A program made the translations under genes and the position numbers. A model generated the notes under the pieces. It saw only the letters and a program-made list of their open reading frames with translations. It had not been told where the DNA came from and did not search any database. From contig LFKV01000035.1 in assembly GCA_001189345.1 (NCBI GenBank), positions 1-64,000 of the forward strand: DNA of 64,000 nt, written 5' to 3'. Below, one piece after another: positions 1 through 64,000 of this stretch. Each line of letters opens with the position of its first letter. Positions within the stretch are counted from its first letter, which is position 1. Source of the stretch: Candidatus Paraburkholderia kirkii (lineage in GTDB: Bacteria; Pseudomonadota; Gammaproteobacteria; Burkholderiales; Burkholderiaceae).

Positions 1-2
1 GG

Positions 3-482
3 TGTCCCTTGCGTGTCGTCTTCGCACTCGACTGTTGCGACCGCGAAGCCATGAGTTGGGCCGCGAGCACAGGCGGTTACACTGGCGATATGGTGCGTGA
101 CGTCATGCTTCAAGCCGTCGAGAACCGCTTCACCGGCGTGTTGAAGGCCGACAGGGAAGTCGAGTGGTTAAGCGACAATGGTTCCTGCTACATTGCCGAT
201 GACACATTGAAGTTCTCTCGAAAAATCGGACTGAAGCCAGTAACGACACCCGTCAGAAGTCCGCAAAGCAACGGGATGGCCGAGAGCTTCGTTAAAACGA
301 TAAAGCGTGATTACGAAACGATAAAGCGTGATTACGTTTCGTGGATGCCGAAACCCGACGCCAGGACGGCGCTGCAAAATCTGGCCATCGCGTTCGACCA
401 CGATAACGAGTCACACCCGCACAGCGCCCTTAAATACCGCTCGCCGCGCGAGTTTCGTCGGCAAGCAAATCCTCCAACCTAA
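3..482 (+). CDS. IS3-family transposase OrfB, C-terminal part
   Basis: This is the C-terminal part of a DDE-type integrase (rve fold) of the IS2/IS3 OrfB kind; the N-terminus is off the left edge. Visible motifs are [13 protein letters not shown] around the first catalytic Asp, LSDNGSCY around the second Asp, and [14 protein letters not shown] with the catalytic Glu, followed by the usual tail with YRSPREFRR. Immediately after the Glu motif the peptide TIKRDYE is repeated, because a 21-base unit is tandemly duplicated at 295-336. That adds seven residues to a conserved helix, so activity is doubtful although the frame stays open. The gene stops 12 bases before the terminal end of the element. 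Confidence 0.85.
295..336 (+). repeat. Perfect 21-base tandem duplication inside the transposase
   Basis: The unit at 295-315 is repeated exactly at 316-336. It is in frame and adds seven residues next to the catalytic Glu region. It is one of several short perfect tandem duplications in the window. Confidence 0.95.
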
Positions 483-519
483 GCGGGACCGGCTGTCCGG
501 TTATGCGGGGGCAAGTCCA

Positions 520-1159
520 GTCCTGGAAGAGCTTCACCGGCTGCCCCGCGACGATCACCGCCACGTCGATCTTGCCGACGATCAGCCGCACGAGAGAATC
601 CTCATTGTTGAGATGCTGCTCATTCGCATCGGCGATCGGCTCGCCGAACATCAGCCGGTAGAGCGTCTCCGCCGATGCGCGGTGCCGCTGCCGATCGGCC
701 CCACGCTGATGTTCTTGCCCTTGATCTCGTGGATGTATTTCATCGGCGAGTCCGAGCGTGCGACGAAGTAGATCTCCTCGTCGTACAGCGGCATGATGAG
801 CCGCAGCGGCTTGATGATCTTGCCGGCATCCGCGTTGCCCGAGGTCGCCATGTCCATGTAGGCCTGGTACACGTCCGACTGCACCAGCGCGAACTTCACG
901 CCGGGCTCGTAGCGCATGCGCTGCACGTTTTCCGCCGATCCCTTCGAAGGCAGCACTTCGAGGTCGATGCCCGCCGGCTCGGCCACGTACTTCGACAGGT
1001 CCTGGCCGATCTGGATATAGGTTCCGCGTTCCTGGCCGGTGGTGATCTTGTAGGGGACCGGATCGGCGGCGAAGGCCGATCCGGCGCCGCCGAGCCCGGC
1101 ACGGCGAGAAGCGCCAGCGCGCCCCGTGCGGCATTGCGCATGCATTTCGTGATGAACAT
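520..1159 (-). pseudogene. TAXI-family TRAP transporter solute receptor, truncated and frameshifted
   Basis: Remnant of a periplasmic substrate-binding protein of the TAXI type, which feeds TRAP transporters. Reading starts at the ATG ending at 1159 with a signal-like N-terminus. It continues after a frameshift near 1090 with the family stretch YKITTGQERGTYIQIGQDL. A second frameshift lies near 655, after GPIGSGT, and the next frame gives ETLYRLMFGEP and IVAGQPVKLFQDW. Reading then runs into the IS3-type end at 519, so the C-terminus is missing. Two frameshifts plus IS truncation make this a clear pseudogene. No TRAP membrane component is visible, and what lay beyond the IS is outside the window. 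Confidence 0.85.
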
Positions 1160-1205
1160 GATTGACCCTTGTCGGAGTTGGACAGGTGCTCTGAAACTTG
1201 CGCGC

Positions 1206-1225
1206 TGCGTACATGGTCGTACGCA
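1206..1225. promoter_or_regulatory. Perfect 7+7 palindrome upstream of the TAXI receptor remnant
   Basis: TGCGTAC, six bases, then GTACGCA form a perfect inverted repeat about 50-65 bases upstream of the receptor start. Size and position suit a dimeric repressor operator, for example GntR type, but no cognate regulator is nearby. Confidence 0.4.
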
Positions 1226-1380
1226 TGGTGTGCAATCCGATCATGCCCGGTCACTCACATGCGGCTCAACGCGGTTCGCGTGACGTGTGCTTGCCGTGCG
1301 TCGTTGTTGTCTCTTCGTGGTTCTTGTATTCGCTTTTGTATTCGTTCTGGTGTTCGTTCGCGTGTTCGCGCCGTTCCGGT

Positions 1381-3219
1381 TTATTGCGACGGCTTCGGCG
1401 GCGCGTCGCCGCTGCTCCAGCCGTATTGCTTGATGGCGCGTTCGAGTTCTTCTGTCTTGTCGGCTTCGGGACGTGAACCGCCCTGCATGTTGGCGAATTG
1501 CGGCGAAGCGGCCGTGCTCGCGACCGGCTGCGGGCGCGTGTCGATGCGCTCGACTGCGCGGACGGTTCGCTCAGGATCGGCGGAATGCGCGGCGTGACGA
1601 CGGTCGCGACAGGCTGCGTGCTGGCCGCCGGCGGACGCGGCACGGCATGCATGGTCGCGGCTGACGGCTGGAGCGAGCCGCCCTGAGTGGTCGGTTGAGG
1701 CGGATGCGGCACGGCGGGACGTGCGGCGGGAGCAGCGGGCTGCGGCGGATCTTCGCCGAGATAGTACGGGGCGCGCGGGGCGCCGGTACGGGCCGCGGGA
1801 ACGGCGGGCTGCGCGGGTTCCTCGCCGATGTAGTAGGGCGCGTGCGGATTGGCGGCGGGCGTGTTGGCCGCGGCGGCCGGCTGCGATTCTTCCTCGCCGA
1901 TATAGTGCGGCTGCGGTGCGCGCGCGGCCGGCGCGGTCGCTTGCGGCAGCGTCTTTGTCGTGGCGATGACAGGCGCGTTGGGCGGCAGGAGCGTCGTGGC
2001 GGTGATGGCGTTGGTCGCCGCCTGGCCGCGCGCGATCATCTTCTCCGCGCGCGAGTCCAGAGCGGCTTCGGCGCGTGCTTGTTCCGCGGCCTCGCGCGCG
2101 GCGGCGTTGCGTTGGGCCGTGCGCCTTTCGGCGGGCTTCTGTGTGCCGACGTTCGGTTTGGCCGCCGGCGGGGCCGCTACAATAGCTGCCTGAGCGGGAG
2201 CCGTCGTCGTGCTCCTCGCGGCGGGGTTGCCGGGAACAGCCGAGGCGGTTGCGGGCGCGGACGATGGAACCTTCTTCGCCAGCGCCGCCGATGTCGAAGG
2301 CGCGAGCCAGCCGGCGTGCGAAGATCACGCGTTCCAGCATCGCCTGCGATTCGACATTGCTGCCGTCCAGCGCGAGTGCTTCGCCCGCATTCTGCTGCAC
2401 GCATGCCCACGCGGAGGTCCGTTCGCAGGCGCGCGCCAGCGCAGTGCGGCGTCGCGCTGCAGTTCGCGCTTCACGAGCTCGTCCTTCAGGGATTCGTATT
2501 CCACGCGCGTCTGCTGTTGCCCGGAAAGCGCTTTGAGCCGCGCCCGGGCGCCGCCGAGATCGTGCTGATCTAGCGCGAGGCGCACGCCTTGCAGCGGGTC
2601 GCCCGGAGCGAGCGTGCGCGCATCGGCCTGGCTGCGCCTGTCCGGCATGGCCGGCGCGGGCGCTGACTCCTCCGCGCACGAGCGAACCGATCTTCGAGTC
2701 GATCGCGCCGGAGACGCTGTGATCGGCGGACGGCGTGCTCTCGTCGTCGGAATCGCCGAGCTGGAGATAGAACGCGACGCCGGCGAGCAGCACCACCGCG
2801 CACGCGATGAGGGTTTTCTTCCTGTCCCAGCGGTCGGAGCCGGGCAGGGCGTCGGGGTCGTCGCCGGGATCGGCGTAGGCGTCGCGCGCGTGCGCCTCGG
2901 CGCGCCTCGCGCGATACGCCGCCGCCTTTTCGGCGATGCGCTCGCTCGCGCGCTTCGCGTCCCAGCCCGGCCAGCCGGGGCGCAGGGTCGGCTCGGCGCG
3001 GTCGGCGTCGCCCATCGATGCGGCAGCGGAGGCCGAAGCCGTCTGTTCGAACATTCTGGCGCGCGGTTTCGCTTCTCCGGAGTCGCGCTTCGTGCCGAAC
3101 GCGGCGCTGCGGTCGGCGCCGCAATTGGGGCAACTGTCGGCGTTTTTGCGCATCGTGCTGCCGCACCGTTGGCAGACGGCGGAGAACATGGATGCGGGAA
3201 ACGTCAGACGTGTGGTCAT
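1381..3219 (-). pseudogene. Zinc-ribbon membrane-anchored protein with YYIGEE repeats, frameshifted
   Basis: A large broken gene. The N-terminus (ATG ending at 3219) has a zinc ribbon, CQRCGSTM...CPNCGAD, then a charged segment and one membrane helix, KTLIACAVVLLAGVAFYLQL. Downstream the coding sense jumps between all three frames: ARTLAPGDPLQGVRLALDQ in one, ALALDGSNVESQAMLERV in another, then a Pro/Ala-rich region, then back to a C-terminus EELERAIKQYGWSSGD. At least four frameshifts are needed. The Pro/Ala region holds three copies of a P-H/Y-YIGEE or YYLGED motif spaced about 25 residues apart. Burkholderia carry similar zinc-ribbon/TPR-like proteins of unknown role; no function is assigned. 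Confidence 0.75.
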
Positions 3220-3595
3220 GCTGGAGCCCTCGAAGGACAAAACACGACCGCCAAGGCGCGCCGACTCGTCGCGCTTTGACATCGGGACAAGTCCCGCGGC
3301 AACAATCCTTCGCATTGTTTCCCGGCGTGAACGCACGCCGGCGGGAAACGACAATCCGAATATGGTTCAACCACCTTCGAACGTCAATTGCCTTTCGCAT
3401 CGATCACGGGCCGCCGAAACTCAAGCGACGACATCATTGCGACTCGCCCTGCCTTGTATCGCGCCGGATCGAAACGTCCGGCGCATGGCCCTGATATGGA
3501 TGTGAAAGCGTCGGATCGGTGCGTATGCGGCGCCGGATCAGGCTTCGCGCAGAGCGCCTCGCTCACTGTGTTTCTGACATTTTGGGATGTCGCCG

Positions 3596-3641
3596 GCGGT
3601 TTTGAACCGCCAATCCTTAGCCGTTAAACGACAAGGGGGGA
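3596..3641 (-). other. tRNA-like 5' half (possible tRNA relic)
   Basis: On the minus strand a C-rich arm is followed by TTGTCGTTTAACGGCTAAGG, which resembles an acceptor strand plus D-arm. Then comes GGCGG-TTCAAAA-CCGCC, a five-pair stem with a seven-base loop. No T-arm (TTCGA loop) or closing acceptor strand follows, so it is not a functional tRNA as it stands. It could be a decayed tRNA, an attachment-site relic or coincidence. Confidence 0.3.
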
Positions 3642-3835
3642 GCGGCTGGCGGATAAGCCACTGATGCCAAACCGATTCGCGTGCGTGATCGATGGCACGA
3701 CGCTGCCGCAGGGTGTTGCGTGGAAGCGCCAGTCGTGTAAATACCGATTGGTCGGACCGGTGTCGCCGCACGGAAGTTTGATCCGGATTGCGAAGCATCG
3801 CCCGAAAAGCGCACTTTCGCATTCGAACAATCCGG

Positions 3836-3870
3836 CAAAAACGACACGGGCCGCGCCGCGGCCCGTGTCG
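3836..3870 (-). terminator. Rho-independent terminator of the dehydrogenase gene
   Basis: A 13-pair GC-rich stem (3842-3854 with 3858-3870, three-base loop) is followed on the minus strand by five T residues. It lies 14 bases after the stop of the dehydrogenase remnant. Confidence 0.85.
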
Positions 3871-3883
3871 GCCGGGCGAGTCG

Positions 3884-4802
3884 TTACTTCGCCAGTTGCC
3901 GTCGATGCGGCGGTTCAGGCTGAGCGGATTGTCGGTTCTAAACGCGTCGGGCAGGAGCGCGTCGGGCAGATCCTGATAGCTCACCGGGCGCAGGAAGCGG
4001 TTGATCGCCAGGCTGCCGACCGAGGTCGAGCGGCCATCCGCCGTCGACGGGTACGGGCCGCCGTGAACCATCGCGTGGCCGACTTCCACGCCCGTGCCGA
4101 AGCCGTTCACCAGGATGCGACCGGTGCGGCGCTCGAGCGCCGGCAGGAAGCCGCGCGCCTCGGCGTGATCGGCTTCGTCGATGTGCAGCGCCGAGGTCAG
4201 CTGGCCTTCCAGCGATTCGATCAGCTCGCGCATGATCGCGAGGTCCGGGCAGCGCACGACGAGCGACGACGCGCCGAAGATCTCCTCCTGCAGCTCGTGG
4301 CTCTTGCGGAACGCTTCGGCCGTGGTGACGAACAGCGCCCTGGCCCTGGTTCTCGCCCTTCGCTTCGACGCCGCGCGCGGCGGTCGTCACGTCCGCCTGC
4401 CCGGCGGCGCGCTCCACGGCGCTCCGATAGGTCTCGCAGATGCCCGGCGTGAGCATGGTCTGAGCGGCGGTTTCCGAAAGCGCCGCCGATGCCGCCTCGA
4501 TGAACGTGTCGAGGTCGGGGCCGTCGACGGCGAGCACGAGGCCGGGGTTGGTGCAGAATTGGCATGTTCTGTGCGGTCGTTTCGAGGAACTTCGCGCGCG
4601 CCTTGGGCGCGGTCTCGCGATAGACGTCGAACGCGGCCCACGCGAGCGCGCACGCGCGGTCGAGATCGGCGAGCGTCGCACCGCCGAACGCCGGTTCGAT
4701 GGCCGCGCCGGTCGACGCGTTGACGGCCTTGATCGAGCCGTTCGAGCCGTTCGAGCCGAAGACCGATTCCTGGCCGATGAGCAGGTTGCCTGTGAGTTGC
4801 AT
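3884..4802 (-). pseudogene. Alpha-ketoglutaric semialdehyde dehydrogenase with a large internal deletion
   Basis: Remnant of a 2,5-dioxovalerate dehydrogenase, which oxidises ketoglutaric semialdehyde to 2-oxoglutarate in sugar-acid breakdown. The N-terminus MQLTGNLLIGQESVFG and GGATLADLDRACALAWAAFD are family-like. After about residue 80 (ETTAQNM, near 4562) the sequence jumps out of frame straight to QFCTNPGLVLAVDGPDLD, which holds the catalytic Cys. Family members have about 225-240 residues between these points, including the NAD-binding loop and general-base Glu. A further frameshift lies near 4330, and the last codons are also shifted. The N-terminal GSN-GSN-GS comes from a 9-base tandem duplication at 4735-4752. 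A divergent LysR gene is its likely former regulator. Confidence 0.88.
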
Positions 4803-4868
4803 GATGTCTCGTCCTTGCTTGGAGTGATTCGTAGCGGCCAGTTGTACGATGACCGTCGCCTTGCGCCG

Positions 4869-4900
4869 ACTATACGGCCTCGCGCGCTCCGCTGTATAGT
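4869..4900. promoter_or_regulatory. LysR-type dyad operator between divergent dehydrogenase and LysR genes
   Basis: ACTATAC at 4869-4875 and GTATAGT at 4894-4900 form a perfect 7-base inverted repeat across an 18-base spacer. It sits between the two divergent genes, where a LysR regulator would bind. Arm type and position suit a LysR-type binding site; the protein link is inferred from context. Confidence 0.6.
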
Positions 4901-4965
4901 GAAACCTTTCCATCGCTTGATCACTTTTTGGAATCACCCCTGGCAGTTTCCCCGCCGACGCTCGC

Positions 4966-5897
4966 ATGAAGAACACCCTCGATGTCCTGATGTCGCGGCT
5001 GCGCATGAAGCAGTTGCAATTGCTGATCGCGCTCGACGATCACAAGTCCCTGCACAAGGCGTCGAGCGCGATGGCGATGACGCAGTCGGCCGCCAGCAAG
5101 GCGCTCGCGGAACTGGAATCGATGCTGGAAGGGCCGTTGTTCGGGCGCGAAGAGCGGCCTGATTCCCAATCCGTTCGGCCGCTACGTGGTGCGCTACGCG
5201 CGCGTGCTCGCCGCGGATCTGAGCGCGCTGTGCCAGGAGGTCGCGCAGATCTGCGCGGGCACGGGCGGCGGCTCACGGTCGGCACGATCATGGGCGCGGT
5301 GCCGGGCGTCGTCGCGCCGATCGTCAACGAGATGCACGCGAAGCATCCGGATCTCGCCATCGAGATCGTCGAGGACACGAGCGCCCGCATGCTGCCAATG
5401 CTCGACGACGGCCGCGTCGATCTCGTGATCGGCCGCTCGAGCGTGTCGGATCAGCCGTCGAAATATCACTATCAGCCACTGACGGACGAGCCGCTGTGCA
5501 TCGTCGTCGGTCAGGGCCAGAGCACACGGGCGCGCGCGAGGTCGGTTTCGCGGATCTCGCGCATTATCGCTGGGTTACGTATCCGAGCTATCTGCCGATG
5601 AGCGCGCTGCTCGAGCGCGAGCTCGATCTCGCCGGCCTGCCGATGCCGGCCAACCCGATCTCCACCGCCTCGCCGCTCATGACGGTCACGCTCCTTCAGC
5701 AGAGCGCCGAGCTCGTGTCGATCCTGCCGGCGAGCGTCGCGCAGGTGTTCGAGCGCCACGGCATACTGCGCATCCTGCCGGTGCGCATGAAATCGAAGTC
5801 GCAGACCTTCGACATCGTCACGCGCAAGGGCGGCGTGCTGTCGCCCGCGGCGCGCCAGTTCGCGCAGATGCTGCGCGAACGCAGCCGGCCGCACTGA
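4966..5897 (+). pseudogene. LysR-family regulator, at least three frameshifts
   Basis: The N-terminal winged helix-turn-helix is readable from the ATG at 4966: MKQLQLLIALDDHKSLHKAS, then MTQSAASKALAELE. The frame is lost near 5155. A second frame carries VRYARVLAADLSALCQEV. The first frame resumes near 5272 with LTVGTIMGAVPGVVAPIVNE and the effector domain through VDLVIGRSSV. A third shift near 5525 leads into FADLAHYRWVTYPSYLPMS and a normal C-terminus. It is transcribed divergently from the broken ketoglutaric semialdehyde dehydrogenase gene, so regulator and target have decayed together. Its natural ligand is unknown. Confidence 0.85.
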
Positions 5898-5908
5898 CGC
5901 GAAGCGTT

Positions 5909-6696
5909 TCAGCGCGTCGCGACGATGAAGAGGCGCGGAAAGGGCAGGAGCACCGTGCCATCGCCGAGCACCGTGTACGCGGTTTTCAGCCCGGCGCGAT
6001 AGCGCTCGAGGAACGCGGGCGTTTCCTGTGCGTCGAGCTTCGCGAGGAACGGCCTGAGCCCGGTGCCCTTGAACCATTCGATGATGGATGGTGTCGATGC
6101 CGCCCGCGAGCGGATGGTGGTACGTCGTCCGCCATACGTCGACGCGCGCGCATTGCGGCTTGAGCAGCGCGAGTAATACCGCACCGCGCGATATCGCGCG
6201 GTGCGCTCGGCGCCCTTCACAGCTTGTCGCACCACGGACCATCGGCGGCGGCCTCGCGCATCAGGCGATGCGCGGGCTCGTCGAGGTTGTCGGGCATCTG
6301 CACGGCGAGCCGGCCGCCTTCCGCGAGCCCCGCGACGAGACGCGGAAACAGCGTCTCGTGATCCGGCACCCACTGCAGCGAGGCGTTGGCGAGAATCAGG
6401 TCGTACGGGCCTTCGGCTTTCCACGCGGAAATATCGGCCAGTTCGAATTCGATCCGCGGCAGGCGCTTTCTGGCCGCGGCGATCATGTCGGCGGAATTGT
6501 CCACGCCTAGGACGCGGGCGTCGGGCGCATAGGCGAGTAGCGTTTCGGTCGAGTTGCCCAGACCGCAGCCGAGATCCACCGCCGTGCGCGCGGTCGCGGG
6601 CTGCGTCGCATCCAGCAGGTCACGGACGGGGCGCGTGCGCTCCTCTTCGAACAGTGTGTATTGCCGGGCTTGCCAGTCGGCCGATGATGTCGTCAT
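5909..6696 (-). pseudogene. tam: Trans-aconitate 2-methyltransferase, frameshifted
   Basis: The N-terminal two thirds read cleanly from the ATG ending at 6696. They have the class I SAM-binding motif AVDLGCGLGNSTETLLA, then VLGVDNSADMIAAAR, LILANASLQWVPDHE and a stop after GPWCDKL near 6217. The expected C-terminal third is present in other frames: LLKPQCARVDVWRTTYHHPL, then IIEWFKGTGLRPFLAKLDAQ and VLLPFPRLFIVATR ending at 5909. At least two frameshifts are needed. The family methylates trans-aconitate, a spontaneous isomer of the citric-cycle intermediate. The gene lies head to head with another broken LysR gene. Confidence 0.85.
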
Positions 6697-6798
6697 GTCG
6701 GGCTCCCATCGATGTCGTGTGGTTGGACAGGCGCGATTCTGGACCGGCGCGAGCGGAGCGTAAAATGAATTTATGCTGTGGATTATTTGATTTTTCTT

Positions 6799-7793
6799 AT
6801 GAAAATCGACACGCTCGGCGTGCAGGCCTTCGTCACCATCGCCGATCAGGGAAGTTTCAGGGGCGCCGCCGGGCGCCTCCACATCACGCAGACGGCGATC
6901 ACCCAGCGCCTGCAGAAGCTCGAGGACTTTCTCGGCGTGCCGCTGATCGAGCGCACCACGCGCTCGATGAATCTCACCGAGACGGGGCGCACTTTTCTGC
7001 CGCAAGCAAGGCGTCTGCTCGCCGAACTGTCCGCCGCGCTGGTGGAGATTCGCGAGACGGGCATGGCGCAGCGCAGCGACGTGTCGATCGCCTGCGTGCC
7101 GACCGTCGGCGTGCCGTATCTGCCGCGCGTCCTGCAGGCCTATTCCGCGCGTCATCCGCACAATCGCATCCGGGTTCTCGATCACGCCTCTTCGGCGGTG
7201 GCGCAGGCGGTGCTGCATCGCGAGGTGGAATTCGGCATCAAGATCGCCGGAGAGCATCATCCGGAACTGCATGCGGCGCCGCTCGTGGAGGACCGCTAGT
7301 GCTCGTCTGCCGTCGCGATCATCCGCTCGCGCGGCGCAGGCGCATCGCGTGGCGCGCGCTTTCCGACTATCCGCTCATTCTTCTCGCGGGCGACGTGAGC
7401 GGCAACCGGGCGCTGATCGACGCCGCGCTGGAAGGCAGCGGCATCGAACTGCATTCGTTCTACGAAGTGCAGCGGAGCTCCACGGCGCTCGGGCTCGTGG
7501 CGCAGGGCGTCGGAGCGGCCGTGGTGCCGGGGCTCGCGATTCAGAAGGACGCGTATCCGTCGGTGCGCGCGATCGAACTGGTCGAGCCAGCGGTCACGCG
7601 GGCGCTCGTGCTCGTCACGCGCAGGACGGCATCGCTGTCGCCGGCGGCGCAGGCGCTCTACGGACATGCTGCTCGGACAGGCCGCCTGCGATCGGACCGC
7701 CAGGCCATCGGACCGCCAGGCCGCGCGCGCGATGAACCCGGCAACGATATCCGAAGGGAATGCCGAACCCGGCGCGCGCCCGCCGCGTCCTGA
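6799..7793 (+). pseudogene. LysR-family regulator, frameshifted
   Basis: The start at 6799 gives MKIDTLGVQAFVTIADQGSF and the helix-turn-helix region ITQTAITQRLQKLEDFLG. The frame ends in TAG at 7297-7299, just after APLVEDR. One base restores the conserved continuation LVLVCRRDHPLARRRRIAWR in the next frame, which runs through SGIELHSFYEVQRSSTALGL and GVGAAVVPGLAIQKD. A second shift near 7664 changes the C-terminus, which also contains a perfect 16-base tandem duplication. The stop used here, at 7793, is that of the shifted frame. It is divergent from tam. The target is unknown. Confidence 0.82.
7691..7722 (+). repeat. Perfect 16-base tandem duplication
   Basis: ATCGGACCGCCAGGCC at 7691-7706 is repeated exactly at 7707-7722, in the frameshifted tail of the LysR pseudogene. 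A 16-base insertion changes reading frame. Confidence 0.95.
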
Positions 7794-7967
7794 AAAGTTT
7801 CGGAAAGTCCAAGAGAACACTCGGATTTGCGACTTGCGTGCCGGCATCGGTCTATACTGGCGAAGCATTCGCGGGCGGCTCCGGGCATCGTCGGGGCGCC
7901 GCCTTCGGGTATCTGTCACGATCACCATGCGCGCCGTCGTCCGGCGCATTCAGTCGGGAATTCGCAG

Positions 7968-9203
7968 ATGAGCGACACGTCAGTCGGCGGCTCGAGCGGT
8001 CTGGTCGCCGCGCTGCGCGAGCAGCAGCAGGCGCTGACCGAGCGATGGATGAAACTCGTGTTCGGCGACGAGGAAGTCGAGCATTCCGATCAGCTCACCT
8101 ATCGGCAGCTCGCGGATCATCTGCCGGACATCTTCGACGAAATCTGCATCGTGCTGGAGTCGCACAACGTGCGCAATCAGGAGGGCGCGATCGAGCGCAA
8201 TGCGCGCCAGCACGGGCAGTGGCGCTGGAAGCAGGGCTATCGCATCGACGAGCTGGTGCGCGAGCTCGATCTGTTTCGCCAGGTGCTGCTTCTGGCGATC
8301 GGCGAATACGCGAGCGCGCACCCCGGTTTTCCCCGCGCGGACGAAGAGCACGCGCGCCTCATGACCGACGAGGTGGTGAGCTTCGTCACGCTCGCGTCGA
8401 TCCGCGAGGCGATCGGCGAGCGCGATCGCAAGATCGACGAATACACCGGCATGCTGGAGCGCGCGAATTACGAGCTGACGCTGCGGCAGAAGCTCATCAG
8501 CGACCTCTACGAGACGCGCATGCAGATCACGCGGCGCGTCGCGCACGACCTGCGCAATTTCCTCAACGTATTCTCGACGGCGCTGCAGCTCGCCACGCGC
8601 TCGCCCTCCCGGCGCGAAACGGCGCTCGGGCTCGCCAACCGGCAGGTCGCCGACGTGGCGACGCTCGTCGACGAAATGGTCGAATACTCGAAAGTGCTCG
8701 GCGACGACTCGGTGCCGATCGTCGAGCCGTTCGACCCCGTCGGCCTCTTCGACGAACTGATGCAGGCGTGCCGCGTTTCGACCGAGGCTAAGGGGCTGAA
8801 ACTGGTCGGCCATCTCGATCCGTCGCTCGGCCCGGTGACGTCGAACCGGCTCAAGGTGAAGCAGGTCGCGCTGAATCTGCTGTCGAACGCGATCAAGTAC
8901 ACGTCGTCGGGGGAGATCCTGCTGTCGATGGCCGCGGCGCCCGGCGAATGCTGGAAGCTGCTGGTCGCCGACACGGGCGTGGGCATCGGCACGGCGGATC
9001 AGGAGCGCGTGTTCGAGGAGTTCGAGCGCGCCGCCTCCGCAGACATTCCCGGCGCGGGGCTCGGGCTCGCGATCGTCAAGGAACTGTTGCGCACGCTGAA
9101 GGGCGAGTTGCGCTTCGAGTCCGCAAAAGGGCGGGGCAGCGTGTTCGAGGTGACGTTTCCGCTCGTGCTGGAGCCGAAGACGGCGCGCGACGCAACGGAG
9201 TAA
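7968..9203 (+). CDS. Sensor histidine kinase with RsbRD-like N-terminal domain
   Basis: An intact 411-residue kinase without membrane helices, so probably cytoplasmic. The N-terminal 150 residues look like an RsbRD/RsbT-type sensor fold with WMKLVFGDEEVEHSDQLTYR. A coiled linker (IREAIGERDRKIDEYTGML) leads to the phospho-acceptor box RRVAHDLRNFLNVFSTALQL. The ATPase part has the N box NLLSNAIKYTSSGE, the G1 box VADTGVGIG and the G2 box GAGLGLAIVKELL. No response regulator gene is adjacent, so it is an orphan. It is one of few undamaged genes in the left half of the window, which suggests it is still under selection or recently spared. Confidence 0.88.
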   Translation: MSDTSVGGSSGLVAALREQQQALTERWMKLVFGDEEVEHSDQLTYRQLADHLPDIFDEICIVLESHNVRNQEGAIERNARQHGQWRWKQGYRIDELVRELDLFRQVLLLAIGEYASAHPGFPRADEEHARLMTDEVVSFVTLASIREAIGERDRKIDEYTGMLERANYELTLRQKLISDLYETRMQITRRVAHDLRNFLNVFSTALQLATRSPSRRETALGLANRQVADVATLVDEMVEYSKVLGDDSVPIVEPFDPVGLFDELMQACRVSTEAKGLKLVGHLDPSLGPVTSNRLKVKQVALNLLSNAIKYTSSGEILLSMAAAPGECWKLLVADTGVGIGTADQERVFEEFERAASADIPGAGLGLAIVKELLRTLKGELRFESAKGRGSVFEVTFPLVLEPKTARDATE

Positions 9204-9210
9204 GCGCAAA

Positions 9211-9241
9211 TAAAAAAGGCGAACGGGTTGCCCCGTTCGCC
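9211..9241 (-). terminator. Rho-independent terminator of ahpF
   Basis: A ten-pair stem (9218-9227 with 9232-9241, loop of four) is followed on the minus strand by six T residues. It lies 30 bases beyond the ahpF stop. Confidence 0.82.
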
Positions 9242-9270
9242 TCCGGCCATCATGGCGTCGGGCTGCTCGC

Positions 9271-10875
9271 TTACGCCGCCACTTCTTCTTCGGCCACTAA
9301 TCGTCTTCCATCGACGCGCGGATCAGATGATCGAACGCGGAGAGCGATGCCTTCGCGCCTTCGCCCACGGCGATCACGATCTGCTTGGCACCGTGGTGAC
9401 GTCGCCCGCGGCGAACACGCCGGGGACCGAGGTCGCGCCCTTCGCATCGACGACGATCTCGCCGTGCTTCGACAACTCGACCGTGCCCTTGAGCCATTCG
9501 GTGTTCGGCACCAATCCGATTTTCGGCACCAATCCGATTTGCACGAACACGCCTTCCAGCTCGACGCGGCGGCTTTCGCCCGTCGCGTGGTCCGTGTAGG
9601 CGAGGCCGTCGACCTTCTTGCCGTCGCCGGAGATTTCCGTGGTCTGCGCCTGTGTGACGACGGTCACGTTCAGCAGGCTCTTCAGCTTCTTCTGCAGCAC
9701 CGCGTCGGCGCGCAGTTCGCGGCCGAATTCGATGAGCGTGACCGCCGAGACGATGCCAGCCAGATCGATCGCCGCTTCCACGTCCGAATTGCCGCCGCCG
9801 ATCACCGCGACGCGCTTGCCCTTGAAGAGCGGGCCGTCGCAGTGCGGGCAGTACGCCACGCCACGCCGCGGCCGCGATACTCGCGCTCGCCCGGCACGTT
9901 GATTTCGCGCCAGCGCGCGCCGGTCGAGAGAATCACGGTTTTCGCCTTCAGCACCGCGCCGCTCGCGAGATGAATCTCGTTCACGCGGCCCGGCACGAGC
10001 TTCTCGGCGCGCTGCACGTCCATCACGTCGACTTCGTAGTGCTTCACGTGCTGCTCCAGCGCCGTCGCGAACTTCGGTCCTTCGGTCTCCTGCACGGAGA
10101 TGAAGTTCTCGATCGCCATCGTGTCGAGCACCTGGCCGCCGAAGCGCTCCGCGACCAGGCCCGTCGCAATGCCCTTGCGCGCCGAGTAGATCGCCACCGC
10201 CGCGCCCGCGGGACCGCCGCCGACGATCAGTACGTCAAACACCGGCTTGCTCGCGAGTTCCTTCGCCGCGCGCTCGGCCGAGCCCGTATCCAGCTTCGCG
10301 AGGATTTCCTTCACGCCGCTGCGGCCCGAGCCGAAGCTTTCGCCGTTGAGGAACATGGTCGGCACGGCCATCACCTGGCGCGCCTCGACTTCCTGCTGGA
10401 AGAGCGCGCCGTCGATCGCGACGTGCCTGATGCGCGGATTGATGAGCGCCATCATGTTCAGCGCCTGCACGACTTCCGGGCAGTTCTGGCACGACAGCGA
10501 GAAGTACGTCTCGAATTCGAAATCGCCTTCGAGATTGCGGATCTGCTCGATGGTGGCGTCGTCGAGCTTCATCGGGTGGCCGCCGGTTTGCAGCAGCGCC
10601 AGCACGAGCGACGTGAATTCATGGCCCATCGGAATGCTGGCGAACCGGATGCCCGCGGGCTTGCCCGGCTCGCCGATGGTGAACGACGGACGGCGCGCGC
10701 CGGCGTCCTCTTTCTCGACGACGCTGATCCGCGTGGACAGCGAGGCGATGTCGTCGAGCAGGCCTTTCAGCTCGCGCGACTTGTCGCCGTCGTCGAGGAA
10801 GGCGACGAGTTCGATCGGCCGGGTGAGCTTTTCCAGATACGCTTTCAACTGATTCTTGAGGTTGGCGTCGAGCAT
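9271..10875 (-). pseudogene. ahpF: Alkyl hydroperoxide reductase subunit F, frameshifted
   Basis: AhpF is the flavin disulfide reductase that recharges AhpC with NADH electrons. From the ATG ending at 10875 the N-terminal thioredoxin-like domain ([10 protein letters not shown] redox Cys pair) and FAD domain ([22 protein letters not shown]) read without interruption to [11 protein letters not shown] frameshift then falls just before the catalytic Cys pair AYCPHCDGP. The NADH domain ([19 protein letters not shown]) follows in a second frame. A further shift near 9405 precedes [16 protein letters not shown], and the last codons (VAEEEVAA, ending at 9271) need one more. A perfect 18-base tandem duplication doubles IGLVPx. 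The neighbouring ahpC is also broken. Confidence 0.9.
9504..9539 (+). repeat. Perfect 18-base tandem duplication inside ahpF
   Basis: The unit at 9504-9521 is repeated exactly at 9522-9539. In protein it turns IGLVPNTEW into [15 protein letters not shown], an in-frame insertion of six residues in the NADH domain. Confidence 0.95.
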
Positions 10876-11037
10876 GGCGATGTCCGTTCCTTGACTGGGG
10901 TACGACAGACGCGTCGCGCCGCGGCGCTGCGGAAATCGCAGCGCCGGACGAACACGTTTTTCCTGGGGCTGGGGCGAACCTGCCGCTGAACTGCGGCAGG
11001 TCCGATGCGACTCGCAAAGAGCGCGGAGAGCCGGGAC

Positions 11038-11600
11038 TTAGATCTTGCCGATCAGGTCGAGCGACGGGGTCAGCGTTTCGGCGCCCAGCGTCCGCTTGGT
11101 GGGGCAGACTTGACCCGGGTTCTTGGCGATGTACTGCGCAGCCTGAACCTTGCGGAGCAGCTCGCCCGCGTCGCGGCCGATACCGTTGTCGTGGATTTCG
11201 CACAGCTTGATCTCGCCTTCCGGGTTGATCACGAACGTGCCGCGCAGCGCCAGGCCTTCTTCCTCGATCAGCACGTCGAAATTGCGCGAGATCGCGAGCG
11301 TCGGGTCGGCGAGCATCGGATACTTGATCTTCTGGATCGTGTCCGACGTGTCGTGCCACGCCTTGTGCGTGAAGTGCGTGTCGGTCGAGACCGAGTAGAT
11401 TTCCACGCCGAGCTTCTTGAACTCTTCGTAGCGGTCAGCCAGGTCGCCCAATTCGGTCGGGCACACGAACGTGAAGTCGGCCGGATAGAACACGAACATC
11501 GACCACTTGCCCTTCAGGCTTTCATCGGTGACGGCCGTGAAATCGCCATTGTGGTAGCGGTTGCTTTGAACGGCTTGACTTGGCTGTTGATGATGGGCAT
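11038..11600 (-). pseudogene. ahpC: Alkyl hydroperoxide reductase subunit C, N-terminal frameshift
   Basis: A typical 2-Cys peroxiredoxin: peroxidatic Cys in [15 protein letters not shown], resolving Cys in [17 protein letters not shown], ending DLIGKI. The expected start, [15 protein letters not shown], lies at the ATG ending at 11600. After residue 15 the frame shifts; one missing base would restore the usual [19 protein letters not shown] segment. The part from about residue 47 onward is an undisturbed frame, but its first ATG would delete the N-terminal strands. It pairs with the broken ahpF 160 bases downstream, so the main alkyl peroxide defence appears lost. Confidence 0.88.
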
Positions 11601-11673
11601 TACCAGGTTCCTCTTTTGGAGTGGTGTTGAAGAAGTAAGTTAACTATACATGAAAACTATCTATATTGCTAAT

Positions 11674-11721
11674 TGGATTGATTTTATTGTGAAGATAGGC
11701 CGGGGCTATCGAGCTGATATT
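11674..11721 (-). promoter_or_regulatory. OxyR-like binding site upstream of ahpC
   Basis: The OxyR pattern is ATAG, seven bases, CTAT, seven bases, ATAG, seven bases, CTAT. Here TTAT (11685-11688), ATAG (11696-11699), CTAT (11707-11710) and ATAT (11718-11721) keep the seven-base spacing exactly, with two perfect blocks and two three-of-four blocks. The site lies about 100 bases upstream of the ahpC start, followed by AT-rich promoter-like sequence. OxyR control of ahpC is established in many proteobacteria; here it is inferred from the pattern. Confidence 0.6.
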
Positions 11722-11818
11722 TCGCGTTTTCCCGCATGAGGCACCGCGCTTGCATGCGCGTCGTCGTTTTTCTTCGCGGGAGGTGGCGGCTTTCACCTTC
11801 ATTTCAACAGGAGGCGTT

Positions 11819-12514
11819 ATGAAAATCGGAATAATCGGAGCCGGGAATATCGGCTCCGTGCTGGCATTGCGATTCGGCGAAAACGGGCACCAGGTGCGCA
11901 TCGCCAATTCGCGCGGGCCGGCGCCGCTCGCCGACGTGGCGCGGGAGACGGACGCGACGGCCGTCGGGGCGCGCGAAGCGGTGAAGGATGCGGATGCCGT
12001 CGTCGTCACGATTCCCGAGGCGAAAGTGCCGAATCTGCCGAAGGATCTGTTCGCGGGCGTGCCGGCGAACGTCGTCGTGATCGACACCGGCAACTACTAT
12101 CCGCAGCAGCGCGACGGGCGCATCGAAGGCATCGAGAAGGGCGTGCCGGAGAGCCGCTGGGTCGAGCAGCAGATCGGCCGGCCGGTCGTGAAGGCGTTCA
12201 ACAACATCTATGCGGATCACCTGCGCAATCGCGGCAAGCCCGCGGGCACGGCCGGGCGCATCGCGTTGCCGGTCGCGGGCGACGATGCGAAGGCGAAGGC
12301 CGTGGTCATGAAGCTCGTCGACGAAATCGGCTTCGATCCCGTCGACGCGGGCGGGATCGACGATTTCTGGCGCCAGCAGCCGGCCACGCCGGTCTATACG
12401 GCCGATTTCGACGCCGCCGGCGTGCGCGCGGCGCTGCAGAAGGCCGATCCGGTGCGCAAGCCCGAGTGGCGCGCCACGGACAGGAGTCCGGGCACGTTCG
12501 AGAACCCGGCCTGA
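11819..12514 (+). CDS. NADPH-dependent F420 reductase-family oxidoreductase (NAD(P)-binding)
   Basis: An intact 231-residue Rossmann-fold protein. The start at 11819 is preceded by a clear AGGAGG at 11809-11814. The N-terminus MKIGIIGAGNIGSVLALRFG is the dinucleotide-binding loop, followed by VRIANSRGP (typical phosphate-recognising Ser-Arg) and VVVTIPEAKVPNLPKDL. The conserved VVKAFNNIYADHL and a C-terminal DAGGIDDFWRQQPATPVY match the F420-dependent NADP oxidoreductase/NpdG-like family. In beta-proteobacteria such proteins are usually NADP reductases of unknown substrate rather than true F420 enzymes. It is divergent from ahpC. Confidence 0.82.
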   Translation: MKIGIIGAGNIGSVLALRFGENGHQVRIANSRGPAPLADVARETDATAVGAREAVKDADAVVVTIPEAKVPNLPKDLFAGVPANVVVIDTGNYYPQQRDGRIEGIEKGVPESRWVEQQIGRPVVKAFNNIYADHLRNRGKPAGTAGRIALPVAGDDAKAKAVVMKLVDEIGFDPVDAGGIDDFWRQQPATPVYTADFDAAGVRAALQKADPVRKPEWRATDRSPGTFENPA

Positions 12515-12715
12515 AGCGGTCGAGCGCAGCGCCGGGGGAAGAAGCGAAACGTGGAACACCGGTACGGATAAGCGCGGGAACAGGCGCGCGCCGTGCGACA
12601 ATCTGCAAACTTTCCCGATGGGCTTTAACATGACATCCCGGGCTGGCGCTGTCGGACGCGTAGAGACGCGATCGATCGCGCCGCCGTCCGGCGTCGTGGA
12701 CTCGCTGATTGACCT

Positions 12716-13384
12716 ATGAAAACCGCTTCTCCCCCGCAGGACGTGCAGGCCCCGCAACACCGCTTCGGCGAATGCGCCGAGTGCGCGGACGTCGAGCTCG
12801 TGGCGACCGCTACCATCCCGACTCGCTACGGCACGTTCGATTCCTACGTCTATCGCGTGAAGCATACGGACGTCGAGCACATCACCTTCGTCATGGGCGA
12901 CGTGAGCAACGGCGAATCGGTTCTGACGCGCCTGCATTCCGAATGCGTGACGGGCGACGTGTTCGGCTCCTACCGCTGCGACTGCGGGGAGCAGCTCGAT
13001 CTGGCGCTGCGCTATATTGCCGCGGAGAATCGCGGCATTCTCCTGTATCTGCGCGGGCACGAAGGACGCGGCATCGGGCTTGCGAACAAGATCCGCGCGT
13101 ACGCGCTGCAGGAGCAGGGGCTCGATACCGTCGATGCGAACCTGCACCTCGGTCTTCCCGACGACGCCCGCGAGTACGACTCCGCCGCCGCGATCCTGCG
13201 CGCGATGAACGTGAAGTCGGTGCGTCTGATGAGCAACAATCCGTCGAAGTTCGACACGCTGCTCAAGCACGACATCCCCGTATGCGAACGCGTCGCGCTC
13301 GCCATTCCCATGCGCGAGGAAAACGAGCGCTACATCAAGACCAAGCAGGTGCGCTTCGGTCACTACTTCGACGAGAACGAATAA
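12716..13384 (+). CDS. ribA: GTP cyclohydrolase II
   Basis: The first enzyme of riboflavin synthesis, opening the GTP ring with loss of formate and pyrophosphate. The 222-residue protein has the zinc ligands in [20 protein letters not shown] and the catalytic [18 protein letters not shown], then [18 protein letters not shown] near the C-terminus. It is a stand-alone RibA without the DHBP synthase half. The N-terminus has about 25 variable residues before the conserved core. The gene is intact among decayed neighbours, as expected for an essential cofactor pathway. Confidence 0.92.
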
Positions 13385-13435
13385 CCCGCTCGACGCGTCG
13401 CGCGGCGAGCAACCGCGCCCCGGATCTGACGCCGC

Positions 13436-13998
13436 TCAGCGCGCGTCGTGGAAGATCACGCCGAGCATATGCCGCCGCCCCGCGCGCAGGCGGCTCACCC
13501 CATACCGCATGTTCACGCGATACGGCCCGCGCGCGCCTTGCACCGGACGGTGATGCACGGCGAAGAATACCGCATCGCCCTGCGCGAGCGGCACGACTTC
13601 CGCGCGCGACTGCATGCGCGGACGCTGCTCCGTCATGACGAACTCGCCGCCCGTGAAATCGCGGCCGGGCGCCGAAAGCAGAATCGCCATCTGAATCGGA
13701 AAGACGTGTTCGCCGTACAGATCCTGATGCAGGCAGTTGAAATCGCCGGGCAGGTAGCGCGGAGGAGCGGCGTCGGGCGCGCCTGTTCCGCGCGATGACA
13801 TCGTTCGATGAACGCCGCATGCTCCCGCGGATAGCGCGTCCCGATGCGCATCGCCTCGTTCCAGCGATCGGCGATCGGCGCGAGATGCGGGTACGCCGCG
13901 CGCCGCACGTTTGAGCGGTAGGCATGAGGATTCTCCACAATGAGGGCTCTGCGGCCCGGCAGGGACGAGGGTGCCCCGAAGGTGCCGAAGATCAGCAA
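13436..13998 (-). pseudogene. 2OG-Fe(II) oxygenase, N-terminus lost and frameshifted
   Basis: The C-terminal half reads well: NCLHQDLYGEHVFPIQMAIL with the iron-binding His-x-Asp, TGGEFVMTEQRPRMQSRAEV, then VFFAVHHRPVQGARGPYRVN and a terminal LGVIFHDAR. Upstream, a second frame gives YPHLAPIADRWNEAMRIGTR and EHAAFIERCHRAEQARPTPL, with a frameshift near 13780. The first 70-80 residues usual in this Burkholderia oxygenase family are replaced by unrelated sequence containing a 16-base tandem duplication. The substrate of the family is not known to me. It lies tail to tail with ribA. Confidence 0.75.
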
Positions 13999-14021
13999 GC
14001 CGAGTGATCAGCAAGCCGAGT
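13990..14021 (+). repeat. Perfect 16-base tandem duplication
   Basis: GATCAGCAAGCCGAGT at 13990-14005 is repeated exactly at 14006-14021, in the non-coding remnant between the oxygenase and helicase pseudogenes. Confidence 0.95.
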
Positions 14022-14048
14022 GCCCGCGAACGGACCGCCCGCGCGCGG

Positions 14049-16356
14049 TCAGGCGCCGGCGTTCGCCGAATCGCGCAAGCGCCGCACCTTGATCTGCCAC
14101 CATGCGGGCAAGAGACGCCGCACCTCGGCGCGGGTGAAGCGGTCGTCGATCAGATGAGAACGCCTCGGTCGAGCGGCCCGCGGATCACGCGCCCGGCCGC
14201 CTGCACGACTTTCTGCTGCAGGCCGGGAAAAAGATACGCGTAGGCGTGCCTTCGCCGAACGCCTCGTGCATGCAGGCTTTCATCTGCTGGTTGACGGGGA
14301 TTCAGCGGCGGCAGGCCGAGCGTCGCGACGAACGCGCCGATGAGCCGCGTGCCGGGGAGATCAACCGCCTCGCCGAACGCACCGCCCAGCACCGCGAAGC
14401 CGACGCCGCGCCCATCCGGAACGAAGCGCGCGGGGAACTCGCGTTGCGCCGCCTCGCTCATCGCGCGCGACTGCTGCCAGCACGGAACCGACGGATGGCG
14501 CGCCGCGAGCGCCGCCGCAACCTGCTCGAGATGCTCGAAGCTGCTCGAAAAGCTCAGGTAATTGCCTTCGGCGCGAAAGAACTGCGCGGCGATGAGATCG
14601 GCGATGCGCGCCACCGAGGCCTCGCGGTCGCGATAGCGCGTGGAGACATCGGCGATCGCGTGCACGTCGAGTTGCTCGGCGCTGAACGGCGACTCGACGT
14701 CGACGCGCACGCTCGACGCCGGCAGCCCGAGCGTATCGGTGTAGAGGTGTAGAAGTGCGCGGGCGTGAGCGTCGCGGAAAACAGCGCGACGCTGTGGGCG
14801 CTGGCGAAACGCGGCGCGAGATGCGGTGCCGGGATTACGTTGCGCAGGCACAGCGTGGCAGGTCGCTTCTTCGCGCTGAAACCCGTGCCGCCGAGCGTGA
14901 CGTCGAAGATCGAGTGCGAACCGAAACGCTCCGCGATGCGCGTGAAATGCACGGCATCGAAATAGAAGCGCAAGGTTTCCGGTGTGAACGCGTCAGGCTA
15001 CTCGCCGAGCATTTCCGTCATCTGCGAGACGGCCTGGCCGAGCGCGGTCAGGAAGCGCGCGGGCGGCTCCGCGTAGGCCATGTATTCGGCGCCCGTCTCG
15101 TGCTGATTGCGCGCCATCTCGTTCCAGCTTCGCGCGACGCGCCCGAGCGTCTTTCCGAGCGATGCGGGCGCGCCGCGGCGCATCGCGTTGAAGCCGGCCT
15201 GGTCGAGCGTCGCGGAGTACATGCCGCGCGCGCGTTCGACCAGGTTGTGCGCTTCGTCGACCAGCACCGCCACGCGCCAGCGGTTCGCTTCGGCGAGCGC
15301 GAAGAGCATCGCGCTCGAATCGAAGTAGTAGTTGTAATCGCCGACGATCACATCGCTCCAGCGCGACAGTTCCTGGCTCAGATAGTACGGACAGACTTCG
15401 TGCGTCCGCGCGACCTCCGCGATCGACGCGCGATCGAGCTGCGGGCGTCCGAGCGCGGCGGCACGCGCGGCGGGGAGACGATCGTAGAATCCGCGCGCGA
15501 GCGGACACGATTCCCCGTGACACGCGCGGTCGGGATATTCGCAAGCCTTGTCGCGCGCGACGAGCTCGACGACGCGCAAAGGCCGCGCGGCGAGCGCCGT
15601 CAGCGCATCGAGCGCGAGCTGCCGTCCGGCGCTCTTCGCCGTGAGAAAGAAGATCTTGTCGAGCCGCTGCCCGGGCCACGCTTTCAGCAGCGGAAAGAGC
15701 GTGCCGAGCGTCTTGCCGATGCCCGTCGGCGCCTGCGTGGCGAGGCAGCGTCCCGACACCGCCGAGCGATAGACCGCTTCGGCGAGCGCGCACTGTCCCG
15801 GACGGAAATCCGCGTGCGGAAACGCGATTGCCGCTCGGTGTTCCAGCTCCTGCCGCGCCCAGGCGATGAAGCGCTCGCACTGGTCCTCGAAGTGCACGGC
15901 GAGGGCGCTTGCCGTGTGCGTTTCGACGAGCACGCTTTCCGTCTGACCGACGACATCGAAATACACGAGCGCGATCTCGATTGCGTCGAGACCGAGCTTG
16001 CGGCACATCAGATGTCTGTACACGCGCGCCTACGCCCAGTGCAGATGCCGATGGTTCCGCGGCATGGAGTCGAGCTTGCCGCGATACGTCTTGATCTCTT
16101 CGAGCCGGTTGAGTGCGGGATCGTAGCCGTCGGCGCGGCCGCGTACGCGCAGCGGACCGTGCTCTTCCGAGAGCAAAATCTCCTTCAGATATCCCGCCGG
16201 CCGCCGGCTCGTGACCGTGACGTGGCCCGCGACGCCTTCCTACGCGCTCGGCGTGGGTGTGAAGCGCAGATCGAGGTCGCCTTGCTTCGCCGTGAATTCG
16301 CACAGCGCGCGCACGGCGACGGTGTAGGCAGGCTCACATTCTGTATGCATGTACAT
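14049..16356 (-). pseudogene. DinG/XPD-like helicase with nuclease-type N-terminus, three amber stops and frameshifts
   Basis: A superfamily 2 DNA helicase of the XPD/DinG kind. From the ATG ending at 16356 one frame reads through a PD-(D/E)xK-like segment (RGRADGYDPALNRLEEIKTY), Walker A APTGIGKTLG, four Cys of an iron-sulfur domain (CEYPDRACHGESC, later CPYYL), and VLVDEAHNL. It contains in-frame TAG codons at 16240-16242, 16030-16032 and 14998-15000. Homologous context (HWA-stop-ARVY, normally Gln) suggests CAG-to-TAG for at least one. An 8-base tandem duplication at 14738-14753 then shifts the frame. Helicase motif VI (QAAGRVIRGPLDRGVL) follows, with one last shift before the end at 14049. 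Confidence 0.88.
14738..14753 (+). repeat. 8-base tandem duplication causing a helicase frameshift
   Basis: GGTGTAGA occurs twice in succession. Removing one copy restores the conserved reading AHFYTDTLGLPASSV on the minus strand, so this duplication is directly the frameshifting lesion. Confidence 0.9.
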
Positions 16357-16522
16357 TAGTTTAGCATGCGGATATCGGCGTCAGCACGCCCGTTGCGCGG
16401 GGCAAACGGACGTGGTGTGGCCGGGCGCTCGCGAGCACGCCTGTGTCGGCGATCCGGCCGAAAAGAAAAGCATCGCTCGGGCGGGCGGTTCGGATCCATC
16501 CTCTCCGTCCGCGCCACGTGCA

Positions 16523-18571
16523 TCAAAAGTCGGAGCGAACGGTCAGCATCAGGTTGCGACGCTGGCCAAACTCGCTATAAAAAAGTTTCCCGGCGGACGA
16601 ATGTAGTAGTCGCGATTGAAGATGTTGTTCAGATTGAGCGACGCCTGCAGGTGCTTGTTGAACTGATAGCCGACCTGTGCATTGAAGATCGCGTAGGCGC
16701 CCTGTTCCACGCCGCGCGAGATGCGTGTCTGCGCCAGCACGCCACCGCCCACCGAGAAGCCGCGCAACGCGCCCTGCGAGAACCGATAGTTCGTCCACAG
16801 CTTGAACAGATGCATTGGGATCGGTGCCCGTGGTCAGGTCGGGCTGATCGTTCTCGTAGTTCACGTTGAGATACGTATAGCCTGCGTAGACATTCCAGTC
16901 TGGCAACGGCTGGCCGGCCACTTCGAACTCGAAACCCTCGCCCGTCGATTTACCGCCCGCGATCGAGCCGGTCGGGTTGTTCGGGTCTGTGATCGCGCGA
17001 TTGTTGTCGTTGATGTGGAACAGCGCCACCGTGGTTGTCACGCGGTTGTCCAGGAAGCTGCTTTTCAGGCCGACTTCGTATTGCTCGCCCGAGCGCGGCG
17101 GCAAGAGGCCGCCGGTGTAGGTCAACGCGGTCTGCGCGGTCAGGAAGCGCGAGTAGCTCGCATAAGCCGTCAGCGAGCGCGTGATGTCGTACACCAGCCC
17201 GGCGCTCGGCAGGAAACGGTGGTTGACCTGGGCTTACGTGTCCCAGTCCGCGACGGCTGGAATCGTCGATTGCGACTGCTCCTGCAGGAACGCCTCGCGC
17301 GCGCCCAGCACGAGCGTCAGTGGTGTCAGCAATTTGATGCGGGCCTGCGCATAGATGCCGTATTGTTCGGTACGATTGTTCGACCCGAACGTGAACGGCA
17401 CGTCGGTTTTCGGCACCGCGTTCGGATCGAAAAGACTGAAGGTCTGTCCATCGAACGGGCCGTTCAGCGCGACGAAACCCGAATCCGCCGAGCCGGTCAG
17501 CAGCGAGTAGTTCGCGCCGACAGTCAGCGTGTGGGTCTGGCCGAACGCGTGAATCGGACCCGTCACGCTGGTATCCGCACCCCACCAGTTGTATGTGTTG
17601 CGCTGACGCTGCTTGCCGTAGTAAGTCAGGCCGTCCGCCGTCGCGCCGGGGCCGGCGTACGCGTAATCCGCCTTCGTGAGCTCATGACGATAGAACAGCG
17701 TCGTCTGCGATTTCCAGCCGTTCTCGAAGCGATGCACGAGGCTGCCGTTGACTTCCTCCAGCGAGGTATAGGAGTAGTTCCAGCTCGGGCTGAAGTTCTG
17801 CGTGTACGAACTCTGCACGCGGCCGAGCAGATTGCCGTCCGCATCGGTGACGCCGCTCGCGCCGCAGTCGAGTCCATTGATCGGATTGATCTGATAACCC
17901 GCCGACAGTGACAGCGTGGTGCGCGGATCGAAATCGTAGTCGAGTGCGCCGTAGGCCATTACTTCTTTCTGGCGCGTGCGGTCGACGGATTGCAACGCGT
18001 CGCTGCCGACGATTACCGCGCGGCCGCGCAACGAGCGGTCCTTGTTGAGCGGGCCGGTCACGTCGATCATCTGGCGCACGCTGCCGAACGAGCCGATCTG
18101 CGTTTCGGTCGAGACATGAAAGGTGTCCTGCGGGCGCTTGCGCACGAGATTCACCGTGCCGCCGGGGTCCGTCACGCCGTCCATTACGCCGGACGGACCG
18201 CGCAGCACTTCGATACGGTCGTACATCGCGAGATCGAACTGTTGCAGGTACTGCAGACCGCTCACCATCGACAAGCCGTCGAACTGGATGCCGAGGAAAT
18301 TGCCCCGCGCCTTGTAGTAGGCCGTGCCGTCGCCGTAATCGACCGACTGCACGCCTGTCACGTACTTCAACGCATCCTGAATCGTCGTCAGATTCTGGTC
18401 GTCCATGCGCTGGCGCGTCAGCACCGACACGGATGCCGGAATTTCCCTGATGCTCTGCTCGGTCTTGCCCGCGACCGTCGCCATGCGGCCTGAGTACGAA
18501 CCACTGCCGGTGGTCGCATCGGGTGTCGCGTTCACCTCCACCGCCGGCAGCGCGCTGTTCGACGATGCCGC
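16523..18571 (-). pseudogene. TonB-dependent siderophore receptor, signal peptide lost, stop and frameshifts
   Basis: An outer-membrane ferric-siderophore receptor of the FpvA/FhuE type. Mature-like sequence begins ASSNSALPAVEVNATPDATT with no start codon or signal peptide; an in-frame stop lies only a few codons upstream. The plug domain reads well (IREIPASVSVLTRQRMDDQN, YDRIEVLRGPSGVMDG), and the barrel continues to VADWDT and an in-frame TAA at 17234-17236. The same frame then resumes (VNHRFLPSAGLVYDITRSLT). Shifts near 16815 and 16580 precede NLNNIFNRDYYIRP and the terminal RRNLMLTVRSDF. A Fur-box-like sequence lies 5 bases beyond the residual N-terminus, so a deletion removed the 5' coding end. 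Confidence 0.87.
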
Positions 18572-18575
18572 GTCC

Positions 18576-18594
18576 TATAATGAGAAGCATTCCT
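18576..18594. promoter_or_regulatory. Fur-box-like site
   Basis: TATAATGAGAAGCATTCCT agrees with the 19-base Fur consensus at 13 of 19 positions by hand count, including the central AATGA...CATT dyad. It stands immediately upstream of the truncated siderophore receptor, the expected place for iron control. Confidence 0.5.
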
Positions 18595-18738
18595 GCTTGA
18601 GGCGACGAATCGGCGCGAAACCTTGCCAGGAAAGGAGAATAGCCGTTCACCTCGCCGAAAGGCCGACATCGGATAACGAATTTTGGACAATATGACGCCA
18701 TTTCTCGACATGCGCCGGCACGCCGCGCGCGGGCCGCA

Positions 18739-19525
18739 ATGAAGGAATTCCTGCTCCGCCAGTACCCGATGACGCGCCGCCCGCTGCCGCGTCAGGTCAC
18801 CGCCGCCGTCACGCCTTTCCGGCATGGCGAGCGGGTGAGCTGGCATCAGCATCGGCACAGGCAACTGGTATTCGCGGTGCGCGGCGTCGTGCGCGTGCTG
18901 ACGCCGACGCGCACGTGGACGCTGCCGCAATCGCGCGCGCTGTGGTTGCCGTCGGATATCGATCACGAACTGCACGCAATCGGCGACATCGATCTGTGCA
19001 GCGTCTATCCTCGAACCCGAGGTCTTTCCGTGGAGCTGGCGCGAGCCGGCGGTACTCGCCGCGCCACCGCTGCTGCGCGAGCTCGCGCTCGTACTGAGCG
19101 CGGGCGGCGACGACTACGCGCCGGGCAGCCGCGCGGCGTTATCGGCGCCGCTGCTGCTGAAAGTGCTCGCCGATTCCGAAGCCATGCAGGAACCCGGCGT
19201 CCCCTTGCCGTGCGACGAACGGCTCCTGAGAATCTGCGAGCACATGATGAATGCGCCGGCGTCCGAGCAATCGCTCGATTTCTGGGGCGAGCAGTTCGGC
19301 GCGAGCGGACGCACGCTCGCGCGGCGCTTCAAGCTGGAAACCGAGTTGACGTTCGGCGCGTGGCGTCAGCAGATGCGTGTAGCCGAGGCGATGACGCGCC
19401 TGGCGCTCGGACAGTCGGTGGCGCGCGTGTCGGCGGATCTGGGATACAGTACGGTGAGCGCGTTCATCATCATGTTTCGGCAGGTCACGGGCGAGTCGCC
19501 GCAGCGGTATCTCGCGAGCAAATAA
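18739..19525 (+). pseudogene. AraC-family regulator, one frameshift
   Basis: The N-terminal cupin half starts at 18739 (KEFLLRQYPMTRRPLPRQVT, SWHQHRHRQLVFAVRGVV) and runs to DIDLCSVY. One extra base near 19012 shifts the frame; the next frame continues LEPEVFPWSWREPAVLAAPP. It goes on to the double helix-turn-helix domain (FGASGRTLARRFKLETELTF, ARVSADLGYSTVSAFIIMFR) with a normal end. The position between two siderophore transport loci suggests an iron-uptake activator, an inference from context. Only this single lesion was found. Confidence 0.82.
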
Positions 19526-19534
19526 GAACGCGGC

Positions 19535-21552
19535 TCACGCCTTTTTACGCGTCAGCGCCCACAGCAGATACGGCGCGCCGATCAGCGCGGCCATCAGGCC
19601 GGCGGGCATCTCGTTCGGAAACAGCACGAGACGCCCGAGCCATGCCGCGAGCACCATCAGCAAGCCGCCGATCGATGCGGACGCCAGCATCTGCTCGCGC
19701 ACGCGTCACGCCCAGCGAGCGCGCGAGATACGGCGCCATCAGACCGACGAACGACCACGGGCCGATCAGAATCGTCGACGTCGCGGTGAGCAGCGCGGCG
19801 AGCAACAGCACGCCGAGCCGCGCGAGCCCGACGCGCACGCCGAGCGAACGGCTGGTGGTATCGCCGAGCGAAAGCAGTTCCAGCACGCGCGCGAAGCACG
19901 GCGCGGCGATCAGGCCGAACAGCGCGACGCCCGTCGCAATCGCCGAGGCGAGCGGCTGCACGTAGTAGGTCGAGCCGACCACGAAGTTGAGAACCAGGGC
20001 GGCGCGCGGATCGCCGGACGCCGTCACCGTGCCGCTGACCGCCTGGAAGAGCGCGCCGATCGCCACGCCGATCAGCAGCAGGCGCTCGGACGCATAAGTC
20101 GCGCGGCGTCCGAACCAGAGCAGCAGCGCGAGCGTGAGCAGCGCGCCGATGAGGCACGTCGCGAACAGATGCAGCGGCCCCGGCGCTGCAAACGTGAATA
20201 CCGCGACGACGAGACCGAGCGCGCCGCCCGAACTCACGCCGATCAGATCCGGACTCGCGACGGGATTGCCCGTCATGCGCTGAATCAGTGCGCCCGCGAG
20301 GCCGAGCATGATGCCGGCGGCGAGCGCCGCCGCGAGATGCGGCACATGCCAGAACGCCAGCGCTCTCACCTGCGCGAGGCTCGCGATGCGCCATCCGTCG
20401 AGACCGCGTCCGATGGTCAGCGAGGCGAGCACGGCGAGCACCGTCAGGAGCGCGACCGCAATGAGCAGAGCGACCGGCCGCGCACTGCGCGTCGACACGA
20501 CGCCGTCCTGTTCCTGCCCGCGCAAATCCGGACGCGACTTCAACTGACGCAGCAGCCAAAGCAGCATCGGCGCACCGAAGAGCGCGGTGACGGCGCCGGT
20601 CGGAATCAGGCGTGCGCCGAATACGCCGGTTGCGCCGATGGCCTGCACGGCGGCATCGGTCAGCCACAACAGGAGCGCGCCGAACACCGGCGCCCAGATC
20701 AGCCGCGCATGGAAGCGTCGCGCACCGGCGAATCGCGCGAGCGTCGGCGCACCCAGTCCGATGAAACCGATCACCCCGACCGCGCTCACCACGCACGCCG
20801 TCAGCGCGACCGCGAGGCCGAGCGCCGCAAGACGCGTGCGCGCGAGCGATACGCCGAGTCCGCGCGCGGTGCTCTCGCCCGCCTCGAACAGTCCGAGCGG
20901 ACGGCGTAGCCACGCCACGACGACGATCGCCGCGCAAAGTCGCATGAATAATGCGGCGCACGCGTGCCAGCCTTGTTGATCGAGCGCGCCGCCGCCCCAG
21001 ATCATCAAGCCGACGAGCAGTTGAAAATGTGAGATCGCGAGCGCGAGACTCAGCGATCCGCAATACAGACTCACGATCATGCCCGCGAGAATCACCGCGA
21101 GCGATGCCAGCCGCTGTCGCCATGCAAGCGCGAACACGACGAGCATCGCAATCGCGCCGCCGCCCAGCGCGATGAGTTCGCGCTGCGACGCGAGCCACGC
21201 GGGCGCCCAGATCGTGGCGACGGACAGCGCCAGATAGGAGCCGGGGGAAGATCCCGAGCGTCATCGGCTCGGCAAGCGGATTGCACAGCACCTGCTGCGC
21301 GACCGCGCCGGCGAGCGCCAGTGCCGCGCCGCATACCAGCGTCATCGCCAGGCGCGGCATCGCGCTTTCATGCACGATCAGCTGATGCAGATTGCCCGGC
21401 TCGGGCTTGATGAGCGCATCCCACAGGCTCGCGCCCGCGAGTTGCGCGTGCATCGCGTAGAGGGTGAGCAAGGTCGCCGTCGCCGCGACCGCGAGCGACA
21501 CGATCCACAGCAGGCTGCCCAAGCGCGGATGCAGTTCGACGGAACGACACAT
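19535..21552 (-). pseudogene. fhuB: FhuB-like double permease of a siderophore importer, frameshifted
   Basis: A FecCD-type inner-membrane permease of double length, normally about 660 residues in two homologous halves. A possible start is the ATG ending at 21552 (MCRSVELHPRLGSLLWIVSL). The first half reads to CNPLAEPMTLGI, then shifts near 21245. The main frame carries the first-half motif VIGFIGLGAPTLARFAGARR and the second-half NPVASPDLIGVSSGGALGLV and SFVGLMAPYLARSLGV. A last shift near 19700 precedes GRLVLFPNEMPAGLMAALIG and the end ALTRKKA. The family imports ferric hydroxamate-type siderophores across the inner membrane with the FhuC and FhuD partners encoded just upstream. Confidence 0.85.
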
Positions 21553-22245
21553 ATTGCGGCCGATCCATAGCAGATTGGCGTGCGGCGCCCGCGCGAGCGA
21601 TTCCATTTCGACGATGCTCATCTCGCCCTTGACGAGCGCGCCGCCGGCGGCGTTGACGAGGCCGAGCATGACGAGCAGTTCATCAAACATGCTGCCGGGT
21701 CCGTATAGCCGCAAGTGCCGGTCGTCGACCGGTTCCGCGACGAGCAGCGGCGCGTAGGCAGCCGTAAGTGCCGCACGCGATTCGTCGATCACGACATCGG
21801 TTTGCCTGAGCAATGCTTCGGCTTCGGATGCGCGGCCGATAGGCTCGGCGAGCGTCATCGCCTCGTCACGCATCGCGCGATAGGGCTTCGCATCGCTCAT
21901 ATAAGCGCCGAGCGTGAGCGTCGGCGCAATACGTTCGAACGAAGCGCGTACGCGCGCATGCGCGGGCGTCGCCACGATCAGGTCGGGCCGCAATTCATAG
22001 AGCAGATCGTAGTTCGGCTGGAACAGGAGGCCGATGTCCACGACGCCCGCGGGCAGCGGCGGCTCCACGACGCCGCTCCTGTACCATGCGGGCGCGGGCA
22101 ATCCGACGGGCGCCACGCCGATCGACAACAGCATCTCCGCGAGGTCCCAGCTCAGCGGAATCACGCGCGGTGACGTAGTTGCAAACGTACCGCGTGGAAG
22201 CATCGCGGCCGCGCAAAGCGCGCGTACGAACGCGCGGCGCCTCAT
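21553..22245 (-). pseudogene. fhuD: FhuD-like siderophore-binding protein, C-terminus missing
   Basis: The start codon overlaps the stop of the ATPase gene (ATGA). The protein begins MRRRAFVRALCAAAMLPRGT, a signal-like Arg-rich leader, and has the periplasmic-binding segments RVIPLSWDLAEMLLSIGVAP, NYDLLYELRPDLIVATPAHA and LYGPGSMFDELLVMLGL. About 230 residues are present; after ANLLWIGRN it passes straight into the permease gene in the same frame. The last 50-60 residues of the family are absent, which points to a deletion across the fhuD/fhuB junction near 21553. The hybrid reading frame then runs into the permease start. Confidence 0.75.
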
Positions 22246-23045
22246 CGCGGCACTCCCACCGCGCGGCCGCTCGACGGATCGCGCAGCACGTTCATCGGCA
22301 CGCCGTAGATCGCTTCGAGATTCGCGCCGGTCATGATCTCGGCGGGCGCGCCCTGCATCAGGATGCGCTCCTGCCGCAGCGCGACGATGCGGTCGCAGAA
22401 GCGCGCCGCCATGTTGATGTCGTGCAGCACGATCACCGCCGCGATACGCCGCCGCTCGCACAGCGTGCGCACGAGTTCGAGCACTTCCACCTGATGCACG
22501 ATATCGAGCGCGGACGTGGGTTCGTCGAGCAGAAGGCAGCGGCTGTCCTGCGCGATCAGCATCGCCAGCCACACACGCTGCCGCTTGCCGCCCGAAAGAC
22601 TGTCCACCATGCGATCCGCGTAGCGCGCGACATCGGTCATCCGCATGGTCTCGGCGACGTGTGCGCGATCGTCGCCACCGAATACGCCGAGACTGCCGTG
22701 CCACGGATAGAGCCCGAGCGCGACGAGTTCACGCACCCGCATGCCGTCCGTCGATGGCGTGCTCTGCGGCAAATGTGCCACGCGGCGCACGAATTCGCGC
22801 GGCTTCCACGATGCGATAAGCCGGCCGTGAAAGCGGATCGCGCCCGTAAAGCGCGCGTGATGACGCGCGAGCAGACGCATCAGTGTCGTCTTGCCGGAAC
22901 CATTGTGTCCGATGAGCCCGGTCACGCGCTCGGGCTCGATGGCGAGATCGATATCGTCGAGCAGCGTCGCGGCGCCCGCCTCGAAGCGCACCTTGTTCAG
23001 TTCGAAGAGCGGCGCTTCGCCCATGCGTATCTGATTCATGTTCAT
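22242..23045 (-). CDS. fhuC: Siderophore ABC transporter ATP-binding protein, FhuC-like
   Basis: An intact 267-residue ATPase: Walker A GLIGHNGSGKTTLMRLLARH, Q-loop region AHLPQSTPSTDGM, signature DSLSGGKRQRVWLAML, Walker B CLLLDEPTSALD and switch His in VIVLHDINMA. It begins at the ATG ending at 23045, overlapping the exporter stop by four bases, and its own stop overlaps the fhuD start. All other parts of this operon are broken, so the intact ATPase probably no longer serves a working importer. Confidence 0.88.
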   Translation of the reverse strand: MNMNQIRMGEAPLFELNKVRFEAGAATLLDDIDLAIEPERVTGLIGHNGSGKTTLMRLLARHHARFTGAIRFHGRLIASWKPREFVRRVAHLPQSTPSTDGMRVRELVALGLYPWHGSLGVFGGDDRAHVAETMRMTDVARYADRMVDSLSGGKRQRVWLAMLIAQDSRCLLLDEPTSALDIVHQVEVLELVRTLCERRRIAAVIVLHDINMAARFCDRIVALRQERILMQGAPAEIMTGANLEAIYGVPMNVLRDPSSGRAVGVPR

Positions 23046-24660
23046 GCGATGTCGTCGTGTTCGACCACGCGGCCGAAGTCGAGCTTGATGGTGCGGTCGG
23101 CGAGATGGAAATAGCGGTCGTCGTGCGTGATGACGACGACCGTCTTGCCCTTCGCCCTGAGATCGGGCAGGAGCCTGCGATAGAACACGTCCTTGAAGAC
23201 CGGGTCCTGATCGGCGGCCCATTCGTCGAAGAGATAAAATGGCCTGTCTTCGGGATAAGCGACGAGCAACGTAAGCCGCTCGCGCTGGCCTTTCGGCAGA
23301 TCGAGCGTGGAAAACACGCCGTTTTCGATGCGGACCTTGTGCGCGAGCTGCAGGTCGTCGAGCAAGGCGCGCGCGCTGGCGTCGATATCCCGAACGCGCA
23401 TGCCGAGCAGGGTGTCGAAGAGAAAGAAATCGCTGAACACGACCGGAAAAAGCTGGCGATACGCGGCGCGTCCGGCTTCCGTGACTTCGACGCCGTCGAG
23501 CAGAATGCGCCCGCTTTCCGGCGCGTACAGCCCGACGATCATCTTCGCGAGCGTGGTCTTGCCGCTACCGTTTCCGCCGATCAGATAGACGAGTTCGCTC
23601 GGCGCGAAGCGCAGATCGACCGGCCCGAGCGTAAAGACCGAGTTCTCTTTTTCGCGGAAATAGCGATGCGTGACACCTTCGAGCATGATGCTGCGGAACC
23701 TCGCGGCGTCTGCCACGGCCGCGCTCGCTTCGGCGGGCAAATCCGCATTCACCTGTTCCACACGCTCCAGCGCGATACGCGCGGTGCTCAGCATCGGAAT
23801 TGCCGAGAGCACGCTTTCGATCGGCATGGTCATGTAGAGGAAGATCATCGCGTAACCGGACATCACATGCGCGGACACGAGCACGTAACGCGTCAGCACG
23901 AACAGCACGCCGCCGATGAACGCGAAGAAGATGAAGCTGCCCCAGCTCGACGCCGCCATATAAAGCACGTAGCCGCGCGTGCGCTGCACGCGCACTGCTT
24001 CGACATTCATCGCCAGCAGATCGTCGACGAATTCACGCATGCGCGCGCGATGAAGCTTGAGTTCCTTCGCGCCGTCGAACAGCGCGCGAAAACGACCGAC
24101 GAGCGTGTCCTCGCGCTGCCGCGAACTGCGCGAATGATACAGCCCGCGCACGTTCGCCGCATGAAACCCCGCCGCACCGATCAGCACTGTCACCGCGGCG
24201 AACATCAGGATCTGCCACGAGAGATAGCCGAGATACGCCAGGCAGCCCGCGATCACCGCGCTGTTCATCACGAGTCCCGGCAAACCGATGAACAGCACGA
24301 CGATCGAATCGAGATCCTGCGTGAGCACGTTCAGCGCCCGCGCCGACCCTTGCCGCTCGACGTGCGCGAACGGCGCTTCCGATATTCGCGCAGATGGTGC
24401 GCATGCGCAGACTGGCCTTGGCGTTCTGCCCGAGGCTCATGAAAAGCGTCTGCGAACCCGTGCGGGTAATCAGTACGATCACGCTGATGACGAGAAAGCG
24501 CAGCCCGAGATGCGCCATCTCGTCGCGCGATGCGATCAGCGCCTGATTGATCAGCGCGACCAGTGCCGCGCTGCCGAAGCCGCTTGCGAGACTCATTGCT
24601 GCGGCGACGAGCAGCCGGGCGCGCGAGCCCTTGACCAGACAGATGCCAGAGTGTCTGCAT
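23042..24660 (-). pseudogene. PvdE/cyclic-peptide-type siderophore exporter, frameshifted
   Basis: A fused membrane-ATPase exporter of the PvdE/SyrD kind, which exports peptide siderophores or their precursors to the periplasm. A likely start is the ATG ending at 24660 (MQTLWHL), six bases after the receptor stop, with a shift within ten codons. One frame then reads SLASGFGSAALVALINQALI to ASLRMRTICANIGS. A second shift near 24370 leads into the long remaining frame (LDSIVVLFIGLPGLVMNSAV). Its ATPase has Walker A LIGGNGSGKTTLAKMIVGLY and Walker B YLFDEWAADQDPVFK. Two frameshifts inactivate it. Confidence 0.85.
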
Positions 24661-24666
24661 TTACAT

Positions 24667-26023
24667 TTACCACTGGTACCTTGCCGTCCCGATCACCGAT
24701 CGATCCGAGCCATAATAGCACTGCGTAACGCTGTTGCAGTACGCGATGTACTGTCGATTGAACAGGTTGCTCGCGTTGATCGCGAAGCGCCAGTTGCGCA
24801 CATCGTAATGAACGGCGGCGTCGACGAGAAAGTGGCTCGGCACCTTGAAGGTGTTCCCCGGATCACCCGCCGACGTACCGACGTAGCGTGCGCCGCCGCC
24901 GAAACCCAGGCCGCGCAGATCGCCGCGTTGCAACGTGTAGTCGATCCAGAGCGACGCCATGTTGATCGGCGCGCCGGTCGGCGGCGTCTTGCCGAGCGAC
25001 GGATCGTCCGCTGCTGCCGCGATCACCGTCTGATTCAGATACGCATACGACGCGATCATCGACAGGCCTTCGGTCAGACTCATGTGCGCTTCGGCTTCGA
25101 AGCCGCGCGAGCGGATCTCGCCCGACTGCGTCGTGAAACCCGGATGAGCGTCGTCGAGCGTTTGCACGTTTGTCTGACGCAAATCGAATGCCGCGATCGT
25201 AAAGAGCGCGTTGTAGCCCTTCGGCTGATACTTCACGCCGACTTCGTATTGCTTGCCCCGCGTCGGCTGGAACGGCGAACCATCGAATGTGACGCCCGCG
25301 GCCGGCTCGAACGACTTGGCGAAGCTCGCGTACGGCGCGATGCCCGACTCGAATTCATACGAGAGGCCCGCGCGCCACATGAACGCATGTTGCTGACTGC
25401 GCGTCTGTTCGCCATCGGTCGTACTGGCATTGCGCGCCCAGTCCTGACGCGCGCCGAGCGTCAGCGTCCAGCCCTTGTAGCGAAGCTGATCCTGCGCGTA
25501 CACGCCCAGTTGCGTCTGCCCGATGTACTGCTTCGTCGTATCGGGCACGTAAGGCACGGCGCTGTAGTCGGGCGCGAAAATGTCGATGGTGCCGAGCGCG
25601 AACCCGCGGCTGACGCGGTTCGTCACGCGCTGCACGTCGAAGCCGAACAACAGCGTCTGGTTGACCGCGCCGGTGCTGAATTTCGCCTCGGCCTGCGTGT
25701 CGATCGTGTAGTTGGCGAGATGCTCGTCCGTTATTGTTGGTGAAGAGGCCCGCCGTGCGCTGATCGGCCGCGAGCGCGCCGAAGATCGAGTTCTGATAGA
25801 ATTGGATGTCCTGATGCAGATAACGCGCGCTCTGGCGAATCTTCCACGTGTCGTTGAACGCGTGCTCGAACAGATAGCCGATGGTGAATTGCTGCCGCTT
25901 GAATCGATCCGTATCCGGATTGCCGAGATAGTCGTGCGATGAAATGTGCCCGTTGACGTTCGGCAGAATCGTGCCCGCGGTGGGCACCGGATTGAAGAGG
26001 CCGCCCTGCGGATCGTACTGGTA
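24667..26023 (-). pseudogene. TonB-dependent siderophore receptor, N-terminal third removed at an IS630 scar
   Basis: Only the barrel remains, about 450 residues. It begins HYQYDPQGGLFNPVPTAG exactly where an IS630 end joins (TA at 26022-26023). It continues GYLFEHAFNDTWKIRQSARY, shifts frame near 25735 and then reads LANYTIDTQAEAKFSTGAVN, VYAQDQLRYKGWTLTLGARQ and the terminal NASNLFNRQYIAYC, ending RYQW. Signal peptide, TonB box and plug are gone. The stop is six bases before the exporter start, so receptor, exporter and importer formed one operon. No siderophore synthetase gene remains next to it. Confidence 0.87.
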
Positions 26024-26065
26024 GTGCACTGCGTCATTGAATTAGCACCCTGTCTGTGTTCAGAT
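26024..26065 (-). mobile_element. 42-base IS630 end scar
   Basis: Bases 26031-26065 match, as reverse complement, the right end 35306-35340 of the IS630 copy exactly over 35 bases; the outermost seven are slightly diverged. A TA target dinucleotide precedes it at 26022-26023. The rest of the element is missing and the next base belongs to a mocA-like gene, so a deletion has removed the IS body and neighbouring DNA. Confidence 0.9.
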
Positions 26066-26363
26066 TCAGCGACGCGACGCCCGCCGCCACCGACGTCATC
26101 TGTCCGTCGGCGTAGCACGGGTTGAACTGGAAGCGCAGTGGCAGACCGTCGAGCGCGTTGACGATCGCGCGCCCGTTGAAGCCGGTCACGACGACCACCT
26201 CCCGCGGTCCGGCCGCGAGCAGCGCGCGAGCCGTCCGCCGCACCGCCGCCTCGCCGCCGACCGGCAACAGCAGCTTGTGCCGGCCCTGCATTCTCGACGA
26301 CGTGCCGGCCGCGAGCAGCACCGCGGAAAACGCCGGCAGATCCGCTGCGCGGTCCGGGTTCAT
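26066..26363 (-). pseudogene. MocA-type nucleotidyltransferase, truncated by the IS630 scar
   Basis: The N-terminal half of a molybdenum-cofactor nucleotidyltransferase-like protein, about 100 of roughly 200 residues. Visible are the nucleotide-binding AVLLAAGTSSRMQGRHKLLL, then REVVVVTGFNGRAIVNALDG and FNPCYADGQMTSVAAGV. The last eight or nine residues (NTDRVLIQ) are encoded by the IS scar. The start overlaps the stop of the XdhC-type gene (ATGA), so it was the last gene of the CO dehydrogenase operon. Such proteins mature the molybdenum cofactor of CO dehydrogenase-like enzymes. Confidence 0.85.
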
Positions 26364-27422
26364 ACCGCCTCCCGCGGCTTCTCCTCCTTCACCGCGCTCG
26401 CCAGATACCGCTCCGGCGCGCGCTCGAACTCCTGCCGGCAGCCGTCGCAGCAGAAATAGACCCGTTGTCCGTCGCGCTCCACGACATGTTTCGTTTCGCC
26501 GTCGGGATATCGACCGCCATCCCGCACACGGGATTGACATAGCGCACGGGCGGCGCAACCGGCGCCATCGCTTCGCACGGCGGCATGGCCGGCACCGCGC
26601 GCGGCTCGGCCGACCGCATCCGCTTCCAGCGTCCTGCGCAGCTCGACGAGCCCCGCGACCGCGCCGAGCGCGATCTCCTGCGGCGTGCGCGCGCGGATGC
26701 GCGGGCCGGCCGGCGCATGCAGCGCGGCGAGCCGCGCCTCGTCGATGCCGCGCTCGCGCATCGTCGCGCACAGCCGATCCGCCTTGCGCTGGCTCCCGAT
26801 CAGCAGCACGCCTCTTGCCACCGTGCGCAGCGCGACCTCGAGCGCGTCTTCGTCGCCGTCTCCCTGGGTCGCGACGAGAATCAGTTGCGGATCGAGCTCC
26901 CGGAACGCCTGCGCGTCGAAGCCGCGAATCGCGCGCGGCGCACCGAGCGCCGCGAACGGCTCCGTCGTCGGGGCGGCCGGGTACGCGCGCAACCCCATCC
27001 GCTGCGCGAGCACGAACGCCTCGAGCGCGGCGGGCGTGGCGCCGAGTATCAGCACCACGGGTGCGAGCACGGACGGATGAATGAAGAGCTCGGTCGTGCC
27101 GTTGCTCGCGCACGGCATCGCGTGATGTTCGACCCCGCGCTCCGGTTCGACTTCCGCGTTGCTGATGCGCACGAGCTTCGGCTGCCCCGAGCGCATCGCG
27201 TCGAGCGCGGCCTGCACGACGATCGCGCGCGCAGCCGCCGCCGATCCAGCCGTGCAGCGTGCCGTCGCCCTCGACGATCGCCTGCGCGCCGACCCAGGAC
27301 GACGTGGGCGGCAGCGCGCAGATCACAGTCGCCACCGCGAACAGACGCGCTTCGTCGGCGAGGCGCTGCTCTAGCCGCAGCAGCGCGTCGGACGAGAGCG
27401 TGGCGTTTTCTATGGCATGCAT
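26360..27422 (-). pseudogene. XdhC-family maturation protein with C-terminal YHS domain, frameshifted
   Basis: XdhC/CoxF-type proteins help insert sulfurated molybdenum cofactor into xanthine or CO dehydrogenases. The start (ATG ending at 27422) gives ATVICALPPTSSWVGAQAIV and GTLHGWIGGGCA, then a shift near 27225. The second frame carries LVRISNAEVEPERGVEHHAM, VLILGATPAALEAFVLAQRM and PAGPRIRARTPQEIALGAVA. Near 26590 another frame holds YVNPVCGMAVDIP. After a further shift HVVERDGQRVYFCCDGCRQE completes a YHS metal-binding domain. The XdhC-YHS fusion is unusual enough to note. At least three shifts inactivate it. Confidence 0.82.
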
Positions 27423-27450
27423 GGCGGCGCTCGCTAGGACTCGATAGAAC

Positions 27451-28650
27451 TCACTGAAGGAAGGACAGCACGCGGGGCAGCACGCGTTCGAGACTGTCCA
27501 GATCCGCCGCGCCCGCCAGCAGGTCGAGGAACGGCAACGCCGCCGGCATGCCCGCGCTGCTCGGCGTGAAGCCCGGACGGCCGGCGAGCGGATTGAGCCA
27601 CACGATGCAGCGACAGCGCCGCCGCACGCTCCGCAGCGCCTCCTGGAGACGCGACGGCTCGCCGGCGTCGTAGCCGTCGCTGACGATCACGACCGCGGTA
27701 CGCGAATGCAGCAGCGCGGCCGCGTGCTGCCGGTTGAAGGCATCGATGCTGTCGCCGATGCGCGTGCCGCCCGCCCAGCCGAGCGAAAGCATCTGCAGCC
27801 GCTCCTGCGAGCGCCACGGATCGGCGTCGCGCAGCGCCTGGCCGATGCCGACAAGCTGCGTATGAAAGATGAAGCAGTGCACGTCGGACAGGCGCGCGCT
27901 GATCACGCGCGCGAGCCGCAGAAAGAAGAAGCTGTAGAGGCTCATCGACCGGCTCACGTCGAGCAGCATCACGATGCGCGGCTTCACGCGCTGCCGGCGG
28001 CGGCGGCGCGCGAGCTCGAACGGCACGCCGCCATGCGCGACGCTCAGGCGCACGGTGCGCGCCATGTCGATCAGGCGGCCCGCCGTCGCGCGGCGCTCGC
28101 GGCGCACCTGAAGGCCGCGCAGCCGCGCGACGAAGCGGCGGATCGCCTCGTCGATCGTATAGAGCGCATCCGGCTGATGCAGATGCCGGAAATCCGCATG
28201 CAGCAGCGACGTCTCGCGGCTCGCGCCGTGCTCGGCGGTGCTGCCATCGGTGTGCCCCGCGTCGGCGCCGCGCCCCGCGAGCGCGAGCGGCGTGCCTTCG
28301 CTGCCGTCGCCCGCCATGTCGTCGCGCCTGCCTTCCAGCGCGATCGGTCCCGCGCCGCCCGCCTCGCTCGCGACGAACACCGTGCGGTTCGGCGCGAGGA
28401 AGTACGCGTCGAAGAGCACGTCGAAGCGCCGCCATTCCTCCGCACGCGAGCACAGGAGCTCGCGCAGGCTCCAGCGCAAGAGCGGCTGATCGAACTGGCC
28501 GACGCGCTGCGCGACCTCCATGGCCGCCGCCATGTCGCTGCCCGTCACGCGAAAGCCGTTCTCCCGCAGCCAGCCGGCGAAGCCGACGTAGCGCGAAGCG
28601 AGCATATCCGCGAGCCCGGGAGCGGAGGAACGAGCGCGCCCGGTCAACAT
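27451..28650 (-). CDS. coxE: CoxE-type VWA-domain protein
   Basis: An intact 399-residue protein with a von Willebrand A fold in its C-terminal half. The MIDAS-type motif is MLLDVSRSMSLYSFFFLRLA, followed by GGTRIGDSIDAFN and VVIVSDGYDAGEP. The N-terminal half is the helical CoxE region (ASRYVGFAGWLRENGF, DVLFDAYFLAPNRTVFVASE). The start overlaps the coxD stop. CoxE works with the AAA+ protein CoxD in maturing the copper-molybdenum site of CO dehydrogenase. Both stay open although the enzyme genes are destroyed. Confidence 0.88.
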   Translation of the reverse strand: MLTGRARSSAPGLADMLASRYVGFAGWLRENGFRVTGSDMAAAMEVAQRVGQFDQPLLRWSLRELLCSRAEEWRRFDVLFDAYFLAPNRTVFVASEAGGAGPIALEGRRDDMAGDGSEGTPLALAGRGADAGHTDGSTAEHGASRETSLLHADFRHLHQPDALYTIDEAIRRFVARLRGLQVRRERRATAGRLIDMARTVRLSVAHGGVPFELARRRRRQRVKPRIVMLLDVSRSMSLYSFFFLRLARVISARLSDVHCFIFHTQLVGIGQALRDADPWRSQERLQMLSLGWAGGTRIGDSIDAFNRQHAAALLHSRTAVVIVSDGYDAGEPSRLQEALRSVRRRCRCIVWLNPLAGRPGFTPSSAGMPAALPFLDLLAGAADLDSLERVLPRVLSFLQ

Positions 28651-29537
28651 GCGGCCGCCAGCTTTTCGACGACGGACCGGGTGAAGCCCGTGCGGTCCTC
28701 GCGCGTCTTCACGAGCGCGGACAGCGAATCCATGATGCGCTCGATGCCGGCCGCGTCGAACGTGCTCACGCCCAGACGCAGCAGCGCCGCCGCCCAGTCG
28801 AGCGTTTCCGCGATGCCGGGCTTCTTGCGCAGATCCATCTGCCGCACCGTCTGCACGAACTCGACGACCTGCTGCGCGAGCTTCGCGGGCATCTGCGGCG
28901 CCTGCGCGCGCACGATCGCGAGTTCCTTCGCGAAGTCCGGATAGTCGACGTAGTGATAGAGGCAACGGCGGCGCAGCGCGTCGGAAATCTCGCGCGTGCC
29001 GTTCGACGTCAGGATCACGACCGGCCGCTCCACCGCGCGAATCACGCCGAGCTCGGGAATCGAGATCTGGAAGTCGGAGAGGAGCTCCAGCAGATACGCC
29101 TCGAACGCTTCATCGGTGCGGTCGATCTCGTCGATCAGCAGCACGGCGGCGGGCGTGGTCGTGATCGCATCGAGCAGCGGGCGCTTCAACAGATAGCGCT
29201 CGGAGAAGATGTCCTGCTCCTTCTCGGGCATCGGCCGCGCATCCTGCTCGAGCAACTTGATCGCCAGCAGCTGGCGCTGATAGTTCCATTCGTACAGCGC
29301 CGAATGAACATCGAGCCCCTCGTAGCATTGCAGGCGGATCAGGCGCGTATCCGACAGGCGCGCGAGCGCCTTCGCGACCTCGGTCTTGCCGACGCCCGCC
29401 TCGCCTTCGAGCAGCAAGGGCCGCCGCATGTCGGTCGCGAGCAGCAGCGTCGCGGCGAGACTGCGCTCGGCGATATAGCCGTGGCGGTCCAGGCGCTGCT
29501 GCAGCTCGAGCACTTCGCTCATGCGGTCGGAATGCAT
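28644..29537 (-). CDS. coxD: CoxD-type MoxR AAA+ ATPase
   Basis: An intact 297-residue MoxR-type ATPase: Walker A LLLEGEAGVGKTEVAKALAR, Walker B AAVLLIDEIDRTDEAFEAYL, sensor-like VVILTSNGTREISDALRRRC. The longest start is the ATG ending at 29537; MSEVLELQQ from 29522 is an alternative. CoxD is the chaperone-like ATPase that activates apo-CO dehydrogenase together with CoxE, whose gene follows with a seven-base overlap. Confidence 0.88.
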   Translation of the reverse strand: MHSDRMSEVLELQQRLDRHGYIAERSLAATLLLATDMRRPLLLEGEAGVGKTEVAKALARLSDTRLIRLQCYEGLDVHSALYEWNYQRQLLAIKLLEQDARPMPEKEQDIFSERYLLKRPLLDAITTTPAAVLLIDEIDRTDEAFEAYLLELLSDFQISIPELGVIRAVERPVVILTSNGTREISDALRRRCLYHYVDYPDFAKELAIVRAQAPQMPAKLAQQVVEFVQTVRQMDLRKKPGIAETLDWAAALLRLGVSTFDAAGIERIMDSLSALVKTREDRTGFTRSVVEKLAAAC

Positions 29538-29565
29538 CGCGGCCTCGCGCGGATCGTCGTCGCGT

Positions 29566-30120
29566 TCATGCGGTCTTGCGGGAGAACAGCCCGCGCACCC
29601 AGTCCCGCACCGTCGCCCACGCGAGCGCAAGCCCGTTCAGCTCGTTGGCGCGCGGCGGCCGGCTGCGATGCCACGCGTTCTGTGAGCGCCGCGAAGTTCG
29701 CGGCGAACTGCCTGAGGATCTGATCCGCCACCGTCTGCATCATGCGCCCGCCGAAGGCCGCCGCCTTGCCGCTCATCGCGACCTCACTTTTTCCCGTCAG
29801 CTTGCAGCCCGCCTCCGCCGGCTGGATGCCGGCGACGAGATCCGTCGACGTGCCCGACGTACCGGTCGAATCCGAGCCCTTGCCGGTCAGATGCAGCGTG
29901 CGCTGCGCCGGGTCGAGCTCCCGCACCTCGATGCCGCCCTTGAACGACATCGTGGCCGGCCCGACGTGCACCGTCACGGTCCGTAATGCGTCGGGTCGAT
30001 GCGCTCGGTGATCTGCGCGCCCGGCATGCAGCCGGCCACCGCCTCGATGTCCTGCAGACACTGCCATGCGGTGTCGACCGTCGAGGCGAGCGGAACTATC
30101 TTTTCGATGACGACTTTCAC
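29566..30120 (-). pseudogene. coxG: CoxG-type SRPBCC protein, frameshifted
   Basis: CO dehydrogenase subunit G-like membrane-recruitment protein. A likely GTG start ends at 30120 (KVVIEKIVPLASTVDTAWQC). One base is lost near 29985 after QITERIDPTHY. The next frame reads HVGPATMSFKGGIEVRELDP, GKSEVAMSGKAAAFGGRMMQ and QILRQFAANFAALTE, then shifts again near 29690. The expected C-terminus ending FSRKTA stops at 29566. Two frameshifts inactivate it. It lies between coxL and coxD. Confidence 0.82.
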
Positions 30121-30147
30121 TGGCGGCTCCTGACTGTGGCGCGCGCG

Positions 30148-32064
30148 TCACTGCCTCGTGAGTCCGAGCGCGCGGCTCTGCTGCCACACGCGAAATGCGT
30201 TGTGCGGCATGTTCATGTGCGTGACGCCCAGGTGCGCGAACACGTCGACGATCGCCGACGTGAAGCACGGAATCGATCCGACGTGCGGCGATTCGGCAAC
30301 CCCCTTCGCGCCGATCGGATGATGCGGCGACGGCGTCACGATGAAATCGGTATCCCAGTGCGGCGTTTCGACGGCCGTCGGCACGAAGTAGTCCATCAGC
30401 GTGCCGCCGAGCAGGTTGCCCTCCTCGACGGTAATCACCGACGCGGGAATCCCCGCCTCCGACGCGATGATCTGCGCATACGTCGTCTGGTACCCCTGGC
30501 CCTGCGTGATCGTGCCCATCCGGGCGATCGCCGAGCCGTCCGGATGCACGCGGATCTCGCACGAATCGAACATGCCGACGCCCAGGATGTCGCACATCTT
30601 CGACGGCCCCGCGCCGACGATCTCGGTGAACGTCACGATGCCGACGCCCATCAGCCATTCGGCGGCGGGATCCGCGCGGCGCTGCGCCTGCTCGGCGCGC
30701 AGCGCCGGATAATCGACCGCGGCCAGCACCTTTCTGAGCGCGGGCTCGTAGTCGCCCGAATCGTATTCGAGGCCCAGCGGCGTCGTGTACGGAAACTGTT
30801 CCTTGCGGATGAAATTGCACAGGCGGATCTCTGCCTTGTCGATGCCGAGCTTCTGCGCGAGCACGTCGACCATCCGCTCGATCAGATAGACCGCCTCGGT
30901 TACGCGAAACGAGCAGCGGTACGCGACGCCGCCCGGAAACTTGTTCGTGTAGACGCCGTCGACCGCGACGAACGCATTCGGAATGTCGTACGAACCGGTG
31001 CAGACGTGGAACGTGCCCGCCGGCCACTTGGTCGGGTCGGTGCAGACGTCGAATGCGCCGTGGTCCGCCACCACGTTCACGCGCAGCGCCTTGATGCGGC
31101 CGGTGCTGTCCGCCGCGAGCTCGCCGGTCATGTGATAGTCGCGCGCGAACGCGGTCGAGCTCAGGTTCTCCGAGCGCGACTCGATCCACTTCACCGGCCG
31201 CCCGAACACGATCGAGGCGACGATCGACGTCACGTAGCCCGGATACACGCCGACCTTGTTGCCGAAGCCGCCGCCGATGTCCGGCGAGACGATGCGGATC
31301 TTCGACTCCGGAATCGACGAGAGCATGCCGACCACCGTGCGCACGACGTGCGGCGCTTGCGACGTGATGTAGACGAGCAGGTCACCGCGCGCCTTGTCGA
31401 ACGACGCGACGCAGCCGCAGGTTTCGAGCGGACACGGATGCACGCGCGGGTATCACATCTGCTGCGTGACGGTGACGTCCGCGTTGTCGAACGCGCGCGC
31501 GGTCTTGTCCTTGTCGCCCATGGTCCACGTGAAGATGTGGTTCGGATGGCGGCGCGCGTCGTGCGCGCCCGTCTCGCGATCGCGGATGTCCTCGCGGATC
31601 ACGGGCGCGTCGGGCTCGAGCGCGCGCAGCGGATCGACGACGACGGGCAGCTCCTCGTACTCCACTTCGACGATCTCCGCGGCATTCGCCGCGACGTAGC
31701 GATCGTCCGCGACGACGAACGCGACCTCCTGGTTCTGGAACGCGACTTTCTCGTCGGCGAGCACGGCCTGCACGTCGCCCGCGAGCGTCGGCATCCAGTG
31801 CAGCTTCAGCGACTTCAGGTCGCCGGCCGTGAGCACGGCGTGCACGCCGGGGTGCGCGAGCGCACGGCTCTTGTCGATCTTCACGATCCGCGCGTGCGCG
31901 TACGGGCTGCGCACCATCACGCCGAACAGCATGCCCGGCATCCTCATGTCGTCGACGTAGGTGCCCTTGCCCTGAATGAAGCGCGGGTCTTCGCGTCGCT
32001 TGCGCGAGCAGCCCATCCCCTCGAGCGCGGCGACGCGGTCGAGACCGGTTTCGATGTTGCCCAT
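30148..32064 (-). pseudogene. coxL: Form I CO dehydrogenase large subunit, in-frame TGA and internal deletion
   Basis: CoxL is the molybdenum subunit that oxidises CO. The form I signature AYRCSFR at 30904-30924 marks a true CO dehydrogenase rather than a form II homologue. From the ATG ending at 32064 the N-terminus reads GCSRKRREDPRFIQGKGTYV to ADVTVTQQM, where an in-frame TGA (31453-31455) interrupts. The same frame continues YPRVHPCPLETCGCVASF and IVSPDIGGGFGNKVGVYPGY. Near 30417 VITVEEG joins directly to NLLGGTLMDYFVPTAVETPH; family members have about 160-170 residues between these points. About 638 codons remain of the usual roughly 800. The enzyme cannot work. Confidence 0.92.
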
Positions 32065-32079
32065 GACGGCCTCCCCGGA

Positions 32080-33018
32080 TCAATGCGCCGCGATTTCGGC
32101 GAGGAGCGGATGGGAGGTCTCGACCGTCTCGCCGCGCAGCTTGCGCGCTGCGTACTGCACCGCCTTCACGATGTTCTGGTAGCCGGTGCAACGGCACAGG
32201 TTGCCCACCATCGCGATCTTGTACTCGACGTCGCCGCGCAGATCCTCGACTGGCTCGCAGATGCCCATCGCGAGCCGCGCGGCCTCGTCGACGTGCCGTT
32301 CGTCGAGCGGCGCGCCGCGCAGCGCCGCTTCGGCATCGCTCGCGCGCAAGGCCGCCTGCGCGACGTTGGTCAGCACGATGCGCACGTCGCTCACGGCGCC
32401 CGCGCGCATCGTCAGCGTGACGGCGCACGCGGCCGTCGCGAAGTCGCCGGTCTTGCGCTTGAACTTCGCGTAGCAGTAGCCCGTACCCGGCGCCGGCGTG
32501 GGCATGCGGATTTCGGTCATGATTTCGCCGGGCTCCATCAGCGTCATGTAGGTGCCGAGAAAGAAGCCGTCGGCCGGCACGACGCGCTCGCCTTGCGCGC
32601 CCGCCAGCACGAACAACGCATCGAGCGCGATCATCAGCGCCGGATGATCGTTGCCGGGATCCGCGTGCGAGATGTCGTCGCCGATCGTGCCGCGATAGCG
32701 CACCTGCGGATCGAAGATCAACCGCGCGCCCTCGACGAGCAGCGGACACTTCTCCTGCAGCAGCGTCGACCAGATCAGCTCGTTCTCCGTGGTCATCGCG
32801 CCGATGCGGATTTCGTCGCCGGCCTCGCGGATGCCCTTCAGCTCCGCGAGCTTGCGGAGATCGATCAGATGATCGGGGACCGCGAAGCGCAGCTTCATCA
32901 TCGGCAACAGGCTGTGGCCGCCCGCCAGCAGCTTCGCCGTGTCGCCGTGCCGGTTCAGCAGCGCCAGCGCCTCGGGCAGGCTCGCCGGCGCGTGGTATTC
33001 GAATGAACGGGGAATCAC
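32080..33018 (-). pseudogene. coxM::coxS deletion chimera (FAD subunit joined to the tail of the iron-sulfur subunit)
   Basis: One open frame of 312 codons that joins two genes. A GTG start ending at 33018 ([20 protein letters not shown]) opens a CoxM FAD-binding subunit: [60 protein letters not shown] and [18 protein letters not shown]. Around 32203 it passes in frame into [20 protein letters not shown], the last 40 residues of a CoxS [2Fe-2S] subunit. The coxM tail and roughly three quarters of coxS, including most cluster ligands, are gone. The normal order coxM-coxS-coxL is kept in the residue. The chimera has no frameshift but cannot supply CoxS. Confidence 0.9.
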
Positions 33019-33417
33019 GCTCGTCTCCGTTTGCGCGTAGCCACGACGACCCAGCATTTCATAACGTGCCGCAGCAATTCAACGCGAGTTCGTCAACGGT
33101 CGAATCAGCGCGTGAATTGCAGCGACGCCGCGTGAATTCCGGGCGGCCGCGTCCTGCCAATCGCGCGCGGCGAACCCGATCCTCATGCCGACGCCCCGCG
33201 ACCACGCTCGCCGGCTCAGACGGCGCTGCGCGGAACACGTGCCGGCAACGCGCGGAATGCACAGAACGCCGCAGCCATTCGACGCGCGTTCCCGAATGGC
33301 GGTTTTGTCTGCGCGAACCCCGCCGAAGCTTGCGTGAAATTCGGAAAGGACATACAAAGAAAGAAGACAGGAATCACCCGAAATCGGGCCGAATTCCACC
33401 AGGACAGGAGACCTTCG
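33019..33417. other. Divergent promoter region between rcoM and the cox operon
   Basis: These 399 bases contain no gene-like reading frame. They hold a 10-base direct repeat with 20-base period at 33109-33138, an inverted near-copy at 33073-33086, and a strong ribosome site (ACAGGAGA) just before the rcoM start. Everything else looks unstructured. Confidence 0.6.
33073..33138 (-). promoter_or_regulatory. Candidate RcoM operator (direct repeats, 20-base period)
   Basis: CGCGTGAATT occurs at 33109-33118 and again at 33129-33138, exactly 20 bases apart, that is on one helix face. GCAATTCAACGCG at 33074-33086 is an inverted near-copy with one extra base. The site lies 90-120 bases upstream of the coxM start. 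LytTR-type regulators generally bind direct repeats about two helical turns apart, and RcoM is one. The assignment is inference. Confidence 0.45.
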
Positions 33418-34231
33418 ATGAATCCGCTGGAGCAAGCCCCGATACCAGACCAGCCGACGTCAAGGCCGCGCTACCACGAAACGTTTCAACACAAGCTGGA
33501 GCAGTTCAATCCCGGGATGGTCTGGCTGGACGCGCAGGGTCACGTGACGGCCTTCAACGACGTCGCCATGCAGATCCTCGGGCTTGACGCCGAGCAGTCG
33601 CTCGGCGTCAAGCCCGACAGCCTGCACGGCATCAACGTGGTGCAGCTCCATCCGCAGAAGAGCCGGGACAAGCTGCGCTTTCTGCTGCAATCGCAGGACG
33701 CGGGCGGATGCCCGGTGAAGTCCCCGCCACCGCTCGCGATGATGATCAACATCCCTGACCGGATCCTGATGATCAAGGTCTCGAAGATGTCGGGCCGCAA
33801 CGGCATCTGCGGCACCTGCATGATCTTCTACGACGTCACGGACATCACGACGGAGCCCGCTGAGCGCCTCCCCGAAGCGCCAGATATACGCGCCGCGCCG
33901 GCTGCTCAAGATTCCTGTATATCGGCGCAACTGCGTGATCCTGATCGACCTGAAGGACATCGTGCGTTTTCAGGGAGACGGATACTACACGATCATCATC
34001 ACGAAGGATGATCGCTACCTGTCCAATCTGTCGCTGGCGGATCTCGAGCTGCGGCTCGACAACAGCATCTATCTGCGGGTGCATCGCAGCCACATCGTCA
34101 GCCTGTCCTGCGCCGTCGAGCTCGTGAAGACCGACGACGGAATGAGCCTCGTGATGGCAGGGGCCGAGCAGACGCTGGTGCCCGTCAGCCGGTCGAAAGC
34201 GGCGCAACTCAAGGCATTGCTTGGCGTGGTC
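33418..34231 (+). pseudogene. rcoM: RcoM-type CO-sensing heme regulator, frameshifted, 3' end at an IS630
   Basis: RcoM proteins sense CO with a heme PAS domain and activate cox genes through a LytTR domain. The PAS half (ETFQHKLEQFNPGMVWLDAQ, AGGCPVKSPPPLAMMINIPD) reads from 33418. His78, Cys98 and Met108 correspond, with an offset of four, to the described heme ligands His74, Cys94 and Met104. Between 33855 and 33895 the frame shifts; the LytTR half follows in another frame (RLLKIPVYRRNCVILIDLKD, VRFQGDGYYTIIITKDD, VHRSHIVSLSCAVELVK, VPVSRSKAAQLKALLGV). An IS630 element begins right after the last native codons. It is divergent from the cox operon. Confidence 0.9.
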
Positions 34232-34233
34232 TA

Positions 34234-35347
34234 TTCCATTGCGTCATTGAATTGGCACTGGTCGAATCCGGCGCGAAGGATCGTCATATTTCCACTTGAT
34301 CGGTTTCGGGTTCTTGTTGTGTTCGCGGATGTATCGGCATCAGTTTGCGATCCCAATCCTTCACCGAAGTGAAGATGCCGCGAGCGATCACTTCACGCTG
34401 AATGCGCGAGAACCAGTTCTCCACCTGGTTGAGCCACGACGAGTAGGTCGGCGTGAAGTGCAGGTGCACGTTGCGCTGCGCATCAAGGAAGTCGGCAACC
34501 CGCTGCGTCTTATGGCTGCTGACGTTGTCGCAGATCGCGTGGATTTCCCGGCGTTTGGGCTGGCTGGCGACGACGTCGGTCAGGAAGGCCACGAACTGCT
34601 CGCTGGTGTGGCGCGCCACCGTCTTGCCCAGCACCTCGCCGGTGGCAGTATTGAACGCCGCGAACAGGCTGAGCGTGCCGTTGCGCTTGTACTCGAAGCC
34701 GTGACTCTCGGCGCGCCCGGGCGACAGCGGCAGCATACGGTCCTTGCGATCGAGTGCCTGGATCGCGGTCTTCTCGTCCACGCAGAACACCGCTGCGTGC
34801 GCCGGCGGGTTCAGGTACAGCCCGATCACGTCGGCTGCCTTGGTCTCGAAGTCCGGGTCGTTGGAGACCATGTGCCGCTCCAACTGCTGCGGCTTGATGC
34901 CGTGCTTGCGCCAGATGCGCTGCACGGCCGAGACCGATACGTCGCCGAGTTCTGCTGCGAGCTTGTAGCTACTCCAGTGTGTCGAACCGTCGGCGGGTTT
35001 GTGCTTGAGGGTGCACTTGAGCACCCGCGCTTCCAGTTTGGCCGGTGGCTGCGTAGGCGCCCGCCCGCGGTGCCGGGCGTACATGCCGGCTAGTCGCTCG
35101 CTGAGGAAGCGCCCCGACCAGCGTGCGATGAAGCGCGAATCGCAACCCAGTGTGCGCATGATACTGTCGCGCGATTCGCCGTCCTCGAGCATCAGGATCA
35201 ACTTTGCGCGTCGCACGTCCGCCGCACGCACCGTTCGGCTGCGCGCCGCCGACAACAGTTGCTCACGTTCGATATCTGTCAGGTTCATTTTGACCCATGA
35301 CCTGTATCTGAACACAGACAGGGTGCTAATTCAATGACGCAGCGCAA
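34234..35347 (-). mobile_element. IS630-family insertion sequence, 1,114 bases
   Basis: The ends form imperfect 25-base inverted repeats (core TGCGTCATTGAATT, then A/G, GCAC). Both flanks carry TA (34232-34233 and 35348-35349), the usual IS630 target duplication. One transposase gene fills it. It sits at the 3' end of rcoM. The same right end appears as a scar at 26024-26065. Confidence 0.9.
34244..35288 (-). pseudogene. IS630 transposase with a C-terminal frameshift
   Basis: A DDE transposase with an N-terminal helix-turn-helix (LSAARSRTVRAADVRRAKLI). Catalytic motifs are FCVDEKTAIQALDR, AICDNVSSHKTQRVADFLDA and TPTYSSWLNQVENWF with the final Glu. The start is the ATG ending at 35288 (NLTDIEREQ). 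After KDWDRKLM the frame shifts near 34343 and stops early at 34284. One fewer base would give RYIREHNKNPKPIKWKYDDP and a stop inside the left repeat at 34244. All three catalytic acids are before the shift, so weak activity cannot be excluded, but the conserved tail is lost. Confidence 0.85.
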
Positions 35348-35403
35348 TAGAGGTTCCACGTTGTGACTAGGCTTAAAACATAGGCAGAAGACTACCTCAA
35401 AAT

Positions 35404-35445
35404 TTAAGCGTCACCGCATGTCCGGCTTTTGCGGGGGCAAGTCCA
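35404..35445 (+). mobile_element. IS3-type terminal end remnant
   Basis: TGTCCGG...TTGCGGGGGCAAGTCCA at 35419-35445 matches the IS3-type right end at 494-519 nearly base for base, including the preceding TTAAGCG. Only this end remains, next to the IS630 copy; no transposase codons are recognisable between 35350 and 35404. Confidence 0.8.
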
Positions 35446-35472
35446 AAAACCCCGCGGCGACGCGGGGTTTTT
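35445..35472. terminator. Bidirectional Rho-independent terminator
   Basis: AAAAA, stem CCCCGC, loop GGCGAC, stem GCGGGG, TTTTT: a symmetric terminator able to act in both directions. It starts at the IS3-type end and precedes ubiA, insulating it from the IS cluster. Confidence 0.88.
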
Positions 35473-35553
35473 GCTTCTGATGCCGGCATGAAAGCCCGCG
35501 CCTGCACGCTGTTCTAAAATAGCCGCATCGCGTTTTCCTCGCATCTCGCCGCC

Positions 35554-36411
35554 ATGTTCGCCCGTCTCCCGCTCTACATGCGCCTCGTGCGCCTCGACAA
35601 GCCCATCGGCAGCCTGCTGCTCTTGTGGCCGACGCTCAACGCGCTGTGGATCGCATCGGCAGGCCGTCCGTCGCCGATGCTGCTCGTCATCTTCATCGTC
35701 GGCACGCTTCTCATGCGCTCGGCGGGCTGCGCGATCAACGACTACGCCGATCGCGACTTCGACCGCCATGTGAAGCGCACCGCCGGGCGGCCGATCACGT
35801 CGGGCAGGATCAAGGCGTGGGAAGCCGTGGCGCTCGCGGCGGCGCTCGCGCTCGTCGCGTTCCTGCTGATCCTGTCGCTCAACACGCTCACGAAGGAGCT
35901 GTCGGTGTTCGCGCTCTTCGTCGCGGGCACGTATCCGTTCACCAAGCGCTTCTTCGCGATTCCGCAGGCGTATCTCGGCATCGCGTTCGGCTTCGGCATT
36001 CCGATGGCGTTCGCCGCCGTGCAGAACCACGTACCGATGCTCGCGTGGGCCATGCTCGTTGCCAACGTGTTCTGGTCGGTCGTCTATGACACCGAATATG
36101 CGATGGTCGACCGCGATGACGACATCAAGATCGGCATCCGCACGTCCGCGCTCACCTTCGGGCGCCACGACGTGCTCGCCGTGATGCTCTGCTACGCGGC
36201 GACGCTGGCGATCTACGCCGGGATCGGCGCCGCGCTGGGCTTCGGCTGGCTTTACTGGCTCGGCTGGCTCGCGGCCGCGGGCTGCGCGGCGTATCACTAC
36301 GTGCTGATCCGCGGCCGCGACCGCATGGCCTGCTTCGCCGCGTTCAGGCACAACAACTGGCTGGGCGGCATGCTGTTCGCGGGAATCGCGCTGCATTACG
36401 CGGCCGTGTGA
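35554..36411 (+). CDS. ubiA: 4-hydroxybenzoate octaprenyltransferase
   Basis: An intact 285-residue integral membrane prenyltransferase that attaches the polyprenyl tail to 4-hydroxybenzoate in ubiquinone synthesis. Both Asp-rich substrate motifs are present: [15 protein letters not shown] in the second helical region and [15 protein letters not shown] later. Hydrophobic helices fill the rest, ending [10 protein letters not shown]. It is the first intact gene right of the IS cluster and opens the well-preserved half of the window. Confidence 0.95.
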
Positions 36412-36432
36412 ATCGCGCCACCTGAAAAGACC

Positions 36433-36463
36433 AACGGCAGCTCGCGATGAACTGCCGTTTTTT
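36433..36463 (+). terminator. Rho-independent terminator after ubiA
   Basis: Stem AACGGCAG with CTGCCGTT across an 11-base loop, followed by a run of T residues, 22 bases after the ubiA stop and before the convergent proC. Confidence 0.82.
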
Positions 36464-36484
36464 CATGGCAAAGCGGTTCGGCTG

Positions 36485-37300
36485 TCAAGCCGCGCCCAGT
36501 TCGTCCCCCATCTCCTTCGCCCGTGCCTCTGCCGCCAGCGCGCCACGCACGATCGCGTCCTTCACGCCCTGCGCATCGAACGACGCGAGCGCCGCCGCCG
36601 TCGTGCCGCCGCCCTTCGACGTCACGCGCTCGCGCAGCACGCTCGCGGGTTCGCCCGATTGCGCCGCGAGTTGCGCCGCCCCGGTGAAGGTGGCGACCGC
36701 GAGCGCGCGGCCTTGCGCTTCATCCATGCCGAGCCGGCGCGCCGCTTCCTGCATCGCTTCGATGAAGTAGAACACGTAGGCCGGGCCGCTGCCGGAGATC
36801 GCGGTGACGGCGTCGAGCTTCGCTTCGTCGTCGAACCAGACGGCCGTGCCCACCGCTTCCAGCACCTGCGAGGCGAGCACCTTCGCGGCATCGGCGACGC
36901 CCGGCAGCGCGGCGAGGCCGGTCACGCCCATGCCGATCAACGCCGGCGTGTTCGGCATCGTGCGCACGATCTGCCCGTAGCCGTTCAACCAGCGACTCAG
37001 ATTGCTCGCGCGGATGCCCGCCGCGATGCTGATGATCGTCTGCTTCGACAGATGCGGCGCGAGCGCTTCGGCCACGCCCTTGAGCACTTGCGGCTTTACC
37101 GCGAGCACGATGGCGTCGTAGCCGGCGAGCTTCGCGTCGATGCCCGCGCCCGTTGCGATGCCGAACTGCTTCGCGGTGCGTTCGCGCGCTTCGTCGTTGA
37201 TGTCGACGGCGTAGATGTCCGCCGGCGCGACGCCGCGCTTGATGAGGCCGCCGATGAGCGCCGCGGCCATGTTGCCGCCGCCGATGAATGCGATTTTCAT
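36485..37300 (-). CDS. proC: Pyrroline-5-carboxylate reductase
   Basis: The last step of proline synthesis, NAD(P)H-dependent. The 271-residue protein opens with the Rossmann loop MKIAFIGGGNMAAALIGGLI. It carries LAVKPQVLKGVAEAL, VRTMPNTPALIGMGVTGL and the family signature VTAISGSGPAYVFYFIEAM, then VTSKGGGTTAAALASFDAQG. The start chosen is the Met of MKIAF, preceded by a spacer to yggS of about 35 bases. It is co-directional with yggS, a common pairing. Confidence 0.95.
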   Translation of the reverse strand: MKIAFIGGGNMAAALIGGLIKRGVAPADIYAVDINDEARERTAKQFGIATGAGIDAKLAGYDAIVLAVKPQVLKGVAEALAPHLSKQTIISIAAGIRASNLSRWLNGYGQIVRTMPNTPALIGMGVTGLAALPGVADAAKVLASQVLEAVGTAVWFDDEAKLDAVTAISGSGPAYVFYFIEAMQEAARRLGMDEAQGRALAVATFTGAAQLAAQSGEPASVLRERVTSKGGGTTAAALASFDAQGVKDAIVRGALAAEARAKEMGDELGAA

Positions 37301-37335
37301 GGTGAGTTGAGCAGAAAGTGAGTCAATGCGGTGAA

Positions 37336-38031
37336 TCAATGCGAGTAATCACGCGCGCCGAAGATCGCGGTGCCGATGCGCACCATCGTCGCGCCTTCGA
37401 ACACGGCGGCTTCGAGGTCGGCGGACATGCCCATCGAGAGCGTGTCGGGATCGAGGCCGTCGGCGCGCAATGCGTTCATCAGCTCGCGCAGACGCGCGTG
37501 CGGCTGGCGTTGCGCGTCGAGCGTGTCGGCGGGTTCGGGAATCGCCATCAGGCCGCGCAGACGCAGTCCGGGCAGGGCGGCTACCGCATGCGCGAGCGCG
37601 GCGGCCTCGCCTGGCTCGACTCCGCTTTTCGACGCCTCGCCGCTCACGTTCACCTGAATGCAGACGTTGAGCGCGGGCGCGCCTTCCGGACGCTGCGCGG
37701 AGAGCTGCTCGGCGATCTTCAGACGATCGATCGAATGCACCCAGTCGAACTGCTCGGCGGCGAGCTTCGTCTTGTTCGATTGCAGCGGCCCGATGAAATG
37801 CCATTCGATGTCGCGGCGCAGGTCGGCGAGCTCGGCGATCTTCGCGATGCCTTCCTGCACGTAGTTTTCGCCGAACGCGCGCTGGCCGGCCTCGAAGGCA
37901 GCGCGCACGTCGCTCGCGGGAAAGGTCTTGGAGACGGCGAGCAGTCTGACGGACGACGCATCGCGCGCGGCGTCGTGCGCGGCTTTCGCGATGCGTTGCC
38001 GGACTTCCTCGAGATGTTGAGCGATTGACAT
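37336..38031 (-). CDS. yggS: YggS/PLPBP-family pyridoxal phosphate homeostasis protein
   Basis: An intact 231-residue, single-domain PLP-binding barrel. The PLP Lys lies in RLLAVSKTFPASDVRAAFEA, followed by FGENYVQEGIAKIAELADL and EWHFIGPLQSNKTKLAAEQF. The C-terminus has LSMGMSADLEAAVFEGATMV and RIGTAIFGARDYSH. The family keeps free pyridoxal phosphate and amino-acid pools in balance and has no catalysis of its own. It precedes proC in the same direction. Confidence 0.93.
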   Translation of the reverse strand: MSIAQHLEEVRQRIAKAAHDAARDASSVRLLAVSKTFPASDVRAAFEAGQRAFGENYVQEGIAKIAELADLRRDIEWHFIGPLQSNKTKLAAEQFDWVHSIDRLKIAEQLSAQRPEGAPALNVCIQVNVSGEASKSGVEPGEAAALAHAVAALPGLRLRGLMAIPEPADTLDAQRQPHARLRELMNALRADGLDPDTLSMGMSADLEAAVFEGATMVRIGTAIFGARDYSH

Positions 38032-38075
38032 GCTTCAAGCGGCAATGGGAGCGATCCGCTCATTATACGAATCGC

Positions 38076-39300
38076 TCATCCGTAAATCAGATGCTCCAGG
38101 AGCTGGATCCAGTGCGTGACGGGCGTCGACGTGCCGCTTTGCAGATGCGCGATGCAGTCGACGTTCGCCGATACGATCAGCTGCGGCTCCAGCTTTTCCA
38201 GCTGGTCGAGCTTCTGGTTGAGCAGCGTGTACGAGAGCTTCGGCTGCAATACCGAGTACGTGCCCGCCGATCCGCAGCAAAGGTGGCTGTCGGCGGACAG
38301 GCGCACCTTGAGCCCGAGCGCGGTGAGCAGCTGCTCACCGCGCCCGCGAATCTCCTGGCCGTGCTGCAGCGTGTACGGCGGATGAAACGCGACCGTATGC
38401 ACGCCGCGGCGGCGCGCGAGCGAGACGAGCTCCTCCTCGTACATCGGCAGGATTTCGGCCAGATCGCGCGTCAGATCGACGATGCGCTGCGCTTTCTCCG
38501 CATACGCCGGATCGTTGCGCATGAGGTGCGTATTCCTTCACGGTCGCGCCGCACCCCGACGCGTTCATGACGATCGCATCGACGCCGCTTTCCACGTACG
38601 GCCACCACGCGTCGATGTTGTTGCGCACGTCGTCGAGCGCGTCCTCGTTGTAGCCGAGATGCAGGCGGATCGCGCCGCCGCAGCCCGCTTCGGGCGCGGT
38701 GACGATCTCGATGCCGAGCGCATCGAACACGCGCGCCGTCGCCGTGTTGACGTTGGGCATCATCGCGGGCTGCACGCAGCCGGCGAGCATCAGCATCTTG
38801 CGCGCGTGCTTGCCTGTCGGCACGACGAGCGGCCGCTCGGGCAGCGGAATCTTCGCGCGCAGCTTGCGCGGAAGAATGCCGCGAAACTGCTGGCCGAGCT
38901 TCATTGCGGGCGTGAAGAGCGTGCTGTTCGGCAGGAAGCTCGCGAGAAAGCGGCGCTGCAGGCGCTGGCGCAGCGGCCGTTCGACCTTCTCCTCGACGAC
39001 CTTGCGCCCGATCTCGACGAGCTTGCCGTACTGCACGCCCGAGGGGTATGTCGTTTCGCAATTGCGGCAGGTGAGGCAGCGGTCCAGATGCAGTTGCGTG
39101 CTGCGCGTGACGGGCGCGCCTTCGAACATCTGCTTCATCAGATAGATGCGCCCGCGCGGCCCGTCGAGCTCGTCGCCGAGCAGTTGATACGTCGGGTAGG
39201 TCGCCGTGCAGAAGCCGCAGTGCACGCACTTGCGCAGGATGGCATCGGCTTCGTCGCCATCGGCCGTGCCGCGGATGAATTCGGCGAGATTGGTTTGCAT
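38076..39300 (-). pseudogene. glcF: Glycolate oxidase iron-sulfur subunit, frameshifted, two cluster cysteines lost
   Basis: GlcF carries two [4Fe-4S] clusters linking glycolate oxidation to the quinone pool. From the ATG ending at 39300 the two motifs read CVHCGFCTATYPTYQ and CLTCRNCETTYPSGV. In the family each fourth ligand before Pro is Cys, here both are Tyr (TAC in place of TGC). The CCG-type domains follow (LMLAGCVQPAMMPNVNTATA, EAGCGGAIRLHLGYNEDALD). After MNASGCGATVKEYA a frameshift near 38535 leads to MRNDPAYAEKAQRIVDLTRD, HLCCGSAGTYSVLQPKLSYT and the end at 38076. The rest of glcDE is also broken. Confidence 0.9.
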
Positions 39301-39337
39301 CGTTTCGTTTTGCCGTTGAACGCCCGGAAGCCTTCGC

Positions 39338-40395
39338 TCAGAAATCGGGATAAAGCCGCGCGCGATTGAAGATGCGCGCCGGATCGAAGGCCGCCTTCAG
39401 CCCGCGATGAATCTTCATCAGCGGCGCGGGCAGCGGCGTGAACACGCCCGCATTGCGATCGTAGGCGGAGCCCGCGCGGAAGATCGTCGTGTGGCCGCCT
39501 GCCTGCTTCGCGCTGATGCGCACGGTTTGCGGATCGGTGTCGGTGATCCACCAGCGCTGTCCGCCGCCCCATTCCATCAACTGCGCACCCGGCAGATGCA
39601 GCGGCTCCGCGATCGAAGGCAGCGCGAGCCGCCACAGCGCCGAGCGCGGCTCGATCACCGCGAAGAACGGATCCGTCTGCTCGCGCAGGCCGATCCAGAA
39701 ACGGTCGGCCACGGCATCGACCACTTCGCCGTCGAGCGTGGTGCGCACGGTCTTCACGGCCGCTTCCGCGCCCGCGAGACGCAACGCGAGCGTGCCGTCG
39801 CGCCACGCGCTGCTGCAGATCGGCAGCGGATGGCCGTCCCATTCGTTGAGCTTGCGCACGCCGTCGGTGGCGTGCATGTCGAACTTGAGCGTGGCTTCCG
39901 CCACGGGCCGCGGCAGCACCTTGATCGACAGTTCGAGGATCAGTCCGAGCGTGCCGGCGAGCAGCCGCGAGACGTCGTATCCCGCGACGTTCTTCACGAC
40001 CTGTCCGCCGAAGTGCAGCACCTGTCCGCGTCCATTCATGACGACGGCGCCGAGCACGAAATCGCGCGGCGCGGCGCGGCGAGACCCGCGGCGATGCAGC
40101 CGCCCAGCGTGGCGTTGCGGCCGAAGTGGGGCGGCTCGAACGGCAGCATCTGGTTGTGTTCTCTCAGCGCCGCTTCGATTTCGGCCAGCGGCGTTCCGCT
40201 TCGCGCGGTGATGACGAGCTCCGCCGGATCGTAGGCGATGATGCCGCGATACGCGCGCGTGTCCAGGATCTCTCCCTGGAGCGTTTGGCCGTACCAGTCC
40301 TTCGTGCCGCCGCCGCGGATGCGAAGCAGCGTGCCGCTCTCAGTGGCCCGGGCGATCCTCTCCGACCAGCCGGCGACGATGTCGTCCTGTTCCAT
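39338..40395 (-). pseudogene. glcE: Glycolate oxidase FAD-binding subunit GlcE, frameshifted
   Basis: The N-terminal part (MEQDDIVAGWSERIARATES, LLRIRGGGTKDWYG, PFEPPHFGRNATLGGCIAAG) reads from the ATG ending at 40395. After GLAAPRR the frame shifts near 40060, where a few residues are also missing. The second frame starts DFVLGAVVMNGRGQVLHFGG and QVVKNVAGYDVSRLLAGTLG and runs to a normal end PARIFNRARLYPDF. The family FAD motif is present but split. It lies between glcD and glcF in the usual order. Confidence 0.88.
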
Positions 40396-40543
40396 GGTGT
40401 TCCGCTCGTTCGTCAATGTCGGTATTCGACTTGTCTATTCTATTCGGCTTCGTACGGCTGTCCGGTCGATTGTACCGGCCGCATAACGCCGTCGCACTCG
40501 GAGAAACATGGATAGCGGAACGCGCGCCGCGCGTCGTGAGGCG

Positions 40544-42094
40544 CTAGAAGCGCGGCAGCAGCTCGGGGTGCGGCAGCAGGCCGCCTCGCACGTGCATCTT
40601 GCCGTACTCGGCGCAGCGCGCGCGTCGGGATGCCCTTGTCGGGGTTGAGCAAGCCCGGCGGATCGAATGCGCGCTTCACCGCGAAGAACGCGTCGCGCTC
40701 CTCCGGCGAGAACTGCACGCACATCGAATTGATTTTCTCGATGCCCACGCCGTGCTTGCCCGTCACCGTGCCGCCCAGCTCGACGCAACACTCCAGGATG
40801 TCGCAGCCGAAGGCCTCGGCGCGGTGCCATTCGTCGAGATCGTTGTCGTTGAAGAGAATCAGCGGATGCATGTTGCCGTCGCCGGCATGGAACACATTGA
40901 TGCAGCGCAGCGCGTATTTCTTCTCCATTTCCTCGATGCGCGCGAGCAGCGGCCCGATCGAGCGGCGCGGCACGGTGTCGTCCATGCAGTAATAATCGGG
41001 CGAGATGCGGCCCGCCGCCGGAAACGCGTTCTTACGGCCGGACCAGAATTTCAGGCGCTCCGCTTCCGAGTGCGAGATCTGGATGCGCGCCGCGCCGCGC
41101 CGTACTCGCGCAGCATGGCCGTCATCCGGACGATTTCCTCGGCGACCTCGTCGTGCGTGCCGTCGGACTCGCAGAGCAGGATCGCGGCGGTATTGAGATC
41201 GTAGCCCGCGTTGACGAACGCTCGACGGCGCGGGTCGCGGGCTTGTCCATCATTTCGAGGCCGGCCGGGATGATGCCCGCCGCGATGATCGCCGCGACGG
41301 CGTTGCCGCCTTTCACGACATCGTCGAAGTTCGCCATGATGACCTGCGCTGTCTGCGGCTTCGGAATCAGCTTGACCGTGATCTCCGTGACGATCGCGAA
41401 CATGCCTTCGCTGCCGATCAGCACGGCGAGCAAGTCGAGGCCCGGCGCGTCCGGCCCGAGCGAGCCGAACTCGACGACGTCGCCCTCCATCGTCACCGCG
41501 CGCACGCGCAGGACGTTGTGCACCGTGAGCCCGTATTTGGAGGCAGTGCACGCCGCCGGAGTTCTCGGACACATTGCCGCCGATCGTGCAGGCAATCTGC
41601 GACGACGGATCGGGCGCGTAGTACAGGCCGTAGGGCGCGGCGGCCTCGGAAATCGCGAGATTGCGCACGCCGGGCTGCACGGTCGCGGTACGCGCGTAGG
41701 GATCGATTTCGATGATCTTGCGAAAGCGCGCGAGCGACAGCACGATGCCGTGCCGGATCGGTATTGCGCCGCCAGAAAGCCCGGTGCCCGCGCCGCGCGG
41801 GACGATCGGAACGCCAAGGCGCGCGCAGATCTGCACGACGCGCTGCACCTGCGCCTCCGTTTCCGGCAGCGCGACCGCGAGCGGCAGGCGCCGGTACGCG
41901 GCGAGGCCGTCGCATTCGTAGGCGGCGGTGTCTTCCTCGCGAAAGAGCAGGCAATGCGTCGGCAGCACGGCCATCAGCGCCTGCACGACTTCGCGCTGAC
42001 GCGCGGCGAGCTGCTCTTCGGTCAGCTCGGGCGCGTCAGCGTGCGCAATGCTGGGCGACATCTGCTCCGACTTGAGCTCGTCGGGTGCGTTCAT
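40544..42094 (-). pseudogene. glcD: Glycolate oxidase subunit GlcD, at least four frameshifts
   Basis: The FAD-linked catalytic subunit. The start (ATG ending at 42094) gives MNAPDELKSEQMSPSIAHAD, then VPIVPRGAGTGLSGGAIPIR and ACTIGGNVSENSGGVHCL. A shift near 41540 leads to KYGLTVHNVLRVRAVTMEGD and VLIGSEGMFAIVTEITVKLI. Another near 41220 leads to FVNAGYDLNTAAILLCESDG and REYGAARRA. A third near 41095 precedes SEAERLKFWSGRKNAFPAAG. The last block has NVFHAGDGNMHPLILFND and TGKHGVGIEKINSM, and one more shift comes before the end at 40544. The gene is beyond repair by one change. Confidence 0.9.
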
Positions 42095-42160
42095 GTCTTC
42101 TCACGGCGCCTGTGATGCCTGGCGGCGCTCATTTTGATTCGCCTATTTTGCGCGACTTCC

Positions 42161-43578
42161 TCAGCTTTCGAAAGCGAAGATTTTCCCCGGGTTCATCATG
42201 TTTTTCGGATCGAGCGCCTGTTTGATCGAGCGCATCACGGCAATGGCGTCCTCGCCGTGCTCGTCGATCAGGAAGTCCATCTTGTGCAGGCCGATGCCGT
42301 GCTCGCCGTGCAGGTGCCGCCCATCTCCAGCGCGCGCGACGATGCGCCGATTGATGCGCTCGGCTTCCTCTAGTTCTTCCGGCTTGCCGGGATCGAGCAG
42401 CATCGCGACGTGGAAGTTGCCGTCGCCCACGTGGCCGACGATCGGACTCGGCAAGTACGAGCCGCGCAGATCCTTTTCCGTCTCCTCGACGCATTCGGCG
42501 AGACGGGAAATGGGCACGCAGACGTCGGTCGTGACGGCGCGGCAGCCGGGCTTCAGTTGCAGCATCGCGAAGTAGGCGCTGTGGCGCGCGTTCCAGAGGC
42601 GGCTGCGGTCTTCGGGGCGCGTCGCCCATTCGAAGTCCTCGCCCTTGTTCTGCGCGACGATTTCCTGCACGGTCCGCGCCTGCTCCTGCACGCCGGATTC
42701 GGTGCCGTGGAATTCGAAGAACAGCATCGGCGCTTCGCGCAGCGTCAGGTTCGAGTGGCGGTTGATCGCGCGTACGGCGAGCGTGTCGACGAACTCGACG
42801 CGCGCGATCGGCACGCCCATCTGGATCGTTTCGATGACGGCGCGCACGGCGTCGCCCATCGACGGGAACGCGCACACGGCGGCCGAAATCGCTTCGGGCT
42901 GCGGATAGAGGCGCACAGTGATTTCGGTGATGACGCCGAGCGTGCCTTCCGAGCCGACGAACAGGCGCGTCAGGTCATATCCCGCAGACGATTTGCGCGC
43001 GCGCGTGCCGGTCTTGATGACGCGGCCATCGGCGAGCACGACGGTGAGCGCGAGGACGTTCTCGCGCATCGAGCCGTAGCGCACGGCATTGGTGCCGGAG
43101 GCGCGCGTCGCCGACATGCCGCCGATGCTCGCGTCCGCGCCGGGGTTGATCGGGAAGAAGAGCCCGGAGTTGCGCAGGGCCTCGTCCAGCTGCTTGCGCG
43201 AGATGCCGGGCTGGACGGTGGCGGTCAGGTCTTCGGCGTTGATCGAGACGATCTGGTTCATCTCGGACAGGTCGATCGAGACGCCGCCGTGCACCGCGAG
43301 CAGGTGGCCTTCGAGCGAGGAGCCGTTGCCGTAGGAAATGATCGGGACGTCGTGCCCGGCGCATAGCCTGACGATGGTCTGCACTTACTTCCTCCGTGCT
43401 GCGCGCGTAGACCACGGCATCGGGGAGTTGCGGGTCGAACGGCGACTCGTCGCGGCCGTGGTGTTCGCGCACGGCTTGTGCAGTCGTGGCGCGCTCGCCG
43501 AAGCGAGCCTTCAGCGTGTCGAGCAGCGCGGCGGGGAAGGGACGGCGCAATGCGCTCTGTTCTGCGGGGGTGGTTCAC
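42161..43578 (-). pseudogene. FAD-linked oxidase (D-lactate/glycolate dehydrogenase-like), N-terminal frameshifts
   Basis: A GlcD/DLD-type flavoprotein. The N-terminal piece RRPFPAALLDTLKARFGERA and DAVVYARSTEEV is separated by a frameshift near 43388 from the long frame, which begins TIVRLCAGHDVPIISYGNGS and has the FAD motif EGHLLAVHGGVSIDL. A further shift lies within a C run just after the GTG start ending at 43578. Near 42305-42330 ARAGDGRHLHGEHGIGLHKM replaces the usual A-LEMGGTCTGEHGIG: two small deletions (two bases, then one) cancel each other. The end is normal (ALDPKNMMNPGKIFAFES). It lies upstream of glcDEF. Confidence 0.82.
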
Positions 43579-43713
43579 GAGCGTGTCTCCGTGCGGTACA
43601 GCTGTGTTTTTTGTCTGGGTGCTGAGCGGGCAGCGCGTGGGTGTCAGTTCATCCCATTTTACGCCCTCTGGAGGACGCCCGGTCGGCAGGGCTCCCGGGG
43701 GCGCGAGCGTGCC

Positions 43714-43719
43714 TATAAT
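43714..43719 (+). promoter_or_regulatory. Sigma-70 -10 box of the adenosyltransferase gene
   Basis: A perfect TATAAT about 43 bases before the start codon in otherwise GC-rich sequence; the -35 side is weak. Confidence 0.5.
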
Positions 43720-43761
43720 GGGTCGGTTTTCGTCAACGTATCAGCGATGCAGGGAGAGATG

Positions 43762-44328
43762 ATGGGCAACCGCCTGAGCAAGATCGCCACGCGCACCGGC
43801 GATGACGGCACCACGGGTCTCGGGAATGGCTGCCGCGTGCCGAAGGACGATGCGCGGATCGCCGCGATCGGAGACGTGGACGAGCTGAATTCGACGCTCG
43901 GAGTGCTGCTCTGCGAGCCTCTGCCGTCCGATGTGCGGGACGTGCTGACGCAGATTCAAAACGATCTGTTCGATCTCGGCGGCGAGTTGTCGATTCCCGG
44001 GCATTCGATGATTCGGGAGTCGCATCTGGCGCAGCTCGATGCGTGGCTCGCGGAGTACAACGGAACGCTGCCGCCGTTGAAGGAATTCATTCTGCCGGGC
44101 GGGTCGAGGGCGGCGGCGGTGGCGCATGTCGCGCGCACGGTTTGCCGGAGGGCGGAGCGCGCGATCGTGGCGCTCGGCCGTGGAGATACCGCCGGCGTGA
44201 ATGAGGCGCCGCGCAAGTATGTGAACCGGTTGTCGGATTTGCTGTTTGTTCTCGCGCGCGTGTTCAACAGGGCCGACGGCGGGACCGATGTTCTGTGGAG
44301 CCACGAGCGGAACGGGTCAGGTCGATGA
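43762..44328 (+). CDS. ATP:cob(I)alamin adenosyltransferase, PduO type
   Basis: An intact 188-residue enzyme that makes adenosylcobalamin from cob(I)alamin and ATP. The ATP-binding N-terminus SKIATRTGDDGTTGLGNGCR and the body IGDVDELNSTLGVLLCEPLP, PGGSRAAAVAHVARTVCRRA and KYVNRLSDLLFVLARVFNRA are typical. Starts at 43747, 43759 and 43762 share the frame; AGGGAGA at 43751-43757 favours the last two. A TATAAT -10 box lies at 43714-43719, some 40 bases upstream. Confidence 0.9.
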   Translation: MGNRLSKIATRTGDDGTTGLGNGCRVPKDDARIAAIGDVDELNSTLGVLLCEPLPSDVRDVLTQIQNDLFDLGGELSIPGHSMIRESHLAQLDAWLAEYNGTLPPLKEFILPGGSRAAAVAHVARTVCRRAERAIVALGRGDTAGVNEAPRKYVNRLSDLLFVLARVFNRADGGTDVLWSHERNGSGR

Positions 44329-44390
44329 TCCGCTTCGCTCCTCGGGCGGCCGCTCGTCCGCCGGCATTTTCAAACGCGCGGAATGTTCGA

Positions 44391-44419
44391 TGACCCTGCC
44401 GGAAGGACCGGCAGGGTCA
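44391..44419 (+). terminator. Hairpin between the convergent adenosyltransferase and aroG genes
   Basis: TGACCCTGCCGG and CCGGCAGGGTCA form a perfect 12-pair stem with a five-base loop. No T run follows on either strand, so it is a probable but non-canonical terminator shared by two convergent genes. Confidence 0.55.
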
Positions 44420-44444
44420 TCGAAAAAGGCGCATACGGTGCGCG

Positions 44445-45518
44445 TCAATTGCCGCCGCCGCGTACCACTCGCCGCTGCCTGACCGCTTCCGCGAGCCCTT
44501 CCAGCACCTTCACGCTCTCGTCCCAGCCGATGCAAGCATCGGTAATGCTTTGCCCGTAGGTGAGCTCGCATCCTTCCTTCAGATCCTGCCGTCCGGCGAC
44601 GAGATGCGATTCCACCATCACGCCGACGATGCGCTCATCGCCGGAAGCGAGCTGGCGTCCGATGTCCTCGCAAACCGGAATCTGGTTCTCGTGCTTCTTC
44701 GAGCTGTTCGCATGGCTCGCATCGATCATCAGGCGCGCAGCCAGACCCGCCTTGCCGATATCGCTGCACGCGGCATTGACACTGTCCGCATCGTAATTGG
44801 GGGTCTTCCCGCCGCGCAGGATGATGTGGCAATCCTCATTGGCTGCGGTGGAAACGATCGCCGAATGCCCGCCCTTCGTCACCGAGAGGAAATGGTGCGG
44901 CTGCGAGGCCGCCTTGATGGCGTCGACGGCGATCTTCACGTTGCCGTCGGTGCCGTTCTTGAATCCGACGGGACAGGACAATCCGGAAGCCAGTTCGCGA
45001 TGAACCTGCGATTCCGTGGTCCGCGCCCCGATCGCGCCCCAGGAAATGAGGTCGGCGATGTATTGCGGGCTGATCATGTCGAGGTATTCGGTACCCGCAG
45101 GCAACCCGAGCTCATTGATATGCATGAGCAGCTTCCGCGCGGTCCGCAACCCGTCGTTGATCTTGAAGCTGTTGTCCATGTACGGATCGTTGATGAGCCC
45201 CTTCCAGCCGACCGTGGTGCGCGGCTTCTCGAAGTACACCCGCATCACGATCTCCAGTTCCCCCGCGAACCGCTTGCGCTGCTCGATCAGCCGTCCCGCA
45301 TACTCGATCGCTGCCTTCGGATCATGAATCGAGCAGGGCCCGATGATGACGATCAATCGGTCGTCCATTCCATGGAGAATGCGATGCATCGACTGCCGCG
45401 CATTGAAGATGAGCTTCGAGACCGGCTCGGCGCAGGGAAACTCGCGGATCAGATGCGCGGGCGGGGTCAGCTCTTTCAATTCACGGATACGTACGTCATC
45501 GGTATTGTGCGAGGGCAT
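44445..45518 (-). CDS. aroG: 3-deoxy-7-phosphoheptulonate synthase (DAHP synthase), class I
   Basis: The first step of the shikimate pathway, joining phosphoenolpyruvate and erythrose 4-phosphate. The intact 357-residue protein has LIVIIGPCSIHDPKAAIEYA, VMRVYFEKPRTTVGWKGLIN, WGAIGARTTESQVHRELASG and the metal and substrate region RLMIDASHANSSKKHENQIP, ending RQRRVVRGGGN. It matches the AroF/G/H type. An attenuator with an aromatic leader peptide lies directly upstream (45564-45690), so transcription is probably controlled by Phe, Tyr and Trp tRNA charging. Confidence 0.95.
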   Translation of the reverse strand: MPSHNTDDVRIRELKELTPPAHLIREFPCAEPVSKLIFNARQSMHRILHGMDDRLIVIIGPCSIHDPKAAIEYAGRLIEQRKRFAGELEIVMRVYFEKPRTTVGWKGLINDPYMDNSFKINDGLRTARKLLMHINELGLPAGTEYLDMISPQYIADLISWGAIGARTTESQVHRELASGLSCPVGFKNGTDGNVKIAVDAIKAASQPHHFLSVTKGGHSAIVSTAANEDCHIILRGGKTPNYDADSVNAACSDIGKAGLAARLMIDASHANSSKKHENQIPVCEDIGRQLASGDERIVGVMVESHLVAGRQDLKEGCELTYGQSITDACIGWDESVKVLEGLAEAVRQRRVVRGGGN

Positions 45519-45563
45519 TTCGGTTCTCCAACGGCTGCGTGCTGATCAGATCCAGCGAAAGGC

Positions 45564-45591
45564 GAAAAAAACCACCAGACTCGCTGGCGGT
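45564..45591 (-). terminator. Attenuator terminator ahead of aroG
   Basis: On the minus strand ACCGCCAG, loop CGAGT, CTGGTGGT (one G-U pair) is followed by seven T residues, ending about 47 bases before the aroG start. The 5' arm CCGCCAGCG (45582-45590) is exactly complementary to CGCTGGCGG inside the leader coding region (45639-45647), giving an alternative antiterminator pairing. Confidence 0.8.
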
Positions 45592-45624
45592 TTTTCGGGA
45601 ATTTCGGTTTGCTCGACCTACGAC

Positions 45625-45690
45625 TCACCCCTCTCGATCCGCCAGCGGCTTGAGATGCCAAAAGAAATAAAAATAAAACTTGGCGGACAT
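45625..45690 (-). CDS. aroG leader peptide with aromatic control codons
   Basis: A 21-codon reading frame, MSAKFYFYFFWHLKPLADRE plus Gly, then TGA. Seven consecutive codons are Phe, Tyr, Phe, Tyr, Phe, Phe, Trp, a strikingly non-random run for a GC-rich genome. It starts about 32 bases after the predicted transcription start and ends about 35 bases before the terminator stem. The codons after the aromatic run (CCG CTG GCG GAT) supply the antiterminator arm. A ribosome stalled on the aromatic codons would leave that arm free to pair with the terminator 5' arm, allowing aroG transcription. No strong Shine-Dalgarno sequence is visible. Confidence 0.8.
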   Translation of the reverse strand: MSAKFYFYFFWHLKPLADREG

Positions 45691-45728
45691 GAGAAATCGA
45701 ACGGAGATCGAAAAAAGTCGTGACTGCT

Positions 45729-45758
45729 TTTATAACCGCAAACATGCGGCGCTGACAA
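45729..45758 (-). promoter_or_regulatory. Sigma-70 promoter for the aroG leader
   Basis: TTGTCA (-35, 45753-45758) and TATAAA (-10, 45729-45734) on the minus strand with an 18-base spacer. It is placed about 40 bases before the leader peptide start. Confidence 0.7.
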
Positions 45759-45857
45759 GCCTGTAGCACCGAAAACGCGGACAATCCGCATCGCGGCGGG
45801 CAAGCGCGCAGGATTTGCGCTCAGCCGATGCGGATTTCCCGCACGATCGTCGAGAGA

Positions 45858-47324
45858 TCAAACCATCCCGCCGACCGTCATCCTTTCGATGCGCAGCGTC
45901 GGCTGCCCGACGCCGACCGGTACGCTCTGGCCTTCCTTGCCGCACACGCCGACGCCGCTGTCCAGCGACATGTCGTTGCCGATCATCGTCACGTACTTGA
46001 GCGATTCGGGCCCGCTGCCGATCAGCGTCGCGCCCTTCACCGGATACGTGATCCTGCCGTTCTCGATCATGTACGCCTCGGACGCCGAGAAGACGAACTT
46101 GCCGTTGGTGATGTCGACCTGACCGCCGCCGAAGTTCACCGCATAGAGGCCGTTCTTCACCGACGCGACAATTTCCTGCGGGTCCTTGTCGCCGTTGAGC
46201 ATGTAGGTGTTGGTCATGCGCGGCATCGGCAGCGCGGCGTACGATTCGCGGCGCGCGTTGCCCGTCACCGGCATTTTCATCAGGCACGCGTTGAGCGAAT
46301 CCTGGATGTAGCCCTTGAGGATGCCGTCCTCGATCAGCGTCGTGCACTGCGTCGGGTTGCCTTCGTCGTCGATGTTGAGCGAGCCGCGACGATTTGGCAG
46401 CGTGCCGTCGTCGACCACGGTGACGCCCTTCGCCGCCACCTGCTCGCCGATGCGCCCCGCGAACGCCGACGATCTCTTGCGGTTGAAATCGCCCTCGAGC
46501 CCGTGTCCGACCGCCTCGTGCAGCAGCACGCCCGGCCAGCCCGGCCCGAGCACGACGGTCATGGCGCCTGCCGGCGCCGGGCGCGCTTCGAGGTTCACGA
46601 GCGCCGCGTGCACGGCATCGTCGGCGTACTTGCTTAGCACCGCGTCGGTGAAATCGCCGTAGTCGAAGCGTCCGCCTCCGCCGCCCGTGCCGATCTCGCG
46701 GCGGCCGCTCTGCTCGGCGATCACCGTCACCGACACGCGCACCAGCGGGCGCACGTCGGCGGCGAGCGCGCCGTCGCTGCGCGCGACGAGCACGACGTCG
46801 TATTCGCCGGCCAGGCCCGCCATCACCTGCGTGATGCGCGGATCCTTGCTGCGCGCCATCTGCTCGACGCGCTCGAGCAGCTTCACCTTCGCGTTCGCAT
46901 CGAGCGAATGCAGCGGATCGACGGGCAGATACAGATCGCGGCCCGACACGCCCGTCAGCGTGCTGGCCGGCTTGATCCTGTGCGTGTCGCCGCCCGCCTT
47001 GGCGATCGCGCGCGTCGCGATCGCGGCCTGACGGATGGATTCGGGCGACAAGTCATCCGAATAGGCGAACGCGGTGCGCTCGCCGGACACGGCGCGCACG
47101 CCCACGCCCTGATCGATGCTGAAGCTGCCCGATTTGACGATGCCTTCCTCGAGGCTCCACGCCTCGCTGCGCTTGGACTGGAAGTACAGGTCCGCGTAAT
47201 CGACGCGATGTTCGAAGATGTCCGCGAGCGTGCGGGTGATCAGCTCTTCGTCGAGGCCGTACGGCGTGAGCAGGACTTCCTTCGCCGTGACCAGGTTGCG
47301 AATGCAGGGTTCGATGATGTTCAT
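45858..47324 (-). CDS. tldD: Metalloprotease TldD
   Basis: An intact 488-residue zinc metalloprotease subunit that, with TldE/PmbA, degrades unfolded small peptides. The zinc site is [20 protein letters not shown]. Flanking family blocks are [60 protein letters not shown] and the C-terminal [20 protein letters not shown]. The N-terminal start region fits the usual length. It is co-directional with the amidase gene upstream and aroG downstream but is separated from aroG by its own promoter and attenuator. Confidence 0.95.
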
Positions 47325-47465
47325 GCGGTGCTGTTGCGATTTCGGTGATATTTCAGACGAATTGCAGACTATTCTATGGTCTGATTCAGCCAGGCCATGT
47401 GCGGGGAGAAACCCGCATTTTCAAGTCGAGTCTTCGGGTCGGGTGGTCGAGTTGAGCTGCGTATT

Positions 47466-48311
47466 TCATCCGATCACGCGATGCCGATATGCCGGCAGAC
47501 TCTGTCGCACGGCGGCGATGCGCTTCGGATCGATGCCGCCCGCGACCACGCCCATGCCTTCGTCCCGCACGGCGACGACTTCGCCCCACGGATCGACCAG
47601 CATGCTGTAGCCCCACGTGCGGCGGCCGTTCTCGTGCTTGCCGCCTTGCGCCGCGGCGAGTACGTAGCACTGATTCTCGACGGCGCGCGCCTTGAGCAGC
47701 GTTTCCCAGTGCGCGTTGCCGGTCGTATAGGTGAACGCGGAGGGGACGACCATCAGCGCGCAATCCCCGAGCTTCCGGTACAGCTCCGGAAAGCGCAGGT
47801 CGTAGCAAACCGACAGGCCAACGCGCCCGAACGGCGCCTCGAACGTCCGCACCTCGCTGCCGGGGCAGATGGTGCGCGCTTCGTCGAACGATTCCTCGCC
47901 CTTTTCGAAATTGAACAGATGAATCTTGTCGTAGCGCGCGACCTGCTTGCCAGCCGGATCGAAGACGAGCGTCGTGTTCAGCACGCGATCCGGCTCCGGC
48001 GACTGCAGCGGCAGCGTCCCGCCGATGATCCACACGCGGTGCTCGCGCGCCGCATCGGAAAGGAATTGCTGAATGGGGCCGGAGCCGGGCGTCTCCCGGA
48101 TGGCGAGCTTGTCGGTGTCCTTGAAGCCCATGTAGCAGAAATATTCCGGCAGCAGCACCAGTTGCGCGCCGCCGCGCGCGGCTTGGGCAACGAGGCGTCC
48201 GGCGTCGGCCAGATTGCGGTCGCGGTCCGGCGTGCTGACCATCTGCAGCGCGGCGACCTGAAACGGCTTGCCGGACGGATGGGCCGCGCCCTCGCTCGAT
48301 GTTTTGCTCAT
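47466..48311 (-). CDS. Nitrilase-family amidase (deaminated glutathione amidase-like)
   Basis: A 281-residue carbon-nitrogen hydrolase with the Glu-Lys-Cys triad: LVLLPEYFCYMG, ARYDKIHLFNFEKGE and VGLSVCYDLRFPELYRKLG. HLFNFEKGEESFDEARTICP and PSAFTYTTGNAHWETLLKAR match the Nit1/YbeM-like branch, whose best-known role is repair of deaminated glutathione. Start at the ATG ending at 48311. It lies between yhdP and tldD on the same strand, a common beta-proteobacterial order. Confidence 0.88.
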   Translation of the reverse strand: MSKTSSEGAAHPSGKPFQVAALQMVSTPDRDRNLADAGRLVAQAARGGAQLVLLPEYFCYMGFKDTDKLAIRETPGSGPIQQFLSDAAREHRVWIIGGTLPLQSPEPDRVLNTTLVFDPAGKQVARYDKIHLFNFEKGEESFDEARTICPGSEVRTFEAPFGRVGLSVCYDLRFPELYRKLGDCALMVVPSAFTYTTGNAHWETLLKARAVENQCYVLAAAQGGKHENGRRTWGYSMLVDPWGEVVAVRDEGMGVVAGGIDPKRIAAVRQSLPAYRHRVIG

Positions 48312-48381
48312 GTCTCTGTGCGCCGATAAGGAAAATGGGGACAAAAACGCGCCACCGGCGCGCGGGGCGCACGCCCGTTCC

Positions 48382-51300
48382 TTACTGGACGGCGGACGGC
48401 ACGACGGCGGCGGCCGGTGATTCGATCTTACCCTGATCGCCCTTGAGGCGCTGGACGACGGGTTTGCTCCACGAACCGGTGATCGAATAGTCGAGCGCGA
48501 ACGCCTTCTGGATCGACGCCGACAGCGCGATGTCCGCCGCGAGCACGCCGAGGCCGAGCAGCGGATTGATCACCGCCGCGCCGATCGCCGCCGCACCCGC
48601 GCCGACGGTCGGAATCACCTTCACGTGCAGGTCCTGCATCTGCTTCGGCAGATCGACCATGCCCTGCATCTGCACGCGCGCGGGCGAGGTGACCATGAGG
48701 AAGTCGTCCGTGCGGCTGATGCCGTCGACGAGGCGCGCATTGCCCGTGATCTTCTCGAACGGCAGACCCTTGCCGACGACATCGTCGAAATGCAGCGTCA
48801 GCAGGTTCGCCAGACTGCGCAGGCTGAAGATGCCGAGCCACTTCGCCGCGCCCGGCGCGCGCAGGATCTGCCCGTGACGCAGATCGACGGCGACGTTGCC
48901 GTCGAGCGTTTTCGGATCGAGCGTGGTCGGGCCGCCGTTCCAGCCCGCGTGGCCCGAGATCGTGCCGCTGCCGCCGTTGATCACGTGCGGCGCGCCGAAG
49001 CGGTCGATCAACTGGCCGCCGTTCTTCACGTCGAGCTTGAAATCGAGCGACGTGCGGCGGGGAATGCCATTGTCGGTGTCGTAGGGCATCGTGTCCGGCT
49101 GCGCGGCCTTGACTACGCTGCCCGGCAGCGTGCGCCACGTCGCGTTCGCGGTGAGCGTCGCGTCGGGATTGGCGAGCTCGAGCTTGTCGAGCGTCCAGAT
49201 CGGCTTGTCGGCGATCACTTCGTTATGGGCATCGACTTCGAGCCGCCCGAGGCTGTGATCCCGGAACACGAGCTCGTTTACGATGAGATCGATCGTCGGC
49301 ATGTTGCGCGGCGGCTTGCGGATGACCTTGCCAACGAGATCGTTCTCGGTCTTCTCGGGAATCACCACTTTCGCGAAGCGTGCCTGCAGGGTCCCGGGGC
49401 TTTGCTTCGTCGCGCCCGGCGTCCATGCGAGGTAGCCCGACACCTGGTTCGACGCGACATTCGCCTGCCACTTGCGGTCGCCGTCCGGGCCATCCTGGCT
49501 CGCGTCGATCACGACGTTCTCCCAGCGCCTGTCTAGCAGCCTGAGCGTCGTGAAATGGACGGCGGCGCGCGTCGGGATGAACTGCCTGACGTTCTCGCTC
49601 AGCGGCGGACGCGGCGCGTTCGCGTTCGCGGCCGACTCGGGCGTCGCCATGCTGGCCGCGCTGATGTCGGCGAAGGTCTTGCGCCATGCGTCCGCGTCGA
49701 GCTCGTCGAGGTCGACGGCCGCGCTCACGCCTTCGGCCGGCAAGTCCGCGGGCTTGTTTACGCCGATCGCGCCGCGCACGACCTTAAGACGCGCGCGCAT
49801 GTTCATCGGCTCGGCGGCGTTTTGCGGATCGATCTTCACCTGCGCCCGGCCGATTTGCTGCAGCACGTAATGCGCTTGCACCGGGCCCAAGCGAAGCTGC
49901 GCGTCGTGCAGATCCGAAGCGTCCCCCGGCGCGGGCTGGAAGGTGAAGGAGAACGGCATCGGCGTGCCTTGTGCCTTGCCGAACGGCGCGGGCAGATCGA
50001 TGCCGAGTCCCGTCAGGTCCGAGCTCGCCCGCACGTTCGGCAGCGCGTTCTTCACGCCGCGCACGTGCAACTCGTACGGCGCGGCGCCGTTGATGCGCTT
50101 CATGAACTGCACGACCTGCGGGCTCATGCGCGTGTTGAGCCGCTCGGCCGCGTCCGCGCCGATGCGCCCGTTCACGTCGATCGCATAGCTGCCGTCGGGC
50201 CGCACGCCGCCCTTCGCGCGCGCGTCGCCGCCGAGCACTTGCCCGCTCAGGCCGTCGAGCGTGACGGTCTTGGCGCCGAAGCCCGCGCGGCCGCGCAGAT
50301 GCGTGAGCGGCGGCAGATTGCCATACGCGATTTCGTTGTCGGCGAAGGTGAGCGAGCCCTTGTACTCGGTCTTGATCGGCGGCTGCGGTGCGGGCGGACG
50401 ATAGCGCGGAATGCCGAGCGTGAGCGCGAGCGCGGCGTCGCCCTTCGCGTCGATCTTGCGCGTCGCGTGCTTCGCCATCAGGCCGAACGAGCTGTCGTCG
50501 ACGTACTGCAGCATGTCGGCGAGCGGGCCGCGCGCGCGGCCGTCGATCCACAGCTTCATCTCGCGGTTGCTGGTATCGTCGATGCGCCCGATCACCTTCG
50601 AGACGCGCACGCCGCGATAATGCCCGCGGTCGATGTCGAAGCCGAGCTTGTTCTGCGCGAGCGTGAACGTGCCGTCGATGCCCTCGAACGCCGGCCAGAA
50701 GTTCGGCAGGCCGTTGGCCATCTTGCGCGGCGGGAACGGCGTCGGATCGAACTTGCCGCCCGAAAAGGGCGCGTTGATGCGGAACACGCCCGCGTCCGGA
50801 AACTTCGCATAGGGGAAGCGAGTGAGATCACCGTGCACTTCGATCGTCCCGTTCCTCGCGGTGCCGGCCTGCAGCGCATGACCGAGATAGACGCGCACGC
50901 GCTCGTTCAGGCTCGTCGGCAGATAGCGCACGAGACGCGTCACCTTCAGGTGCGCGACCTTCGCCTTGAGGTCGAGATTGCCGCGTCCGTGGCCCTGGTT
51001 CCAGTAATCGGCGGTGACCTCGCCTTCGGCGTCCGCATTCTTCACGCGCAGCGTCTCCAGATGGATCGTGAAGGCGCGGCGCAATTCGCCGGGCGCCACC
51101 GCATCGGCGACGCTCCAGCGCGCATTGCCCTGCAGCGAATCTGAGGTGAGGCGCGGATCGTCGAACGCGCCGGGAATGATGACGGCCGCGTTCTTCGTGT
51201 CGATGGTGATCCTGCCTTCCTTCTCGTTGGCATCCACCGCGCCCCACAGGTTTTCGACGCCCGGAATGCCCGCTCGCGGATGGTTGTTGATCGTGAGTCC

Positions 51301-52722
51301 GGGCGGCGGCTCCTGCGCCTGCACGCTGATGCCTTCGAGGTCGCCCTTGAATGCGTAATGCAGCAGCGGTGCATCGCCCTTCTTGCGTTGCTGTTGCGCT
51401 TCCTTTTCGGTCCCGGGCGCGGTGCGCTCAGTGTAGATCATGTAGTTTGAGACCTGGCCGCGCGGATTGAAACTCACCAGCTCGTTGAGGAGCTTGGCCG
51501 GCACCGGCAGCGCGCGCACGAATTCCGCGAGGATGCCGAGGTCGACGGTATCGCCCGTGAGCCGCAGCAATTGCCCCTTGCCGACGCTCGGCAGCCGGTA
51601 CGTGGCCGTGAGCGAGCGCGACACGAGCAGCCGCGCGACCGGCGTGCCGTCGTCGAGCGGCAACTGGCCGAGCTCGGCGTGCACGTTCCTGAGATCGAGG
51701 GTGTATTCGGTGTCTTTCTTGTCGATGGTCCAGCCGAAGCACGCGGTCGGCAGATCGAGCCGCGGCTGCGTCGCGCGCACGCGCAATCCGATGTGGGCGC
51801 CGATCAGCTCGCCGGTCGCGTTCTGCAACTGCCCGCCGGCGAAATTCAGCCAGATCTGGTTGTTGATGAGGCCGCCGAACATCTGGAACGGCATGTTCAC
51901 GTAGCGCGCGAGCGTCGGCAGATCGACCGGGCCGGTGAAGACGTAGAGGCGGCCGGTCCAGTTCGCGGGCGCGCCCATCGCGGAAAACGGCTGATGACGG
52001 AAGTCCGCGCGCAGGTCGAGCGGGCCGTGCAGCAGTTCGCCGTCGGCGGGCGCCTTGAGCGCGAGGCGATGCCGCGTGCCGTCGTTGACGATCGCGAGGT
52101 ACAGCCGCTTGAACGCGATCTCGGGCGCGGCGCGCTGTGCGTCGCGCCAGCGCAGCGTGCCGCCTCGCAAGAGGATGCGGTCCTGGCCGAGCAGCCAGGT
52201 CGTGAAGGCATTCGAGCCGGTGCGATGCGTGGGAATCGGCACCCCCGCGACCGTGAGCGCGCCGTCGGCGTTGCGCGCAATGATCACGTCGGGACCCTCC
52301 ACGGTCAGGTCCGCGAGCTTGGGCCGCAGGTGCAGCAGCGATCCCCAGGCGATGCTCGCGCTCGCGTGCGGTACGGCGAGTCCGGGCGAGCCGTTGGCGG
52401 CGTCGATGCGCAGGTTGTCGATGTCGAGCGTTGGCGTGAGGCCCGACCAGCGCGCCGAGATTCTGCCGATGTGAAGCTGGGCGTGAATCTTCGACGAGAC
52501 GAGCTGCTCGATGCGCGGCCTGAACGAATCGACCTGCGGCAGCACGACGTAGCGCAGGCCGAGATAGATGCCCGCCACCGCGAAATACGCCACGGCGGCG
52601 ATGACGAGAACGACGATGACGAGAACGATTTTGAAGACGCGCGAAAGCGCGCGCTCGGCGTTGCCGCTGGGCTTGGCTTGTCCAACTTCGGTCGGGTCGG
52701 CGGATCGTCTGCTGTCGGACAT
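48382..52722 (-). CDS. yhdP: YhdP-family AsmA-like protein
   Basis: A 1,446-residue envelope protein (TIGR02099 type) with one N-terminal membrane helix, IVLVIVVLVIAAVAYFAVAG, and a long beta-rich periplasmic part. AsmA-like family members bridge the periplasm and move phospholipid to the outer membrane. Recognisable segments are PQVDSFRPRIEQLVSSKIHA and LTPTLDIDNLRIDAANG near the start and FDDVVGKGLPFEKITGNARL and INPLLGLGVLAADIALSASI near the end. The membrane helix contains a 15-base tandem repeat (52599-52628), encoding IVLVI-VVLVI. The frame is unbroken over 4.3 kb, a useful control against sequencing error. Confidence 0.92.
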   Translation of the reverse strand: MSDSRRSADPTEVGQAKPSGNAERALSRVFKIVLVIVVLVIAAVAYFAVAGIYLGLRYVVLPQVDSFRPRIEQLVSSKIHAQLHIGRISARWSGLTPTLDIDNLRIDAANGSPGLAVPHASASIAWGSLLHLRPKLADLTVEGPDVIIARNADGALTVAGVPIPTHRTGSNAFTTWLLGQDRILLRGGTLRWRDAQRAAPEIAFKRLYLAIVNDGTRHRLALKAPADGELLHGPLDLRADFRHQPFSAMGAPANWTGRLYVFTGPVDLPTLARYVNMPFQMFGGLINNQIWLNFAGGQLQNATGELIGAHIGLRVRATQPRLDLPTACFGWTIDKKDTEYTLDLRNVHAELGQLPLDDGTPVARLLVSRSLTATYRLPSVGKGQLLRLTGDTVDLGILAEFVRALPVPAKLLNELVSFNPRGQVSNYMIYTERTAPGTEKEAQQQRKKGDAPLLHYAFKGDLEGISVQAQEPPPGLTINNHPRAGIPGVENLWGAVDANEKEGRITIDTKNAAVIIPGAFDDPRLTSDSLQGNARWSVADAVAPGELRRAFTIHLETLRVKNADAEGEVTADYWNQGHGRGNLDLKAKVAHLKVTRLVRYLPTSLNERVRVYLGHALQAGTARNGTIEVHGDLTRFPYAKFPDAGVFRINAPFSGGKFDPTPFPPRKMANGLPNFWPAFEGIDGTFTLAQNKLGFDIDRGHYRGVRVSKVIGRIDDTSNREMKLWIDGRARGPLADMLQYVDDSSFGLMAKHATRKIDAKGDAALALTLGIPRYRPPAPQPPIKTEYKGSLTFADNEIAYGNLPPLTHLRGRAGFGAKTVTLDGLSGQVLGGDARAKGGVRPDGSYAIDVNGRIGADAAERLNTRMSPQVVQFMKRINGAAPYELHVRGVKNALPNVRASSDLTGLGIDLPAPFGKAQGTPMPFSFTFQPAPGDASDLHDAQLRLGPVQAHYVLQQIGRAQVKIDPQNAAEPMNMRARLKVVRGAIGVNKPADLPAEGVSAAVDLDELDADAWRKTFADISAASMATPESAANANAPRPPLSENVRQFIPTRAAVHFTTLRLLDRRWENVVIDASQDGPDGDRKWQANVASNQVSGYLAWTPGATKQSPGTLQARFAKVVIPEKTENDLVGKVIRKPPRNMPTIDLIVNELVFRDHSLGRLEVDAHNEVIADKPIWTLDKLELANPDATLTANATWRTLPGSVVKAAQPDTMPYDTDNGIPRRTSLDFKLDVKNGGQLIDRFGAPHVINGGSGTISGHAGWNGGPTTLDPKTLDGNVAVDLRHGQILRAPGAAKWLGIFSLRSLANLLTLHFDDVVGKGLPFEKITGNARLVDGISRTDDFLMVTSPARVQMQGMVDLPKQMQDLHVKVIPTVGAGAAAIGAAVINPLLGLGVLAADIALSASIQKAFALDYSITGSWSKPVVQRLKGDQGKIESPAAAVVPSAVQ

Positions 52723-52925
52723 GCTGCGGCTGTCGGGCGATATGGTAGCTTTGCGTGTTTGACGCTGAAATGTAACACGGGCGCTGCGGGGACGGCCGTT
52801 GCCTGCGCACTCGGGGAAGCCCGCAAAGCCGTGTCCGGCAAGACTCGGCAGGCGCGGCCGGGCCTCGATCCCGCTGCTTCCTGGTGCGGACCGGCCATCG
52901 TCAGCGACGCGATTTTCCAGAAGCA

Positions 52926-55727
52926 ATGAGCGAACCCAACCATTCCATGACCGACGCGACTCTTCTCAGTTCCGACTATTCCAACTATGCGGCGCGCGCG
53001 TATGCCGCGCGTCCCGAGCTGGCGTCGAACGTCGCGCAATGGGCGAAGTCGCCCGTGACGCGCGAATGGATCGAGGCGCGGCTCGACGCGCACTGCGCGC
53101 CCTGCGCCGAGAAGGGCGTGCTCGACGAAGCCGCGCTCAAGACCGCGCTGCGCCGCTTGCGAACGGACGCGTTCTGCACGGTGATGGAGCGCGATCTCGC
53201 GGGCGCGGCGGATGTCGCCGAAGTCACCGGCGCCATGACCGATCTCGCCGAAGTCGCCGTGCAGCGGGCGCTCGCGGTGCTCTCGGCGGATCTCGAAGCG
53301 CTGTTCGGCGAGCCGCGGGGACCGGCCGGCGAGCGGCTGACGCTCGGCGTCGTCGGCATGGGGAAGCTCGGCGGGCGCGAGCTGAACGCGTCGTCGGACA
53401 TCGACCTGATCTTCGTTTATGAAGAGGATGGCGAAACCTCGGGCGGCACGCGCTCGCCGCTCACGACGCAGGAATTCTTCACACGGCTCGGCAAGCGGCT
53501 GATCGCCGCGCTCGCGGAGATCACGCAGGACGGCTATGTGTTTCGCGTCGACATGCGTCTGCGTCCGAACGGCGACTCTGGTCCGCTCGTGTGCAGTCTC
53601 GGCATGCTCGGGGAATATTTCTACGTGCAGGGCCGCGAGTGGGAGCGCTACGCGTGGATCAAGGGGCGGCTCGTATCGGAGACGCGGAGCGATTCGGCGC
53701 GGCGCCTCGCCAAGCAGCTGGAAGCGATCGCGACGCCGTTCATCTACCGGAGCTATCTCGATTACGGCGTGATCGCGGCAATCCGCTCGCTGCATCAGCA
53801 GATTCGTCATGAAGCACGGCGGCGCGCGTCGATGCGCCCCGACAAGGCCGACGACATCAAGCTCGGTCGCGGCAGCATCCGCGAAATCGAGTTCAGCGCG
53901 CAGGTATTCCAATTGATTCGCGGCGGACAGGCAGCTGATTTCCGCATCCGCCCGACGCTCGCTGTGCTGCGGCGCGCGGCCGCGCACGGCTTGCTCGCGC
54001 CTGCCGTGTGCGAGTCCCTGTCCGATGCCTATCTGTTCCTGCGCACGGTCGAGCATCGGCTGCAGTATCGCAACGACGCGCAGACGCACGCGATGCCCGT
54101 CGCCGACGACGAGCGCGCGCTGCTCGCGAAATCGCTCGGCTTCGCGGACTACGCCGCGCTGATGAAGACGCTCGACGCGCATCGCGAGCTGGTCGAGCAG
54201 CAGTTCGACGCGATCTTCGCCGACAAGGTGAGCGGGCAGGGCGGCTGCGGCGTCGCGGAGGATTCGACGGCGTCCTGGATCTGGAGCAGCGCGCTCGCGG
54301 ACGAGTCCGCGCAGGAAGAGCTCGCCGCGCGTCTCGAGGAACTCGGCTTCGCGGACCCGGCGCCGGTGCTCGCGCGTCTGACGGGCGTCTGGAATTCGGC
54401 GCGCTATGCCGGCTTGCCGTCGCAGAGCCGGGAACGCTTCGACATCGTCGCGCAGCGGGCGCTCGAGGCGGTGCAGTCGATGGACCCGGCCCGCCGCGGC
54501 GACACCATCGCGCGGCTGTTCGATCTGCTCGAAGCCATGGCCAAGCGCGGCGCGTATCTCGCGCTGCTGACGGAATATCCGGCGGCGCTCGAGCGCGTGT
54601 TGTCCGTGCTGTCGGGTTCGCGCTGGGCGGCGGGTTATCTGATCCGCCATCCGCAACTGCTCGACGACCAAGCCATCGCGAGCCCGTTCGACTGGTCCGA
54701 ATTCAAGCGTTCGCTGCTCGCGCGCCTCAAGTCCGCCGAGGACGCCGAACATCAGATGGATCTGCTGCGCCACGCGCATCAGGCCGAAGTCTTCCGCATT
54801 CTGCTGATCGATCTCGCCGGACACCTGAGCGTCGAGCACGTGAGCGACCGCCTCTCCGAGCTCGCGGATGCGGTGCTCGACGTCACGCTGCAAACGGTCT
54901 GGGAGCATTTCCCGAAGCGGCATCGCGAGACGCCGCGCTTCTCGATCATCGCGTACGGGAAGCTCGGCGGCAAGGAGCTGGGCTACGCGTCGGACCTCGA
55001 CCTCATCTTCCTCTACGACGATCCGCATGAGTCCGCCTCCGACATCTACGCGATGTTCACGCGCCGTCTCATCACGTGGTTCACGACGGCAACGGGCGCG
55101 GGCACGCTCTTCGACGTCGATCTGCGGTTGCGGCCCAACGGCGAGTCGGGCCTGCTGGTGACCGATCTCGATTCCTTCCGCCGCTATCAGATCCGCGAAG
55201 GCGACGCGGCGAATACGGCGTGGGTCTGGGAGCATCAGGCGCTTTCGCGCGCTCGCTACAGCGCGGGCGATGCCGAAATCGGCGCGCAATTCGAGGCGAT
55301 TCGCGCGGACGTGCTCGTCATGGAGCGCGACGCGGAGGCGCTCGCTCGCGAGATCGTTGCGATGCGCGAGCGCGTTGCCGCGGGGCATCCGAATCGCAGC
55401 GCGCTGTTCGATCTGAAGCACGATTGCGGCGGCATGGTCGACATCGAGTTCATCGTGCAGTACTGGGTGCTGCTGTACGCGCGCGAGCATCACGAGTTCC
55501 TGCGCAACGCGGGCAACATCTCGCTGCTGAAGATCGCCGCGCAAAGCGGATTGATCGCCGAAGCGGAAGCGGATGCGATCGGCGCGGCGTATCGGCATTA
55601 CCGCAAGCTGCAGCACACGCTCAGGCTCGACGGCATGGAGAAGGCGCGCGTCGATCCGGCCGAGGTTCAGGCCGAGCGCGACGCGGTGACGGCGTTGTGG
55701 GATCGGGTGTTCGCCGGGGCTGCTTGA
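52926..55727 (+). CDS. glnE: Bifunctional glutamine synthetase adenylyltransferase/adenylyl-removing enzyme
   Basis: A 933-residue enzyme that adenylylates and deadenylylates glutamine synthetase in response to PII. It has two nucleotidyltransferase halves: VGMGKLGGRELNASSDIDLI with FRVDMRLRPNGDSGPLV in the first, and AYGKLGGKELGYASDLDLIF with FDVDLRLRPNGESGLLV in the second. The start at 52926 is divergent from yhdP across 203 bases. A later in-frame Met (residue 8) is an alternative. Confidence 0.95.
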   Translation: MSEPNHSMTDATLLSSDYSNYAARAYAARPELASNVAQWAKSPVTREWIEARLDAHCAPCAEKGVLDEAALKTALRRLRTDAFCTVMERDLAGAADVAEVTGAMTDLAEVAVQRALAVLSADLEALFGEPRGPAGERLTLGVVGMGKLGGRELNASSDIDLIFVYEEDGETSGGTRSPLTTQEFFTRLGKRLIAALAEITQDGYVFRVDMRLRPNGDSGPLVCSLGMLGEYFYVQGREWERYAWIKGRLVSETRSDSARRLAKQLEAIATPFIYRSYLDYGVIAAIRSLHQQIRHEARRRASMRPDKADDIKLGRGSIREIEFSAQVFQLIRGGQAADFRIRPTLAVLRRAAAHGLLAPAVCESLSDAYLFLRTVEHRLQYRNDAQTHAMPVADDERALLAKSLGFADYAALMKTLDAHRELVEQQFDAIFADKVSGQGGCGVAEDSTASWIWSSALADESAQEELAARLEELGFADPAPVLARLTGVWNSARYAGLPSQSRERFDIVAQRALEAVQSMDPARRGDTIARLFDLLEAMAKRGAYLALLTEYPAALERVLSVLSGSRWAAGYLIRHPQLLDDQAIASPFDWSEFKRSLLARLKSAEDAEHQMDLLRHAHQAEVFRILLIDLAGHLSVEHVSDRLSELADAVLDVTLQTVWEHFPKRHRETPRFSIIAYGKLGGKELGYASDLDLIFLYDDPHESASDIYAMFTRRLITWFTTATGAGTLFDVDLRLRPNGESGLLVTDLDSFRRYQIREGDAANTAWVWEHQALSRARYSAGDAEIGAQFEAIRADVLVMERDAEALAREIVAMRERVAAGHPNRSALFDLKHDCGGMVDIEFIVQYWVLLYAREHHEFLRNAGNISLLKIAAQSGLIAEAEADAIGAAYRHYRKLQHTLRLDGMEKARVDPAEVQAERDAVTALWDRVFAGAA

Positions 55728-55735
55728 GCGGACGT

Positions 55736-57391
55736 TCAAGCAGCCAGCATTTCCTTCGCGTGCTTGCGCGTGGTGGCGGTGATCTCCAGCCCGCCCAGCA
55801 TGCGCGCCACTTCCTCGATGCGCGTCGACTTGTCGAGCGGCGTCACCGTGCTGACGGTGCCGCCCGCGTCGTCGGAAGACTTCGCGACCTGGAAGTGCTG
55901 ATCGCCGCGCGCGGCCACCTGCGGCAGGTGGGTGACGCACAACACCTGACGGTCGCGCCCGAGCTGATGCAGCAGCCGCCCGACCACTTCCGCGACGCCG
56001 CCGCCGATGCCGGTGTCCACTTCGTCGAAGATGAGCGTGGGCGTCGGGCTCGCGGTGCTCGCGATCACGGCGAGCGCGAGGCTGATGCGCGCGAGCTCGC
56101 CGCCCGATGCGACTTTCGCGAGCGGCCTGAGCGCGACGCCCGCATGGCCCGCGACGCGGAATTCGATCTGCTCCAGCCCGTTCGCGCCGCCTTCGGCGAG
56201 CGGCACGAGCGCGACCTCGAAGCTGCCGCCCGCCATCGACAATTCCTGCATGCCCGCGGTAACCGCTTGCGACAGGTTTTTCGCGGCCCTGGCGCGCGCT
56301 TTCGACAGCACTTTGGCCTGCTCGAGATACGCACGCTTCGCTTTTTCCGCCGCGGTGTCGAGCGCGTCGAGGTCGGCGGCGGCGTCGAGTTCGGCGAGCT
56401 GCCGGCGGCGCGCCTCGTGCTCCTCGTGCAGCGCCTCCGGCTGAAGGCGGAACTTGCGCGCGGTTGAGTGCAACTGATCCATGCGCTTTTCGACCTGCAC
56501 GAGCCGGTCGGGATCGAGCTCCAGCCGCTGCGCATAGTGCGACAGCGAATACGACGCCTCTTGCAACTGAATCTCGGCCGGTTCGAGCGAGGCGAGCACG
56601 TCGCTCAAGGCCGGATCGATGTCGGCGAGGCCGCGCAGCTTCGAGATGATCGCGCCGAGCTGCGAGATCATCGCCTCGTCGGATTCGGAGAGCGCGCCGA
56701 GCGCGCCCTGCACGCCGTCGATGAGACTCGCCGAATGCGACAGCCGATGATGCTCCGCGCTCACTTCCTCCCATTCGCCGGGCTGCGGCGCGAGCTTGTC
56801 GAACTCGCTCAGTTGCCATGCAAGGTGCTCGCGTTCCAGTTGCAGCTCGCGGTCGCGGCTTTGCGCGGTCTCGACGGCCTGCTGCGCGTCACGCCACGCG
56901 CGCCAGGCGCGGTTGACCGCGCCGGCCGTGTCGAGCAGCTGCGCGTGCGTATCGAAGAGCTCGCGCTGGGCATCGGGGCGCATCAGCAACTGGTGCGCGT
57001 GCTGGCCGTGGATGTCGACCAGCATTTCGCCCACTTCGCGCAGTTGCGCGAGCGTCGCGGGCGTGCCGTTGATGAACGCCCGCGAGCGGCCGCCGGAGTC
57101 GATCACCCGGCGCAGCATGACCGTCTCGGCGTCCGCTTCGCCGAGCGCGTGCTCCTCGAGCCAGCGCACGACGAGCGGATGCGTCGAGAATTCGGCGGTG
57201 ATATCCGCGCGCGCCTGGGCCGCGCGCACGACGCTCGCGTCGCCTCGCACGCCGAGCGTGAGCGCGAGGGCGTCGATGAGAATGGATTTGCCCGCGCCGG
57301 TTTCACCCGAAAAGACCGTGAAGCCTGAGTCGAACTCGATATCGAGCGCGGCGACGATGACGAAGTCTCGAATGGAGAGGTGTCGGAGCAT
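55736..57391 (-). CDS. recN: DNA repair ATPase RecN
   Basis: A 551-residue SMC-like repair protein. Walker A is VFSGETGAGKSILIDALALT. The central coiled region (QSRDRELQLEREHLAWQLSE, EEHEARRRQLAELDAAADLD) separates it from the signature KVASGGELARISLALAVIAS and Walker B TLIFDEVDTGIGG. The C-terminus includes VLCVTHLPQVAARGDQHFQV. The stop lies eight bases from the glnE stop, convergent, and the start is 27 bases after the nadK stop. Confidence 0.95.
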   Translation of the reverse strand: MLRHLSIRDFVIVAALDIEFDSGFTVFSGETGAGKSILIDALALTLGVRGDASVVRAAQARADITAEFSTHPLVVRWLEEHALGEADAETVMLRRVIDSGGRSRAFINGTPATLAQLREVGEMLVDIHGQHAHQLLMRPDAQRELFDTHAQLLDTAGAVNRAWRAWRDAQQAVETAQSRDRELQLEREHLAWQLSEFDKLAPQPGEWEEVSAEHHRLSHSASLIDGVQGALGALSESDEAMISQLGAIISKLRGLADIDPALSDVLASLEPAEIQLQEASYSLSHYAQRLELDPDRLVQVEKRMDQLHSTARKFRLQPEALHEEHEARRRQLAELDAAADLDALDTAAEKAKRAYLEQAKVLSKARARAAKNLSQAVTAGMQELSMAGGSFEVALVPLAEGGANGLEQIEFRVAGHAGVALRPLAKVASGGELARISLALAVIASTASPTPTLIFDEVDTGIGGGVAEVVGRLLHQLGRDRQVLCVTHLPQVAARGDQHFQVAKSSDDAGGTVSTVTPLDKSTRIEEVARMLGGLEITATTRKHAKEMLAA

Positions 57392-57417
57392 GGATGCTTC
57401 GGGAAGGATCGGGCAGA

Positions 57418-58314
57418 TCAGAGAATGGACGAGTCCTGCGACGGATGCTCGTTCCAGTGCAGCTTCTTGCGCAGCGTGGCGTAGGTGCTGTAGCCGACCG
57501 GATGCAGCACCGGGACCATATGTTTCGAGCGTCGCACTTCGATGGCGTCGTTCAGCTCGACGGCGGTGAACGACTGCATGTCGAAATTCACGTTTACGTC
57601 GCGCCCGCCGATGATCTGGATGGTCACCTTCGAGTCGTCGGGCAGCACGATCGGACGGTTCGACAGCGAGTGCGGCGCGATCGGCACGAGCACGAAGCCT
57701 TGCAGCTGCGGGTGCAGGATCGGCCCGGCCGAAGACAGCGCGTAGGCGGTCGAGCCCGTCGGCGTGGCGACGATGAGGCCGTCCGAGCGCTGGTTGTACA
57801 TGAAGTGGCCGTCCACCGACACGCACAATTCGGCCATGCCGGAGAAGCCGCTGCGGTTCACCACGACGTCGTTGAAGGCGAGCGCGTGATAGATCGGCTT
57901 GTCGTTGCGCACGATGCGCGCCTCGAGCAGGCTGCGCTCCTCGCGCTCGAACTGCCCGGCGAGCATCTGCGGCACGAGCTCGCGCATGGCCTTGAGCGGG
58001 ATGTCGGTGATGAAGCCGAGCCGCCCGTGATTCACGCCGATGAGCGGCGTCTTGTACGGCGCGAGCTGCCGGCCGATGCCGAGCATCGTCCCGTCGCCGC
58101 CGAGCACGATCGCGACGTCCGCGCGCGCGCCCATCTCGGCGATGGAAAGCGCCGGGAATTCCGTCACGCCGACGTCCTTCGCGGTGCCCGCCTCGAACAC
58201 GACCTCGAAGCCTTGCTGCGCGAGGAGATCGGCGAGCAATCTCAGCGGCGCCTCGATGCCGGGCGTGTTCGTGCGCCCCACGAGGGCGACCGTCTTGAAT
58301 TGACCGATTTCCAT
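57418..58314 (-). CDS. nadK: NAD kinase
   Basis: A 298-residue ATP-dependent NAD kinase, the source of NADP. The GGDG motif appears in [20 protein letters not shown]. Next come [20 protein letters not shown], the NE/D-like NDVVVNRSG and the Gly-rich [20 protein letters not shown]. The Met of MEIGQFK at 58314 gives the usual length. It is divergent from hrcA and followed closely by recN. Confidence 0.95.
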
Positions 58315-58500
58315 GCCGGCATTACACCATAGTCGGAGGGCGAAAAGAACCGTGGGCGACGGCGTCCGGACGCGCCGCACGCAGGGCGCGCCCGAACGCG
58401 CGAGCACGCCCGTCGTTTCTCGCTAGAATGGAGCGGACGTTGAACGCAGCGCATGCGGCGCGGCGCGCTGCTACCCGACTCGTTGAGCTAAAATTTGCCC

Positions 58501-59517
58501 ATGCTAGACCCACGTGCACAAACCCTCCTCAAAACGTTGATCGAGCGCTACATCGCCGAAGGTCAGCCGGTCGGTTCGCGCACGTTATCACGTCATTCCG
58601 GTCTCGAACTGAGCCCCGCGACGATCCGCAACGTCATGTCGGATCTCGAGGAGCTCGGTCTCGTCGCAAGCCCGCATACCTCGGCGGGCCGCATTCCCAC
58701 GCCGCGCGGCTACCGGCTCTTCGTCGACACGATGCTCACCGTGGAGCCGCCCAAAGATGAAGCGATGACCACCGCGGTCAAGACCCGCCTGCAGGGCGAG
58801 GAGCTGCAGAAGATCGTCGCCGCGGCGGCGAGCGTGCTGTCCAGCCTCTCCTCGTTCGCGGGCGTCGTGCTGACGCCGCGCCGCAGTCACATGTTCAGGC
58901 AGATCGAGTTCATGCGGCTGTCCGACAAGCGCATCCTGCTCATCATCGTCACGCCCGAAGGCGACGTGCAGAACCGCATGATGGCGACGCAGCGCGACTA
59001 CACGCCCGCGCAGCTCACCGAAGCCTCCAATTACATCAACGCGCATTTCGCGGGCCTGTCCTTCGACGAGGTGCGCCGGCGCCCGCGCGAGGAAATCGAC
59101 CAATTGCGCAGCGACATGATCGCGCTCATGCAGGCGGCCGTGGTCGCGAGCACCGCCGAGACGGACCCCATGGATACCGTGCTCATTTCCGGCGAGCGCA
59201 ACCTGCTGGAAGTGGCGGACCTTTCTTCCGACATGGCGCGGCTGCGCAGGCTTTTCGACTTGTTCGACCAAAAGACTAGCCTCCTTCAGTTGCTGGATGT
59301 ATCGAGTCACGCGCAAGGCGTGCAGATCTTCATCGGCGGCGAGTCGAATCTCGTGCCGATCGAGGAAATGAGCGTGGTGACGGCGCCGTACGAAGTCAAC
59401 GGGAAGATCGTCGGCACGCTCGGCGTGATCGGCCCGACGCGCATGGCGTACAACCGCGTGATTCCGATCGTGGACATCACCGCGCGTCTGCTCTCGATGT
59501 CGCTCAGCCATCAGTGA
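58501..59517 (+). CDS. hrcA: Heat-inducible transcription repressor HrcA
   Basis: A 338-residue repressor of heat-shock genes that binds CIRCE elements. The N-terminal winged helix reads [20 protein letters not shown] and [20 protein letters not shown], with [19 protein letters not shown] following. The C-terminal part ends [20 protein letters not shown]. No CIRCE dyad is visible before hrcA, grpE or dnaK within this window, so its targets here are likely elsewhere (for example groESL). Confidence 0.93.
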
Positions 59518-59603
59518 CGCTGCATTCGCGCCTATCTTGACCGCGCGCGTCGGGCCGCGCCACTCGGCCGTTCGGCCAATGATGCGCTTCCGAGCGCGCC
59601 GCT

Positions 59604-59609
59604 ATAATG
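59604..59609 (+). promoter_or_regulatory. Sigma-70 -10 box upstream of hemH
   Basis: A perfect TATAAT 40 bases before the hemH start codon; the -35 hexamer is poorly conserved. Confidence 0.45.
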
Positions 59610-59649
59610 GTCTTCACCATTTCGACGACCGTTCCAGTCCGCCTGCCCT

Positions 59650-60717
59650 ATGCGTTTCGACCTCGAGTTGCCCTCGCTTCGCTTCGCATCGCATCGCGTC
59701 GCGGTACTGCTGATCAATCTCGGCACGCCGGACGCGCCCACGCCGCGGGCGGTGCGCAAGTATCTGGCGCAATTCCTGTCGGATCCTCGCGTCGTCGAAA
59801 TTCCCTCGTTGGCCTGGCAAGTGATTCTACGCGGGCTGATTCTGCCGCTGCGCGGGCGCGCGTCGGCGAAGAAATACGCGCAGGTCTGGATGCCCGAAGG
59901 CTCGCCGCTGCGCGTTTTCACGGAACGGCAGGTCGAGGGCTTGCGGCAGCTCTTCGCCGCGAACGACTATCACGTGATCGTCGACTACGCAATGCGCTAT
60001 GGTGCGCCCGGCATCGGCGCGATGCTCAACCAGCTCAAGCTGGAAGGGGCCGAGCGCATCCTGCTTCTGCCAATGTATCCGCAGTATTCGTCGTCGACCA
60101 CGGCCACCGCTTTCGACGATGCCTTCGCCGCGTTGAAGCGCGTGCGCAATCAGCCGGAAATCCGCACGATCCGCCATTACGCGGATCATCCGGCGTACAT
60201 TGCCGCGCTCGCGGAGCAGGTGCGCGACTACTGGCGGCATCACGGGCAGCCGGATTTCGCCGCCGGCGACAAGCTCGTCCTGAGCTTTCACGGCGTGCCG
60301 AAGCGCACGATGGATCTCGGCGACCCGTATCATGATCAGTGCCAGTCGACCGGCTCGCTGCTCGCCGCCGCGCTCGGGCTCAGTCCGGTGGAATGCCGGG
60401 TGACGTTCCAGTCACGTTTCGGCCGTGCGGAATGGCTTCAGCCGTACACGGCGCCCATGGTCGCGGAACTGGGCGCGGGCGGCGTCGCGCGCGTGGACGT
60501 GTTCTGTCCCGGCTTCACGGCGGATTGCCTGGAGACCATCGAGGAAATCGGCATCGAAGTGCGCGACGAATTTCTGAAGGCCGGCGGCAGGCATTTCCAC
60601 CGGATTCCCTGCCTGAACGCTTCGCCGGCGTGGATCAAGGCGATCGGCGAGATCGCGGCGCAGCATCTGCAGGGCTGGCCGGTGCAGACCGTTCAGCCGC
60701 TCACGGCGGTGGCCTGA
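59650..60717 (+). CDS. hemH: Ferrochelatase
   Basis: A 355-residue enzyme that inserts iron into protoporphyrin IX, the last step of heme synthesis. It has [40 protein letters not shown], the catalytic His in [40 protein letters not shown] and [20 protein letters not shown]. The start at 59650 gives the usual N-terminus. It is followed after 19 bases by hslR in the same direction. Confidence 0.95.
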
Positions 60718-60736
60718 CTCCAGCAGGCATTCACGA

Positions 60737-61147
60737 ATGAACTACAAGATCTCGACGGAACCCGGCGCGCGTCTGCGCATCAATAAATGGCTGTGGGCGG
60801 CGCGCTTCTTCAAGACGCGGTCGCTCGCGAGCGATGCGGTGGAGAAGGGCCGCGTGAAGATTGGTGGCGCGAACGTGAAGCCGTCGAAGGACGTGCGTGT
60901 CGGCGATATCGTCGAGATCGATATCGAGCGGCTCGTGTGGCAGGTCGAGGTGCTCGGGGTGTGCGACGTGCGCAGCCCGGCGACGGTTGCGCAGACGCTC
61001 TATGTCGAAACCGCGAAAGGGCGGGCGAAGCGCCGCCTGGCTGAAACCGAGCGCCGCAGGACGTTCCGCGAGCCCGCGGTCGGCTTGCAGGGCAGGCCGA
61101 CCAAGCGGGACCGGCGCGTCATCGACAAACTTTCTGGCCCGGATTGA
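60737..61147 (+). CDS. hslR: S4-domain heat-shock RNA-binding protein, Hsp15-like
   Basis: A 136-residue protein with an N-terminal S4 RNA-binding fold: RLRINKWLWAARFFKTRSLA, SDAVEKGRVKIGGANVKPSK, VRVGDIVEIDIERLVWQVEV. The C-terminal part is basic (RAKRRLAETERRRTFREPAV, GRPTKRDRRVIDKLSG). Hsp15 recycles free 50S subunits that carry nascent chains after heat stress. It is tandem with hemH and precedes the grpE-dnaK region. Confidence 0.9.
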   Translation: MNYKISTEPGARLRINKWLWAARFFKTRSLASDAVEKGRVKIGGANVKPSKDVRVGDIVEIDIERLVWQVEVLGVCDVRSPATVAQTLYVETAKGRAKRRLAETERRRTFREPAVGLQGRPTKRDRRVIDKLSGPD

Positions 61148-61280
61148 AGAAGTGCTCCATGGTCGCGTGAACGCCGTCGTACTCCGTGTTACGGTCGGTC
61201 ACTGCGACGGACATGCAGATGGTGGTCGTTCCCGCGACGGGTACCAGGGCGACCACCGCAATAGCAAAGGTCAGTTTCAT
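61119..61280 (-). CDS. Possible small secreted protein, 53 residues
   Basis: A short frame on the minus strand starts MKLTFAIAVVALVPVAGTTT and then ICMSVAVTDRNTEYDGVHAT, ending GQKVCR. A Lys then a hydrophobic core resembles a signal peptide, but no family is recognised. It overlaps the 3' end of hslR by 29 bases on the opposite strand. There is no clear ribosome site; GGTACC precedes the start. Confidence 0.3.
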   Translation of the reverse strand: MKLTFAIAVVALVPVAGTTTICMSVAVTDRNTEYDGVHATMEHFFNPGQKVCR

Positions 61281-61641
61281 GGTACCTTCGAAGAGCGGGT
61301 TGCCCGGTCAGGAAGAGGCCGGTTCAGGAAACGGGCAAGGGCTGAAGGCGGATTGAAGCATTCGTAGGATTAGGGTAAACGTGCGTCCCGCGGTGCTTGA
61401 TCGAAGTGTAGGCGACTCAGGGCTTTCCCTCAATCTGAATTTGCGCGATGCGGCGAAACGCGCGTTACCGATCGTTTCATCACTCGCAGACCGCTGAAAT
61501 AAGTCCGAAAAGTCCGCCCGAAAGGCTTGAAAATGTCTTCGATGCCCCAATTTCTGCCGCTAGTGCGAAAAATGCGACCCATCGGGACCGATTGGCCGCT
61601 TTCGCATCCGATTCAACTCACAGCAATACACATTCAGCGAC
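61281..61641. other. grpE upstream region
   Basis: These 361 bases hold no supportable gene. A sigma-32-type promoter lies at 61527-61554 and nothing else recognisable is present. Confidence 0.6.
61527..61554 (+). promoter_or_regulatory. Sigma-32 heat-shock promoter of grpE
   Basis: CTTGAAA (61527-61533), 12 bases, then CCCCAATTT (61546-61554) fits the heat-shock consensus CTTGAAA / CCCCATnT closely. It lies 87 bases before the grpE start codon. Confidence 0.72.
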
Positions 61642-62232
61642 ATGGAAAACACGCAAGAGAATTCAGCGAGCCAGAACCCGACGCCCGCCGACGAAACCGC
61701 GCGCCAGGCCGCCGATCCCAATCAGCCCGCCGAAGCCGCTCAGCCGGACGCGGCTGCCGCGCAGCAGGCCGCGCCGAACGCGACGGAAACCGCGCTCGCC
61801 AAGGCTCAGGCCACGATCGCCGCGCTCAAGGAAGATTTCCTGCGGGCCAAGGCGGAAACCGAGAACGTGCGCCGCCGCAGCCAGGAAGACGTGTCGAAGG
61901 CGCATAAATTCGCCATCGAGAACTTCGCGGAGAACCTGTTGCCGGTGCTCGACAGCCTGGAAGCTGCGCTTGCCGACCAGTCGTCGGACCTGACCAAGGT
62001 ACGCGAAGGTGTCGAACTGACGCTCAAGCAACTGACCGGCGCGCTCGAGAAGGGCCGCGTCATCGCGTTGAACCCGGTCGGGGAGAAATTCGATCCGCAT
62101 CGCCATCAGGCCATTTCGATGGTACCCGCCCATCAGGACCCGAACACGGTCGTTACGGTGCTGCAAAAGGGCTACGTGATCGCCGACCGCGTGCTGCGTC
62201 CGGCGCTCGTCACCGTCGCCGCGCCGAAGTAA
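61642..62232 (+). CDS. grpE: Nucleotide exchange factor GrpE
   Basis: A 196-residue co-chaperone that releases ADP from DnaK. The first 50 residues are Ala/Gln/Pro-rich and disordered. A long helix follows ([40 protein letters not shown]), then the compact head with [20 protein letters not shown] and [20 protein letters not shown]. Its own heat-shock promoter lies upstream. A thioredoxin-fold gene separates it from dnaK. Confidence 0.95.
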
Positions 62233-62249
62233 GGCGTTCGGAAGCCGTC

Positions 62250-62645
62250 ATGGCCAGCGTGCCCGTCGATTCGACCGCCTTCGCCGTCTTCGACATGCGG
62301 GAGCTCGACGAGGCCGGTTTCGACGCCGGCCTCGCATCGGCGGGGGACGCGCTGGCCGTGGTCTTCTTTTGGGGCCGCGACTGCTTCAACTGCGAGATCG
62401 CGAAGAAGGCGATGCTCGCGAAACCGGATGAAATTCGCGCGCTCGGCCTGAAATGGTTTCACAGCAACGTGTACGAACATCGCGCGCTGAGCCGCCGTTT
62501 CATGCTGCACGGCGTGCCGATGTGGTTTTTCTTTCACCGGGGCCGCCGCCTCGGCCGGGCGACCGGCTGGCACGGCCTCGCGCAGTTCGAAGCGGCAGTG
62601 AAGGCGTCGCGCGGGAAGATCGACGCAGCGCAAAAAAAGTTATAG
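62250..62645 (+). CDS. Thioredoxin-fold protein
   Basis: A 131-residue thioredoxin-like protein between grpE and dnaK. The redox-type motif is AVVFFWGRDCFNCEIAKKAM (Cys-Phe-Asn-Cys instead of CGPC). It is followed by the fold elements LKWFHSNVYEHRALSRRFML and the cis-Pro-like GVPMWFFFHRGRRLGRATGW. The heat-shock context suggests a disulfide-related stress role, which is inference. Its start is 17 bases after the grpE stop. Confidence 0.8.
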   Translation: MASVPVDSTAFAVFDMRELDEAGFDAGLASAGDALAVVFFWGRDCFNCEIAKKAMLAKPDEIRALGLKWFHSNVYEHRALSRRFMLHGVPMWFFFHRGRRLGRATGWHGLAQFEAAVKASRGKIDAAQKKL

Positions 62646-62664
62646 ACCGCATCGCTTCCAGGGT

Positions 62665-62692
62665 CTTGAAATCGAAACCGGCGCTCTTATCT
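62665..62692 (+). promoter_or_regulatory. Possible sigma-32 promoter upstream of dnaK
   Basis: CTTGAAA at 62665-62671 is a perfect -35; the -10 side near 62685 (CTCTTAT) is a poor match to CCCCAT. It overlies the 3' flank of the thioredoxin gene about 140 bases before dnaK. Confidence 0.35.
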
Positions 62693-62808
62693 TGCGTACA
62701 GGTATGAATTTTGGGCGTTCGACCCGGTAAATCGGCGGCAGAAGCCGGCATGAGGCGATACACCGCCGCCGCAACGCCACTGCGATCAAAGCTAGGAGAG
62801 TATAAAAA

Positions 62809-64000
62809 ATGGGCAAAGTCATCGGCATCGACCTCGGCACCACGAACTCGTGCGTGGCGCTGATGGAAGGTAACCAGGTCAAGGTCATCGAGAATTCGGA
62901 AGGCGCGCGCACCACGCCGTCGATCATCGCGTATCTCGACGACAACGAAATTCTCGTCGGCGCGCCCGCGAAGCGTCAGTCGGTCACCAACCCGAAGGAC
63001 ACGCTGTATGCGGTCAAGCGCTTGATCGGCCGCCGCTTCGACGAGAAGGAAGTGCAGAAGGACATCAACCTGATGCCCTACAAGATCGTCAAGCACGACA
63101 ACGGCGATGCATGGGTCGAAGCGCACGACAAGAACCTCGCGCCGTCGCAGGTTTCCGCGGAAGTGCTCCGCAAGATGAAGAAGACCGCTGAGGATTACCT
63201 CGGCGAGCCGGTGACGGAAGCCGTCATCACGGTGCCTGCCTACTTCAACGACAGCCAGCGTCAGGCAACGAAAGACGCGGGCCGTATCGCCGGTCTGGAA
63301 GTGAAGCGCATCATCAACGAGCCGACGGCGGCCGCGCTCGCGTTCGGCCTCGACAAGGCCGAGAAAGGTGACCGCAAGATCGCCGTGTTCGACCTGGGTG
63401 GCGGCACGTTCGATATTTCCATCATCGAGATCGCGGACGTCGACGGCGAGAAGCAGTTCGAAGTGCTCTCCACGAACGGCGACACGTTTCTCGGCGGTGA
63501 AGACTTCGACCAGCGCATCATCGATTACATCATCGGCGAGTTCAAGAAGGAGCAGGGCGTCGACCTGTCGAAGGATGTGCTCGCGCTGCAGCGCCTGAAG
63601 GAAGCCGCTGAAAAGGCGAAGATCGAGCTGTCGTCGACGGCGCAGACCGACATCAACCTGCCGTACATCACGGCGGACGCGTCGGGTCCGAAGCACCTGA
63701 ACCTCAAGTTTACCCGCGCGAAGCTCGAAGCGCTCGTCGAAGAGCTGATCGAGCGCACGATCGAACCGTGCCGCATCGCGATCAAGGACGCGGGCGTGAA
63801 GGTCGGCGACATCGACGACGTGATTCTCGTCGGCGGCATGACGCGCATGCCGAAGGTGCAGGAAAAGGTGAAGGAGTTCTTCGGCAAGGATCCGCGCCGT
63901 GACGTGAACCCGGACGAAGCCGTGGCCGTGGGCGCCGCGATTCAGGGCCAGGTTCTGTCGGGCGACCGCAAGGACGTGCTGCTGCTCGACGTGACGCCTC
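62809..64000 (+). CDS. dnaK: Chaperone DnaK, N-terminal part (runs off the window)
   Basis: About 397 residues of DnaK are visible and the gene continues beyond 64000. The start [20 protein letters not shown] follows AGGAG at 62793-62797. ATPase blocks are [58 protein letters not shown] and [20 protein letters not shown]. No damage is seen. It forms the heat-shock group with grpE. Confidence 0.97.

Follow-up and report, generated by a model that had tools for sequence, protein, structure and literature searches.

A probable ribosome-mediated attenuator with an aromatic leader peptide upstream of aroG in Candidatus Paraburkholderia kirkii and its relatives

Does the short region upstream of aroG in Candidatus Paraburkholderia kirkii hold a transcription attenuator that reads the supply of aromatic amino acids? 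The window, a 64,000-nucleotide stretch of contig LFKV01000035.1, carries on its minus strand a DAHP synthase gene whose product scores 601 bits against NF006723 AroG (cut-off 568) and also matches TIGR00034 and PF00793. The region in question lies between a PmbA/TldD-family gene (45858–47324) and this aroG (45518–44445). A preliminary description of the DNA had read there a promoter, a 21-codon leader with the aromatic run FYFYFFW, an antiterminator arm, its complement, seven U residues and then aroG, and all of these parts are present in the sequence, exact to the base:

45729–45758, minus strand: promoter TTGTCA-N18-TATAAA, predicted sigma-70, read from the sequence
45758–45753, minus strand: -35 element TTGTCA, separated by an 18-nt spacer from the -10 element TATAAA at 45734–45729
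45691–45728, minus strand: the 38 nt from the -10 element to the leader start, with no Shine-Dalgarno-like motif
45625–45690, minus strand: leader peptide ORF MSAKFYFYFFWHLKPLADREG, 21 codons and TGA, from the sequence
45658–45678, minus strand: control codons F Y F Y F F W, leader codons 5–11, from the sequence
45639–45647, minus strand: segment 2, the antiterminator 5′ arm CGCTGGCGG, within leader codons 15–18, from the sequence and pairing tests
45630–45656, minus strand: possible 1:2 hairpin enclosing segment 2 (TCTC...CCG...CGG...GAGA), without support as a functional element
45582–45590, minus strand: segment 3 CCGCCAGCG, common to antiterminator and terminator, from the sequence
45565–45594, minus strand: intrinsic terminator (3:4), AAAACCGCCAG, loop CGAGT, CTGGTGGTTTT, seven U, from folding, alignment and sequence
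44445–45518, minus strand: aroG, type I DAHP synthase, the presumed regulated gene (NF006723 AroG, TIGR00034, PF00793)

Segment 2 is an exact complement of segment 3 at nine of nine positions, and segment 3 forms the 5′ half of the terminator together with the start of its loop. The leader ORF ends 30 nt ahead of the terminator, with the hairpin at 45594–45568 and seven T at 45571–45565 on the minus strand. We are highly confident that the element is a ribosome-mediated transcription attenuator of aroG; it is real and conserved, and probably functional as an aromatic attenuator. A simple-rule promoter scan of the window flagged no promoter at the leader site and a simple-rule terminator scan missed the leader terminator, the single terminator found being located just past aroG; the promoter and terminator calls therefore rest on reading and conservation. 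The leader peptide has no match among NCBIfam or Pfam families. Elsewhere in the intergenic region, an inverted repeat seen by eye past the stop of the PmbA/TldD-family gene (AATCCGCATCG...CGATGCGGATT, 45783–45836, minus strand) is possibly a terminator or processing site of that gene.

The run of aromatic codons had been judged unlikely to arise by chance, and the genome bears this out. A pattern of six Phe/Tyr codons (TWY × 6) has six matches in the whole 3.9-Mb genome, of which five overlap in one TTC microsatellite and the sixth is the leader; read backwards as a control, the pattern has 10 matches. Six such codons occur in one other place only, a microsatellite, and the run is not a product of chance. 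When 50 other aroG-like upstream regions were shuffled once each, the best aromatic count per eight residues never exceeded four, compared to seven aromatics in a row in the window leader. Searched at E up to 1, the window's genome gives a single match to a covariance model made from relatives.

Among 150 Burkholderiaceae genomes surveyed, that of the window included, AroG was found in 142, and upstream DNA was examined for 70 aroG copies (68 main copies, window included, and two paralogous copies). An aromatic leader followed by a terminator precedes 61 of the 68 main copies, the window's among them. The leader is absent at six main copies (L059, L060, L061, L064, L069 and L070) and broken at one, from a 1.2-Mb genome (L036). 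Forty-seven of these were placed in one alignment and 36 in another. The FYFYFF core is retained in 42 of the 61, with codons varying between TTT and TTC and between TAT and TAC. Relative to the window, the seven control codons show 83 synonymous, 36 aromatic-to-aromatic and 25 other changes (57 of 61 leaders, four out-of-register leaders dropped), such that 119 of 144 changes are synonymous or exchange one aromatic residue for another. The ORF rich in aromatic amino acids is kept while the rest of the leader region is not. TCTC...GAGA is nearly invariant in Burkholderiaceae leaders. An alignment of relatives was the test that the preliminary description had proposed, and the result is largely in its favour: leader frame, aromatic codons and alternative stems are kept in Burkholderiaceae and beyond, and the attenuator interpretation made there is supported.

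A fixed-gap DNA pattern of the core, scanned over the GTDB 220 species genomes, matched at least 120 stretches. Among the 80 matches listed, 64 are Burkholderiaceae or Burkholderiales records, including Burkholderia, Paraburkholderia, Caballeronia, Cupriavidus, Ralstonia, Pandoraea, Trinickia, Mycetohabitans, Pararobbsia and MAGs. In 62 of these 64 listed records aroG lies within 2.5 kb downstream, the other two loci ending too early (L281 and L289); the leader of one listed record (L275) falls off the locus and the frame is shifted in two (L243 and L257). The remaining 16 of the 80 matches listed are from unrelated bacteria, have neither aromatic leader nor aroG, and were left out of the counts. 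In Candidatus Burkholderia humilis (L243, 7500–7720), Caballeronia megalochromosomata (L257) and L036, the leader frame is broken or shifted while terminator and aroG remain, which, judged from the sequences, looks like decay of regulation.

Both paralogous aroG copies examined in Burkholderiaceae are without a leader, and in each of seven genomes (L071, L072 and L224–L228) no aromatic leader precedes the second or paralogous DAHP synthase gene. Because the paralogous genes are without it, the DAHP synthase isozymes are probably under different regulation.

Outside the family, a covariance model built on the leader region alone (R1) was run on 399 genomes of the order Burkholderiales and matched 101 of them at E up to 0.01 (107 matches). 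Ninety of these matches were examined (seven in the window's family, 83 outside), and of the 83, 76 are leaders upstream of aroG (23 of 23 in a first batch, 53 of 60 in a second), distributed over 13 other families. Seven of the 60 second-batch matches (L150, L154, L156, L157, L159, L161 and L162) are plain terminators with no aromatic leader and were dropped; none has aroG except L161, whose DAHP synthase-like gene is on the other strand. The out-of-family peptides vary widely (e.g., MHRPVAPFFFFWYPTPTAAGRG, MKFTHFFFFFYFSYSKPQAVGRR and MQARTSFYFYFWFSSPAEER) and retain clustered aromatics followed by a GGCGG-like core. Of the 137 leaders, 136 have at least five aromatics among the 12 codons preceding segment 2; the 137 include weak members (the aromatic ORF of L097 stops short of segment 2, and the starts of L115 and L125 are uncertain).

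Across 274 genomes of the class, two of nine new matches are real (L163 and L165), both in one other family. The other seven (L166–L172) have neither aromatic leader nor aroG and were dropped. Other classes of the phylum have the leader in L191, L192 and L198 and in four more genomes of the same two families (L353–L356), and a phylum-wide search found it at four of 20 aroG upstream regions (L179, L191, L192 and L198). Many aroG genes are without the leader. AroG was present in 25 of 40 order genomes missed by the model, and among the 30 of their 32 AroG matches that were examined a leader was found at one locus only (L209). On a midpoint-rooted tree of partial AroG with 134 leaves, leader state changes 14 times compared to at least 26 in 200 label shuffles, a count that is slightly too high, as two leaves (L354 and L356) were scored as lacking the leader by threshold despite five aromatics in eight residues.

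The pairing of the RNA was evaluated by folding, within the family alignment and across families. The terminator alone has a folding energy of -14.9 kcal/mol (z = -4.5 relative to dinucleotide shuffles), and the stretch from segment 2 to segment 3 has z = -2.5 in the window; the whole leader-to-terminator RNA of the window folds no better than shuffles (z = -0.7). Covariation in both hairpins, which the preliminary description had named as support, was found for the terminator, with changes on both sides at three pairs of the 47-row family alignment, but within Burkholderiaceae the antiterminator arm varies too little for much of it to be seen. There, the 2:3 stem has both-side changes at two pairs, as do 200 of 500 shuffles, and its covariation score was reached by shuffles in 114 of 500 cases; 89% of 2:3 cells are paired compared to 87.1% in shuffles, with none of 500 shuffles reaching 89%.

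Cross-family duplexes were compared for 86 sequences (76 outside the family and 10 of the 61 inside it). In 57 of 86, the 2:3 arms of one and the same sequence pair more strongly than the mean of their cross-family pairings (p = 4e-5), related sequences in the set not being independent. The segment 2 arm was originally chosen by energy, with a single candidate in 118 of 137 leaders; using the first or last candidate arm irrespective of energy gives 57 or 51 of 86 (p = 6e-5 and 6e-4). By family, within-sequence pairing exceeds cross-family pairing in 10 of 14 (sign test, p = 0.18) and is weaker in f8, f20, f23 and f43. For 3:4 the result is 82 of 86 (p = 1e-14), a test that is partly circular, pairing itself having served to locate these arms. 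Exact complementarity shows the antiterminator, and covariation gives it moderate support.

The attenuator had also been called complete, a word that calls for reserve over the low variation of the antiterminator arm within the family and over a 1:2 protector hairpin. This hairpin was suggested by TCTC...GAGA and its pairs are mostly kept in the 47-row family alignment; it is unsupported by cross-family duplexes, which show no gain (47 of 86, p = 0.37), by covariation or by local folding. In the window it has no stability above shuffles (z = +1.3), and the local mean z lies under -1 for seven of the 14 families, of which two have one sequence, and is +0.25 for the window's family.

From the sequence we infer promoter use, leader translation, ribosome stalling and a response to amino acids, as follows. 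RNA polymerase would start about 30 nt ahead of the leader ORF, and a ribosome would translate the leader behind it. With charged tRNA-Phe, tRNA-Tyr or tRNA-Trp in short supply, the ribosome would stall at codons 5–11; with the last control codon in its A site it would end just before segment 2, leaving 2:3 to pair, so that no terminator forms and aroG is transcribed. With all three charged tRNAs plentiful, the ribosome would reach the stop codon and cover segment 2, 3:4 would form, and transcription would end at the U run.

To compare the geometry of the leaders with this scheme, the ribosome was assumed to cover 18 nt upstream and 12 nt downstream of the first base in its A-site codon. Of the -20.9 kcal/mol of 2:3 in the window, -20.5 kcal/mol then stays available with the ribosome at the Trp codon and only -1.7 kcal/mol with it at the stop. 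The last aromatic codon and the first G of the GGCGG-like core are 14 nt apart in 64 of 137 leaders, 17 nt in 27 and 11 nt in 16. At least half of the 2:3 energy is left with a ribosome at the last aromatic codon in 114 of 137 leaders and at least half is removed with a ribosome at the stop in 85, both conditions holding in 81. In the window's family the mean share of the energy that survives is 82% for a ribosome at the last aromatic codon and 34% for one at the stop, compared to 60% and 59% outside it; direct masking at the stop for this reason explains the family well and part of the other leaders poorly. Placed four codons ahead of the stop, the ribosome would take away half or more of the 2:3 energy in 135 of 137 leaders, which makes masking in transit possible.

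A TTGYCR...TATAAR promoter is located upstream of 40 of the 61 Burkholderiaceae leaders, with the -10 element ending 34–42 nt before the start in 31 of the 40, and for the window it places the predicted transcription start near 45722. A Shine-Dalgarno-like motif accompanies one of 61 Burkholderiaceae leaders and seven of 76 others, compared to all 38 aroG starts tested. The mean anti-Shine-Dalgarno energy is -1.0 kcal/mol at leaders and -7.0 kcal/mol at those 38 starts. The missing motif counts against translation of the leader, for which the mostly synonymous or aromatic-to-aromatic changes in the control codons speak. Outside the family, a TAnnnT hexamer ends 5–10 nt before the start in 46 of 76 leaders (shuffled mean, 5.7; maximum, 12) and an extended TGnTAnnnT in 30 of 76, compared to a TAnnnT in three of 61 inside Burkholderiaceae (shuffled mean, 6.0); some leaders begin with GTG or TTG and starts were picked by aromatic content, which may bias these -10 distances. 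Extended -10-like elements (e.g., TGTGCTACATT) end 6–8 nt before the leader ATG in L120, L148 and L080. Because the -10-like hexamers end 5–10 nt before the start, leaderless transcripts are predicted for many leaders outside Burkholderiaceae. The window leader is not predicted to be leaderless, its -10 element ending 38 nt before the ATG.

Which amino acids would be sensed is less uniform than the anatomy. The preliminary description had proposed that all three products of the pathway could be read, and Phe, Tyr and Trp codons are all present in the window leader, but Trp is not universal: Phe occurs in 137 of 137 leaders, Tyr in 128 and Trp in 88, with all three in 85. It is plausible that the window sensor responds to a shortage of any of the three, relatives with no leader Trp should, from their codons, respond to Phe and Tyr only, and sensing of all three is not general across leaders. 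The attenuator responding to Phe and Tyr only, with the window's Trp codon tolerated and no part of the sensor, is a serious alternative, if on balance not a probable one. The lower count for Trp, and its replacement by Gly, Ala or Ser in eight of the 42 leaders with the FYFYFF core, are in keeping with a tolerated codon. Against this, Trp is present in all 19 leaders examined of families f23 and f49 (and in none of five from another family), and in the window it is the last control codon, where a ribosome of the assumed footprint leaves segment 2 free. A broader reading may be put forward tentatively and with some doubt: that an old and widespread family of leaders senses pooled aromatics at the entry to the shikimate pathway, that lineages re-tune it for Phe, Tyr and Trp by codon swaps, and that in many lineages the sensor peptide comes from a leaderless transcript, on which the first ribosome would load as soon as the RNA emerges and would mask the antiterminator arm directly with no need of a protector hairpin.

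Three further explanations concern whether the element regulates aroG by attenuation at all. That the leader yields a trans-acting small RNA or peptide, with termination not mainly serving aroG control, is unlikely. Termination would release an RNA of some 160 nt, and in Sinorhizobium meliloti both the attenuator RNA rnTrpL and its leader peptide peTrpL have described roles in trans (PMC7298713); yet the peptide here differs widely across families, with mainly its aromatic content kept, and the element lies directly upstream of aroG in the loci kept after checking. It is more unlikely still that an ancestral switch persists as a relic, no longer regulating in this organism with its single type I DAHP synthase. 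Among the sampled genomes of its genus the window's is the smallest, and it has one AroG match compared to two in all 14 sampled congeners (its second PF00793 match is a KDO-8-phosphate synthase), and leaders are broken in two relatives with small or symbiotic genomes (L036 and L243), but in the window itself leader, arms, terminator and promoter are unbroken. A metabolite-binding riboswitch or T-box in place of a ribosome-sensed leader would also fit a terminator and competing stem ahead of a biosynthetic gene, but is highly improbable given that no Rfam gathering-score match was found in the window or in 20 relatives and that it is the ORF of the pathway's own amino acids, not the remaining leader, that is conserved. 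In Rfam 15 (4227 families) the window has zero gathering-score matches, with two weak, unrelated hits at the site when E values up to 10 are admitted, and the 20 relatives have three weak unrelated matches below gathering.

The ribosome-mediated attenuator thus preferred was compared with known systems. A literature search, with subscription papers outside its coverage, found no aroG attenuator described for Betaproteobacteria, and priority is not claimed; the element could be among those listed by Vitreschak et al. 2004 or by Merino and Yanofsky 2005. Enteric pheL and trpL (Rfam Phe_leader and Trp_leader) each respond to a single amino acid and act on terminal branches. They share with the element a leader ORF carrying regulatory codons in runs, the terminator, the competing antiterminator and a target in aromatic synthesis, whereas the element precedes the common first enzyme, has mixed Phe, Tyr and often Trp codons, and is without a recognisable Shine-Dalgarno motif, a supported protector hairpin or an Rfam gathering match. 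The ilvGMEDA and thr leaders are likewise under multivalent control, exerted by more than one end product of a branched pathway, but in another pathway and with other amino acids.

Within the accessible text of PMC2965389, PMC5343134, PMC1173090, PMC4176332 and PMC5688073, no Betaproteobacteria aroG attenuator is described. PMC1173090 lists predicted attenuators associated with tyrA, and PMC5688073 reports 82 short 5′UTR transcripts in B. cenocepacia. The closest proposal by target is uORFC-13-1, an attenuator with an uORF and terminator proposed upstream of the DAHP synthase gene aroF in Acholeplasma (PMC8632094, where an older attenuation hypothesis for E. coli aroF is also cited). It differs in being reported from Acholeplasma and environmental sequences only and in being described with an RBS and at least one Phe codon, a comparison made by description only. 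In S. meliloti trpL the transcript opens directly with the leader ORF, a state also predicted for many non-Burkholderiaceae leaders, but this is a trp leader before trpE(G) and its 5′ end is stated in PMC7298713, while the leaderless state here is predicted from -10 positions only and not for the window. What looks new in the element is a leader ORF that is mostly without a Shine-Dalgarno motif and that, outside Burkholderiaceae, would often be leaderless.

The element would be a new entry for RNA-family and small-protein annotation and is relevant to aromatic production in Cupriavidus and Paraburkholderia. The leaders form a natural series of sensors differing in Phe, Tyr and Trp content, in which it could be tested how control codons and spacing set specificity, and, if the leaderless prediction is true, they would offer a bench system for transcription-translation coupling on leaderless RNA. 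For the bacteria themselves, the attenuator would explain RNA-level control of the first committed aromatic step in many Burkholderiaceae and several related families.
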